From Cavenderia fasciculata (Eukaryota > Evosea > Eumycetozoa > Acytosteliales > Cavenderiaceae), in assembly GCF_000203815.1 (NCBI RefSeq), contig NW_004457729.1:3968674-4032673 (forward strand): 64,000 bases of DNA, given 5' to 3'. A program made the translations under genes and the position numbers. This document shows positions 1-64,000 of the stretch, one piece after another. The notes beneath the pieces were generated by a model. The model had not been told where the DNA came from. It saw nothing but the letters and a program-made list of their open reading frames with translations, and searched no databases. Each line of letters opens with the position of its first letter. The stretch's first letter is position 1.

Positions 1-105
1 CATTATGATATTCTTGACTTGACCAGCTTTACTGTCACCACTGCTGTCATTCCAAATAATCTTCCATCTGAAACATTTATCATTGCTGCTTACCAACCTC
101 AATAA
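1..105 (+). CDS. 3' end of an unidentified protein-coding gene
   Basis: The first 34 codons of the window form an open frame closed by TAA at 103-105, with ordinary residue composition and a mix of C- and T-ending codons, as in expressed genes here. The last residues read IIAAYQPQ. Only the C-terminus is visible, so no family can be assigned. It converges on the ankyrin-like gene whose stop lies 65 bases downstream on the other strand. It could be chance, but the codon pattern and the following AT-rich gap favour a real terminus. Confidence 0.5.
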   Translation, partial: HYDILDLTSFTVTTAVIPNNLPSETFIIAAYQPQ

Positions 106-169
106 ACAACAATAATTAAAAAACTCTAAATAAATAAATAATCAATAACACGTATTTTAATATATATTT

Positions 170-1410
170 CTAATTATGATAAGTTGTATTAAAATGTCTA
201 GCAACAACTCGAATAATTTCATAATATGGTGAATTGGCTTCTTGTAATTTTTGGATCATGAAACTGTTGATTAGTTTGTTGGATAAAATATAATGAATCG
301 TTTCAAAATGAGGGTCAGAGTCGGTTGGATTAACTGTAAGTGCAAAATTGGTACATCCTTCTGTTCTATTCTCGTTTAGAAACTTTACAATATCTGTTCT
401 ACCACTAATCACAGAAAAATCCATTGCATTTGTTGTACATCCTTCTGTACGATTTAAATGTAAAAACTATTTAAAAATAAATTTAATTAAAATAATTATA
501 TTATAATTATATTTATAATATATACCTTTAATATTTCAATATATCCATTCTTGGCAGATTCATCCATAGCTTTCTTTGTGCAACCCTCAGTCCTATTTTC
601 ATGCAAAAACTATAGTTTATGGAAATAAATTAAATTAATTAATTAATTAATAAATTGAATTAATAAATTGAAATATATATATTAATTTATATATATTTAT
701 ATATTTATATTTACCTTTACAATATCCAAATGGCCATTTGAAGCAGCATTATCCAAAGCATTAACAGTACAACCTTCAGTTCTATTTTCATGTAAGAATT
801 TTAAAATATCAAATCGTCCAAATTTAGCGGCATAATCTATTTGAAAGGTAGAACAACGTACTCTTTTACAAGTATTTAAGAACTGTATAGTTGATAAATG
901 TCCACGTTTAATTGCAGATGACATTGAGAATTCTAAATCCATTTTTGGGTATCTTTTGACAAGTAGTTCTAGTATGTCTGTGTGGCCTGCCTTTGCAATT
1001 CTACATGCTTGATTGGTTCCTTTGGGAATATCCTTTTCCTTGTTGGGATGATAATCTGGTGACCATTCTAAAAGATGTTCTAGTGTCGATAATGTAGCAT
1101 TGGGGTGTCTACAATAGCGAGAGATGGTTTTTAGTCTTGGTTGAAAACCATCTTGATCTATAGCATATGCTGGTAAATAGTGTTTTATAAAGTCCCATGG
1201 CATTGCATAATCTGCAATCATTGCAAAATCTTTAAGTTTTATAATCTCTTTTCCTTTTCTTGATTCATTCCTTTTTCTTTTTGATTGTTGTTGTTGTTGT
1301 TGTTGGTTTTGACTAATTTGATTCGATATCTCTTCTATTTGGTTGAATATCACATGTCTTGTAACTGAGAGTCTAAAAATTGTAATAAATGTTATACTAC
1401 TAGTAGACAT
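170..1410 (-). CDS. Ankyrin-like repeat protein (dictyostelid RTEGCT family), 3 exons
   Basis: Exons on the minus strand are 1410-715, 609-526 and 466-170. All introns are phase 0 and the product is 358 aa. An N-terminal helical segment (residues 1-40) is followed by a Gln/Lys-rich linker. Next comes a family module with FIKHYLP and YCRHPNATLSTLEHLLEWSP, shared with the two larger ankyrin-like genes in this window. The C-terminal half is ankyrin-like units of about 28 residues with the signature FLHxNRTEGCT. Exon 2 is exactly 84 nt and encodes one unit, and both introns fall after the closing [VL]K of a unit. Such proteins are presumed protein-interaction scaffolds; no catalytic domain is seen. 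Function unknown. Confidence 0.85.
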
Positions 1411-1663
1411 AATAATAATGGTAATTCTACTAAAGAAGGAAATATAAATGAACCAAACATTGAATGATTCAATTCAATGATCTCTTTTACAACAAAAAAT
1501 GATTCGGCCTTTCTTTAAAACAAATTCGGTTGAGAATCAGAATTCTGTGAAGTTTTCAATTTTGATCAAAAAGATATAAATATCAGATCGCATATGTTTT
1601 TTTAATATATTGACAAACCAAATAAGAATATTTATTTATAGATTATATATATAATAAAACATC

Positions 1664-2358
1664 ATGACAGAATTGTAAGTACAAAAAGATTTTAAAAAGA
1701 ATAATTATATTATTTATATTAATCATCTTTTTTTTTTTTTTTAAGAGTAAGAGATACAGTTTTTAAAGTAGTAGTAGTAGGTAGTTCAAGAAAAGGATAT
1801 GGTATTTCATCTTTTGTTCAAAGATATGCCGATGGATTGTATAGACCAAATTCTCAACAAATTTATGGTGTAGACTTTAAGGTCAAAATGATGAAAGAAA
1901 AAGATGGAACCATCACAAAATTGATGGTGTGGCTTCCTCCAAATGGATGTGAGAGGTTTAGAAATATCACTCATTCATACTATAGAGGATCAAATGCAAT
2001 CATATTGGCATTTGATTTGACAAACAGAGAGAGTTTTGATGAACTTGAATATTGGATAGAAGATGTACAAAAAAAAGTTGTTTTAAATTCTGTTGATGGT
2101 CCCATCCTAACATTGGTAGGAACAAAATGTGATATGATGGATAAAAGACAAATCACTGAAGATGAAGCAGCTGCATGGGCTAGAAAACACAAAATATCAA
2201 GTTATCATGAAACAAGTGCAAAAGAAAATATTGGAATTGATGAAACATTCAACACTATTGTTGATCTACTTTATTTGAAAAAATCAAAACCATGGTCAAA
2301 TCCAACTCCAGTTACATTAATAAAAGAAAAGAAAACTACTTTATTTAGTTGTTGTTAA
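1664..2358 (+). CDS. Rab/Ras-like protein A with degenerate nucleotide-binding motifs (pseudo-GTPase)
   Basis: Exon 1 is only 11 nt (1664-1674, MTE plus two bases) and exon 2 is 1746-2358; the product is 207 aa. The Rab fold is recognisable from YYRGSNAIILAFDLTNRESF, the G4 motif TKCD and the G5 motif ETSAKEN, and from a C-terminal CC pair suited to geranylgeranylation. The P-loop reads GSSRKGYGIS instead of GxxxxGK[ST], so the phosphate-binding Lys and the Mg-coordinating Ser are replaced by Tyr and Gly. The WDTAGQE switch II motif is replaced by WLPPNGCE, and the switch I threonine is not recognisable. By family knowledge it should bind GTP poorly and not hydrolyse it. A paralogue follows 347 bases downstream in the same orientation. 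Confidence 0.85.
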
Positions 2359-2705
2359 AAAAAAAAAGAAGGATAGAAAAAAAATGGACTATTGTCTTGT
2401 AATTTTGATCAAAAAAAAATATAGGAAAATCCAAGTGATAAATATATATCATTTTACCCTCCGAATATTTAAATTATCTCAATATATAGATATATATATA
2501 GTCCAAACAATATTATATTTATTTGATTTTTTTTTAAAACAACAAAAAAAACACTAATGAGAGAATTTTCATTCTTTGAAGTTTTCCTCGTCTGAACTCA
2601 TTTAAATCTCATTGATTTGATCATTCATATTCATTTGACAAAAACAAAACAAAACTTATATATAATATTTATCTATCTATTTATTTATTGGATATTTTTT
2701 TCAGA
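2359..2705. other. Spacer between the two pseudo-Rab genes
   Basis: AT-rich DNA with poly-A and poly-T runs. It contains no ORF or structured element that I can support, and presumably holds the promoter of the second paralogue. Confidence 0.6.
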
Positions 2706-3385
2706 ATGACAGAATTGTAAGTTATTTTAAAAAAGATCTTTTTTAAAAAGGAATAATAAAATACGTTATTTATCTTTTTTTAAATAGAGATAAATATACA
2801 GTTGTTAAAGTAATTGTAATGGGATCCGCAAGATGTGGACATGGTATAAGATCATTTATTCAAAGATATACTGATGGGATATACAGTGAGAACTTTCATA
2901 ATCTATCTATTGATTTTAAGATAAAGATGGTAAAAGAAAGAGATGGGAGCATGAACAAAGTAATGGTATGGTTTCCTCTAGGTGGATGTCTAAAGTTTAG
3001 AAATACATATACTTTATACTATAGAGGATCAAAAGCAATCATATTTGCCTTTGATTTGGCAGATAGAGAGAGTTTTAAAAGACTTGATTATTGGATGGAA
3101 GATATCAAAAACCAAATCAATCTAAACCTTGTTGAAGATCCTATTCTCATATTGGTAGGAACAAAATGTGATTTGAAGTTCAAAAGACAAGTAACTCAAG
3201 ATGAAGCAGCTGAATGGGCAAAAACAAACAATATATCAAGTTATCATGAAACAAGTGCAAAGGAAAATATCTGTATTGAAGATCCATTCAACTCTATTTT
3301 AGATCAACTTTATTTAAAGAAATCAAAATCAAATCCAGTTACATTAATAAAAGAAAATAATCCTAGTATTTGGAGTTGTTGTTAA
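2706..3385 (+). CDS. Rab/Ras-like protein B, tandem paralogue with degenerate nucleotide-binding motifs
   Basis: The gene structure is identical to that of protein A: an 11-nt first exon (2706-2716) with the same sequence ATGACAGAATT, then exon 2 at 2788-3385; 202 aa. The P-loop reads GSARCGHGIR, with the conserved Lys replaced by His and the Ser/Thr by Gly. The switch II region reads WFPLGGCL in place of WDTAGQE. TKCD, ETSAKEN and the terminal CC are kept. A and B share the region from YYRGS to the C-terminus closely but differ in the P-loop replacements. Either the loss of GTPase function predates the duplication with later drift, or it was reached twice. A membrane-bound, nucleotide-independent scaffold is an inference. 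Confidence 0.85.
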
Positions 3386-3692
3386 TATCTTTGGTAAAAA
3401 AAAAACATATATTAATACATCCAGACAATTTATTAAAAAAAAAAAGGAAATGTATTTTTGGGTACTATGCAAATATGTGTATTTTGGTTTTGGTTTTATT
3501 ATTATTATTAATCTTGGGTTTTGTTTCATTGTTTAGAGAATAATAATAAAAATATCTTATCCGTTCTCTAATTGATTTATCTCTACTTTTGTTATATGTA
3601 TATATATATGGTGTGTTATATTTAGTTTTTAGTTTTGTTTTTTTTGTTTTTTTAGATTTATATGATATGTCCAATACTACTACTACTACTTA
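3386..3692. other. Convergent intergenic spacer
   Basis: AT-rich DNA between the stop codons of pseudo-Rab B and the kinase. It contains A/T runs usable as polyadenylation signals. No gene is supported. Confidence 0.6.
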
Positions 3693-6600
3693 TTATTGTT
3701 TATCTACATGGGAACTATATTTAAGAGGACTTGAATTATTTGAACTTGGTGATGGGATGTTGGTGTTGCTATGAACTAGAGATTTCAATTGATTGTTTTC
3801 CGAACGTAGAATATTGTTTTCACTGTGCAAAGTATTTAGTTGGGTTTGAAGATTCATTACAATGTCTGATGATTGAGGCAATTGAATGTGTTGATGTTGT
3901 TGGGTGTATTGATGTTGAGTTTGCATCCAAGAGGTCAATTGTTGGATCTTGTCCTCCAAGAATTGGATGTGTTGTGATTGTTTTTCCATCTTGCCTTGGA
4001 GGTTTTCAGAACGACGTTTGTGCTTGTGTTTGACTGAAGCCGAAGACGAAGACAATTGCTTGCTGCTGCTGTGAGTAGTGATGGGAGAATCAGACTCGGA
4101 CGAGTCAGAAGCGCCTTGTCTTTCACGTTCTCTTTCACGCTCTCTGTCTCTATCTCTGTCACGATTCTTTCTCGAGTTTCTACTACGACTACGGCTACGA
4201 CTACGACTACGATCCTTTCTTGTTCTATTTCTGCTACGTGTTCTACTACGTGTTCTACTACGACTGCTACGACTACGACTTCTATCTCTGTCTCTATAGT
4301 CTCTGTCTCTGTCTCTATCTCTATCTCTGTCTCTTGAACGGTCTCTGTCTCTTCTGCCGCCGCCTCTACTATTTGACCTGGATCTTGAACGTGAACGTGA
4401 ACGGTCACGTACACTTTGTTTGGAACGTGATCTTGAACGGTCTCTATAGTAGTTACTTTCTCTTGAACGCGATCTAGAACGATCTCTAGAACGGTCTCTA
4501 TCACCACGTCTATTTCCTCTGCTGGTCGATCTCGATCTGGAACGGTCCCTACTTCTGGAACGGTCCCTCTTTGACCTAGAGTCACGCGTAGATTCTCTGT
4601 AACCCTTGTTTTTCAATCTTCTCGACTTGTGTTTAGACTTTGATGGGTTGGTATCTTGATAATCATATTTGCTATGGCTCTGTTGATACTCGTCTGAACT
4701 AGAGTCTCTTGAAGAACCAATATCGGAATGCGAGTCTGACAAGGAAGAGGCACGCGATGATTGTCTTGAATCCTTTTTGATCGACGCTCTACTGCTATAG
4801 TGCAATGCTACAGGTCCGACGGCGGTATCCTTGTCAAATGTCGGAGAGGGTGGTTTCACTATGTTACCAGAGGTAGATAGTTGTGTCACAGAGGGAGAGG
4901 TGTGTTGTAAAAGTTGTGATGGGTGTTGTGGTTGTGGTTGAGATACATCTGACAATGGTGAAGATGTAATTGATACTGATAACTTTGGTGATATGGTAGA
5001 TGAGGGATTTACAGCGGTGGCGGCGGCGTTATTAACATTTGTTGTAGAGGTTTGAGTTGTGAGAGGTGGAGGTGGAAGTTTGTTGGTTGATCCTCTTGGT
5101 GAAGTTTTGGGTGGAGATACATCATGTTGGTTATTTAATTTACTTATATTGATTACTGCTACTGGATGTGGAACCGATATAGATAGTGGATTAAGTTCAC
5201 CACTACGTTGTACAAGTGGCTGTGATTTGGAAAATTGATTGGTACTACTTGACATGTTGTTGACACTATTGACGCTATTGTTGTTGTTGTTTGGAGGAAA
5301 TCCATTGGGAGTAGGGGTTCGGCTTGGGTTGGGAGTGGTACTGGGAGAAGTAGAGGGGGTTACACCAACAGGGGTAGGTGAAGGTGATTGAGCAGGGGTG
5401 TTGTATGTACCGGTACCACTCGATGTAGATGATTGTGGTTGCAATTGTAATTGTTGTTGAAACTGTTGTTGAAGAGTATTGGTTGTAGTACTGGTACTAG
5501 TACTAGATGCTGTTCGTTGGTGGTTGTCATCATCTTTGGTCTCGGGAAAGATCCATTCATCGGTCGAGTTTGAATTGGTCGTATCAAATTGAGGAGAAGA
5601 TGTGTTTCTGAGCATGGCAAAGGTAGTGTCTTGCGAGAGCATCTTGTAACGGTCACCGAGGGGTGGCAACTTGGCCAAAACATTTTGGACAATATACTCT
5701 GGTTTCTTGGCATGCTTAAAGAACTTGTGTTCCAAAAGCTTGGCTGGCAGAGGACGTTTGGCTGGATCCTTTTGCAAACACTTTTCAACCAAATCTTTGA
5801 AAGAGTGTGTCCACTTGCTCTCACCATCTCCGTCCAACGAAGGTGGTGGGTTTTGCATAACCATCAATAATACTTTCATTGGTGGATACTCTGAAAATGG
5901 TGCTCTTCCTCTTGCCAACTCCAATGCTGTAATACCAAATGACCAAATATCAACTGAATAATCATATTTTACTTGCTAAACAAAAAAGAAAAAGAAAAAA
6001 GAAATATTAATAAATAATAATCAAAATAATTATATTATTATATATATATATTTCTTACCTCCATAATTTCAGGAGCCATCCAACATGGAGTACCAACAAA
6101 AGTATTACGACTAGTATCACCAGTATCGATCAAAGTGGCACTGACACCGAAATCAGACAACTTGATATCACCATTAGAGTCGATGATAATGTTACCGGCC
6201 TTGATATCACGATGGATTCTACCGGTCTTGTGAAAATAACAAATGGCTTTAAGAGTCTCACGAAGAATGGTAGCTACTACACTCTCCTCGAATCCATGTG
6301 GGAATCCATATCGCATAATATCTGAACATGATCCCGATGATAAATAATCCATCACTACCCATAATGATTCAATATGAACAAAACTTGTATGATATGCTAC
6401 TACATTTGGATGATGACATAAACTCATTGCCTGAATTTCTTTCTACAAAAGGGTAAATAAATAATAAATGTATTAGTATTAGTATTATTATTGATATTGT
6501 TTGTTTTGGTTTGATTTGATTTGATTCTTTCTTCTTCTTACTCTTAATTCATCTAGAGAAATATTTTTGCAATGTTCTAAATCTATAATTTTAATGGCAA

Positions 6601-7051
6601 CAGTTTCATGTATTGGTAAACACATTGCTCTGTAAACACTACCACTACCACCTTTACCAATCATTTCTTTCAATTCGTATTGATCGGCAACATTGGGATA
6701 TTTTTTAGAGGACTTCTTTTCGACGGGTTTCTCTCTGTCTGGTTGTTGAGGTTGAGATGATGAATAGTGATGTTTAGAGTCGTTGTGGTGTCTATCATCG
6801 TGTTTATCGTGTCTACCACTACCACTGCTACTACTACTTTCGTGTCTATCATGTCTATCTCTATCTCTTTCTCTTTCGCGGTCTCTGTCTCTATCACCAC
6901 CTCTTTCTCTTTCTCTTTCGCGGTCTCTATCTCTATCTCTATCACCTCCTCTATCTCTTTCTCTATCCCTGTCTCTATCTCTGTCTCTGTCACCTCCTCT
7001 ATCTCTTTCTCGGTCTCGGTCATGTCTATCATATTTATCGTGATCAGGCAT
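3693..7051 (-). CDS. STE20-family kinase of the OSR1/SPAK (fray) type with RS-rich tail
   Basis: Exons are 7051-6542, 6442-6059 and 5975-3693; 1058 aa. The N-terminus (to about residue 75) is built of Arg-Asp/Arg-Glu repeats. The kinase domain runs from about 125 to 390: glycine loop GKGGSGSV, VAIK lysine (about 154), HRDIKAGN (Asp about 249), DFGVSA (about 267) and GTPCWMAPEIME. It ends in the OSR1-type extension QNVLAKLPPLGDRY. Then come Ser/Thr/Pro-rich low-complexity sequence, a long Arg-Ser/Arg-Asp domain (roughly 690-940) and a C-terminal coiled coil with heptads of LxSENN. I see no CCT/PF2 docking domain, which animal OSR1/SPAK carry. Animal relatives respond to osmotic stress. The RS domain, typical of splicing factors, suggests nuclear-speckle targeting here (inference). 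It resembles what I recall of D. discoideum fray2, not verified. Confidence 0.9.
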
Positions 7052-9844
7052 GGTTAAGTTGTTGTTGTTGTTCTTGTTGAAATATTCTTGACAATTATCT
7101 TAAAATCGTCTAAAAATTATCTCTTCTATTCTATGTTTTGTTTGTTTTTAAATATTAGTTTTGTTGTTGTTGTTTTGTTGTAGTTGTACTCTATCTATCT
7201 ATCTATCTATCTCTCTTATTCGTTTCTACTCTACTATTGTTTTTTTGAAAATTAATGATGATGATGATAAATAAATAAATATATAAAATGTTAGAATATT
7301 CGATTGGAATGTATTATTGATATCATTGTGATTGATAAATAGGCAATACAAATGAAGGAAGGAAAGAAAAGGAAAAGGAATAAAATAAATAAGAATAATA
7401 ATTCTTTTTTTTTTGAAACAAAAACTAAATGAAATGGATAACAATAATTTAAAAACGTCGATGACTACTACGAATTCCAACAATAACAAAACAACCTAAA
7501 AACCACAGAACAATTAACAGTTAATCTTGCAGCTGTTCAATCAAGAAGTGGAAGTGGAAGAGGAAGAGTGGGGTGTGATTGGATGGATAAAAAACAGCAG
7601 CAGGCAGTTAATTATTATTCCTCTTTCTCCTTCTTGTCTTGATCGCAAACTGAGCTGAACTGAACTGATTGATTAAAAAGTTTAAAACTGTGATAACCCT
7701 GTTTCAAATTATCTGTGAAGTTGTGTGTATTGCACGATATAATGAACAACAACGTTTGCTTGATATGTATATGATTGGTGGGTAATATAAATAAAGGAGA
7801 ATGGGGATTGATTATTATTATTCTACAAATGACTAAAAATATAAAATACTACTACTATGATACAACAAACTACACTATAGTTATATGAATTATTATTATT
7901 ATTATTATTATTATTTAATCAAAACAAGATAGATGAAAGAGAGTGAGAGGAGGAAGAGGAAGAGAAAGTAAAACAAAGAAAACAAAACAAGTGGGAAAGA
8001 GGAGAGGAGTAGAGGTTGGTTTACAAATTTTTTAATTTGTCGTTAGCGCTCTATTCATCCACCCCCCCCTCACCCACTCTCATCTTGTCTGTCTGGCTTG
8101 TTTGTCCTCCCCTCATCGACGATATGCTATTATCTCTGATCCCCCAATCATCTATCTATCTATCTATCTATCTATCATATGTTGATTTCTTCATTTTCCC
8201 TTTTGACCAATTATATTTATGGAAATGTTCAATAGAGATTTGTTTCGTTGTTGTGGTTGTTGTTGTTGGGTTGCGTGTTACATTGCATTGTTGTCTCGTC
8301 GTCTCGTCTTCTTGTTCTCCTCTATATGTATAACATATAACATATTCCTATTACTCCTAGTTTTACAACTAACTAACCTTTGATTTTTAAATCACTCTTA
8401 CGACAAACGCGACTACGACCACTACTTCTTCTTCTTCTTCTTCTTCTTCTATCTACTCTAATTACTACTAGCTATCATAAACACTATTATCCATTCTATA
8501 CTACTCCTATATAGTATTATGAATCTTTCCTCTATTTCTTTTTATGTATATATATAATTGGAGAGGTGTATAGTATAGTATGTGGGGATGAATGAATGGA
8601 TGGATAGGACAATAATAAAATAATAATATAGAGAGAGAGAGGATGGAGGTGTGCTTCAAAATGAGGAGCTGGCTAGCTAGTTCTCTCTCTCATAAATCGA
8701 TGATGGATGAGAGATGGGTTTGGGATTATTTTAATAATTCGAATTATTTGAGGTATTACATTCCTGCTTTCAATCCATCTCCCTCCTTTGGCTTGTTCCT
8801 CCTCAAACAAACCAAAACAAACAATATCAACCTCTCTCTCTCTGGTCTTAATATGATTTCAGTCCTCTCATCATTTTTAAAATAGGAAGGATAGTTGTAA
8901 TTGGTGATGACGATAAAGGAGTCAACGTGATTGTTATATCAATATCGACATCAAAACAACCCTTACCCCCACCATCCCCTTTTTGATTAAACAAACACAA
9001 ACGAGAGAGAGTGATACAAAACAACCCATCCTCCATCCCCCCCCCACATTTAAATCATATGATTGTTGATGATGATGATTGTGATCAATCAACTGATCTG
9101 ATTGTCTGTTTTCTTCGATATCAATTGTTGATGTATTTTTAAATTATTATAAATTGATTGACACAACAAGTAAGGGTAAATACAACAAACAAACAAACTT
9201 AATATGATGATGACTATTTTTGTATCACTTGTTGTCGCGCGTGCTCTTCTCCTCTCTCTCTCTATGTTTAGTTTTTTGGTTTGTTTGCTGCTATCTATAG
9301 ATATTTTGTGTACAGTATAGTTTTATATGTTGTTTGTCTGTCTTTTTTTATGTTGATGTTATTGTTGGATTTTTTTAGCTTGGTATAATAATAATAATAA
9401 CAATATACATTGTATATCCATTATTATTTTCTTTTAAATTGATTATTACTGTGAAATATTTTTCTCGGCTAATTGTATATTCAATTTCCATCTTCTACCT
9501 GTTGCTGCTATTACTGCTAAATATTTCTTTCTTTTCTTTTCTTTGTTGATGGGGTAGTGGATGGGTGGAAATGGAAACACAGATGGACAATGAATAATAA
9601 CAATAATAATAATAAATATCAATCACAAAAACATTAAACATACAATGACATATGATGATGATATTTCTTCTATTCTAATTTATCTTTCTTTAATAATAAA
9701 TAATATAATACAGGGGATAATATAATTGATGTTGTTGATTGTTGTGTTGTTGATTGGCAAGTATGAAAATATAAATTATTGGTTGTTGTGATGGGAATAA
9801 ATGAATGTGAAATGAATGAAATGTGGATGGAGTGAATTCAGAGA

Positions 9845-9907
9845 GTCGGCACATAAATATGCACTGGACAAAGTCAGTGCCACTCCTGAGTTGCACTGGT
9901 TTTTTTT
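9845..9907 (+). ncRNA. Weak candidate small structured RNA ending in a T8 run
   Basis: A locally GC-richer patch contains GCACTG and CAGTGC arms around a short loop, an alternative GGCAC/GTGCC pairing and a further GCACTGG, and is followed directly by eight T residues that could stop Pol III. I find no upstream DUSE-like element and no match to a known RNA class, so this is only a candidate. Confidence 0.15.
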
Positions 9908-10222
9908 GTTTCATTCAATTCATTGATAAAAACCCAGATATCTCTCTGTTATACTTTACTTATTTCTGTTTTGTTGTTGTCTGTTTGCTGTGCTGTTGTT
10001 GTTATTATTATTGATCTGCAATGTTATTTTGTTGTTACTACTACTACTACAACACCATCCCAGACCAGCAACAACTTGTTGTTGAAACTATTCTAGAGCT
10101 GGGGATGGATGAACAACAAATAAAATAAAATATGATATGTTCTTTTATAAATCTTGTGTTTTGGAAAACAATAAAGATTCCCCCAACTTATAATAGTAGT
10201 CGTCGTCGTCGTCAAAGGGGAA

Positions 10223-10270
10223 TGGTGTGTGAGTGGGTGTGGTGAATGTGGTGTGTGTATGTGGGGGTGT
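10223..10270 (+). promoter_or_regulatory. TG-rich box resembling a G-box (GBF) element
   Basis: An almost pure T/G stretch with repeated GGTG/TGTG/GGGTGT units, preceded by a (CGT)n run. Dictyostelium G-box binding factor recognises G/T-rich or, on the other strand, C/A-rich sites upstream of developmental genes. Complementary C/A-rich patches occur at about 8058-8080 and 8945-8965. It lies about 3.2 kb upstream of the kinase start, so the target gene is uncertain. Confidence 0.3.
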
Positions 10271-10384
10271 TTTACAATATCTAGACAGCTGACTTCTACA
10301 CATTCGTCGTTGCATGCATACCTCTTGTCTATCTTTGGTCGTGAGCTTATTGTTATAACTTTTTTTAAACTTTTAATAAATAAA

Positions 10385-10425
<41 letters not shown>

Positions 10426-11040
10426 TACACTCTTGTGAAGAAGATATTATATTATATATGTTTGTTGTTGTTGTTGTTCGCTTATTATTATTATTATTAT
10501 TATTATTATTGATATCTAACTAATTAATGACTATTATTAGCTAATATAGGGATCTTCTTTTGATTGACTTGAATGGATTGAATATTATTATTATTGTTAT
10601 AGGAATAGACTTGGCTTTTATATATATTCATTATACCATAAGGAGAGGAACAAGAAGAATACGATATTGATGATCTATCTGAATAATATTGATTATTATT
10701 TGAAAGAGGGTACTTGTTTCTTTTTCAAGTGATCACAAATGTATGTGAACAAAGTACTCTACTCTACTTTCAAACTCTGACGTCGATAAATATAGCTTGG
10801 CTATTGTTCGTCTTTTTTTTTGAAGAGGATGAAGGGAAGAAGCAAAAGTAAGAAGAAGTTGAGGGGAGGGGGTTGGTCAAAAATAACTTCTTCACTCTTA
10901 TATATCTTTCTTTATCTATCTATCTCTATTTATCTATCTTTTTGTTATAGTTTGATTTCTCTCTTTCTTTTTTAGATTTATAAAAATAAATAATAAAGAT
11001 AATAAATAAATCGTCTTCTTGCTTGAGTTGAAGTGATAAA

Positions 11041-11300
11041 TCTCCCACTTTTTGTGTAGGTCAGAGGAAGGAGGAGTCCGCGGAAAGTGGGCAATTAATC
11101 GTTCTTGTCGATTATTATTTTAATTTTCTTTCAAGGGACTTGCACAACATTGTCCCCCCCCTCTTTGGCCTAATGGGGCTGTCTACCTGACCGAAAGAAA
11201 CCCGAAAAACGGGTATCTCTGCCAAAAATCCTCTTCACTTTTTTTTTTCGACTCAGATACGATTTTCACGGTGAACCGTTGGTGTTGGTTGGTTTGAGTG
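11041..11300. other. GC-richer island with small hairpins in the gene-poor region
   Basis: Base composition rises sharply relative to its surroundings. It includes the hairpin ACCCG-AAAAA-CGGGT (about 11201-11215), the pair CGGT-GAA-CCG (about 11270) and a T10 run (about 11240-11249). No open frame of useful length is present and no known RNA family is recognised. It could be a non-coding RNA or the remnant of a gene. Confidence 0.25.
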
Positions 11301-11428
11301 GAGCAAAGTGGTTGAAACTAACTACTCAGTGACTTCAATCTTTCAGGTGTAACAAACAAATAAATCAAATAAATTAATAAATTAATAAATTAATTATTAT
11401 ATTGGAGTTGGGAGAACGACGAGTTAAT

Positions 11429-12232
11429 TTATTTGTTGGACTTGAATAAACCAATTAATTTATCTTTAATAGATGTTGACTGTGACAGTTGAATATCGAT
11501 GGATGGATCTTTTGGTGGTATAAATTGATATGATGTTAAAAATGAGATTACTTTCTTTCTATGATATAGTTTTGCCAATTCTAAAGATTGGTTGACTAAA
11601 GGTTTAGTTAGGTAGAATGGTTTGAGGGCAGCGTCAGTATCGATAGATACTCTTCCACCACTTCCCTTGTGAGCAACTTGACGTTCATATTCCAACAATT
11701 CATAGTTTTTAAGAGTATTTTCAAAGATATACTCTAGTACTGATAGATGTCCCAACATGACAGCCAATTTTAATCCATATATTGACCATTGATATCCCTT
11801 TTCAGAGTGTAGGAATTGAACCACCTCTACATTACCACCAGCACAACTTTCATCTATCAGTCTTGTTGCATCGTGTATATTTAATAACTTGGACTCTTTT
11901 GTTTGTTTTGGAATGATTAGATTTAATATATCTAAATTATTAAATCCAGATTGAAGTAGTTTTATCAATCCAATATTTCCAAATTGTCCAAATCCTTCTA
12001 GTTGTTGTTGTTGTTGTTGTTTGTTGTTTGATACCAATAAATTGACAAGGTTAAAGTAACGATTATCAATTAAAAAATCAATGTTGTTGATGTTTAATGA
12101 TATGTGTGTAGTCATTAATCCCAACATTGAATGTATTTCACTAACATGTTTAAATATCATGCTTGCCAAATACTTTGATTTTAATATTCCAATTAATAAA
12201 TTTGGATTCATTCCATTATTATTATTATTACA

Positions 12233-12263
<31 letters not shown>

Positions 12264-12978
12264 GAGTTTACAATGTTATTGTTGCGAGTATAATAATCTA
12301 AATTAATATAAGAAGGTTCAATAAACATTATTAAATCTTGTTGTGATTTGAGGAGGATATGGTAAAGGTTGGTAAAGTATTCTAGGGTTATTTGTTCAAA
12401 TTTGTCACGTCTTGGATCATTGATTGAAGTTTCAAAGTATTCTGTTTTAGGGTGTAGTTGTTTTAGAGATTGTATGTATCGTTCAGTCTCTAATGTAGAT
12501 ACAGCTCTTTCTTGAATGAGGTCTTGTTTTGTACCAACGACGATGATTTGTGTGAATGGTGCTAATGGATAATTGGTACATTGTGCAATCCAATGTGGTA
12601 ATCGATTAAATGCATCCAAGTTTGTAGTATCATAAACTATAAATAATAGATTACACCGATAATGAGATCTAGGGAATCTTTCACCATCAAATTTATTTGT
12701 TAAACATTTCTATAAATATAAATATAAAGTAATTAATATATGTTATATTATATATCTATCAAGATAGTTACCACAGATAAACTAAAATCATCTATATATT
12801 TATTAGTGAATGGGACTGTTATAAATGTATCACCAAATGTCAAGTTGCTGGTAGCTGGTGTTGTCGTTGTTGACACAAACAGTGATTCTAGTAGAGTTTT
12901 CTTTCCTGATGACTCTTCACCTAGAAACACTACATTTAATCTTCTAGGATTACTACTTCTAATATTAACTATACACAT
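11429..12978 (-). CDS. GTPase-like domain fused to ankyrin-like repeats
   Basis: Exons are 12978-12772 and 12709-11429; 495 aa. The N-terminus begins a small-GTPase-like domain with beta strand LNVVFLG, then the P-loop GEESSGKKT, in which the usual Ser/Thr after GK is Lys but a Thr follows. FIVYDTTNLDAF resembles the Ras/Rab FDLTNxxSF segment, and IIVVGTKQD supplies the G4 motif. No DxxG switch II motif is visible. From about residue 190 there is an Asn-rich linker, then ankyrin-like segments, for example DESCAGGNVEVVQFLHSEKG and LAVMLGHLSVLEYIF. The N-terminal extension before the P-loop is about 20 residues. A membrane-independent regulatory scaffold is conceivable; function unknown. Confidence 0.8.
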
Positions 12979-13219
12979 CTATATATATATATATGTATAC
13001 TTATACCTATACTTATACTATAATAAATTACATAGTTAGAGAATACATAAAAATGATTTCGTTTGAACCATTCTCAAAAAATACTTCTTTTTGCACCTTT
13101 GCACTAATTCAAACTAAATATTTGTAAATAGGTATTTATTTATTAAACTCGAGCGAGTGAGCGAGTTACAAGTAGTTAAAAAGAGGGAAGAATATATCTA
13201 TCTATCTATCTAGATTATA

Positions 13220-14552
13220 TTAAATATCGGAATCTTGGTGAAAGGGAGGGATACAAGTAACAGTGTACAACTGATTTTGGATACATTGTTGTTTATTCTT
13301 GGCTCCAGCCTGAAAGGTCCAACTATATAGACAGATAGAGTAAGAGGGTTAGATTAGATTCAAAGTGTATACAAATTTGTGATTAGATATATCAATTTTA
13401 TCTATATACTTACGGTACTCTACAACCATTTAGAGATGTATGACTACTACTACCACCAGTTGCAGAACCACTATCTATATTGGGAAAGACAGGGGCAGGT
13501 AATCCAGTCATTTGGGAACCACCGGTTGATGTATAGTATGGGTCACCTGATGAATACTGTCCGGTTGATACCGCTGAGGCGGCGGTCGAGGACAAGTCTT
13601 GTCCATTGAAATAGGTATAAATCATATTATTGGTACTATTACACACCACCAAACCAAAGAATACAGTGTATATTGGTAATCCACCAGAATTACTACCAGT
13701 ACTAGAACTACTAGCACTTGAACTACTAGCACTTGTACTACTAGCACTAGTTGTACCACCACTTCCAGTTGAAAATCCACTTCCAGTTACACTAAAAGAA
13801 GTTTGGACTATTTCTTCTGGTTGTTGTTGTTGATGCAAAGATGCATGTTGGTCTGGACTATCAAACCCAATGATTGAATCTACAAGGTTCCAATACTGAT
13901 CAATCTTTTCTTCTTGTGTAGTAGTAGAGTGATGTGTAAAGAACGATGCTCCTCCTCTTGATGATTGACCGTTATTTGAACTACTATCAGAACTATCACT
14001 ACCAGAGTTAGAACCAGCACTACTAGCACTAGCACTGGTACCAGTACCAGTATATGGTGTGAGTGGAGGACAATAGAAACCACATCTCTGTAATGTCATA
14101 CACTTGTAAGTTGGAATCCAACGGTATTGAGTGAGTTGTGATGGTTGTGGTGATGATTGACATCCATCAAAGACTGAGATGATCAATGATCTTTCTGGTT
14201 GCATTGGTCTTGATACACTGCAAGTGTAGGTCTTTGTGAATCCCCAAATGGCAGTGGCTCCACATTGACCCGATGGGAAAGTGGTCGAATTGGCAGGATT
14301 ACCAGAGCAATCTATAGTATTAAACATAGACACTGTAACAGTACTGAGGTCAGTCGAACATGACAATACTTGTTGTCTATAACAAGAGTTTGATCCAATC
14401 ACCAAACCACCAATACTAGATGTTTCGGGACACTTTGCTTCATTGAATGCTTCAACGGTCACCCATGATGTTGGTGTTGGTGCTTGAATCTTTTTGGCAG
14501 ATACCACCAACAAAATAATTGACAACAATACAAATAATAATAATAACTTCAT
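13220..14552 (-). CDS. Secreted Cys-containing protein with Ser/Gly-rich linker, paralogue 1
   Basis: Exons are 14552-13414 and 13322-13220; 413 aa. The start is chosen at MKLLLLFVLL, a clear signal peptide (residues 1-21), rather than an upstream in-frame codon. The mature N-terminal domain (about 25-170) has regularly spaced Cys residues and motifs shared with its neighbour: TSWVTVEAFNEAKC, SSIGGLVIGSN, YRWIPTYKCM. Two Ser/Gly-rich low-complexity linkers flank the motif DQYWNLVDSIIGFDSPD. The C-terminus (AKNKQQC...VTCIPPF) is encoded by the short second exon, whose phase fits exactly. It resembles the dictyostelid-specific secreted families around counting-factor-associated proteins, but I cannot assign it firmly. 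Confidence 0.8.
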
Positions 14553-15003
14553 GATATATATAATATTGTAATTGTGTGTTGTTTGAAAGAATAGAATGAT
14601 GATCAAGAAATTTCTTGCTTTGGGTGTTTGAATAATTAATTGTTTTTAAGATGAGTTTAGAAAATATCTATAAATAGTAAAATATCTACTTTTCCCAACA
14701 CGATTCAGATAAAGATAGATATTTCCATTCGGTTGACTAATCCAATGAACAATATGTCTCCTATGTAACCTTTGACAAATCCAATGATAGTATGTCTCCT
14801 ATATAACCTTTGAACCAAGTTTCTAATCAATTAAAAAAGTAGAGATTATCTTTTCTATCAACAATTCCCAATTCTGATAAAATCATTTGATTTATTATTA
14901 AAATTACACATTAGAGTAGTTCAAAAAAAAAGAATAATAATAATAATATATATTATATTATATATTTCCAGATTTTTTTTAAATCGCTCTCTACCCTAAT
15001 AAT
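14553..15003. promoter_or_regulatory. Upstream region of paralogue 1
   Basis: AT-rich spacer holding a tandemly duplicated element of about 38 bases (listed separately) and A/T runs. It presumably contains the promoter of the secreted protein gene ending at 14552. No coding potential is seen. Confidence 0.4.
14741..14817. repeat. Tandem duplication of a ~38-base promoter-proximal element
   Basis: Two adjacent units (about 14741-14777 and 14780-14817) share TCCAATGA, TATGTCTCCTAT and TAACCTTTGA with few mismatches. They lie about 190-265 bases upstream of the paralogue 1 start. CCAAT-like cores inside a duplicated unit suggest a transcription-factor site, which is inference. Confidence 0.6.
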
Positions 15004-16419
15004 CTAAAATGCATTTTCTTGACCGAATGGAGCAACACAGGTAATAGAGATTAATTGATTTTGATAGCATTGTTGGTCATTCTTTGCTCCATTCTTGGAG
15101 GAAATACTATATTTGAGAGAAAAAATTGATTAAATGTTATTTACAGGTAGCATGGTCGAGTCATTATTATTAATAATTGAACTTTCTACTTACTATATAC
15201 TACATCCATTTGGAGTTTGATAACTACTACCAGAGGTTGCAGATCCACCAGATGATGAGGGGGTTGGCATTGAGGTCATTTGAGAACCACCAGTTGATGT
15301 ATAGTATGGGTCACCCGATGAAAACTTTCCAGTAGATAATGCCATTGGTCCACTACCAGATTGATAACCATTATAATAGGTGTATACCATATTATTGGTG
15401 CTATTACATACTACCAAACCAAAGAATATACCGACTACATTACCTCCACCAATACTACCACTTCCAGTTGAAAATCCACTTCCAGTTACACTAAATGAAT
15501 TTTCTTGTTCTATTGGTTGAGCATTATCATACAACGATGCATGGTGATCTGGACTATCAAACCCAATGATAGAATCTACAAGATCCCAATACTGATCCAT
15601 CTTTTCTTCTTGTGTAGTATAATGTTGTGTAAAGAATGATGAGGCCAATCTTGTTGATGGTTGTTGTTGGTTAATATTTGAACGGGCATTGGAACCACTT
15701 GAACCACTTGAACCACTTGAACCATCAGTACTAGCTGAACGAGATGAACTGGCAGAGCTAGCCGATGCAGAACTAGCAGAGGCAGAGCTAGCTGAGCCAG
15801 CCGAGCCATCCGAATTACCAGAGTTACCAGAGCCACTAGAACCACCACTGGAGCTACCAGAGCCACCAGAACGAGCAGTGGCACTACCACTTGTAACTGG
15901 TCCTCCTGTTGGCGTGAGTGGAGGACAATAGAGATCACATTTTTCCAATGCCATACACTTGTAAGTTGGAATCCAACGGTATTGAGTGAGTTGTGATGGT
16001 TGTGGTGATGATGATTGACAGTCATCATAGATTGAGATGATCAACGATCTCTTGGGTTGTGGTGGTAATTTTGCACTACAACTGTAGGACTTTGTGAATC
16101 CCCAAATGGCAGTGGCTCCACATTTACCCGATGGAAAAGTGGTCGAATTGGCAGGTTGACCAGAGCAATCATCAGTGTCAAACATAGACACTGTAACAGT
16201 ACTGTGGTCAGCCGAACATGACAATACTTGATGTCTATAACATACAACATTTGATCCAATCACCAAACCACCAATACTAGATTTTTCATGACACCTAGCC
16301 TCATTGAATGCTTCAACAGTCACCCATGATGTTGGTGTTGGTGGTGGTGCTTGAATCTTTTTGGCAGATACCACCAACAAAATAATCGACAACAATACAA
16401 ATAATAATAACTTTATCAT
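15004..16419 (-). CDS. Secreted Cys-containing protein with Ser/Gly-rich linker, paralogue 2
   Basis: Exons are 16419-15194 and 15106-15004; 442 aa. The second exon is 103 nt, exactly the length of that in paralogue 1, and is joined in the same phase. The start is ATG at 16419 (MIKLLLFVLL), giving a signal peptide ending near VVSAKK. Domain order matches paralogue 1: Cys-rich N-terminal domain, a long Ser/Gly/Ala linker (here expanded, about residues 175-245), DQYWDLVDSIIGFDSPD, and a C-terminal Cys-containing tail. The two copies are in the same orientation, so this is a tandem duplication whose linkers have diverged in length. A secreted or matrix role is inferred from the signal peptide. 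Confidence 0.8.
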
Positions 16420-16971
16420 ATTTTGCAATTATGTGTTTGTTATGTAATAATGATCTTAAATGAAAGAAAAGGTTCATCTCTTTTGAAGGTAGTGATCTCT
16501 ACAATTGTAAAACGATAATAATATCTTTATAAATATCTTTGTTTGGGATATGGGAAACCAGAATCCATTTATAAATAGATATTTACCATTCGGAGTATTC
16601 CTATAAAGCCTATCTAAAAGTAGACTAACTCAAGTTCAGTCTACTTTTCTATCCACCAGGGATCGCTTTAACATGCCTATTGATCTTTTACCTGAAGATA
16701 GGTATATTAATTACAACTAATACATATATATTTCAATACCCATGAAAATGAAATAATGAAGATAATGATGATCAACAAACACCCCAGGGTTTGTTAAAAA
16801 AAAATAAAATAAAAAAAAAAGGAAATGAAGTATTCTTGAAAATTTGATATTAGCACTTTAGTTTGATAATAGATTATATATATATATATAAAGTAGGAGG
16901 TAGATAGATAGATAGACAGTAGGATTGATAGTGTAATATTTATCAATCTAAAAAGGTAGTGAGAAATAGAA
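16420..16971. promoter_or_regulatory. Divergent spacer between secreted-protein gene and WDR7-like gene
   Basis: Head-to-head spacer that should hold two promoters. It includes a poly-A run (about 16797-16821), TATA repeats (about 16876-16890) and a GATA/TAGA tract just upstream of the WDR7-like start. No ORF. Confidence 0.4.
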
Positions 16972-19900
16972 ATGAGTGAATCAATATCAAATGATAATAC
17001 CTCTACTACAAGTACAACAACAACAACAACTTCTACATCTACTGCATCTACATCAAATCAACCATTAACATCAGCAGCAGCAGCTTCTACTACTACTACT
17101 ACAACAACACATACATCACCAACATTTCAACCATCAATTAGTTCAATTAATCAAGTTGGATCAGTAACAAGAGATATATTAGTACCCGTTGTATTGTGGT
17201 GTGGACCACCAACACATTGGATTACATCTATTCTCATTACACCAGATAAACGAACTATCATCACTGGCTCACATAGTGGACACATTGTAATTAGTTCGGT
17301 CTATCTAGACAAGGGAAAAGAAAACTCGTTTGTACCACGTATCTTTTCGATTGCTCATCAGACCACTGTATCATGTTTGGCATTGTGCAAATTAGAGGGT
17401 AAAGAAGTTGCTGTGAGTGCTGGGGCAGATGGATCACTTTGTGTATGGTCACTTAGTGATGGTCTATGTGTCAGAGCTTCGCATCCTGGTTTCTTACCAT
17501 GCACACCCTCATCGATGGTAGCATTACCACCAAACGAAAGAAATGTAGCTATTGTCGGAAAGGGATCAAACTCTATCTATATCGTAGACACTCAACAAAT
17601 GAGATTGATCGCCACACTCTCTGAACACACTGATTGGATCACTTCACTCTTTACATGTACTATATCCCAAGACTCTTCTCCACTCTTGTTTTCTGGTAGT
17701 CTTGATGGCACCATTCGTTTTTGGTCACTTAAAGATGGTGAAATGGACTTTTCACTCCAAACCATCTGTCTCAATGCAAAGGGTGAAGGTAATTGTCCTC
17801 CCAATGAAGCTCCAATCTCTATTGAATTCTCTCCCAATGGTAAATCACTTTTAGTTGTTTCAAAAGCTTATTGGTCTGTAAGTAAAGAAATAGAAAAAAA
17901 ATATAAAAAGAATAGAAGTATGTTTTATTAATTTCTTTTTGTTTGTTTGACATCTAGATATTTACAACAAATAATTCACAAAAATTATATTCTATAAATT
18001 GTCCAATTTCAAGAGGATGGTTTGGAGGTAGTTTTGTTAATAATTCATTGGTATTGGTGTGGACAAGAGATGGTAGATCATTCCTTTATAAAATCGATCA
18101 GAGTGAGTTAAAGTCATTCTCTATGGGTCATCCATTACCACAACCTGGTACATCTCCACTTTATCTACCACCAAATTCATTGTCACAATCGGTTGGAGGT
18201 GGAGGAGGAGGAATGGGAACAAGTTATTCATCACTAAGTGCACAATGTAGTGCTGCCGACAATATATCATCATCATCATCAATGTCGTCAATGTCATCGG
18301 TACCTACAACTGCACCTATTGATATTGCCTATTTGTCACCAGACTTTTCACCTCCAGTCTTGGTATTGACATTTGTCAATAGTGAACAAAAACAACAATC
18401 TCTACCAATCAATTCATCAGCTTCCAATTTACCAACTAGTACAACTTATGGATCTCATCAACCTGCCACCAATATATTATCATCATCTAGTATGGCAGCT
18501 GCAGTTCAACATCATCAACAACAACAACAACCACAACAACAACAACAAAATAATCCATACCAAACAGCATTTAATAATCCAAATGATATTACAAAAAAGA
18601 TTGGTGCAGCAATGTGTTGGAGTAATATATTTTTGGCAGGTGATTCATTTGGTCGAATTAAAATATGGGTCATTCCAACCGAAGACATTATCAATAACAT
18701 TCAACAACCTCTTTCTCGTAGATTCTTGCGTGAACCAAATCTGATTGGTAATATTGCTGATGGTTGGAAAGGTTGTGAAACTAAAACAAAATCTCGTGTC
18801 ACTGCTTCACTTTTAATTGAAGATTTAATGTTATTAATTAGAGGTTATGGTAATGTATTGTAAAAGAATCAAAATCAAACAAAAATTCATATTAATATTC
18901 TACTTTTTTATTTATTTTTATTTTTATTTTTTAGAGGATGGTAGTATAAGTACATCAAAATTACCAACAGATTTATTTACAAAATATCATTCTGGAGCAC
19001 ATAGTGCCAAAGTTAATTGTTTAATGAGTTCACAACCTGGAAATGTAAAGAGATTATTATTTTCAGCATCCAATGATACAACGATTAAAGTTTGGGATTT
19101 GACCTCTTTTAAACTACTACATACATTCTCACATCATACTGGTCCAGTATCATCAATCTTTCCTCTACCAAGTCAACGTCGTCATATCTTTGTTTCAATC
19201 TCTGAAGATAAAACTTTGGGAATGTATTCAATGGAAGATTTATCTTGGTAAGAAATATAAAAAAAAAAAGAAAAAAGAAAAAAAGAAATATAAATATTAA
19301 TTTAATTTATATATTTTTTATTTTTAGTAAACATATGTTTGGAGTACATTCATCATCAATTTCAAATGTTTATTGGAAACCTGAACAAGGATATTTATTG
19401 GTAGAGACAATTGATGGATCAACATCAATTTGGGAGATTGGATCAGGTGAATTGGAAGGTGTAGTTTATGGTCAAATGGCAAAAGATATTATCGATAATG
19501 CGGAACCTCTTAGTAATGATTGGAAATCAAAACATAATTTTATTTTAGATTCTTCACTTTCTCCTTTTAATACCAAATCTTTTGTTTTTACTCATAAAAA
19601 TGGTAAACTATAGTAAAAAATAGAAAAAATAATTATTCTTCTTCTTTTTCTTTTATTAATTTTCTTTTTTTCTTTTTTTTTTCTTTTAGATCCACCAATT
19701 CAAACAATATTTTTAAATATTAAAACAATTAGTGATGAAATTATAAAATATGCAGATATAAATTCAAAACATAATGCATCATTTTCAAATACCAATGCAT
19801 TACCACAACAATCAACATCTGCCATTTCTTTGGTTCAAAAAGAGTTGAATCAATTGGTATCGATCTTTTCATATCTTATTCCATGGGGAATGGATAGAAA

Positions 19901-21466
19901 TTTGGATCCAATGTTTAAAAAAGATTTCCAACTTCGACCTCCACAACCAGACTTTTCATTTGGTCTCATTGGTGATGGATATAATATTAGTTTCTTGACA
20001 CCTGCATCATCGGGTAGTAAAGTACAATTCTCAGAGTATCTCACTGCTCAAACAACTCTGGCAGCTGTATCACTTAGTAGATCAATCATGAGAATTGGTG
20101 GATTGGAAAATGCTTGTAGTCAATTGACCACCTATTATTGTATTATCTTACCAGATACTCTACCAGGTTATGTCTATCCAGACTTTTCATTCCTTGCTTC
20201 ATTCTCTCAAGATAATTCAGAAGATGTAATGTTTTCTGCTCGTTCCATCTTTAAAACTTCAATTGAAAGAATGTCTCAAAGTAGTTTCTTAAATTTATTA
20301 CATTATTATTCTCAATTTTGTAAGTAAAAAAAAAAAAAATAGAAAAAAAAGAAACAAAGTATTAACTTTTTTTATTATTTCTTTAGTGAAATCAGATACA
20401 TTAACATTAACAGAAAAAGCAAGAGCAGTTATTGTTTTGGCAAAGATTGCATCACATCGTAAAGATGAAATGCCAGAGAATTTATCATTAAAGATTGGTA
20501 TGGAATTACTTAAAATGATTTATAAAGGAAAGGGTCATTTAACTTTATCAGCTGTTGAGTTGATTGGTAAAGGATTTTCTTTATGGAGAGATGGTAAGTA
20601 GAAATTAATATTAATAATAATATGGTATTAATCTTTTCTTTTTAGCAATTAAAGATTTACCGGGATTATTAAAATGTTTATTTTCATTGACAATGCAAAA
20701 TGATCCATTATCAAGTACATCTATTAATTCATTATTATTGATTGGTGCAATTGACCCAAAGAATTTTATTCAAACGATTGGTGATGAGGTGTCAAATGAA
20801 TCAAATGGCACAAATAGTACGATTCATGCATTGGTATTGTTGGGTTTGTTGATCAAGAATAATCCAGATTCAGCACTACCCTATTTGCCGCGTGTCATTG
20901 ATTGTATTTTAAAGAGTCTTGATCCCCATATGCCATCATTACGTGAGTCTTGTCTCAAGCAGACCACAGCAGTACTTCATTTGATGGTCAACAAGTATCC
21001 AACCGTATCGTTCCACCACGAAACACAAAGATTGATTCTAGGTGCATTGGATGGTACATTGGTTATTTATGATCTCAAGACTGCCACGAGATGGCATCGT
21101 ATCGAAGCACATGAACGGAGTTATATATCGGCAGTCAGTTTTAGTGATGGTGGTAAATCAATCTCTTCCTATTCAACCAAAGATAATCTTTTGAAAATTT
21201 GGCAAACAAGTACTAGTTTCTTTGGTTTATTAAGTTCTCAATTTGCTTGTACTAAAACTATTAAAATGCCTTTTGAAGGTAAGAAAAAAAAAAAAAAAAA
21301 AAGAAAAAGTAATATTAATATTAATATTGTTTTGTTTATTTATTTATTTTTAGCAAAACCAATTACAAGTCCAAAAATAGAAAATATTAAATTATCATGG
21401 TCAAATCAACAACAATTAACTTTGATTAAAGATCAAAATAGTTTTACTCTAAATATTGAAGGTTAA
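16972..21466 (+). CDS. WDR7-like WD40 protein (rabconnectin-3 beta)
   Basis: Eight exons: 16972-17877, 17958-18849, 18935-19247, 19328-19602, 19690-20319, 20387-20593, 20646-21278 and 21354-21466; 1322 aa with all phases consistent. After a Ser/Thr-rich N-terminus the order matches metazoan WDR7. It opens with VPVVLWCGPPTHWITSILIT and the first WD40 propeller (SAGADGSLCVWSLSDG). A second propeller follows (EDGSIS, SASNDTTIKVWDLTS), then helical HEAT-like sequence and the conserved C-terminal WD pair (GALDGTLVIYDLKTATRW). Gln/Ser-rich insertions sit between the propellers. WDR7 with DMXL proteins regulates V-ATPase assembly and vesicle acidification. That role suits a phagocytic amoeba, and its transfer to this gene is by homology. 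Confidence 0.85.
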
Positions 21467-21737
21467 AAAAAAAAGAATTATAAAAATAAAAAATCTTATT
21501 ATTCATATAAAGTTTCTTAAAAAGACTAAGACCTCTGTCAAATTAACTATTGTTTAGTATAATAAGATAATTGAAAGACACAACATGTCATGTTTACCAG
21601 TGCAAGTTCATTTAATTAATTTTTTCCTTTTTTGAAAAACTCAAAATTGACTCGTTGGGATTATTTATTTAAATTCATTGTCACTCATTAACTTCAATCA
21701 TTCAAACGATCGATCAACAAACAGATAATCATAAACA

Positions 21738-22503
21738 ATGGTAAGATATTCGAACTGACTCTTTTATTATACCTATCTAAACCAATCATTCATTGTATTC
21801 GATATATATATAGGGTATTGAAAAAGAAATCATCAAGGAAGGCAATGGTATGAAACCAATCAAAGGAAATATGGTTCAACTCCACTATACAGGAAGACTT
21901 GCATCAAATAACAATGTCTTTGATACCTCTGTCAAGAAGGGCATTGTAAGTTTTATAACAGTTTTAAATTCATTCATTTTTTTTATTATTAATATTAACA
22001 ATTATTGTTTTCTTTTTAAAAAGCCATTCCAGTTCAAGTTGGGCCATGGAAAGGTTATTAAAGCGTAAGTACTTACTTTAAATAGACTTAGTTTAGTATA
22101 CATTTAGCTTTCTTGATATTAATATTTTATCTTTTTTTGTCCAAAATATTAATACTTTTTTATAAAACTCTATCATATTCTATATATAGATGGGATGAAA
22201 TCGTTCTGTAAGTAGTATAGTTTTAACATTTTATTTGTAATTTCTTATTGCTAACCTTTGTTGTTCTTTTAAACATTTATAGTAACATGAGCAGAGGAGA
22301 AAAGTGTAGAGTTACCATCACCCCAGATCGTATGTTTACAATGACATGTATTTTTATTTGTTTGGTAAGGAATAAGTAACTAACTCTTTTTTTTTTTTTA
22401 AAACTATTATCTAGTTGCATACGCACAACGTACGAATATCCCTGGTATTCCACCAAACTCTACCTTGATCTTTGATATGGAACTTGTTGGTTGGACCCAA
22501 TAA
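21738..22503 (+). CDS. FKBP12-type peptidyl-prolyl isomerase
   Basis: Six exons: 21738-21740 (the ATG alone), 21814-21945, 22024-22064, 22190-22207 (18 nt), 22283-22329 and 22415-22503; 109 aa, the usual FKBP12 length. The active-site landmarks are present: HYTGRL (Tyr), FDTS (Phe-Asp), KVIKAWDE (Val-Ile and Trp), AYAQ (Tyr) and FDMELV (Phe). It should catalyse cis-trans isomerisation at proline and bind FK506/rapamycin-like ligands in the cytosol. The 22-residue micro-exon pattern with an 18-nt exon 4 and an ATG-only exon 1 is unusual but every junction has GT/AG and keeps the frame. Confidence 0.93.
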
Positions 22504-22770
22504 GCAATCTTGCAAGCCAACCAATCTTTCGATAAAATCTTGTTACTAGTCTCTGTTACAAGGCATTATCAATAAATAATTGTATAGAAAGGTAAATAAT
22601 CATATTAATTATACGTTACGTTTACATATTTCTGGATTGTTATTGTTGTTGTTAGTATTGTGTGGTAGAGAAAAAAAAATAATGTAGGATCTAACAATTA
22701 ATTTTTTATGTTTTAATTATATAAATTATTTATTTATTAATTACGAATGAATGATGACAATCAATTAAAT

Positions 22771-23450
22771 TTAAAAGGAATTGAAACGATTAGCACCATG
22801 ACGCTCTCCCCAGAACAATCTTCTTTGTTCAAGTTGATTGAGGGTAACAAATTCTTTCTTGTCCCTGTCACAGAGAGCAAATAATAGATCGGCTTGCATC
22901 ATTGGATTTGGGGAACCATATCTTGTAAAAATATGAACAGCATCTTCATAGTGGATGGATTGATCCTTGCTAGAGAATTGTTCATAAGAGAATGGTCTTA
23001 AAAAGTTATCAAGATAAACTTGAACCTTTAAATTAAGGTCAGGATAACCAAATGATTCCAAAGTATTCTTTCTTAATTTCTAAAAATATAAAAAAAAAAG
23101 AAAAAATATTAATGAATAGATCATTGATATTATTATTATTATTATTATTAATTTTAAACTTACAAATAATTGGGCAGGAGTTGTAATATAACCAAAATGG
23201 TTTTTATCCAATTCAGCAAAGATGGCCAAAGCAGTATCAATTGGAGTTCTATTACCAGATTTACGTAAATTTCTTACCATTTCTGGATAAGAAATGGTAT
23301 AGTTTTGTTCTGGCTTGTAATAAGTTCCATTAAATAATGACTAAAAGAATGTACATAATAATAATTAATAAAGAATATTAAAAAAAAAAGAACATTTTTA
23401 AAAAATTATGAAAAACTTACAGGATAACTTAAATCAACTGTAGATAACAT
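22771..23450 (-). CDS. Small EF-hand-like protein
   Basis: Exons are 23450-23421 (10 codons), 23340-23164 and 23079-22771; 171 aa, all phase 0. Two segments resemble degenerate EF-hand loops: DKNHFGYITTPAQLF (about residues 50-64) and DRDKKEFVTLNQL, preceded by helical sequence typical of calmodulin-superfamily proteins. The canonical Glu at loop position 12 is lacking in both, so calcium binding is doubtful. The C-terminus is basic. I do not recognise the orthologue. Confidence 0.75.
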
Positions 23451-23929
23451 TGTTTATATTATATTATTTGTTTATAGAATTTAGATATCTATATTTTTTT
23501 TAAAATGATATTTGTATTCTCTTGTAAAAGAAGAATTTATAGAAAAAAAAGGTATTCAATGAATCAAGAACAAGTTAAGATCAAAAACTATAAAAAAAAC
23601 TATTTTTCCTATATTTATATTTAACTCTGTTTAATTGGACATTTATTACTTCTCTTAATCTTAAAAAATTCAATTTTCTTACCAAGAATGGAAATTAAAA
23701 AACTCGTTTCCCGTGCACTACATTGTGATAACAGCTTTCGATTTAATATTTTTATTTTTTTTAGAATTTTTTTTCATTTCTATTTTTTTTGGTAGTCATT
23801 GGAAATCAATTTGATGGTATTAAGTATAGGATAGATCTGTTTAGTTTTGGAAAAATATATCCAGTAAAAATATTTTTCAAGACTATTTTTTTTTTTTTTT
23901 TCAATGTATTTCTTTATTTCTCTTTTATT
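23451..23929. other. Spacer upstream of the EF-hand-like gene and downstream of Nup107
   Basis: AT-rich with several T and A runs. It presumably contains the promoter for the EF-hand-like gene and the Nup107 polyadenylation site. No gene seen. Confidence 0.5.
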
Positions 23930-26900
23930 TTATTTATTTAAATAATAATAATTTGAATATTGAAGATAATCAAATTGTTGATAGAAATTTTGTCCATTAT
24001 CTTGTTTATCATTTTTGTTTGTCTTTTCCATCATTTTATAAATACTATCTTTGACTGTGAGTTGTAAGAGTTCTTGAAGTTGAGCACGACTAAACACATT
24101 GTACCATTTGAATCGTTCTTCAGCGACAATGTTTACAATTCTTACACTCTTTTTGATTTGTTCGATACCAACAAGAATCTTGTGAAGTGTGAAAAAGAGT
24201 GGTGGGATACAACTGACTCGGAGTGCATGCAATTGTTTCAACTCTTGTTCCTCGCCACCGGCAAATACTCCATCTGGATAGTCTTCAGGACACAACCAAC
24301 TTTGTTTAATAATAATATCGATACTATCAATTGCATTGTGACCATAATTTAAATTATTTTGACTCCATCTAGCATATTCCTCTTCGATATCCTTTTTTCT
24401 TCTTTCGAGATCCAATTTTTGGGCATAAGACTCTTTTCCAGTAAGACGATAGTAAAGAGTTGGTTGAGTAGGACGTTTTGAAAAGTTTTGGAACCAAATG
24501 GCAATCTTGTTGATGGCTGCCAAATATTGTGCCCAATTTGTAAACTCTTTGATAATATCGGTGGTTTCAGCTTCGGATCTTGTGCTTTCAAGTCTTGCTT
24601 TAATGACAGAATCCTCTGGCAATGAACCAATCAGCTGATGAGCAGCATCAATCTTGTTGTTTTTGATAAATTCTCTGAGAAGTTTGTTGGCTTGAGCAAT
24701 GGCACCAATGAGTTGAGAGGGACTAATCACCAAATAACCAAGAGCATCGATTTTGTTGATATCATCTTGTGTCGTGGTCGACAATGATTTACTGGTACTC
24801 TCTTGTGATGTAATATTGCTGACAACGGTATAGGTAATAGTATCAGTATCCAAACCAAATCTTTCAGCCAAATCCAAACATTGTTGTCTTTCCGATTGAC
24901 TGGTAATACCTTCCAAAAACTTGGAATAAACCTTGATTTGTAGTTTCTTGCATGTAAGGAATGATGTATACAATGCTACCAAATCATTCTTTTGATTTTC
25001 AATCAAATATTCAACATAGGTATTGATAATAACATTTTCTGGTGAATTTTCATCAATTGATGTTGGTATATTTGGTGATCTAAATCTAAAAAATAATACT
25101 ATAACTACTGCTAATCTATTAAATTCTGGTGTTATTTGTTTTCTAAAAGTAAAATAGAAAAAAATTAATAAACTATTCTATTTTTTTCTATTTTTTTTTC
25201 ATTTCTTACGAATTAATAATATTTAATAAAGATTTTACTAAAGTAATATAATCATCGGTAATGATCATTTCTTGAATTAAATTATAAGGTTGATTTGATT
25301 CAGTTTTAATTTCAGTTGGAGCATTTGTACGAAGAGTGTGGAGGATATCTTTTGGAGTAAAGATGGTTGAAATGGTTGGTTTGGGAGGTGGAAAATCTTC
25401 ATAGGCAGTTGGAGGAGCAGCAAGACCTTGAATCTCTTGATTCATTTTCTCGTCTACCAATACCTTTACATGAGCCCATAAATAATCATACCAATTACGA
25501 CAGACTGGAAGAACCGATGGTAAATTGCCACCCAACAAACCATAGATAGCCTTTTCAAATTGATTGGCAGTCGATGCGCTCATTCCATTGCAAGTGGTTC
25601 TCCACATGTTTCTATAGGGATTACCAATATCCGATTCACTATCGTATAAACGATCACCCAAAAGAGTTTGAGCACGCCACATTTGTCCAACTTCACGACA
25701 AAACTCTGCTGCAAGTTCACGATTACCTGCTCGAATGAGTTGCCAAAGAGTTTGTAGGAATTTGTTTTCTTGTTGTTGATCTTCGTGATCAAGTTTCAAA
25801 GTTTGACGTTGAACAGCATCTGGATCAACTTCTTTGACCAATTCAGATTCTTTGGGAGAAGAGTGTGTACGAACATGTCCACCCTTTAAGCGTTCCAATG
25901 TATTCTTCCAATAGACATTATCAACATTTAATTTAACATTTGATACCATCTCTTCCAACCAATCCAATATAATAATATTTTCACTCATTTGACTATCTTT
26001 ATGAATATTATATTGAATAGTATTAACTTGTGATGTTATATCAAGATTTTCTAATTTATCAGTTTCCCTTAGAAAAATTAAAATAAAAGTTAATAATGAC
26101 TCAAATGTTACCTTTTTACTTTCTACTACATACATTGATGATCTATCTCTTTGATGATAAAGTTTAAATAAAATCTCCCATGTATTCTTTTCCATTTTAA
26201 ATATTTCTATTAATCTTTCAGTTTCATTTTTATTTGGTAAATAAAATGATTTCTCTATTTGATATTGTAATGAATTTAATCTAAATATATAAAAAATAAA
26301 TAGAAATAGAAATAGAAATGATTAGATGGGATTGATTGATAAAGGTATCTCTTTTCTTTTATCTTACTTTGATTCACAATAAGATCTAAATAATTGAGCC
26401 AATTGTAAAGGTAAATCATTTTCACCGATATTATTATTATTTAATTCCTTTTCAATGATATCATAGTATTGATGATCATCACTCTTTGCATTCTTGTTTT
26501 GAAATTCTGATAATTCATCGATAATGTCATTATCTTCGTCTTCCATCATACCTTGATCTTGATCATGTTCAAGATGATCATATCTATGTTGTGATTGTTG
26601 TTGAGATCTAAAGTTGTTGTTATCATCGTCACCATCTTCTTCAGGTAAGTTATTTATATTAAATGATGTAGATGTTGAATTAAACAAATTGTTGTTGTTT
26701 GTTTGATTATTATTGTTATTATTTGATGTTGACCATAAAGAAGGGTTTTGATAAGATGTTGTATCGAATAAACTACTACTACCACTACTAATACCATTAC
26801 TCATTCCTCCTCCTCCTCGGTTAATGTTAGAAGAAGAGAATGAACTACTACTTTGATAAAGATTGTCTTCATCATCAGAGTCTCCTCTTCCTCCTCCTCC

Positions 26901-26945
26901 TCCTATATTTCCCAATGAAGATGTAAACAAGAATGGATTACTCAT
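23930..26945 (-). CDS. Nuclear pore protein Nup107
   Basis: Exons are 26945-26368, 26280-25210 and 25142-23930; 953 aa. The first about 190 residues are Gly/Ser/Asn-rich and acidic. The rest is the all-helical Nup84/Nup107 domain. It is recognised by LWQLIRAGNRELAAEFCREV, QMWRAQTL, GNPYRNMW and the stretch AIYGLLGGNLPSVLPVC with WEHxWAHxKVLVDE-like sequence, all matching animal Nup107. The C-terminal helices (RLTGKESYAQK, HALRVSCIPPL) also agree. It is a subunit of the Y-complex scaffold of nuclear pores. Its length is close to that of animal orthologues. Confidence 0.88.
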
Positions 26946-27186
26946 TTACTCTTTCTTTCTTTAATATCTCTATATAAATATATGAATACAAATCTTTGAT
27001 TGGATTCGAATCTCTCTCGTCTTGTGCATGATCTTCATTGTTGAAAAAAATAAAAAAAAAACATGGTAATTTTTCTTTTTTGAAAGAAATACATTGATAA
27101 ATTCTTTATTGATGGTTGGCAGTTTAAAAGAATAGGCAATTTACAAATGACACTATTGGTTAATATTGAATCACTATTCTATTTGG

Positions 27187-27557
27187 TTAATAGCCACCTT
27201 GATCACCAAATTGTTGCAAAATCTTATAATTGAGTGGATTGACTTGTCCGAGCCAATCTGGATGATCGCTTAGTAGCTGCTCCCAGAAATATCCAGCCAT
27301 CAAGTAGTTTGCTATTTGGCTGGGATGAAAACCGTCCACGGGTTCTGGGCATTTCATCCATTCCAAACAGTAATATTAATTACCAAATAATAATAAGAAT
27401 GGAAAAAAAAAAAAAAAAAAAAAAAAATAATAGTAATAAAAATAATAATGATGAGAGAGATTAGAGAATAAACAAATGGTGCATGGTAAAGAGGGAGAGG
27501 GAATATTATTATTCCAAAAGAAAAGAATGGTTGGTTTGTTAATATATATTATTCTTT

Positions 27558-27591
<34 letters not shown>

Positions 27592-29322
27592 TACCTATAA
27601 GTTGATATGTATGTCCTCCACCTTTGATCCACTCGGCATTGACAGCATCGAATGGGAAGTCATAATACTGCATATCAAAATGTTTAAAGGTATAATTACC
27701 AATAATTTGAGAATAGACAGAGTTGAGAGAGGCGGCACGTTCAGAGGTATAGTTTCTAACGGTTTCATTTGGGTTCATCCAACCCCAACATGGTGACAAT
27801 TCGAGACAGTTCAAATAGTCATAGACCATTTCATAGGTGGCACCAATTGGATGTGTACGGTTCCATAAGGTATCCCATAAAACACGGCCGTCAACAAGAC
27901 CGACAAAAACTACATGACTACCGGCTGGCAATTGAGTGTCGAGGTACTGGAGTGTCTTTAGAATGTTTGCTTCAAACTCTGCATTGGTTGTCATGTCGGA
28001 ATAGTCATGATGCGGGTTGCATACGTCATTTCCAACTAGCTCCAAAAAGAATAAGACAGGTTTATCATTGACTTGGTCTCTTGCAAAAGAGTTGATATTT
28101 CCATCGGCGACACTTGATGAACGTGCACCGTTGACACCAAGGTTTTGGTAGTCTCTATGATTACATAGATTACGGTCACGCATACGTAAGTAGATACTAT
28201 CGATAATATCATCGGTAGTGGATGCTTGCCAACCTGTATAGGTACCACGCATAGGCCAATCAAACTCTGTCTCTAAAACATCCATCAAACCCTTGTAAGT
28301 GGTAGAGTTGATTTGGCTGGCTGTCAAGTACTGTGGTGGTACTGCAAAGTGTGCACCGACACTATCACCACACACAACAACACCCATGGCCGATGAATTA
28401 CCGCAAAGTTGTTCTTCCCAAGATTGACCTTGTTGATTGGTTCCATAGATACCGTTACAATTCCAATCGACATTTGGGTCACTCGAATCTTGACCAATGG
28501 TACCTGGATAAATAGCCTTGTTAAAGTCATCACAATCTCTTCCACGCCAATTGTATCCTCTAAAAGTTGGTTCCATAGAAAACTTGTCACCATCGATATC
28601 TTCAATTGGGTCATGGTAACTTGAAAAGATCTTGATCAATCCTTTTAACCATTCCCATGGATTTTCACTAACCTTTTTAATCGATCTCGACGATCCAATG
28701 TTGGTGGGTTGACTTGAATATGGACCATTAAAAGTAGCTGTAACATTATTAAATAATCTACATGTTGGTAATGTACAAACGTCTTTTAATGCATGACATA
28801 CATCGTCTGCCTAAGAGTAGTTATGGAAATCAAAAAGAAAGTAAGAATATGATTTAGTTGACCGATACTATATTTTTTTTGGTCAGATGATATATACATT
28901 TTTATATTGATCAAACAAAGTAATGATATCATCACCATAGGTATTAACTAATGATACACAAAGATCTTGGATCTTGTCTGGAAAGAATGAACATATTTCA
29001 TCCATTGCTCTTTCAACCGATTGTTCATGAATTCCTGAATATTGTTCTACAAGTGTTAATAACTAAAAAAAGAAAAAAAAAAAAGTAAAGAAAAAGTTAG
29101 TGGATCACATGACTAAGCTTTTCTTATTTTATTTTTTTGTTGCATTGTATTTACAATTGTACAAGCAGCACACTTAACACCACCACCAGCGCTCATTGAT
29201 GGCATATTTGATAAAACAGCCAATAATTCTTTTGATTGAAAGAATGATGATGATGCATAGCTACTACTAACTGTTAATAGTGAAAATACTATTAATAAAA
29301 TAAAGAATAATCTTTTCATCAT
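27187..29322 (-). CDS. Acyloxyacyl hydrolase (AOAH), LPS-deacylating enzyme
   Basis: Four exons: 29322-29155, 29062-28898, 28810-27595 and 27344-27187; 568 aa. A signal peptide (1-22) precedes a saposin-B domain. Its first Cys pair (CAAC) joins across intron 1 to LLTLVEQYSGIHEQS, aligning with the animal saposin-like part of AOAH. The exon 1 frame runs on past the donor, but only splicing at GTAAAT gives the aligned sequence. A calcium-site-like stretch (DIDGDKF, GRDCDD) precedes the GDSL-type catalytic motif GDSVGAHF (Ser about 261). The catalytic His lies in EPVDGFHPSQ (about 523) in exon 4, reached by a GCCCAG acceptor. The enzyme removes secondary acyl chains from lipid A in the endolysosomal lumen, fitting a bacteria-eating amoeba. 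Confidence 0.92.
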
Positions 29323-29601
29323 TTTTCTGAGATAGATGCGAAAAGAGATAAACTAAAAGGATAAAGAATAGGCTTCTTAATCATAGACGAACATGTTCTT
29401 CCTTCCCAACGGCGAAGGGTTAGGAGGTAAAATCAGATTGTTCAAATTTAAAAAAGAAATATCTTGTGTTTCGGATCATTGGGGAATCCCAATGAAAACG
29501 AAATTGAAAATTCATAAAAGAAAAGATCGTAGCAACGAGATTTGTGTCGGCAATGTCTAGACACTAGGGCTGTTCTCTCTCCTTTTTTTATTTATATATT
29601 T

Positions 29602-31805
29602 TTAAAATAAATAATTTATAATTGATATAGATATTATCAATACCAATAATGCAAATGCATAAATTAATAAGGTGTTGTTGTTTGTTGGTGGTTGTGTAGC
29701 TGTTGGTGATTTGATACCAGCCAAAACCAATGAAGAGTCTGGAAATGCAAATTGAAGATGAGGATAATGTTGATAGATGAAATGGATGATTGATATTTGT
29801 TTGGTTTCAGCAATACGAGGAATGACATGTGATGATGAAAACTCTTTACCACCCTTTTGATTGTGATAGAGATAGGTTAAAACTGCCAAATGTCCACCCA
29901 AAGCTGCACTATCAAAAGCATCACAACTACAATGTTCTTTTTGATTCATTAAAAATGAAACAATATCTAAATATCCATTTCTTGCTGCCTAAAATAAATA
30001 AATAGAAAAAAAATAATTAATAAATAAATTATATATTTTCTTTTTTTTTTTTTATATAGTCTTACTCTATCAATTGCATAAACACTACAACGTTCAGTTC
30101 TATTATGATAAAGAAATTGAACTATATCTAAATGACCATTTTCAGCTGCCCAATCTAAAGCTTTTATAGAGCAAGGATATTTATGAGGACTATTATGAAG
30201 ATACATTACAACAGGTAGATGTCCATTTTTTGAAGACCACTCTAGAGCTCTTGTAGTACATCCTTCTGTTCTATGTTGATCCAAATATTGTACAACCAGT
30301 AAATGTCCATTTTTTGCAGCACCAGTCATAGCATTGGTAGTAACACCAGTAATGATACAATGATCATTTCCAACAATCAACTCTATTATATCCAAATGTC
30401 CATTGGTAGCAATATCATCAATAGAGTTTATAACATGATATTCTTCTTTTTCTTTTGAGCGTGACAATAAAAATTCTACTACTTTGTAATGACCGTTCCT
30501 TGCAGCCGAATTAATTGCATTACTAGAGAATTCCAAAGATCTATTTTCAATTAAATAGATTATAGTTTCTAGTTGACCATTCTTTGCAGCCGAATCTATA
30601 GATTCGGTTTTTAGATTGCGTTGATTCTTTAGATACCCTTTATCATTTAAAAAGGATAGAATGGGGAGATGTCCTCTTTCAGCGACCATGTTGATTGTCT
30701 TTATTCCAATCTCTACTGGTTCTTGAATGGTATCTAATAGGTATTTGAGTATTTCAAGATGTCCATTCTTGGCAGCTCTTTGAATTGCACCCGGTATAAA
30801 TGTCACTACAAACGGTGCGAGGTATTGTACCATCTCTATATGTCCCATAGCTGCTGCATCTTCGAATCCAGTGGTCCCACCATACTCTGATTTAGTGTAG
30901 AGTTTGTGTATGACTAGATATTCCAATAGGTCGACCCTATTATTCTTGATGGCACCTCTAATACCGGGCCAACTTGGTTTTGTCAATTTTGTTGACTCTC
31001 CCAACAGACAATCAACTATATTGATATGACCACCCTTGCAAGCAGCATTGATTGCATCGACTTGAAATGGTCTATTTATAGAAAGTAGATACTTTACAGC
31101 TTCGAAATGCCCAGCCCTTGAAGCTTCAAGAACCGAGTCTGTTGACTTGTTTCTTATCTTTTTCCAACGAAACAAGTATTCCAAGATATTGACATGACCA
31201 CCACTACTAGCAACCACCAATGAATTGGGTGTAAATAAAAGATTTGGATACTTGGATTCTATGAATAAAATCATATCCATCTTACCAAACCTTGGCATAA
31301 AGTCCAACAATGATTCAAAAGGTACAAAATCTGGTGACCATTTCAACAATTCCTTCAATGTTGACAAGTTACCATTTGGATGTAAACAATAATAATTGAT
31401 TGCCGATGATCTCTTGCTTTCATCTATCAATTCTCTACTAGGTAGATAATGTTTTATAAATGACCAATCTAATGCATATTTTGATATCATATCCAATGTT
31501 GATTCTCTATTGAGAAAGAAAAGAGATGGGGTACTCTTTGATGGAGGAATAAACTCTTTTCCTTTTTTATAAATTAATCTTTCTTTTTTATCTTCATCTT
31601 TTGTTTGTTTGTTTATATTGTATGAATGATAACTATGACTATTTAAAATAGATCTATGATATCTTTCATATTCATCTTTATCAATCCTTCCAAACTCTTC
31701 AATAAATTGAAATATTAATCTTCTCAAATAACTATTCTTAAATGTTATTAAAATAATAAAACTATTATTATTATTATTATTATTATTATTACTACTACTA
31801 TTCAT
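29602..31805 (-). CDS. Ankyrin-like repeat protein with C-terminal membrane anchor
   Basis: Exons are 31805-30066 and 29988-29602; 708 aa. An Asn-rich N-terminus leads to a helical segment, then the family module (FIKHYLP, YCLHPNGNLSTLKELLKWSP). About fifteen ankyrin-like units follow, several carrying HRTEGCT or NRTERCS. The single intron is phase 0 within a unit (AIDR|AARNGYLDIV). The last about 17 residues before the stop are hydrophobic (ALLVLIISISIINYLF), a probable tail anchor that the other two ankyrin-like proteins here lack. It is therefore likely displayed on the cytosolic face of a membrane. Partners unknown. Confidence 0.88.
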
Positions 31806-32113
31806 TATTTATATATATATATATATATGTATGTCATGTTAATAATAAAATAAAAAGGTGAGAGAACGAAAACCCATCAGATGATCAACAAAGATAAAAG
31901 ATGAGATGACGAGTCAAAAGTAAAGGGGGGGGGGGGGGGGGGGGTTCGGAACGAATAATAAAATAATATCAATTTTTCATAGGGCATTCCTCAACCTCTC
32001 ACTACTTTCTCGCAACCTTTTACTTTTTAAACAAATTAAAAGTTTTATTCTGACTTTAGTTTTTTATTTGTATTATTATTTGTTTGTATTATTTCTTTCT
32101 ATTATTTTAAAAC
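31806..32113. promoter_or_regulatory. Divergent spacer with a 20-base G run
   Basis: Holds the 5' regions of the ankyrin-like gene (minus) and micro-gene 1 (plus). A run of 20 G lies at 31925-31944. Upstream of micro-gene 1 the element TTTCTCGCAACCTTTT (32006-32021) is duplicated before micro-gene 2. Confidence 0.5.
31925..31944 (+). repeat. Poly-G tract (20 G)
   Basis: An uninterrupted run of 20 guanines in otherwise AT-rich DNA, followed by TTCGGAACGAA. A second run of 17 G occurs at 51913-51929, also followed by TTCG-type sequence. It may form G-quadruplexes or be prone to length error. Confidence 0.8.
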
Positions 32114-32601
32114 ATGCTCAGAACATTCGATCAAGGCACCAAACAACCATATGGTGGTAAAAACCCTAAACCAAACCTCAGATCAAATTCAGGTCAAGCC
32201 ACAACCAACACAAGCGATAAACTTGACAGTAATTATATTCAAACATTCTCTCTTTTTGTCAGATCTGAGTCTTTATCAATATTTAAATATCCCATATTAA
32301 ATATTGATAAAAATAATATATTTTAATATCAAATACTTTCTTTTGTTTTATATTTTTAGATAGAGATAATCGTTTTGGATTTTAAATCATCTAATACCTG
32401 GATGTTGACAAAATAAAATGAATCTCCCTCATCAGTTGATCAACAAAGAGATGCTCAGTAAAAATTGCGGGATTCAGCGAATTTATCGATATTTTGCATT
32501 CCGCATCCTCTCTATTTTCTCGCAACCTTTTTTGCTTTGCATGTACTTCTTTTACTTTTTATTTGTATTATTATTTGTTTGTATTATTTCTTTCTATTAT
32601 T
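32061..32601 (+). repeat. Duplicated promoter block in front of the two micro-genes
   Basis: A 46-base block (32061-32106 and 32556-32601) is identical in both copies and ends 7 and 5 bases before the two start codons. A second shared element, TTTCTCGCAACCTTTT, lies at 32006-32021 and 32517-32532. The sequence between the elements has diverged, suggesting selection on both. Confidence 0.7.
32114..32385 (+). CDS. Micro-gene 1, 46-aa protein of unknown function
   Basis: Exons are 32114-32228 and 32360-32385; the second exon contributes only eight codons and the stop. The product begins MLRTFDQGTK, contains GGKNPKPNLR and ends DNRDNRFGF. It is polar and basic, with no signal peptide or membrane segment. 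It is supported mainly by comparison with the downstream copy, which has the same start, same intron position and phase, and same C-terminal FGF. I do not recognise the family. A small nuclear or cytosolic peptide is possible. Confidence 0.75.
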
Positions 32602-32606
32602 AAAAC

Positions 32607-32821
32607 ATGCTCAGAACATTCGATCAAAGCACCAGACCATACAGTGGTGGAAAAAACCCTAAACCAAACCTCAGAGGTCAAGCCACCACCACTAACCCAA
32701 GCGATAAACTTGACAGTAAGTTCTGTCTATAAACATTGATTTGTTATATATATCTAATCAAGTACTTTCTTTCTTCTTTATTACTCATTTGCAGACAGAG
32801 AGGGTCATTTTGGATTTTAAA
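32607..32821 (+). CDS. Micro-gene 2, 44-aa paralogue of micro-gene 1
   Basis: Exons are 32607-32715 and 32796-32821, with splice phase identical to micro-gene 1. The product starts MLRTFDQSTR, keeps GGKNPKPNLR and SDKLDN, and ends REGHFGF. Compared with copy 1 it differs by two net codons and several substitutions in the middle, while both ends are conserved, which argues for coding selection. Its stop is 115 bases before the stop of the converging ankyrin-like gene. Confidence 0.75.
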
Positions 32822-32935
32822 AAGATCAATCCCGACTTTTTATATAAATATATCTCTCTTTTCATCAATAAATATTGATGACAATATCTATATATTTATA
32901 TAAACAACTCTTTCTATCTTTTCTCTTCTCTCTTT

Positions 32936-35583
32936 TTATTTATTTTTTAATTTTAATTTTTGTTTAGATTCAATTAATTTTAAAATACCTGGATGTTTGA
33001 TTGATAATAAGTAGTTGTAAGCTGATGAATTACCATTCTCTAATTCTCTATAGACAGTATCCAAGTTGATTGTTGATTTGTTACCAAATGACTTTAGAAT
33101 CATAATCCAACCACGTGTAATAGCACTGTCCAACACTGAACTGTCCAACATTGAATCTAGTTTTTTTTGGATTGATTGAAGCTAAATAAAGTGCCAATGA
33201 AAGATTACCATCGGAGAGAGTGGCACTCATGGCAATGGGTATAAATTTTCCTAGGTCTGGATAGGATTTTACCAAAAACTGTACAACACTTTTATGACCA
33301 TACCTAGCCGCATTTGTCAATGCCTCTGCTCCAGGACACCTAACATTACACTGTCTAAATAGATATTGTACAATTGATAGGTGACCTTTAGAAGATGCTC
33401 CTTCTATTGCATTTATGGTACATCCTTCTTTGCGATACTGGTGTAAATAAGATACAATGTCCAAGTATCCATTTTCAGCTGCTCGATCCATAGCATCTGT
33501 TGTGCATCCTTCACTTCGATTGGAATGTAAAAATTTAATTATATTCAAGTACCCGCCGTTGGCAGCCATATCCATCGCACGTTTAGTGGCCATTGGTCTA
33601 TCTTTAACGTGATTGTGTAAATACTTTATAATATTTAAATGTCCCATCGATGCAACTTGATCAATTGTATTAATTGAACATCCTTCACTTCTATTATCAA
33701 TGAGATATTTCAAAACATCAAAGTGTCCCATTCTAGCACATGTAGTCACTGTATCTGCACAACAAACTTCTGTTCTATTTTCATTTAAAAATCTAACAAT
33801 CTCTAAATGATTTCCTTTTGATGCTTCTTTAATTGCATTTAAACATCCTTCTGTTCTATTAAAATGTAAAAACTAAAAAAGAAAATAAATAAATAAATAA
33901 TTAAAATATTTATCTTTAAGAGTTGTATATATATATTTACCTTTACAATATCAAAATGACCATTTTTACTAGATTTATCCAATGCATCTTTTGAACAACC
34001 TTCAGTTCTATTATTATGAAGAAATAATAATATATCCAATCTACCTTTAGATGCTGCTGAATCCATTGCTTCTTTTGTAAATGGTTTCCCATTCTCATGT
34101 AATAATTCAATAATTGATAAATGTCCATTAAAACTATAATTAAAAACAATTAAATTAATACTTGATTAATCGATTAATATTATTAATTTATATTTACCTT
34201 GCCATACGAGAAGCTTTAAAAGTACAAGGAAATGATTTATCAATTAGATATTTAACAATTTCGTAATGACCAGCTTTACTTGAACTGTCAATTGCTTTTG
34301 ATGTTCCTCCTTCTTTACGATGTTCAATGAGGTATTGAACAATATTGAGGTGACCATTTTTAGCGGCCTTATCCAATACCTTTGGTGTAAATGGATTGAA
34401 ATCTACTAAATTACAAGTGGATTGATATTGATGTAATAGTTGAATTACTTTGTAGTGACCTCTTGTTGCTGCAATTAGACAAGATTCCTTTGAAAATCTT
34501 TCAACCAATTTATTGGTCAATAAATATTCCACCATCTCTGCATGCCCATTCTCTGCAGCCCAATCAATTGAAAGATCTGAACATCCTTCTGTTCTATTCT
34601 CTCTTAGAAATTTAACAACTAAACAAAAAAACAAAATAAAATATTAAATTAATTAATTAGATTAAATTCATATTATATGTATGCTATGTTGTATATTTAC
34701 TATCCAAATGATTATTTTCACATGCATAATCCATTGGAGATGTAGTTATACCTGTTAAACCAATTCCATGTAAATACTAAATAAATAAAAATATTAAATA
34801 AAGTTAATCATATGTGACACATAGTATGTCTAATTTCAACTCGTTTCATACCTTTACAACATCAAGATGACCATATCTCGCAGCATTGAAAAGAGCATTA
34901 TTATGAGAATAGTTATTCTCTTTTCTTATTTCAATGAGCCATTTTAAAATTGACAAATGACCATTTAATGAAGCTTCTACGACTGCACGCTTGGTTGTAC
35001 CCTCTAGTCTATTGGCATGCAACCATTGTACTATGTTTAGGTAACCTTTTTGAGAAGCTAGACACATAGCATTGGTAGATGCAACGATGGTATCACGATA
35101 ACGATTGTGAAGGTATTGTAGAATATCTAGATGACCAGCCTCTGACACATCATCCAACACATGACTATTTGGTTCAAAATCTGGTGACCACTTGTCGATC
35201 AACATTTCAAGAGTTTGAAGAGTTGCATTTGGATGTGAACAATAGAGATTGATTGCAATCGATCTTTTGCTATCATCTATTGTATCTTTTGGTGGTAGAT
35301 AGTGTTTGACAAAATGCCAAGGTAGAGCGAATTTAGATACCAGGTCAAGTTGTCTTGAATGCCAACGTTCACTTGTAGCATGTTGTATGATCTCTTTGCC
35401 TTTGGTAAATAGTAACTTTTTAGTTTGCATATAGTAGTTATCTACATTGTTGGGTGTATCTTCTAAACTGGCTCTTTCAATATCCGAAACGACACCAATC
35501 TCTTTAAATATCCTATTCCTAAGATACAATGATCTAAATATATTATTAATTAATAATATATTAATATCAATATTTCTATTCAT
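32936..35583 (-). CDS. Ankyrin-like repeat protein, 5 exons, frame broken at an A8 run
   Basis: Exons are 35583-34852, 34776-34701, 34618-34198, 34133-33941 and 33872-32936. The start is ATG at 35583 (MNRNIDINIL). The family module (FVKHYLP, YCSHPNATLQTLEMLIDKWSP) is followed by about eighteen ankyrin-like units, many with NR[TS]EGC. Introns 1 and 4 follow a unit-closing VK in phase 0. In the last exon, coding sequence continues past residue run ASINPKK only if one base is removed from an A8 tract at about 33163-33170. The continuation (KLDSMLDSSVLDSAITRGW to the stop at 32936) has normal protein character. Either the gene encodes a shorter form ending at 33081, or the tract is a sequencing slip or a real recent frameshift. 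Full product about 785 aa. Confidence 0.82.
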
Positions 35584-35900
35584 CCTTATTGTAAATGTTA
35601 ATAGTAGCTGCAAGTGAACATTCGTAGAACTTCAATTGTGTGAATTATAAGTTTCTCAATTTTTTCGCTATGAATAACATTCCATTGAAAGATGATGATC
35701 CAACTCAACCCAATTTTTTAATTTACATACTTGTACAGATAGACAAACGCGAGATAATCGAAACTTTGTTATCAAACTTATCATTATAGTAATTAGACCA
35801 ATATATCATAGTCATTGTACATAAGATTTGTTGCATTGATATCCTATATTTATGACTAAAAGAGAAAGTATGTACAAAAACAATTTATAGCCAAAAATAA
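35584..35900. other. Spacer between the ankyrin-like gene and the foreign-looking ORF
   Basis: AT-rich at the ankyrin-like end, where its promoter should lie. No convincing 5' exon for the downstream ORF was found here, although short ATG-led stretches such as that at 35852 exist. Confidence 0.4.
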
Positions 35901-37589
35901 ATCACCATTACTAACTACCAATTTGTTAAAGAACTCCATAAAAAACTTTATCAAGACTTTTGTGATCGATCCAAAGAGGCTAACATTAAAGGAAAGAATA
36001 CAGATTGTAGACAAAAATCGTTTCAAGAACACTCTCGCAGAAAATATCGCAAAGATGACAAGTTGCCACTCGATTGTGTGTTTGATTTGGTCATCGGAGA
36101 AGATCACTATACCGCCTTTCAAGTGTTTAGCGCTGCGAAAGCCGCTTCGGAATGCTTTAAAAAGAAATCAAACACGAAATCCTATCAGTCTTTTCCTCTT
36201 TGGACGATCCACCCGATCAATATCCTCCACGGAATCGTAGCCGAACACATGCTTAAAAAAGATGATAACCATTCTCTTTTTATATGCCGGGGACACTTTG
36301 TCCGTGTCAACAACAACGACCCACACCATTCTGACCACAAGAACTATGCATATTGTATCCTCCCCTCCTGCCCAGATGTGTACAAAGTAGACGATAGTAC
36401 ATGGACAGCACCTGAAGATCTCAAAACAACTATCATTCAGTGCCTTCGTGATAAGACCATCCCCCAAGACCTCAAAACCGCAGTCTGGATTTGTGCATTC
36501 GTGGCAGCCATGATGACCATAGACTCTCGTCTCGTTGGTTCCACCGACTTCCAGTTCATACGCCTCCACCCCGTTGCTGGACCAGTAATGCGAGAGTTCA
36601 TGTTATCCTTTCGCCAGTGGAATGCGGAGATCACCAACATCAAAGAAACGAAAGGAATATTATTTATTTTTTTATATTCCTATCGTTTTGCTCACCAGAT
36701 ATGGGAAAATCTCTCACCCAAAATCTCCAGCCAGAGCATAAAACGGAGTTACCCAGCCTTTGCCTCGCAATTACAAGCTTTACAAAATAAAGTGGTTCGT
36801 ATTATCACCCCAGGTGAAACGGAGATAAGTCCAGGTAAAAGTTTGGTGGATGCTTTTGCTCAGGACATCATGGATATTGGTCTCGGAAAGACTTTTCTTG
36901 GAATCCCATCCACTGTACTCCCGAGCCCAACACCATATTCTACCAAAAAATATTTTGACGAGACGATAAGAAAACCAATTTTCCGGGATTCAAGCTCTGA
37001 TCCGTCAATAAACCCAGGTAGCGCGTTTGCTGAGATTGCAGTCGGCATGGCATTCTCTGAGCTAGTCAGGTATGACCTTGCTCTGATGGATACCATTTGC
37101 TTCTCCCAGTTACCCCTCAACAAATTCGAGTCCCAAGACCAGAGATATTACTCTGAGCACCCGCACCCTCAAAAGAATAAATCTTGGACCTCCCCCTATG
37201 GTGATATGGTAAAGAACAATAGGTGGGCAGGTACTTGGCCAATGTCACACAACGGATCGGTGGCTGATGCACAAAAATCAGCTGGTGATGATGGACGTCT
37301 TACTGCCGTGGAGCTCAAATCCATGCGGCTCTATGTCCGCAGCATTCTCGTGGAATCAGAAGATGCATATATGTGTCCTCGTTGGCTGATTGATGGTGTG
37401 GATACGAGGAAAACACTCGCAACAACTGTTGCTCCTAAACTGCTCGTCGAATATTTTTCAAAAGAGATCGATTTTTTCTCACGTCAATCTTTGGATAGGG
37501 AGTGTTTGTTAAAACCAGATGTATCTGATTTCCAAAGACAGTTGTACGACATTTTAATACGTTCTCTGCCAAAAACACAACGCAATTAA
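35901..37589 (+). CDS. Compositionally atypical ORF of unknown family (possible transfer or mobile-element gene)
   Basis: One frame is open from 35901 to the TAA at 37589, 562 codons. The protein has normal globular composition with no Asn/Gln runs: YQFVKELHKKLYQDFC, CVFDLVIGEDHYTAFQVF, PLWTIHPINILHGIVAEHML, CILPSCPDVYKVDD, LHPVAGPVMREFMLSFRQW, MAFSELVRYDLALMDTICF, YMCPRWLIDGVDTRKTLATT. Codons such as CTC, CCC, CGC and GCC are frequent, and local GC is near half in places, unlike the lineage-specific neighbours. No in-frame ATG precedes about 36249 although coding character begins near 35910. The 5' end is therefore either an unfound exon or missing. I recognise no domain. It abuts a fragment of an LRR/TIG/EGF gene on its 3' side. 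Horizontal transfer or a mobile element are both possible. Confidence 0.6.
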   Translation: MTITNYQFVKELHKKLYQDFCDRSKEANIKGKNTDCRQKSFQEHSRRKYRKDDKLPLDCVFDLVIGEDHYTAFQVFSAAKAASECFKKKSNTKSYQSFPLWTIHPINILHGIVAEHMLKKDDNHSLFICRGHFVRVNNNDPHHSDHKNYAYCILPSCPDVYKVDDSTWTAPEDLKTTIIQCLRDKTIPQDLKTAVWICAFVAAMMTIDSRLVGSTDFQFIRLHPVAGPVMREFMLSFRQWNAEITNIKETKGILFIFLYSYRFAHQIWENLSPKISSQSIKRSYPAFASQLQALQNKVVRIITPGETEISPGKSLVDAFAQDIMDIGLGKTFLGIPSTVLPSPTPYSTKKYFDETIRKPIFRDSSSDPSINPGSAFAEIAVGMAFSELVRYDLALMDTICFSQLPLNKFESQDQRYYSEHPHPQKNKSWTSPYGDMVKNNRWAGTWPMSHNGSVADAQKSAGDDGRLTAVELKSMRLYVRSILVESEDAYMCPRWLIDGVDTRKTLATTVAPKLLVEYFSKEIDFFSRQSLDRECLLKPDVSDFQRQLYDILIRSLPKTQRN

Positions 37590-37669
37590 AAAGTTAAATT
37601 CAATGTATGTACTCTCACATCTATTGAGTCATATTTAATCTTATTATTTATTCTTTGTTTATTTTTTAG

Positions 37670-37915
37670 ATTTCAATTCAAGTGTAAATACAACAACGGA
37701 TCCATTAAAACCAACAACCTCATTTGATATTAATGGTGTTGATTTCCAATTTGAAATTGTATAAATTCAAGAGTTAAATGAAAATGAAGAAATTGCAAAA
37801 CAATTATTAGTAGACAAATGGAATTCAACGATTACAACAATCAATCCAACAACTATTACCAATCTAAAATATTCAAAATCTGTAAAACTACAATTAAAAA
37901 AAAGAGCGAAATAAT
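37670..37915 (+). pseudogene. Fragment of the last exon of an LRR/TIG/EGF surface-protein gene
   Basis: It begins at an intact TTTTTTAG acceptor and reads FNSSVNTTTDPLKPTTSFDI, as in the last exons of the two intact copies. An in-frame stop interrupts it after about 29 codons. It then jumps from the TTIN region directly to the juxtamembrane/cytoplasmic tail (KYSKSVKL), so the extracellular domain and membrane segment are deleted. A GTATGT donor-like site just upstream (about 37602) suggests the preceding intron was kept too. Confidence 0.75.
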
Positions 37916-38274
37916 AAAAATATAATTTTTTTACTCTTCGCATCGCACCATGATAATCAAGCTTGATTACAATTGTAAAAATTTTACTTTTACATTTCTT
38001 TTTTTTTTAATTTATTTTTTATTAAAATGAAAACACTTCACATATATAGATAATTGCAGTCTGTGTCAACAGACAAAGTCTGCAGATCTGAAAGACATCG
38101 AAAGAAAAGATCAGAGAATTCGAGCGCAGCTGGGATACTTCCAAAAACAACTAATTTTTTCGATTTTTCGTATGTTTAGTTGTGCTCTTAACATACGAAA
38201 CCTAGTCTGGCGAAGTCTTTCGGTTGGTTCTAGAATAGAAAACAACTAATAGATCAAACCATAGATAAAAATAA
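37916..38274. other. Spacer with stem-forming segments between two pseudogene pieces
   Basis: Contains a nested hairpin at 38055-38084 and a perfect 11-bp stem at 38166-38200 (listed separately), embedded in a locally GC-richer block (about 38055-38235). No ORF. Confidence 0.4.
38055..38200. other. Paired hairpins, candidate structured RNA or element end
   Basis: TGCAG/CTGCA (38055-38059 with 38080-38084) encloses GTCTG/CAGAC (38059-38063 with 38070-38074). Further on, TTTCGTATGTT (38166-38176) pairs perfectly with AACATACGAAA (38190-38200) around a 13-base loop. No known RNA class is recognised. Confidence 0.35.
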
Positions 38275-40610
38275 ATAATCAACAACAATACATATTTCAT
38301 AATATCAGCTATTTTATTGATTTTTGGAAGAGTATGTGTATCACAAGAATTAATTCTTTCGCAATCAGAATGTATGTATTATCAATTAGAATGGTAAAAG
38401 ATATCGATATCTTATATTAATCTTTGTTTAATCTTTTTTAGTGAATAGTGCAATCTTTAAAATTCAACAATTTGGAATACCTGCCATACCACAAGATCAA
38501 TCACTTTGTAATTATGGACCACCTGCTATATTTAAATGTAGTAGTGGTACTGGAGGAGGATATCATATTGATTCAATGTAATATATATATCTATATCTAT
38601 ATCTATATTTACTTTAATTTTTATTAACTATTCCTCTTTTGCAAAATTAAGATCAATAACAGGAGTAATATTTACAAATGTTGGAGATCCAAATGTAACA
38701 ATACAATTAGATTTTCCACAAGTTACTTCAATCTATTTATCCAATACACTTGTTAGAAATACTAGTATTAATTTTTTAGATTATGTCAAAAATCTACCTT
38801 TTTTATCAAAATTTTAGTATGTCTTTATAAATTATCTATTTTACTTTTGACTTTAATAACTTTTCTTTTTACTTTTTAGTACAGGAGTAAATACATTGGT
38901 AAATGTTCCAAATGATTTCTTATCAACTATGCCAAATATGAGAATTTTGGAATTACATCAAATATCAAACATACCGAGAGGTATATTAAATCATCCTGGT
39001 TTGACTTTACTTTCATTGGGAGCTACTGCTTTGAAACAGCTGGTATAAATGAATCGACGGTCAACCTTCCATCATTACAAACATTTACACTCAATTTTGT
39101 ACCGAGTGCACCTGAAACGATTTCAATTACACCAGAGACAATGCCAAAACTTACTTTAGTTTAAACGTTGGAAGAGTGCAAAAGTTACAGTTAAATTAAA
39201 CTCGTCAACTTGTACAGCATTGGTTTTGACTGGTGGTGCAGACAAGATTTTTGTGTACAACTGGTACATCCAGAGGTATTGGGTGATTTTTTTTTATCTG
39301 GAGCCCTAACCACTTGGACACCAAAAGATTTTAAATATTATCCAAATGTATTTTCTCTTTATTTCATGGAGTCAATTTTTGACAATATCCAATCACCAAT
39401 GCATACCCTCCAAAATTAACCTCTCTTGCCATTGTCTTTTCTAATTTAACAACTATTCCAAATATCCCTTTACCTCCTTCTTTAAATTTATTGTATGTAT
39501 AAAAAGAAAATATTAATTTAAAATATTTTATTTACTCTTTTCTCTCTATTTATAGTCAAGTATTTTCAAATAATCTATTAAATGTTCCATGGGATATTTT
39601 TAATAATACAAGACCATCACTTCCAATTGTATTGACTGATAATGATAATCTTGTTGGAACAGTTCCAGAGTCAATGTGTAGATTCAAATTAAAGATTCAA
39701 AATACCTCTATTACAAGTGTTCCATCATGTTTTTGGTGTTATCCAGCTTTGGATCAAGTCTTTGTAACTAGTCTTGAAAGACCTCCCAATTTCATTTGTC
39801 CAGTAACATTTGATAATCAAACCATTGTCACTAGGGCTGGAGAAGGTTTGGTGACTGGGTCAGATTTGGGTTGGGGGTTTAAAACCAGTGAATATACTCT
39901 TTTACCAATCATCCCAAACCAAAGTTTAAAAATTCAAATACCAAACTTTGGATCCTATCTTTTAGCTCAACCAAAGGTTTTATCAGTAAACCTTTCAACC
40001 AATGCCAATACATCTTATAATCTAAATGTATTAGAAGCCGGTATCATCCTTTCTCCTCTTTACACAATTTCACCTATACTCAACAACCATCCAATCTACA
40101 ATTCATCATTTTATTTCAAAATTTAAATTTAAATCTACAACATCAAGTTGGATTAAATTCTTCATTACCTTGTAATATTTTATCAATCTCTTCAGTCTCT
40201 ATTACTTGTAATACTAGTAATATACCTGATCCTGGTAGTATTAAATTATTTATTTAATTTTATTCCAAGTATGTTTAAAAATCAAAAAATCAAAGTAAAA
40301 TTATTTAATATTAATTCATTTACTATTTTTTTAGAATACCCAACAGTTACATCTGGAATTGTAAATGATAATAATAATAATTGAACAAAATTAATTAGTT
40401 TATATGGTTATTATGGTAATTTAAATCAAACCAACCCTTCTGTAATGATTAATAATACATTGATATGTAATATTGGATTTATAAATGATAGATTAATTAA
40501 TTGTACCATCGAAACAATTAATCAAAATTATGGACCAGCTTCTGTCAAAGTTCAAATGAATAATCTTCAATATTTTAAAAATGATGTACTTTATTTTTAT
40601 CCTCCCAACA

Positions 40611-40657
<47 letters not shown>

Positions 40658-41315
40658 AGATCTTTTAAAACAATGTCAAGAAACAACTTTGAATTGTTTT
40701 GGTAATGGTCAATGTAATGAGTTTGGTAAATGTGATTGTATTGAAAACTATAATCCAATTGATAATTGTTTAACAAAATGTATGTATTAAAAGTTCCAAT
40801 AATCATTTTTAAACAATTTATTTACTTTTTTTTTCCCAAATAATCAAAGTATTGAAATTTGTCAACAAGCAAGTGATGAAATCAAAAAAATATCATATGA
40901 CCTATCATCAAGTAGTATTCAATATCTAAGAGTATTAAAAGATGGAATTCAATTTACAGGTAGATTCTTGGATTATATTGTATCTGATGGTCGTAATACC
41001 TATTCAAGAACACAATTAGTATCATTAACACCATCAGAACAATCAACCACGGAATCTATAGCATTGATTGGTATTTTATTACCACAATGTCAATCATGTA
41101 TTATTGATCCTGATTTTACACCTTTGTTGGTTGATACAAGTCAAAGTCAATGTGGTGACAACCCATCAAATAATAACACATGGAAGATTATTGTTGGTGT
41201 AACAATTGGTGGAGCCATATTTATTGCTGCTATTACAGGTTTAATTATTTATGCTAAAAGATATACCAATATAAAATATTCAAACTCTGTAAAGTTGTCT
41301 AAAATGAATCAATAA
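38275..41315 (+). pseudogene. Degenerate LRR/TIG/EGF surface-protein gene
   Basis: Homologous throughout to the intact copies at 46942-50567 and 53229-56785. The codon matching their ATG is ATA (38275). The first exons, splice sites and the domain with MCRFKLKIQNTSITSVPSCF are recognisable. The reading frame is lost in the LRR-like part (about 39040 and 39160) and again in the TIG region (about 40110-40250 and 40382). The first half of the last exon, including its acceptor, is deleted, so exon 8 (EGF-like, FGNGQCNEFGKCDC) is followed by intronic sequence running straight into the distal ectodomain. The final part (membrane segment IIVGVTIGGAIFIAAITGLI and tail) is intact. This is a host gene copy decaying after duplication. 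Confidence 0.85.
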
Positions 41316-41486
41316 ATAAAATGTTGTAAGGAAATATTATTATTTCTCTTTTTCGAAATTCCCAGCTATTTTCAAAATTAAATTTTTTTTCAAATTTTTT
41401 TTGATCATCATGATCATGTGTCTTTTTGTCGTTCGCTCTTTTAATCATCTTCTTGTTTTAGTAGTTATTATATATATCATTTTTAA

Positions 41487-43331
<1,845 letters not shown>

Positions 43332-43495
43332 ATCAAAAATTAAAATATATATGAATAATATAAATCAAAAAATAATAAAAAAAACTTTTTAAAAAATAAA
43401 AAGGTTGATGATCTTCTTTTTTTTTGTGATTTTCATTGTTTGTGTAACGAAAACTTGTATATATATAAATAAATAAATAAAATAAAAAAGAGATA

Positions 43496-45723
43496 ATGTC
43501 TTATCATAATGAAGGTGGTGGTGGAGGAGAAAGAATGGAAAGAGGAGGAGGAGGAGGAGGAGAAAGAGGTAGAGGAGGATATCATAGAGGTGGAGGAGGT
43601 GAAAGAGGAGGTGGAGGTGGAGGAGGAGATAGAGGAGGTCATCATAAATACTATCATAACAATTATCAAGCATCAAAAGTAGTTTATGATGGTAAACGTA
43701 TGAGAAAGGCTGTTGTTAGAAAGACTGTAGACTTTAACTCTACTCTTATCAAATATAATCTTTCAAGAATCTATCAAAGAGATCAAAGAGATTTTAATGC
43801 CGTTGAACCTGATCCACTTTATATTAAAGAAGTAAGAACAAAAAGAAATATTTCAATCATTGTTTCAATTTATTTACTCTTATTCTCTCATTAAGATTCT
43901 ACCACCAATAGCATTAATTGATAATCCTATAACAAGTTTATGTACAAGATTTATTCATACTTCAGCAAATAAAGTTAGATATCCAATTAATTGTGTTAGT
44001 GTAAGAAATTAAATAATCAATCATTCTCTCTCTTCATTTTCTAATATACCTACCTCTCCTCTTCATTTTCTAGTGGACACCAGAAGGTAGAAGATTAGTA
44101 ACAGGATCATCAAGTGGAGAATTTACATTGTGGAATGGTTTGACATTCAACTTTGAAACTATTTTACAAGCACATGACAAGGCTGTACGTGCAATTACAT
44201 GGTCACATAATGAAAATTGGATGGTATCGGGTGATGATGGAGGTTCGATTAAATATTGGCAATCAAATATGAACAATGTAAAGGTGTTTACTGCACACAA
44301 GGAATCGGTAAGAGATATTGCCTTTTCACCGACCGATTTAAAGTTTGCCTCTTGTTCAGACGATGGTACACTCAAGATTTGGGACTTTGCACGTTGTAAA
44401 GAGGAAAAGTCATTGTTGGGTCATGGTTGGGATATCAAGTGTGTCGATTGGCATCCAACCAAATCTATATTGGTGTCTGGTTCAAAGGATACACTGATCA
44501 AGGTGTGGGATGTAAGAAGTGGTGAAAATATATCGACCTTGCACGGTCACAAAAATACAATTGCACAGCTAGAGTGGAACAAGAATGGAAATTGGTTAGT
44601 CTCTGCGTCGAGGGATCAGCTTTTACGTCTCTATGACATTAGAACAATGAGCGAATTGCAGTCGTTCAAGGGTCATGGAAAAGAGGTTACATCGGTGTCG
44701 TGGCATCCATTCCACGAGGAATTGTTTGTTAGCGGTGGTAATGACGGTTCGATCCTTTATTGGATGGTGGGTCGTGATACGCCTCAAGGAGAAATTTACG
44801 GTGCTCACGATGCTAGTGTTTGGTCGCTCTCTTGGCATCCAATAGGTCACATCTTGGCAAGTGGCTCAAATGACTATACCACAAAGTTTTGGTGTCGTAA
44901 TCGTCCTGGTGATACAATGAAGGATAAATACAATAATCCCAACGCCTCTCATGATATTGAAAATGAAGAGGATCTCGAACCAAAGGATATCGGTGGGGCT
45001 GCCGGTGCAGGTGGTGCTGGTGGTCTTCCCGGTCTTTCTCTTCCTGGTTTATCTTCAAATTATGTTTTCGATGATGGTAGTAGTAGTAGTGGTATGAGTA
45101 CAAGTACTATTACAGGTAGTTTGCCTCAACAACCTTCGCCACCTCTAATGTCTTTTAACAATAACAAACAAGAAAGAAATCAGCAACAAGATAGACCACC
45201 TTATCAAAGACAAGATAGACAAGATAGACAAGAGAGACAAGGTCAATTTAATCAAGATAGACAAGAGAGACAAGATAGAAATCAAGAGAGAAATCAAGAG
45301 AGACATCAAGAAAGAAATCATCAAGAGAGAAATCAGGGACAACAGGAAAGAGGTGGGTTTAACCAAGGGCAACAATTTAGACAACATGGAAATCAACAAG
45401 ATCGTGGTGGTTATAATCAACAACATCAACAACATCAACAACAATTTAACCAAGGAAATCAACAACAACAAGTTCAAGGTTATAATCAACAACAACAACA
45501 ACCACCACAACAATTTAATCAACATCAATTTGATCCAAGATTTAATCAAGGTCAACCACCACAACAACAACCACAATCTCAACCTCCTCAAGGATATAAC
45601 CAACAACAATTTGATCCAAGATTTAATCAAGGTCAACCACCTCAACAACAACAACAACCTCAACAAGGAGTCCCTTCTCATATTATTCAACCACCTACTT
45701 TTAAACAACAGCCAAGGAGATAA
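43496..45723 (+). CDS. WDR33/Pfs2-type WD40 polyadenylation factor
   Basis: Exons are 43496-43831, 43896-44000 and 44074-45723; 696 aa. A Gly/Arg-rich N-terminus (RGG-like) precedes [20 protein letters not shown] seven-blade WD40 propeller (about 130-420) follows, with [20 protein letters not shown] and [20 protein letters not shown] almost identical to animal WDR33. The C-terminal third is Gln/Asn/Pro-rich with repeated [18 protein letters not shown]33 is the CPSF subunit that, with CPSF30, recognises the AAUAAA signal in pre-mRNA 3' processing. Animal WDR33 has a collagen-like region where this protein has a Gln-rich tail. It starts 164 bases after the Hsp60 stop. Confidence 0.93.
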
Positions 45724-45913
45724 CAATACAAAAATAAAATCATTGATATTGGGTTTATAACATTATTGAGATTAATTAACATATATTGCTTTTTTTTTTT
45801 TGGGTTTGTAAATAATGTTGGTTCTTTTGTTTTCCTACACAAAATGTATTTCAAACAAATAAATTGGACAACAATAAAGGTAAGATTTAAATCAAATAAA
45901 TCCAAAATACACT

Positions 45914-45949
<36 letters not shown>

Positions 45950-45984
45950 TTTTTGGCAGCGCGGCACAGCATAAAAAAGAAAAG

Positions 45985-46054
45985 GGCTCCACCGGGAATC
46001 GAACCCAGACCACTACCACCCAAAGGTAGTATTGTACCATTCAACTATGGAGCC
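45985..46054 (-). tRNA. tRNA-Pro (anticodon UGG)
   Basis: The cloverleaf folds completely without an intron (70 nt): acceptor GGCTCCA/TGGAGCC, D stem GTTG/CAAT, anticodon stem CTACC/GGTAG with loop TTTGGGT (anticodon TGG), and T arm CTGGG-TTCGATT-CCCGG. CCA is not encoded. The 3' flank on the minus strand is T-rich (CCCTTTTCTTTTTTA), a suitable Pol III terminator. It reads the CCA and CCG/CCU proline codons. Confidence 0.97.
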
Positions 46055-46941
46055 TTAGTTGAATTCATTTTTGGAAAGTGATAATTTGACCCGATTTTTT
46101 CAGCCCCTATAATAACAGAAACTCTTTTTAATTAAAATTAAAACAAATAAACCATAATTACTCTATTGTCCGACGACTAGAGTCCAGATTTATTAAAAAA
46201 AAAAAAAGATTTTTTCGGCCCCCAAAATAACCCATCAAAGATTCATATAACACCAACAATACAGTTGAAAATAGATTCACATTACATTTGGACATCACAT
46301 CTTATCATCACATTTATCTACAACATGAAAGCTCTGACTAATGATAGAAAAATTCAAAAAATAGAGACTCTGGCTCTTCGCCCTAAAACAGAGCCACTGG
46401 ACTTTTAAAAATCATGAGACAATAGATAAATTCAAAACGCATTATCATCATTGCGGAGTGGAGTCAACCTTTATTCGTTTTTGCTCCTGAATTGAATGGG
46501 TGTAGAGTATTGCGTGGTGATTTAGTTTACACCATATTGATCATTCTTTTATCTTGTTCAGCTCCCACCAAGACTCTTGGAGATTGTTTGTTTTTTATTT
46601 TTAGCCTTGGAAATCGATGAAAGAGAATAAACGATTCAAAGTATCATGTATCATTTATTTATGGTTTTAAGTGTTGTTTGTTTAAATTGGATGGAAATTG
46701 AACAGATATTTGGCACTCATGCCAGGAAATGAAATTCTTTTAAAAAAATTGACCTATTTAAACAATCGATTCCAAGGCTAAAAATAAAAACCAGATTTTT
46801 ATTTCACAAACAAAATCGACAAAATATCCAAAATACTTTTTTTTTTTTTTTTGAGATATTTCTTTCACATGTAGACACCTTTTAACTCTTCATGTGACCT
46901 TAATCTTACTTTCAATCCTAACCAAACCATCAAGTAAAAGA
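46055..46941. other. Spacer with a terminal-inverted-repeat element
   Basis: Between the tRNA 5' side and the next surface-protein gene. It contains the inverted-repeat element at 46592-46790, A and T runs (about 46195, 46838), and no supported ORF. The distal part must contain the promoter of the gene starting at 46942. Confidence 0.4.
46592..46790. mobile_element. MITE-like element with ~27-bp terminal inverted repeats
   Basis: The left arm 46592-46618 (TTTTTATTTTTAGCCTTGGA then AATCGAT) matches the reverse complement of 46765-46790 with a single-base indel. The interior is about 146 bases without an ORF. The arms share no obvious flanking target duplication that I can define. It could be a non-autonomous DNA transposon or a transcribed hairpin. 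Confidence 0.45.
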
Positions 46942-47922
46942 ATGAAATTATCTCTATCAATCTTTACACTATTTCTTTTGCTACTCTTACTACTAAACAG
47001 CAGTTACTATATCAAAGCACAAACTCTTTCACAATTAGAATGTATGTGTATATGTTTCCCATTTTTATCAAGAATGAATTATTAACTGATTGTTATTTTT
47101 TTTCTTTCTTTCTTTCTAGTGGATAGTGCAATATTTATAATTAAACAATATGGAATTGAAATACCACAAAACCAATCATTATGTAATTATGGATCACCTA
47201 TAGTTTTTGAATGTATCAATAGTAGTAGTGATAATACTCATCACATTAACAAAATGTATATATATTTTTTCAAACACTACCTTTACCGACACTATAACTT
47301 TGTTTTTTTTTTTTTTTAGAACGATAACAGGAAATAATTTTATAGATGTTGGAACACCAAATGTAAATCAAGTATTTGATTTTCCAAGACTTGATTCATT
47401 TTACTTGACAAAAAGTGTAACAAAAAATTATAGTATAAATATATTGGAATATTTTAAAAATGCCCCTTCTATTAAATCATTCTAGTATGCAAAAAATATT
47501 ATTATTTTTAAAACCATTGTTGTTAACCATTTTCTTTTTAGTATAAATGGACCACAAACCACAGTACCAAATGAATTCTTTTCAATCATGACCAATCTAA
47601 CCACAATACAATTTCTAACACTACAATCTCTACCCAATGGTATTTTTAATAACCAAAATTTAAAAAATATTCATATAGGAGGACCCTTGGCAAGTCTTGG
47701 GATCAATGAAACTACCAATCTTCCCTTGTTGGAAACCATAAACATAGGTTTTAATCTAGCTCTTCCCGAAACTATTTTATTCTCTCCCATTTCCTTTCCC
47801 AAATTAAAACAAATCAATCTATTTGGATCTTCTTTAAAAGTAGCCACTGTCATTGTCAATATTCCAACTTGTGAATTTTTGTATGTAAAAAAAAACAAAA
47901 AAAAAGAATATTGATTTTTAAA

Positions 47923-47955
<33 letters not shown>

Positions 47956-50567
47956 ATCAATTGCAGGAAGTACCAAAACAGTAAGATATGATTTAAATAT
48001 TTCCAATCCAGAGACTCTAACTACACTTTATATGAGTGGTCCACTCACAACTTGGTTCCCAAAAGATTTTAAACTATATCAAAAACTTGCTTCTTTGTAA
48101 CTATATAAGAATCATTTACATTATTATTATTATTATTAATTTATTAATTTTTTTTTTTTAGGTCATTTAATGGGATCAATTTTACAACAGAAAATCCAAT
48201 TATAGATTATCCACCAAATCTTTTCTCTCTTGCCATAACAAATACCAATATGACCACTTTTCCACAAATCCCTCTTCCAAAAACTTTAGGTTCAACGTAA
48301 ATACTATAGTAGAAACCCCCTTTTATTACTAGTTTATATTTATATTCTATTTTTTTTTAGACAATTATTTTCAAATAATTTTACAACCTTTCCATGGGAT
48401 TTATTTCAAGATTCAAAACAAATTTCTCCTATTGACGTATCTGAAAATCGTATACTAGCTGGAACAGTTCCAGAGTCAATGTGTAAATTCAAATTAAAAA
48501 TTCAAAATACCTCTATTACAAGTGTTCCATCATGTTTTTGGTGTTATCAATGGACCATACAAACCAGTCTTTTACAACCTCCCAATTTCATCTGTCCAGT
48601 AACATTTGACAATCAAACCATTGTCACTAGGAATGGACAAGCTTTGGTATATGGATCCAATCTAGGTTATGGAATCCAAACGATAAATTATACTCTTACA
48701 CTGATCATACCAAACTCTGTATTGAATATGAAAATACCCAGTTTTGCTCCATTTAAAACTTCACAACCACAGGTTTTATCAGTTAACCTTTCAACCAATG
48801 CCAATACATCTTATAATCTAAATGTAATTGAAGCTGGTGTAGATATTTTAAATATCAACAATGTAGATAATTTCACCTATACTCAACAACCATCAAATCT
48901 ACAAATCAAAATTTTATTTGCAAGTTTAAATCCAAATCTACAACATCAAGTTGGATTGAATTCTTCCCTACCTTGTAATATTGTATCAATTACTACAAAC
49001 TATATTATATGTAATACTAGTATTATACCTGATCCAGGTAGTTATAATATTACAATCTCAAATCAATATTATCAATCATTTTATTTATTTAATTTTATTC
49101 CAAGTATGATAAAAATCAAAAAATATTTAAAAATGATTTAAATTTAAAGTAAATAACTTAATTATTTTTCTATCTATCTTTTTTTTTCTAGAATATCCAA
49201 CAGTTACAGCAGGAATTATAAATGATAATAATAATAATAATAATAATAGATCAAAATTAATTAGTTTATATGGTTATTATGGTAATTTAAATTATTCAAA
49301 TACATTGGTATTGATTAATAATACATTGATATGTAATATTGGATTTATAAATGATAGATTAATTAATTGTACCATCGAAACAATTAATCAAAATTATGGA
49401 CCAGCTTCTATAAATGTTCAAATCGATAATCTTCAATATTTTAAAAATGATGTACTTTATTTTTATCCTCCAAACAAAAACAACAACAATACAGATCAAC
49501 TTTTAAAACAATGTCAAGAAACAACTCTAAATTGTTTCGGTAATGGTCAATGTAATGAATTTGGTAAATGTGATTGTATTGAAAATTATAATCCAATTGA
49601 TAATTGTTTAACAAAATGTATGTATTAAAAGTTCCAATAATCATTTTTAACAATTTATTTACTTTTTTTTTCTATAGATTTCAATTCAAGTGTAAATACA
49701 ACAACAGATCCATTAAAACCAACAACTTCATTTGATATTAATGGTGTTGATTTCCAATTTGAAATTGTATCAATTCAAGAATTAAATTCTGAAAATGATG
49801 ACATGGTACAACAATTAATAGTAGACAAATGGAATTCAACGATTACAACAATCAATTCAACAACCATTGCAAATTATTATTTAATTGTAAATCAAAGCGA
49901 GGTTACAATGCCATTATTAAATGTATCTGCTGTTATATCATATTCACCTAAAGCAAGAACAACGATGTTTGGGGGAAATGAAATCGAAATGAATCCAAAT
50001 TCAATCAAACTATCAATTGAAATTAATAATTGGGAATTTAATAGTAACATCAATTCGCTTAGAGTACTTTTCAAAACTAGTCTCCCAAATAATCAAAGTA
50101 TTGAAATATGTCAACAAGCAAGTGATGAAATCAAATCAATATCATATGACCTATCATCAAGTAGTATTCAATATCTAAGAGTATTAAAAGATGGAATTCA
50201 ATTTACAGGTAGATTCTTGGATTATATTGTATCTGATGGTCGAAACACCTATTCAAGAACACAATTGGTATCATTAACACCGTCAGAACAATCAACAACG
50301 GAATCTATAGCATTGATTGGTATTTTATTACCACAATGTCAATCATGTATTATTGATCCTGATTTTACACCTCTGTTGGTTGATACAAGTCAAAGTCAAT
50401 GTGGAGACAACCCATCAAATAATAACACATGGAAGATTATTGTTGGTGTAACAATTGGTGGATCAATATTTATTGCTGCCATTATAGGTGCCATCATTTA
50501 TGCTAAAAAGTATACTAATCTAAAATATAATATTTTTAAATTAAAAAATTTAAATAAATCAAATTAA
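46942..50567 (+). CDS. LRR-like/TIG/EGF cell-surface protein (ComC-like), intact copy 1
   Basis: Nine exons: 46942-47041, 47120-47255, 47320-47484, 47542-47880, 47971-48096, 48162-48296, 48361-49103, 49192-49617 and 49678-50567; 1019 aa. Exon 5 needs the acceptor GGAAG|TACC to keep the frame. The layout is: signal peptide (1-28); LRR-like ectodomain starting LDSAIFIIKQYGIEIP; a Cys-containing region (VPSCFWCYQ); a TIG/IPT-like domain (YPTVTAGI to DVLYFYPP); an EGF-like module (CFGNGQCNEFGKCDC); a distal ectodomain; a membrane segment (IIVGVTIGGSIFIAAIIGAI); and a short basic tail. It resembles dictyostelid ComC/Tgr-type adhesion and signalling proteins. Copy 2 lacks two of its introns (47881-47970 and 48097-48161). 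Confidence 0.85.
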
Positions 50568-50675
50568 TTCATTTTCTCTCTACAAAAAGGTTTGTTTTTT
50601 TTTATTTATTTACTATTATTATTAAAAAGGTTGTATGGGTTGATTGGTTGTTGCAATTTATTTATTTGTTGTTTT

Positions 50676-51625
50676 TTATTTCTTTGGAGCAGTAGATGAT
50701 GATGAAGATTGTTCCTTTTCCTCATCCTTTTCCTTTTCTACTTCTTCTACCAACTTTTCAACCTCTGACTCTTCCAATAATGAAATTGGTTGATTTCTTC
50801 TAATGATTGCAATTTCGATATTCTTGTTTCCAGATTCTACAACCTAAAATTAAAATAAAAATAAAATAATTAATAACCTAATCAATCAATTATTATTTTT
50901 CTTTTTCTTTTTCTATTTCTAATTTACTTCTAATAAAGCTCTAACAGCAAGTTTAATTGATTCGGCATCACTATTGTCTGTATAATTCTTTTCAAGGAAT
51001 TCAGAGACAGCTTTAGAGTTTCTACCAATAGCGGCAGCCTTCCAAGAGCTAAATGAACCAGATGGATCAGTTTGGAAGAGACGTGGAGTACCATCACTAT
51101 CAAAACCAACAATCAATGTTGAAATACCAAATGGACGAACACCACCACTCTGTGTGTATCTTTGTTGAATACCTGCAATATATTTGGCAATATATTCTAC
51201 TGTTGGTGTATCATCTAATGATAATCTATATGATTGACATTCAACCAATGCCTAAAAAAGAAATAGAATAGATTAAAAAGAACATGATTAGTCTTTCTTT
51301 TCTTTCTTTTCTTTTCTCTCTTTTCTTTTCTCTCTTTCTTTTCTTTTTTTTTTTTTACCTTATTAATTAATACACGAGAATCAGCAGTTAAACCAGCAAA
51401 AGTTAAACAAATATGATCATCAATCTTTACAATCTTTCTTATTGATCTAGCATCTTGTAACTTTGCAGTAGATTTCTTTTCTACACCAAGAATGATAACA
51501 TCTTTACCACGAACACCAATAGCAACTGTACCCTTACGTACAGCTTCCATAGCATATTCTACTTGAAACAAATGTCCATCTGGTGAAAACACTGTAATAG
51601 CTCTATCGTATCTTGCTGATGACAT
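50676..51625 (-). CDS. psmA7: 20S proteasome subunit alpha-4 (PSMA7)
   Basis: Exons are 51625-51359, 51251-50928 and 50843-50676, all phase 0; 252 aa. The alpha-type N-terminal signature [20 protein letters not shown] is intact, followed by [48 protein letters not shown] and [17 protein letters not shown]. All of these match alpha-4 rather than other alpha subunits. The C-terminus is an acidic-basic low-complexity tail ([15 protein letters not shown]). It is a structural subunit of the outer 20S ring. It lies between, and opposite to, the first LRR/TIG/EGF gene. Confidence 0.95.
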
Positions 51626-52168
51626 TCTTTATCTCTTTTTTATTTATTTATTATACAAATTTATATATATTTAATGATGATTAATTAAAAGTGTTTTTGT
51701 GAACATCAAGATCATCCACAAAAAAAAAATTTTGAATAACACTTTTTTTTTAATTTATTTTTTTATAAAAACATAAATACAAGTGACAATTAATTTAGTA
51801 TTTCTTTCTTTTTCAAACATGAAACAACTTGTTCATTCAATCATTAATCTACATTTTCACTATATTTATATATTTCTTAAAAAAAGAAAAAAAGATTTAA
51901 AGGACAGACCTCGGGGGGGGGGGGGGGGGTTTCGTTCTTCGAGAAATGTGGGTCACCACATGTTAAGTTAATTTACTTTAGGAGATTTTAATAGCAGTAT
52001 GAGGTCTTGAGAATACATTTAATCTATTGTCGATATCAAATGCATCGAAATTTAATATACTTGCTACTTTTATGGGACTTATAAGTATTATTCTATGAAA
52101 ATTCTCATTGATTTCATTTTTATGTAAGACGCACAAACTAGTATTTATTCTCATATATTATATTATCT

Positions 52169-52205
<37 letters not shown>

Positions 52206-52210
52206 TCAAT
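51626..52210. promoter_or_regulatory. Divergent promoter region with poly-G and CT tracts
   Basis: Head-to-head spacer between proteasome alpha-4 and the orphan gene at 52211. It contains a 17-base G run (51913-51929) and a long CT dinucleotide tract (about 52174-52203) ending just before the orphan gene's start. No ORF is supported. Confidence 0.45.
51913..51929 (+). repeat. Poly-G tract (17 G)
   Basis: Seventeen consecutive G residues flanked by GACCTC and TTTCGTTCTTCG. It is the second such tract in the window. Confidence 0.8.
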
Positions 52211-53152
52211 ATGACATGTCATAATAGTAATTGTATACCATGGTCAACATTATTAGAATGTGACAAGGTAAAAGAAGAAATGTTGACAAAAGGAATAGGA
52301 ATTAGATCAAAAGGATATAAAGAATATATTAAACCATACAAGAAAAAGTTGAAGTACTTTATCAATTCATTGGCAGAGGCAATTGAATCAAAAGAGATTG
52401 CTGAACGTAAACTATACTCGATGAAGGATTTGTATCGATTGACAACTGTCTATGCTGACAAGGACTGTCATGATGACGATGGACTCAATCGATATGTGTG
52501 TAGGTTTTGTGACCCTGCACCTCTGCATTCTGGCAATCCAACACAATACTTTTCATTTTGGGAGGGCGAGCAGGAATGGAAGCTTGGAGGTGACCACAAT
52601 CGATACTCTTACGAGGTGTGTGTCATTAAACTATTGTGGCGAAGAAACAAAATGGCAAATATATTGGCATTGATTCAACGTGGTGGAGATCTTGATCTAA
52701 TGGACAATCTTCATGATTTTTGTGGTGGTTATGGACTGTACAATACAATGCACGAGTGTCTAAGGATGTATATATTTGTTAACCTTTATATTGCTGCTGG
52801 TACTGTCAATCAACAAAGACTCAATCCTAAAACGAAACGATTGGAATACCCAAAACATACAAGTGACACTTCTGAAAAATTGATAGAGTTTGATATCTTT
52901 GCACCATACCTAGAACCCAAACAAAGTCGGTACATGTCAACTCTACTCACAGATGATTATCATCAAGAAAATAATATCTCCAAATTGGCATTTAAAATGA
53001 TTTACAATTATAGTATGATGGCAAGAGAATGGGGTAAACCAAAAGATTGGTATACCGAAATTAAAATTGCTCTTGCTCATAATGATTTTAGTTTTAGATT
53101 CTTAATTCCTCTTTATTGGCAACATGATGATGAAAATGAAAATGAAGATTAA
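52211..53152 (+). CDS. Orphan 313-aa intronless protein
   Basis: A single uninterrupted frame begins MTCHNSNCIPWSTLLECDKV and ends in an acidic tail (DDENENED). It has several Cys (YVCRFCDPAPLH, FCGGYG), aromatic-rich stretches (QYFSFWEGEQEW) and a helical middle (SLAEAIESKEIAERKLYSM). There is no signal peptide or clear membrane segment. T- and A-ending codons match local lineage-specific genes. No family is recognised. The start is preceded immediately by a CT tract, a common promoter feature in this window. Confidence 0.75.
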   Translation: MTCHNSNCIPWSTLLECDKVKEEMLTKGIGIRSKGYKEYIKPYKKKLKYFINSLAEAIESKEIAERKLYSMKDLYRLTTVYADKDCHDDDGLNRYVCRFCDPAPLHSGNPTQYFSFWEGEQEWKLGGDHNRYSYEVCVIKLLWRRNKMANILALIQRGGDLDLMDNLHDFCGGYGLYNTMHECLRMYIFVNLYIAAGTVNQQRLNPKTKRLEYPKHTSDTSEKLIEFDIFAPYLEPKQSRYMSTLLTDDYHQENNISKLAFKMIYNYSMMAREWGKPKDWYTEIKIALAHNDFSFRFLIPLYWQHDDENENED

Positions 53153-53228
53153 AAAAGATTAAAAAAGATTAATAAATTGTAAATAAATAATAAAATGTGT
53201 AAGATTTATAAATTAATTAATTATTTAT

Positions 53229-56200
53229 TTATTTATTTTGTATTTTTACAGAGTTTGAATATTTTAGATTAGTATACTTTTTAGCATAGAGGATGGCACC
53301 TACAATGGTAACAATCAATACAACTCCACCAATTGTTACACCAACAATAATCTTCCATGTGTTATTATTTGATGGGTTGTCTCCACATTGACTTTGACTG
53401 GTATCAACCAACAGAGGTGTAAAATCAGGATCAATAATACATGATTGACATTGTGGTAATAAAATACCAATCAATGCAACGGACTCTGTTGTTGGTGATT
53501 GTTCTGATGGAGTCAATGATACCAATTGTGTTCTTGAATAGGTGTTTCTACCATCAGATACAATATAATCCAAGAATCTACCTGTAAATTGAATTCCATC
53601 TTTTAATACTCTTAGATATTGAATACTACTTGATGATAGGTCATATGATATTGTTTTGATTTCATCACTTGCTTGTTGACATATTTCAATACTTTGATCG
53701 TTTGGAAGATTGGTTTTAAATAATACTCTAAGTGAATTGATGTTACTACTAAATTCCCAATTATTAATTTCAATTGATAGTTTGATTGAATTTGGATTCA
53801 TTTCGATTTCATTTCCCCCAAACATCGTTGTTCTTGCAAGAGGTGAATATGATATAACAGCAGATACATTTAATAATGGCATTGTAACCTCGCTTTGATT
53901 TACAATTAAATAATAATTTGCAATGGTTGTTGAATTGATTGTTGTAATCGTTGAACTCCATTTGTCTACTATTAATTGTTTTGCAACTTGATCATTTTCA
54001 TTTAATTCTTGAATTGATACAATTTCAAATTGGAAATCAACACCATTAATATCAAATGAAGTTGTTGGTTTTAATGGATCTGTTGTAGTATTTACACTTG
54101 AATTGAAATCTAAAAACAAAAAGAATAAATAAATAAATAAATTTTAAAATTTGATTAAAATTTTACATACATTTTGTTAAACAATTATCAATTGGATTAT
54201 AGTTTTCAATACAATCACATTTACCAAATTCATTACATTGACCATTACCAAAACAATTCAAAGTTGTTTCTTGACATTGTTTTAAAAGTTGATCTGTATT
54301 ATTATTATTATTATTATTGTTGGGAGGATAAAAATAAAGTACATCATTTTTAAAATATTGAAGATTATCGATTTGAACTTTGACAGAAGCTGGTCCATAG
54401 TTTTGATTAATTGTTTCGATGGTACAATTAATTAATCTATCATTTATAAATCCAATATTACATATCAATGTATTATTAATCAATACAGAAGGGTTGGTTT
54501 GATTTAAATTACCATAATAACCATATAAACTAATCAACTTTGATCTATCATTATTATTATTATTTACAATTCCAGATGTAACCGTTGGATATTCTATTAA
54601 AGAAAACAATTAATATTAAAGTTTCTGATAAAGAATTAATATGATGGTTATTTTTCTTTTTTTTTACAACATACTTGGAATAAAATTAAATAAATAATTT
54701 GTTTGATAATATTGATTTGAAATACTAATATTATAAATACCTGGTTCTGGTATAATACTATTACAAGTAATAGAGTATGAAGCGAGTAAAATGGTGGTAC
54801 AAGACAGAGAATAGTTTAATTGTACTTGATGTTTGAGATTTGGATTTAGACTTGAAAATAAAAATCGCAATTGTAAATGTGATGGTTGTTGGGTGTAGGT
54901 GAAATTGTTATTACTAGGTGATACAACTATACCAGCTTCTATTACATTGATATTATATGATGTTTGGGCATTGTTTGAAAGGTTTAATGATAAAGCCTTT
55001 GGTTGTGATAGATAATAGGATCCAAAGTTTTGAATTTGGATTTGTAGTACCGAGTTGGGTGTGATGGGAGTAAGAGTGTATTCACTGGTTTTAAAACCCC
55101 AACCCAAATTGGATCCATACACCAAAGCTTGTCCAGCTCGAGTGGCAATGACTTGATTATCAAATGTAACTGGACAAATGAAATTGGGAGGTCTTTCAAG
55201 ACTAGTTAAAAAGACTTGATCCAAAGCTTGATAACACCAAAAACATGATGGGACACTTGTAATAGAGGTATTTTGAATTTTTAATTTAAATCTACACATT
55301 GACTCTGGAACTGTTCCAATTAGATTAACATTCTCGCTTAATACAATTGGATTTGATGTTTTTACATTATTAAAAATATCCCATGGAAAACTTGTAAAAT
55401 TATTTGTAAATGCTTGACTATAAATATTTGATAAAAAAGAGTAAATACATTATTATAAAATATAATTGTTGTAATGTTATTTTTGTAGTACTACTATACT
55501 TACAATATCGAAATAGTAAGAGGTAAAGGGATATTTGGAATAGTTGTTAAATTTGAATAGACAATGGAAAAGGTGGCTAGGTTTGGAGGGTAGGATTTGG
55601 TGATTGGATATTCTGAAAAATCTACTCCTTGGAAATTGAGAGAAACTAAATTTGGATAATATTTCATATCTTTTGGTGTCCAACTAGTCAATGCCCCTGA
55701 TAAATAGATATCACCCAATACCTCTGGATGAACTATTTGTACATCAAAATGTTTGTCTCTGCCACCAGTCAAAAACAGTCCAAAAACAGTCGTAGAGTTC
55801 AATTTAACTGTTGTCTTGCTCGATGTTCCACTGTTTATACTAAGGTATTTGAGATTTGGCATTGTCTCTGGTGTAATTGAAATCGTTTCAGGTGCTCTTG
55901 GTGAAAAATTGAGTGACAATGATGCCAATGATGGAAGGTTGACCGTCGATTCATTTACACCAGCCGTTGTCAAATAAACCGCACCCAATGAAAGTTGAGT
56001 CAAACCAGTATGATTGAATAAACCTTTTGGTATATTGTTTGATATTCGATGTAATACTAAATTTCTCATATTTGGCAACATTGATAAGAAATCATCTGGT
56101 ACATTAACCAATGAAATTGCACTTGTACTATTAATAAATAAATAAATAAATAAAAGCTATTAGTTTTTTTAGTCTATAAATAAATAGATTATATTATGTA

Positions 56201-56785
56201 CAATACATACTAAAATGTGACCAAAGATGATAGATTTTTTACATAATCTAAAAAATTAATACTATTATTTCTAACAGACGTATGCGATAAATAGATTGAA
56301 TTGATTTGTGGAAAGTCCAATTGTATTGATGTATTTGGGTTTCCAACATTTGTAAATGTTATTCCTGATATTGTTCTTTAAATTTAATGAATGAATGAAT
56401 GAATGATTAAATAAAAGGAATGAATAATTAATTAATAATATTTATAAAGAGACTATATATATTTACATTGAATCAATATGATAACTTCCTCCAGTACCAC
56501 TATTACTACATTTAAAAATAGGAGATGATCCATAATTACAAAGTGATTGATCTTGTGGTATTGATGGTATTCCAAATTGTTGAATTACAAAGATTGCACT
56601 ATCCACTAATATTGATAATATTAAAGTTGGAATAAAAGATGTATTAATACCTTTTTCGATATATATATAAATCTATCTGTATATTTCTTACATTCTGGTT
56701 TTGAAAGAATTGATTGTTGTGATGTGCATACTCTTATAAAAATCAATATAATAGATGATATAATGATATGTATATTGTTGATCAT
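53229..56785 (-). CDS. LRR-like/TIG/EGF cell-surface protein (ComC-like), intact copy 2
   Basis: Seven exons: 56785-56692, 56605-56467, 56375-56211, 56127-55504, 55417-54675, 54593-54171 and 54109-53229; 1022 aa with consistent phases. The domain order is that of copy 1: signal peptide (MINNIHIIISSIILIFIRV), LRR-like region with VNVPDDFLSMLPNMRNLVL, VPSCFWCYQ, TIG-like domain, EGF-like FGNGQCNEFGKCDC, distal ectodomain, membrane segment (VGVTIGGVVLIVTIVGAI) and a short tail. Its exon 4 is uninterrupted where copy 1 has two introns. Similarity to copy 1 and the pseudogenes is uneven, the EGF-to-tail part being nearly identical, which suggests gene conversion. Confidence 0.87.
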
Positions 56786-57131
56786 TTTATTTGTATGTTG
56801 TTCTATGTTCTATGTTGTTGTTGTTGTACAGTGATCACTCAGATCATTGCGATATAAGTTCTACAAACCCAGGTCATCTGATCTCTTTGTTGTAGTACAT
56901 ATGTACCTGAAAAATAGTTGTCTATACAACCAGTCGTTCATCGTCTTTAATGGTCGACCAGTAGCATGCATTTCTGATCAAACACAAAACTGGGAAGAAA
57001 AGCTTATTTTTAACTCTACAACAAAAAATGTCATACTTTTAGCACTGGTCAAAAAAAAAAAACAAAGTACAATTATTGATGGGATATTTTGATATAAAAC
57101 AATAAATAAATAAATAAATTTTTTTATTATC

Positions 57132-57230
57132 AAAAACTATGTACAATTATTGATGAGATAGTTGATACACTACTCCTGGTTGTGACTAGTATAGCTTTAC
57201 CTTTTAGTTCATCTTACGGATGAGGTTGTT
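57132..57230 (-). repeat. Direct repeat copy of the ribosomal protein L7 terminal exon and 3' flank
   Basis: About 100 bases match 57650-57760, the true end of L7, including the codons for FNNLIRKMN and the stop as well as downstream sequence (TGTGACTAGTATAG). The copy lacks the preceding conserved GGDAGNRE codons and the exon's acceptor, so it is not a usable exon. Confidence 0.75.
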
Positions 57231-57361
57231 AAAGTAGGATTGGAGCCATTGAACAACAAATTGTGGTTTAAGATAAATTAATCAGAGAATTGCAAGAAAA
57301 ACTGTGTATATTTGGAAAAACAAGTTCAATCATTTATCAATCAACTAGATTAATAAATAAT

Positions 57362-57448
57362 CGTTGATCAATCCTTGGGTGTTAAAGAGACGGTCTTTTT
57401 GGGTTTGAGGGTCGAGAAGTTGGAGTCCATTTTTGCGGGTGTTACCTG
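57362..57448 (-). other. Coding-like orphan exon
   Basis: After a TGCAG acceptor the minus strand reads NTRKNGLQLLDPQTQKDRLF and about nine more residues to a TAG. It has C-ending codons (CTC, ACC, CGC) unlike surrounding non-coding DNA. It could be the last exon of a displaced or destroyed gene. No upstream exon was found. Confidence 0.25.
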
Positions 57449-57464
57449 CATTTTAAAGTTAATT

Positions 57465-57835
57465 ATCTTTAATTTACTAATAATTAATCTATTCTTAAAC
57501 CATTAAGGTGGAGATGCTGGGTAGGAAGTTGTGATAGGGGTTGGGAGAAGATGTTGATGGTACTGTGTTGATGAGAAATAATAAACTATCATCAGGGACG
57601 GTTGAGTGAAAAACAAAATTTATGGACGTGAGAGTCCATGAAATAAATTAAAAACTATGTACAATTATTGATGAGATAATTAATTTACTACACCTGGTTG
57701 TGACTAGTATAGGTTTATTAAAGTATCCTTTTAGTTCATCTTACGGATGAGGTTATTAATGTAAGATTCTCTATTTCCTGCGTCTCCACCTTAATGGTTT
57801 AAGAATAGATTAATTATTAGTAAATTGAAGAGATA
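57465..57835. repeat. Inverted repeat of the L7 last intron
   Basis: About 50 bases at 57465-57515 are the reverse complement of 57783-57835, with only a few differences. The right arm is the L7 terminal intron plus the start of its last exon (GGTGGAGA). The left arm is a plus-strand copy that diverges just inside the exon. The arms are separated by about 267 bases that contain the true terminal exon. Confidence 0.75.
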
Positions 57836-58542
57836 AAATATATAAGATTATATGTTATTGATTGATTGTTGATATCTTACCTTCAAGGAAGTGAATCTTC
57901 TTGTGGTTGAAACCACCACGTGGACAGTTAAGCTTGAATGGCCATAAGAAGTTGGAGGCTTGCTTGAAGTGTGGACCACAGGTGAAGATTTCGTGGACAA
58001 GATCTTCCATACAGATCATGTTGAACTTGCCTAACTTGGCCTTGATGATCTTGTTGTGAGTCAATGGGATACGACGGTTGTTGACCTTTCCGTAACCACG
58101 CTTGTAGACGAGTTCCTTGACAGACTTGAGGTTTGGATAACCATAGGCGACGTATGGCTCGACCAACTTGAGCATGTTGATGGTGGCCTTGTTGAGCTTG
58201 ATGAAGACACCGTTGTTCAATTGGAGGAGACGGAACAATCTGAGGATCTTCTTTGGCTTTGGTGAAACACCGTTGACACCACGAATACGGATGACAAAGG
58301 CAACCTTGGCTTCTTCTGGGACGTAGAAGGTGTTGTTGTTCTTGGCGATACGCTTTTGACGGACATCTTCTTGTTCCTTTTGACGGTATTCCTTGACGTA
58401 CTTTTCAGCACGCTTGAAATAGGCGTTTCTGAGCTTGTTACGTCTGAGGACTTGACGCTTGACGATGGCAGCACGGTCAATGGTACGCTTTTGGGCGGTG
58501 GCTCTCTTCTTTAATAAAGATTCTGGAACTGGGGTAGAAACT
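57731..58542 (-). CDS. rpl7: 60S ribosomal protein L7 (first exon not located)
   Basis: Exons 58542-57881 and 57789-57731 encode 239 residues. They contain [20 protein letters not shown], the L30-like fold ([39 protein letters not shown]), [20 protein letters not shown], and the conserved ending [18 protein letters not shown]...NNLIRKMN. The last 19 codons sit on a separate exon joined at GAAG|GTGGAGAC with an AAG acceptor. The 5' exon, which must end in phase 2, is not convincingly visible upstream of 58542; ATG-bearing candidates around 58690 have poor donors. Codon use is strongly C-ending, as expected for a ribosomal protein. Confidence 0.9.
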
Positions 58543-59872
58543 CTAAATAATTATTAAAAAAAAAAAGAAATGGAAAAAATATATGTGTGATTTTAAAAAA
58601 AAGAAAGAAAAAAGGATAGAGAATAAAAGAGAGTAGAAGTTTTTTTTTTAATAACCGGTTAAAAACCAATATATGGACAAGAGAGAAAACATTGGAAACA
58701 AAAGGTAAAAAAAAAAAACATCAAAATCAATTAAATTCAAAACACAACAATTGTTGGTTGATTTAATCCAAGATTATAATCAAGATGTTTTTTTAAAACC
58801 AAACAGTCCCTATAGTTTAGTCACCGCCATTCCTTGCCAAAGAGTCAATCCAATCCTTGCCTTTTTGACTTGTTCTATTTTGGTTTAACTTCCAACCCCG
58901 CATAGTTACTACTTTAAACCAAAATAGCTATTGTCTATAAATATGTCAAATTTAATAAACTATATTAAAAATGATACGAGACAAAAGTTATGTGTTTGGG
59001 ATCAATACTTGATCAAAGAGTTGATCAATCTCTTTGACAATGCCCTCCATTCAATTGCACTATTAGGTCATATGATTTAGAAAAAAAAATAGAACAAAAA
59101 AAACGAGTAAAGTTTTTTTGATTTGTTTTTTTCGGTTTTCATAGGCTGGCATTGATAATGGTGGATGTAATGAATACAAAAATACTTAAAGAAAGAAAAG
59201 CGTGAGCATAATCTTTCTCAATACCCTTCACAAAACGTGATGGACGAAAGAGGTAATATGGGAAATGGAAGCCGGTCTTTTTCAAACTCTAATCTCTCTA
59301 ACCTTTCTTTTCTATTTTTTTACTCGTCACCATTTGGTTCAAAGCATCCCATCAGCTCTTGCCAACTTTCAACAAAAGTAGTGTTGAAAGAAGAAAGAAG
59401 AAGAGTGAGAGAGATATATGTGTATGGGTCAACCGGTTCTTTCCTAAGGAGTTGCTAAAATTCTCGATGTCGTATCCTAATAGCATTAAACCTTGTTTTG
59501 TTTTTTATAAAGAGTGTGTAGGGTTTGGTTGTAGTGGATAGATTAGACAAGAAGAAAGAGGTATAGAGATAGGATAGATAAAAAGGAAGGAGTGCTATAG
59601 GATATCTAAAATCTACTGTTTGGTTGACATTGTTGTATCTTTTAACGGACTTCAAAAGTAAAGAAACTAAAGATGAACCAAAAGTCTAGTTATAGCGCTG
59701 CCGAGGAACGAGCAACCAACGACGATTTTCGAAAATAAAAAAAATTTTAAAATGAATTTCTCAAATCATATCAGCTGAAATGTTTGCCCTGAGCAGTGAC
59801 ACAAAGAGAGTGAGAGAGATCAGCTGATGAATTAATATACATACATAACTTCGTCACTCTCTTTTATATAGG
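58543..59872. other. 1.3 kb spacer between L7 and ELP5
   Basis: Should contain the L7 promoter and first exon. It holds a perfect 14-bp inverted repeat (58875-58927) and several short ORFs (for example 59237-59458) without protein character. No RNA gene is recognised. Confidence 0.5.
58875..58927. repeat. Perfect 14-bp inverted repeat with 25-base loop
   Basis: CTATTTTGGTTTAA (58875-58888) is exactly complementary to TTAAACCAAAATAG (58914-58927), with a GC-richer loop. It lies about 330 bases upstream of the second L7 exon. It could be a transcription-factor palindrome or an RNA hairpin. Confidence 0.6.
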
Positions 59873-61115
59873 ATGATATTTTCAGATTTATTCAAACCAA
59901 CATCAACAGAGTTGAATGGATTTATATTATTTGATGATAGTTTATTATCAAGTGGAGAGAAACTATTAAACTATCTATATGGTCGTTATCTAACTGGTAC
60001 AGGATCAAATCATCGTAATATATGGTTTATCAATTTTAGTTTACCTTTACATTATTATAAATCATTATATAATCATTATAAATCGTAAGCAAATAGAAAG
60101 AAAGAATAGAAATAGAGATAGAGTATTTGTTTGTTAACATATATACGTTAGTAACTTTATAGTAATTGATTGTTATACAAATCCATTAAATTGGAATCAA
60201 CATAATATATCATTAAATGATAGTAGTAGTAGTAACAGTGGACCTATAACAATATCATGTGATGGTAATCATAATTCAATTGTATCAACATTACAATCAA
60301 TCTATCAAAATGAAAAGATACCAATCAAATTAAAAGAACGTCCATTGATTATTGTCAATTCACTTAGTTCTTTAATTTTAAAGGATGGTTTATCTGAAAC
60401 TTGTCATTTATTAAGAACTCTAATCAATATTAATCTTAAACAACAACAAACAACAACAAAAACAACAAAAACAACAACAAAAACAACAATTAAAAATAGC
60501 AACAAGATAACAACAGGTATTGAAGGTAGTATAGATAATGCAAAGTTTAAACAAACAATGGAAAGAACATTTATAAGTGTTTTTGGTATATTTCATAGTG
60601 ATCTTCATTATACTGATCGTACCATACAAAGACAATTGGAGTATCTTTCAACTACAGCCATCTCTGTTACCCCATTACCAGCAAACATTCAATTATCACA
60701 ATCATTAATGACCAATGCATATGAGGCTACCATTACAGTTTTAAACAAAAAAAGATCTGGTAGAGTTGTTAGAAATGTAAGAAGAAAAAGAGAAAAAAAG
60801 AAAAAGAGAAAAAAGAAATTAATATTACTTTTTTATTTTTAGGTTGAATATTATTATGAAAAGAATGGTATAAATGGTTATTTAGCATTTGATTCAGCAG
60901 AATCATTGGAAAAGAAACCAGAGATTAAAGAATTGGATCCAACAGAAAATCTTTCATTTAATCTTAAACTAAGTGAAGATGAACGTGCAGCCAAAGATGC
61001 AGTAGTATTACCATATATGAGAACCAATGATGGTTCTGCAAATTTATTAATTATTGAAGATCCAGATGAAGAAGATTATGATGATGAAGATCCAGATGAT
61101 GATCTTGATATTTAA
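59873..61115 (+). CDS. elp5: Elongator complex protein 5 (ELP5)
   Basis: Exons are 59873-60084, 60152-60776 and 60843-61115; 369 aa. Intron 1 ends at GTTAG|TAAC; a nearer TATAG would break the frame. The RecA-like N-terminal part reads GFILFDDSLLSSGEKLLNYL and PLIIVNSLSSLI. A Thr/Lys-rich insertion (about 180-205) interrupts it. The diagnostic C-terminal motif is NLSFNLKLSEDERAAKDAVV followed by LPY, and the protein ends in an acidic tail. With ELP4 and ELP6 it forms the Elongator accessory ring needed for wobble-uridine modification of tRNAs. Confidence 0.88.
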
Positions 61116-61272
61116 AAATAATATTTTTTATTAAATAAGCAACCTTTATTTGAAATGTTAACATTTTATTATCAAGGTTAGGGTTTTATCCTTCCTTTTC
61201 TCATCTCTCTTTTATTTATTTTTTTGTATTATTTCATATATTTGTATACAGCAGCAGATAATCAAAAGGAGA

Positions 61273-61855
61273 ATGAATAAAAAAAAAAAGAATCCTCTTA
61301 GAGCAATAAAATTGGAAGAAACTAGATTAAAGAAATTGGCTGATACTTATTTGGTAGAGTCTAGACATTTACCCATTCAAATATACAATAGACTTCATTT
61401 CACAAAGCCAGTCAACAACAAATTGGTTCCATCATTTTCAGAGACCTTTATGTATCTGATACATGAAAAGCATAGACATTATATCAGGGAACCAGGAACT
61501 ATAGAAAGACAGTTCAAAGAAGAGTTTAGAAAAATGAATGTTTATTATCATCGTCAAGTCAAAAAGGACAATTACAAGTCATCAAACAAATTCTCTAGAA
61601 CTCCAAGACTTGGTATATCTCTCAAGAGTAAAAATTTCCTAAAACTATACCTTGAACAAATTTGTAATGATCATTGTTATCATTCTCTTCAACAAGATTT
61701 AAAACATAAATGATGATGATGATGATAGTGATGATGATGAACCTTTTGATAATAATATTTTTAATAATCAAAAAAATCAAAATAATAATAATAATAATAA
61801 TAATAATTTTGATGATAATATCAAAAGGGAGATTATTGATGTCGACAGTCTATGA
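61273..61855 (+). CDS. Orphan basic protein with probable frameshift before an acidic/Asn-rich tail
   Basis: The frame opens MNKKKKNPLRAIKLEETRLK and stays open for 146 codons to a TGA at 61711-61713, with clear protein character (YLVESRHLPIQIYNRLHF, EFRKMNVYYHRQVKKDNY). Directly after, a different frame reads (D)5SDDDEPFDNNIF, an Asn run, and NIKREIIDVDSL before a stop at 61855. That is typical of a dictyostelid acidic/Asn C-terminus. Removing one A at about 61708-61710 would join the two. No GT/AG intron fits. Either a real frameshift or a sequence error next to a GAT microsatellite is likely. Family not recognised. Confidence 0.6.
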
Positions 61856-61947
61856 AAATACTACAAAACTCTTTATTGATTTTTTTTGTAAATTGATCTA
61901 GATTGAAAATAAATTTTTGTATAATTGTTTTTGGAAATTACGTCTCT

Positions 61948-62262
61948 TTATGGTTTACCAGCACAAGCATTCTTCTTTAAACATTCACCAATACGAGCTA
62001 AATTTTGAATACGACACTAAAATATTTTTATATTAAATTATAAATTAGTTTTGTTATTTACCATGTTGATCTGTTTTTTTTTACTTACACCTATATCAGC
62101 CTTTCCATTGGCATCTTCTGCACAGACAGCAGCACTAAAATCAGTAAAACATTTCTTGCATGATGGTGATTGAACATCGGTCGTTGCCTGTGCAATTGGA
62201 CTCATCACCATGAAACATAAAACAATGGCAACAATAATTAATTTAATTATATTTTTAAACAT
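61948..62262 (-). CDS. Small secreted cysteine-containing protein, 80 aa
   Basis: Exons are 62262-62089 and 62016-61948, phase 0. A signal peptide (residues 1-26, IIKLIIVAIVLCFMVM) precedes a mature chain of about 54 residues with six Cys (CKKC, VC, CRIQ, ECLKKNAC), suitable for three disulfides. The C-terminus is ACAGKP. It may be a saposin-like or antimicrobial-type peptide or a developmental secreted factor; no family is recognised. It lies convergent to the orphan gene ending at 61855. Confidence 0.8.
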
Positions 62263-62619
62263 TTTAGAAAAGAAATTTAGGAAATTGGAAATTAGATTAG
62301 ATTAAGTAATAATTATTATATTAACAAAAAAAAAAAATGATAATGAATTAGAGTTCAATTGAGAATTTGATCTAGAGTGAGACTGACTGATTCATCACAA
62401 CAATGAAATTAAACAAATTAACCCACTCTTTACAAAGAGTATACTGTGAGAGCTGCAGTGAAGTGATATGATCTATATCAAAAGTGTAGTATACTCACTC
62501 AAATATGATTTCATATGAAAGTTGGTGGGGGGGTTTTTTTTTTTTTGGCATTGGTATTTCCATCGATACAACTCTATTGATTGTGTGGGTTATTTTCACA
62601 TATGACTATAGTATTTTAT
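62263..62619. other. Spacer between the small secreted protein and NPC1
   Basis: AT-rich, with a G7 run next to a T13 run (about 62527-62546). No gene is seen; it presumably holds the small gene's promoter and the NPC1 3' end signals. Confidence 0.5.
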
Positions 62620-64000
62620 TTACTGAGCAACATTGATATCAATTTCTTCAGCTGGTCTATAGGGATTACGATTTCTACAAAGTTTTGAAAAGTTGAATAT
62701 ATCAAATCCAAAGAAACTTAATAAAATTGGTAAAAGTACTAATCCATGTAATGCACCAAGAATAACAATTGAAATATACATTCTAAAATAATAAACTCTA
62801 AATATTTCAGAACTAAAAAAAAATAGAAAAAGATTAATAAATATTTTTCAATTTCTTTCTTTCTTTCTTTCTATTTTCTATTACTTTGAAAAAGCTAAAA
62901 CTAAAACACCTAATAATTTTGTAATAAAAATACCACTAACAATTGAACTACCAACTTGGTTTAGAGCATATTTTGATTTTTGAGACTTGTCAAGAGTTGG
63001 AGGTGCTCTAATAAATGCATGAGCAATATGTACACAAAATTCTATTGATATACCAATTGCCATGACAACATTGACTACTGAAACTGCATTGAGACTGACG
63101 TTCCAGAGGTACATGACACCAAGTAAATCTATTGAAACCATACCAACACATATTACAACCAAAAGTGATATCATTGGATTTGTGAGTAGTAATAGACATA
63201 CTATAAATACACCAGCCAATGCAAGACCAATATCCATAACTGCTATTTTTTGAATGGTCAAATATTGTTCAAAATAGACATAAAATACAGAATAGACAAA
63301 TACTGGTAATCCTTGAGATGTAAAATGATCTGCCAAATAATAGGCAGCCTTGATTGCATTGATGAAATCATTTTGAGTACGAAGTGTTGAATGATAACCA
63401 TCAAGACGAGATGCTACAATAGTGGTACCATTTTGAATATTTAAATCTTGTGCATAGGCAAGACCTGTTGATGGACAACTACCACTAACTGTAAAGTTGA
63501 AAAAGGTTGGAAGGTATTTTACAAATTGTTCTGGTGGTGGACGATCCTTGTCATTCAATGTAAAACATGCTGTGCAATTGGAATCTGGTATACTTGGATC
63601 ACATGGTGTTGAATCTGGCATGAATCCACAACAATCTGGATTGGCAGACCATAACAAGTAATCATCCAACCATGAACTAATACCTGGGTGGACAAATGGA
63701 GCATTGTTGAATATATTCGATACAGAGCTATCTGTACAATTTTGAATGGTACATAGAGCATTTTGACTGGAGAAATCGGTATAATTATAGTTTCCCTTGA
63801 CAACAATATAAAATGGTGGTCCAACCTCTAGGTATTCAGCCATTTGACTAAAATATTGTTGAAGATAACTATCACTTGGAAGGGCGACACGTTGATCTAG
63901 ACCCAATGTCAAACTAAACGACAATGACAAGGCAATTAAAAATGCACCAATAAATATAATGACTGCACCAACTTTTACAATTGGATTCATTATAAATGGA
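62620..64000 (-). CDS. npc1: NPC1-type lysosomal sterol transporter, C-terminal part (runs off the window)
   Basis: Visible exons are 64000-62885 (continuing past the edge) and 62812-62620. The sequence covers the third luminal domain with its Cys pairs (DCCGFMPDSTPCDPS, NCTACF) and N-glycosylation sites. It then covers the last group of membrane helices (VFIVCLLLLTNPMISLLVVI, LLGVMYLWNVSLNAVSVVNV, IEFCVHIAHAF) and the NPC1-type ending IFRVYYFRMYISIVILGALH followed by GLVLLPILLSF. The tail is about 28 residues without an evident LLNF-type lysosomal signal. NPC1 exports cholesterol from late endosomes and lysosomes. The frame stays open upstream of ATG 63990, so that Met is internal. Confidence 0.92.

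Follow-up and report, generated by a model that had tools for sequence, protein, structure and literature searches.

A 562-codon open frame of Cavenderia fasciculata that matches no known family is probably a lineage-restricted host gene

Introduction

Cavenderia fasciculata is the present name of D. fasciculatum. A 64,000-nucleotide stretch of its contig NW_004457729.1, which was analyzed as a whole and is called the window here, carries a long open frame that raises the question of whether it is a host gene at all. The original prediction, made from the letters alone, described the frame as foreign-looking, with no recognizable family, no convincing start, and a broken surface-protein gene as its neighbor, and offered three origins, namely, a transferred gene, a mobile-element gene, or an undescribed dictyostelid family. 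We compared these possibilities in the host assembly, of which 31.0 Mb in 21 contigs was searched. The genome of D. fasciculatum was reported to comprise 31 Mb with 66.2% A+T in 25 supercontigs and 12,173 genes (PMC4334915), and strain SH3 of the species was cultured in a study of a developmental series (PMC5097433).

Results

The open frame occupies exactly positions 35901 to 37589 of the forward strand of the window and comprises 562 codons; the remaining five frames of the same stretch contain 16, 39, 18, 20, and 31 stops. In 200 first-order Markov simulations that kept the dinucleotide statistics, the longest open run in any of the six frames was 187 codons. As the openness of the frame lies far beyond this simulated maximum, it represents real coding sequence, present or recent, and the initial estimate of about 560 codons was confirmed. 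The longest run of N, Q, S, or T is 3 residues, and N+Q account for 8.2% (10th lowest of the 95 sampled host frames described below), in agreement with the earlier remark that Asn/Gln runs are lacking. An AT-rich stretch with the imperfect inverted repeat GGAATATTATTTATTTTTTTATATTCC was noticed by eye at 36654-36680 within the frame, which elsewhere is richer in G+C; GT...AG ends are absent, and the stretch does not disrupt the reading frame.

The first Met codon inside the frame is residue 117. A start may be supplied by a 16-base exon whose ATG lies 49 bases upstream of the open frame and which is followed by a short putative intron (Table 1). Excision of this intron joins the ATG exon in phase to the long frame and gives a protein beginning with MTKREKLHKK. 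The intron contains TACTAAC, the yeast branch-site consensus, whose end lies 16 bases ahead of the final base of the AG at 35930-35931; ACTAAC begins 22 bases from the 3′ end of the intron. Two ComC-type paralogues in the window have the same GTATGT at the putative donor of the intron that precedes their ComC_SSD exon. In a control with 3000 random genome positions, which was performed after the splice model had been found by eye and was not restricted to long frames, a GTATGT model was possible at 94 positions, of which one also had ACTAAC no more than 40 bases from the acceptor. Five further acceptors between 35955 and 36027 are in phase, and since the control was post hoc, the exact acceptor is a proposal only. 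Median intron lengths of 104 bases for D. discoideum and 78 bases for D. purpureum have been reported (PMC4683709), so that an intron of 64 bases appears short yet unexceptional. By sequence, host-type start and splice signals are thus present. The coding start probably lies outside the 562-codon frame, in the 16-base exon, and the first 31 bases of the frame would probably be intron. If the small first exon exists, a missing start is no longer an argument for foreignness.

Table 1. Positions in the window of the long frame, its proposed exons and its immediate neighbors
Feature	Position	Strand	Basis or remark
Inferred first exon of divergent ankyrin-repeat gene	34846..35583	-	Ank_2, E 1e-10
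39-codon ATG frame, possible upstream frame or alternative 5′ exon	35670..35786	+	Upstream intergenic region
Proposed first coding exon, 16 bases	35852..35867	+	ATG start, GTATGT donor directly after, phase fits the 35931 acceptor
Proposed 64-base intron	35868..35931	+	GTATGT ... TACTAAC ... AG
Main coding exon	35932..37589	+	With proposed exon 1 would give a 557-residue protein
ComC-type surface-gene remnant	37602..37914	+	Exon end, intron, shortened exon (about 37670-37914)

The 39-codon ATG frame beginning at 35670 was considered as the true first exon and rejected, since an exon ending at the donor-like GTAATT at 35789 would be in phase 2, which is incompatible with the 35931 acceptor; the phase was worked out by hand, and the donor scan beyond GTAATT covered the GTANGT type only. 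The first 38 residues of this frame matched nothing in the genome except themselves.

The predicted 557-residue protein has a mass of 64 kDa and a pI of 8.8. Hydropathy analysis revealed no N-terminal hydrophobic stretch and no signal peptide. Residues 189-207 reach a 19-residue hydropathy mean of 1.65; with a threshold of about 1.6, this stretch is a borderline candidate for a membrane span. Structure prediction from the single sequence of the 562-codon frame gave a mean pLDDT of 34.9, which is too low for use; the fold was mainly helical, a hint at most at this confidence.

Searches of Pfam, PHROGs, NCBIfam, and PADLOC gave no match to the frame at E≤10, and the prediction that it has no recognizable family thus held even at this permissive threshold. 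No relative was found among PDB sequences (best match an antibody, E 1.9), phage records (best E 4), or plasmids, and both the antibody match and the phage matches were judged to be due to chance. Scans of contigs used exact 8-residue patterns and are sensitive to close relatives only. With this sensitivity, viral contigs yielded no confirmed match, and none of the 11 pattern matches in bacterial and archaeal genomes was confirmed. A prokaryotic homologue was therefore not detected in bacteria, phages, or plasmids, with the bacterial and archaeal scan limited to close relatives. The profiles PF00945 and PF02123 matched neither the host genome nor any control genome and are therefore uninformative. 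In the literature listings examined, which could not be queried by a gene name, no such gene is named.

The lack of a family is common in this host. A 254-kb sample of the genome contains 37 non-overlapping frames of 400 codons or more. When these were compared with Pfam at E≤0.001, 10 of them, including the one studied here, had no match; by the curated cut-offs the number is 13 of 37, as three of the 27 frames with a match (L013:7252, L014:8287, and L015:131) fall below these cut-offs.

The same sample, which consists of the window and 19 further stretches and has a G+C content of 33.2%, served as background for codon use. It contains 95 non-overlapping stop-to-stop frames of at least 200 codons, the target included; at least one of these (L020:450-1196) looks antisense by eye, and none was dropped. 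The richness in C-ending and G/C-rich codons reported initially was reproduced: third-position C of the target is the 11th highest, and its GC3 of 0.438 is the 9th highest (mean, 0.294; standard deviation [s.d.], 0.107). Among the eight of 94 other frames with higher GC3 are those for WASH complex subunit 4, a CLC channel, and Uso1/p115. The typicality of the synonymous codons is the 5th lowest of 95. Of the four less typical frames, two have a host family (Uso1/p115 and the CLC chloride channel) and two have none, one being antisense-looking; WASH complex subunit 4 follows as the 6th lowest, with a nearly equal value. The target deviates by 1.4 s.d. from the mean on the first two axes of codon use. 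The distance that separates it from its nearest neighbor among the frames is the 7th largest of 95, and its TCC and CGC codons are more than 3 s.d. high. Its codons fitted a small reference set, pooled from the frames for ribosomal proteins and chaperonins in the window, worse than they fitted the background (−1.50 compared to −1.21), and high expression therefore does not explain them.

These results place the codon use of the frame at the edge of the host range, yet within it. This weakens the description as foreign-looking: the codons are unusual but stay inside the host range, and the frames for Uso1 and the CLC channel are less typical still. Compared with the host genes for WASH complex subunit 4, the CLC chloride channel, and Uso1/p115, the target shares low codon typicality and has a less raised GC3 (0.44 versus 0.49-0.57), but unlike these three it has no Pfam family. 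The frame with the codon use nearest to that of the target is L006:3115-4482 on the reverse strand, which has 456 codons and no Pfam family; in its second half we noted a Cys/His/Asn pattern that we take to be reminiscent of HNH nucleases.

Protein and DNA searches of the 31.0-Mb genome detected one copy of the target, a first look that very diverged copies could escape; the copy number, one of the checks proposed initially, is thus one as far as found. A possible paralogue at C3:501042 (E 0.165, 33% identity over 48 residues) was rejected: the match pairs the end of the target with an inner segment (about residues 121-168) of a 546-codon frame, the rest of which shows no resemblance to the target. 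Repeats around the gene are short A+T-rich pairs only. The nearest to a terminal pair is a 12-base A+T-rich inverted pair at 35712-35723 and 37584-37595 (92% complementary), which is one of 11 inverted pairs listed in 2.6 kb and therefore of a kind that chance gives. With respect to a target-site duplication, the longest exact direct repeat between the tested flanks was 6 bases, and Pfam contained no transposase, integrase, or reverse transcriptase family matching the target.

Upstream, the proposed ATG of the target is separated by 268 bases from the first ATG of the divergent ankyrin-repeat gene (35581-35583). Downstream, the broken surface-protein neighbor was recovered as a remnant of a ComC-type gene, whose shortened ComC_SSD-like exon (Table 1) has an internal deletion and is interrupted by a single in-frame stop; its paralogous counterpart at 49641-50564 matches PF22933 (ComC_SSD) with an E value of 3.6e-24. 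The ComC-type similarity starts no later than 37602, which leaves 12 bases between the stop codon of the target and this point (40 of the 56 candidate places were scored, and two of the places have their first match at query base 1963). The remnant shares 181 of 195 positions (92.8%) with either of two paralogues, and these share 187 of 195 (95.9%) with each other; the remnant therefore looks young. Upstream of the frame no ComC-type similarity was found, the sole tblastn match there having an E value of 0.85, which rules out a simple insertion that left both halves of the ComC-type gene. From one genome, the junction could have arisen either because the long frame moved in or because a ComC-type copy broke against it. 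With the ComC-type surface proteins the target shares physical adjacency only; it has no similarity to their genes, as all matches start at 37602 or beyond, short A+T-rich ones aside.

The window harbors a local cluster of ComC-type genes, one copy of which is broken, at about 37602-37914, 38265-41315, 47010-50567, and 53229-56796. A DNA search revealed at least 37 further ComC-similar places on contigs 1, 3, 5, 11, 14, 17, and 19, most of them on contig 17 or clustered. A second frame without a family, with 336 codons, lies between ComC-type genes at 52142-53152 on the forward strand.

Discussion

The long frame is probably a functional, single-copy nuclear gene of the host that is restricted to its lineage, an orphan without relatives in the collections searched. 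This reading, which is based on sequence comparison, accounts for an open frame beyond chance, in-phase splice signals, codons within the host range, and one copy in a genome whose long frames often have no family. Like other dictyostelid orphan genes, the target has an intact long frame, host-type splice signals, and no family; unlike them, it lies nearer to the edge of the codon range, and its N+Q content is the 10th lowest of 95. Features that speak against a host gene are the 5th lowest codon typicality of 95, the high TCC and CGC counts, the 7th largest distance to the nearest frame, and a 3′ end abutting a truncated gene, as a recent insertion or rearrangement would leave it. Of the three origins proposed initially, the undescribed dictyostelid family fits best, but only in the form of a single-copy, lineage-restricted gene.

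Such a gene would be transcribed rightward from a short region in common with its divergent ankyrin-repeat neighbor. The 16-base first exon would supply the start codon, and splicing of the 64-base intron would lead to the 557-residue protein. As hydropathy revealed no signal peptide in this basic protein, an intracellular location appears most likely, as does a function through binding to a partner, be it another protein or a nucleic acid; secretion or membership in a known enzyme family appears less likely.

It is rather unlikely that the gene was captured from a virus or another non-host source, kept by the host, supplied with a small 5′ intron, and joined to a ComC-type gene, the copy of which at the joint was lost. 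An isolated, intron-poor gene with atypical codons and without a relative in the genome, directly abutting a truncated host gene, would agree with such a history, and figure legends mention Polinton- and virophage-like genes of D. fasciculatum and P. pallidum (PMC3671162, PMC4642659). However, no confirmed match was obtained in viral contigs, phages (best E 4), plasmids, PHROGs, bacteria, or archaea, in searches that are weak for distant relatives and RNA viruses; host genes are equally atypical in codon use; and none of the 14 other window frames given to Pfam belongs to a viral family. With eight of 94 frames higher in GC3 and four with less typical codons, composition alone does not demonstrate a transfer. 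As a side observation, the type B DNA polymerase profile PF03175 had no match in the host genome at E≤0.01, and the control matched one of 14 genomes, with none over the cut-off. This contrasts with a published tree of protein-primed polymerases in which, according to the figure legend, D. fasciculatum is included (PMC4642659); a low sensitivity of the search or stretches withheld from the searched genome could explain the discrepancy. A bolder version is unlikely, namely that the target, with its host intron and its joint to a ComC-type gene, is a domesticated viral structural gene or the first known member of a new family and fold. Should the gene prove to have been captured, its junction with a surface-recognition gene would offer a clear-cut opportunity to date such an event in a social amoeba.

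A recent loss of function, with the frame still open because too little time has passed, is quite unlikely: the target adjoins a pseudogene, and the remnant looks young at 92.8% identity (181/195) to its paralogues, but 562 stop-free codons and a fitting start exon argue for an intact gene. Carriage by a transposable element, which could be suspected from a frame without a family beside a disrupted gene and from the 12-base inverted pair, is very improbable. A single copy was found in 31 Mb, the pair is one of 11 listed, no terminal repeats were recognized, exact direct repeats of the flanks do not exceed 6 bases, and no transposase, integrase, or reverse transcriptase family is present, so that the mobile-element reading is close to refuted.

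For the reading as a lineage-restricted host gene, the locus means that in the genome of C. fasciculata raised C-ending codons together with the lack of a family are no mark of foreignness, and that a seemingly absent start can be an exon of 16 bases.
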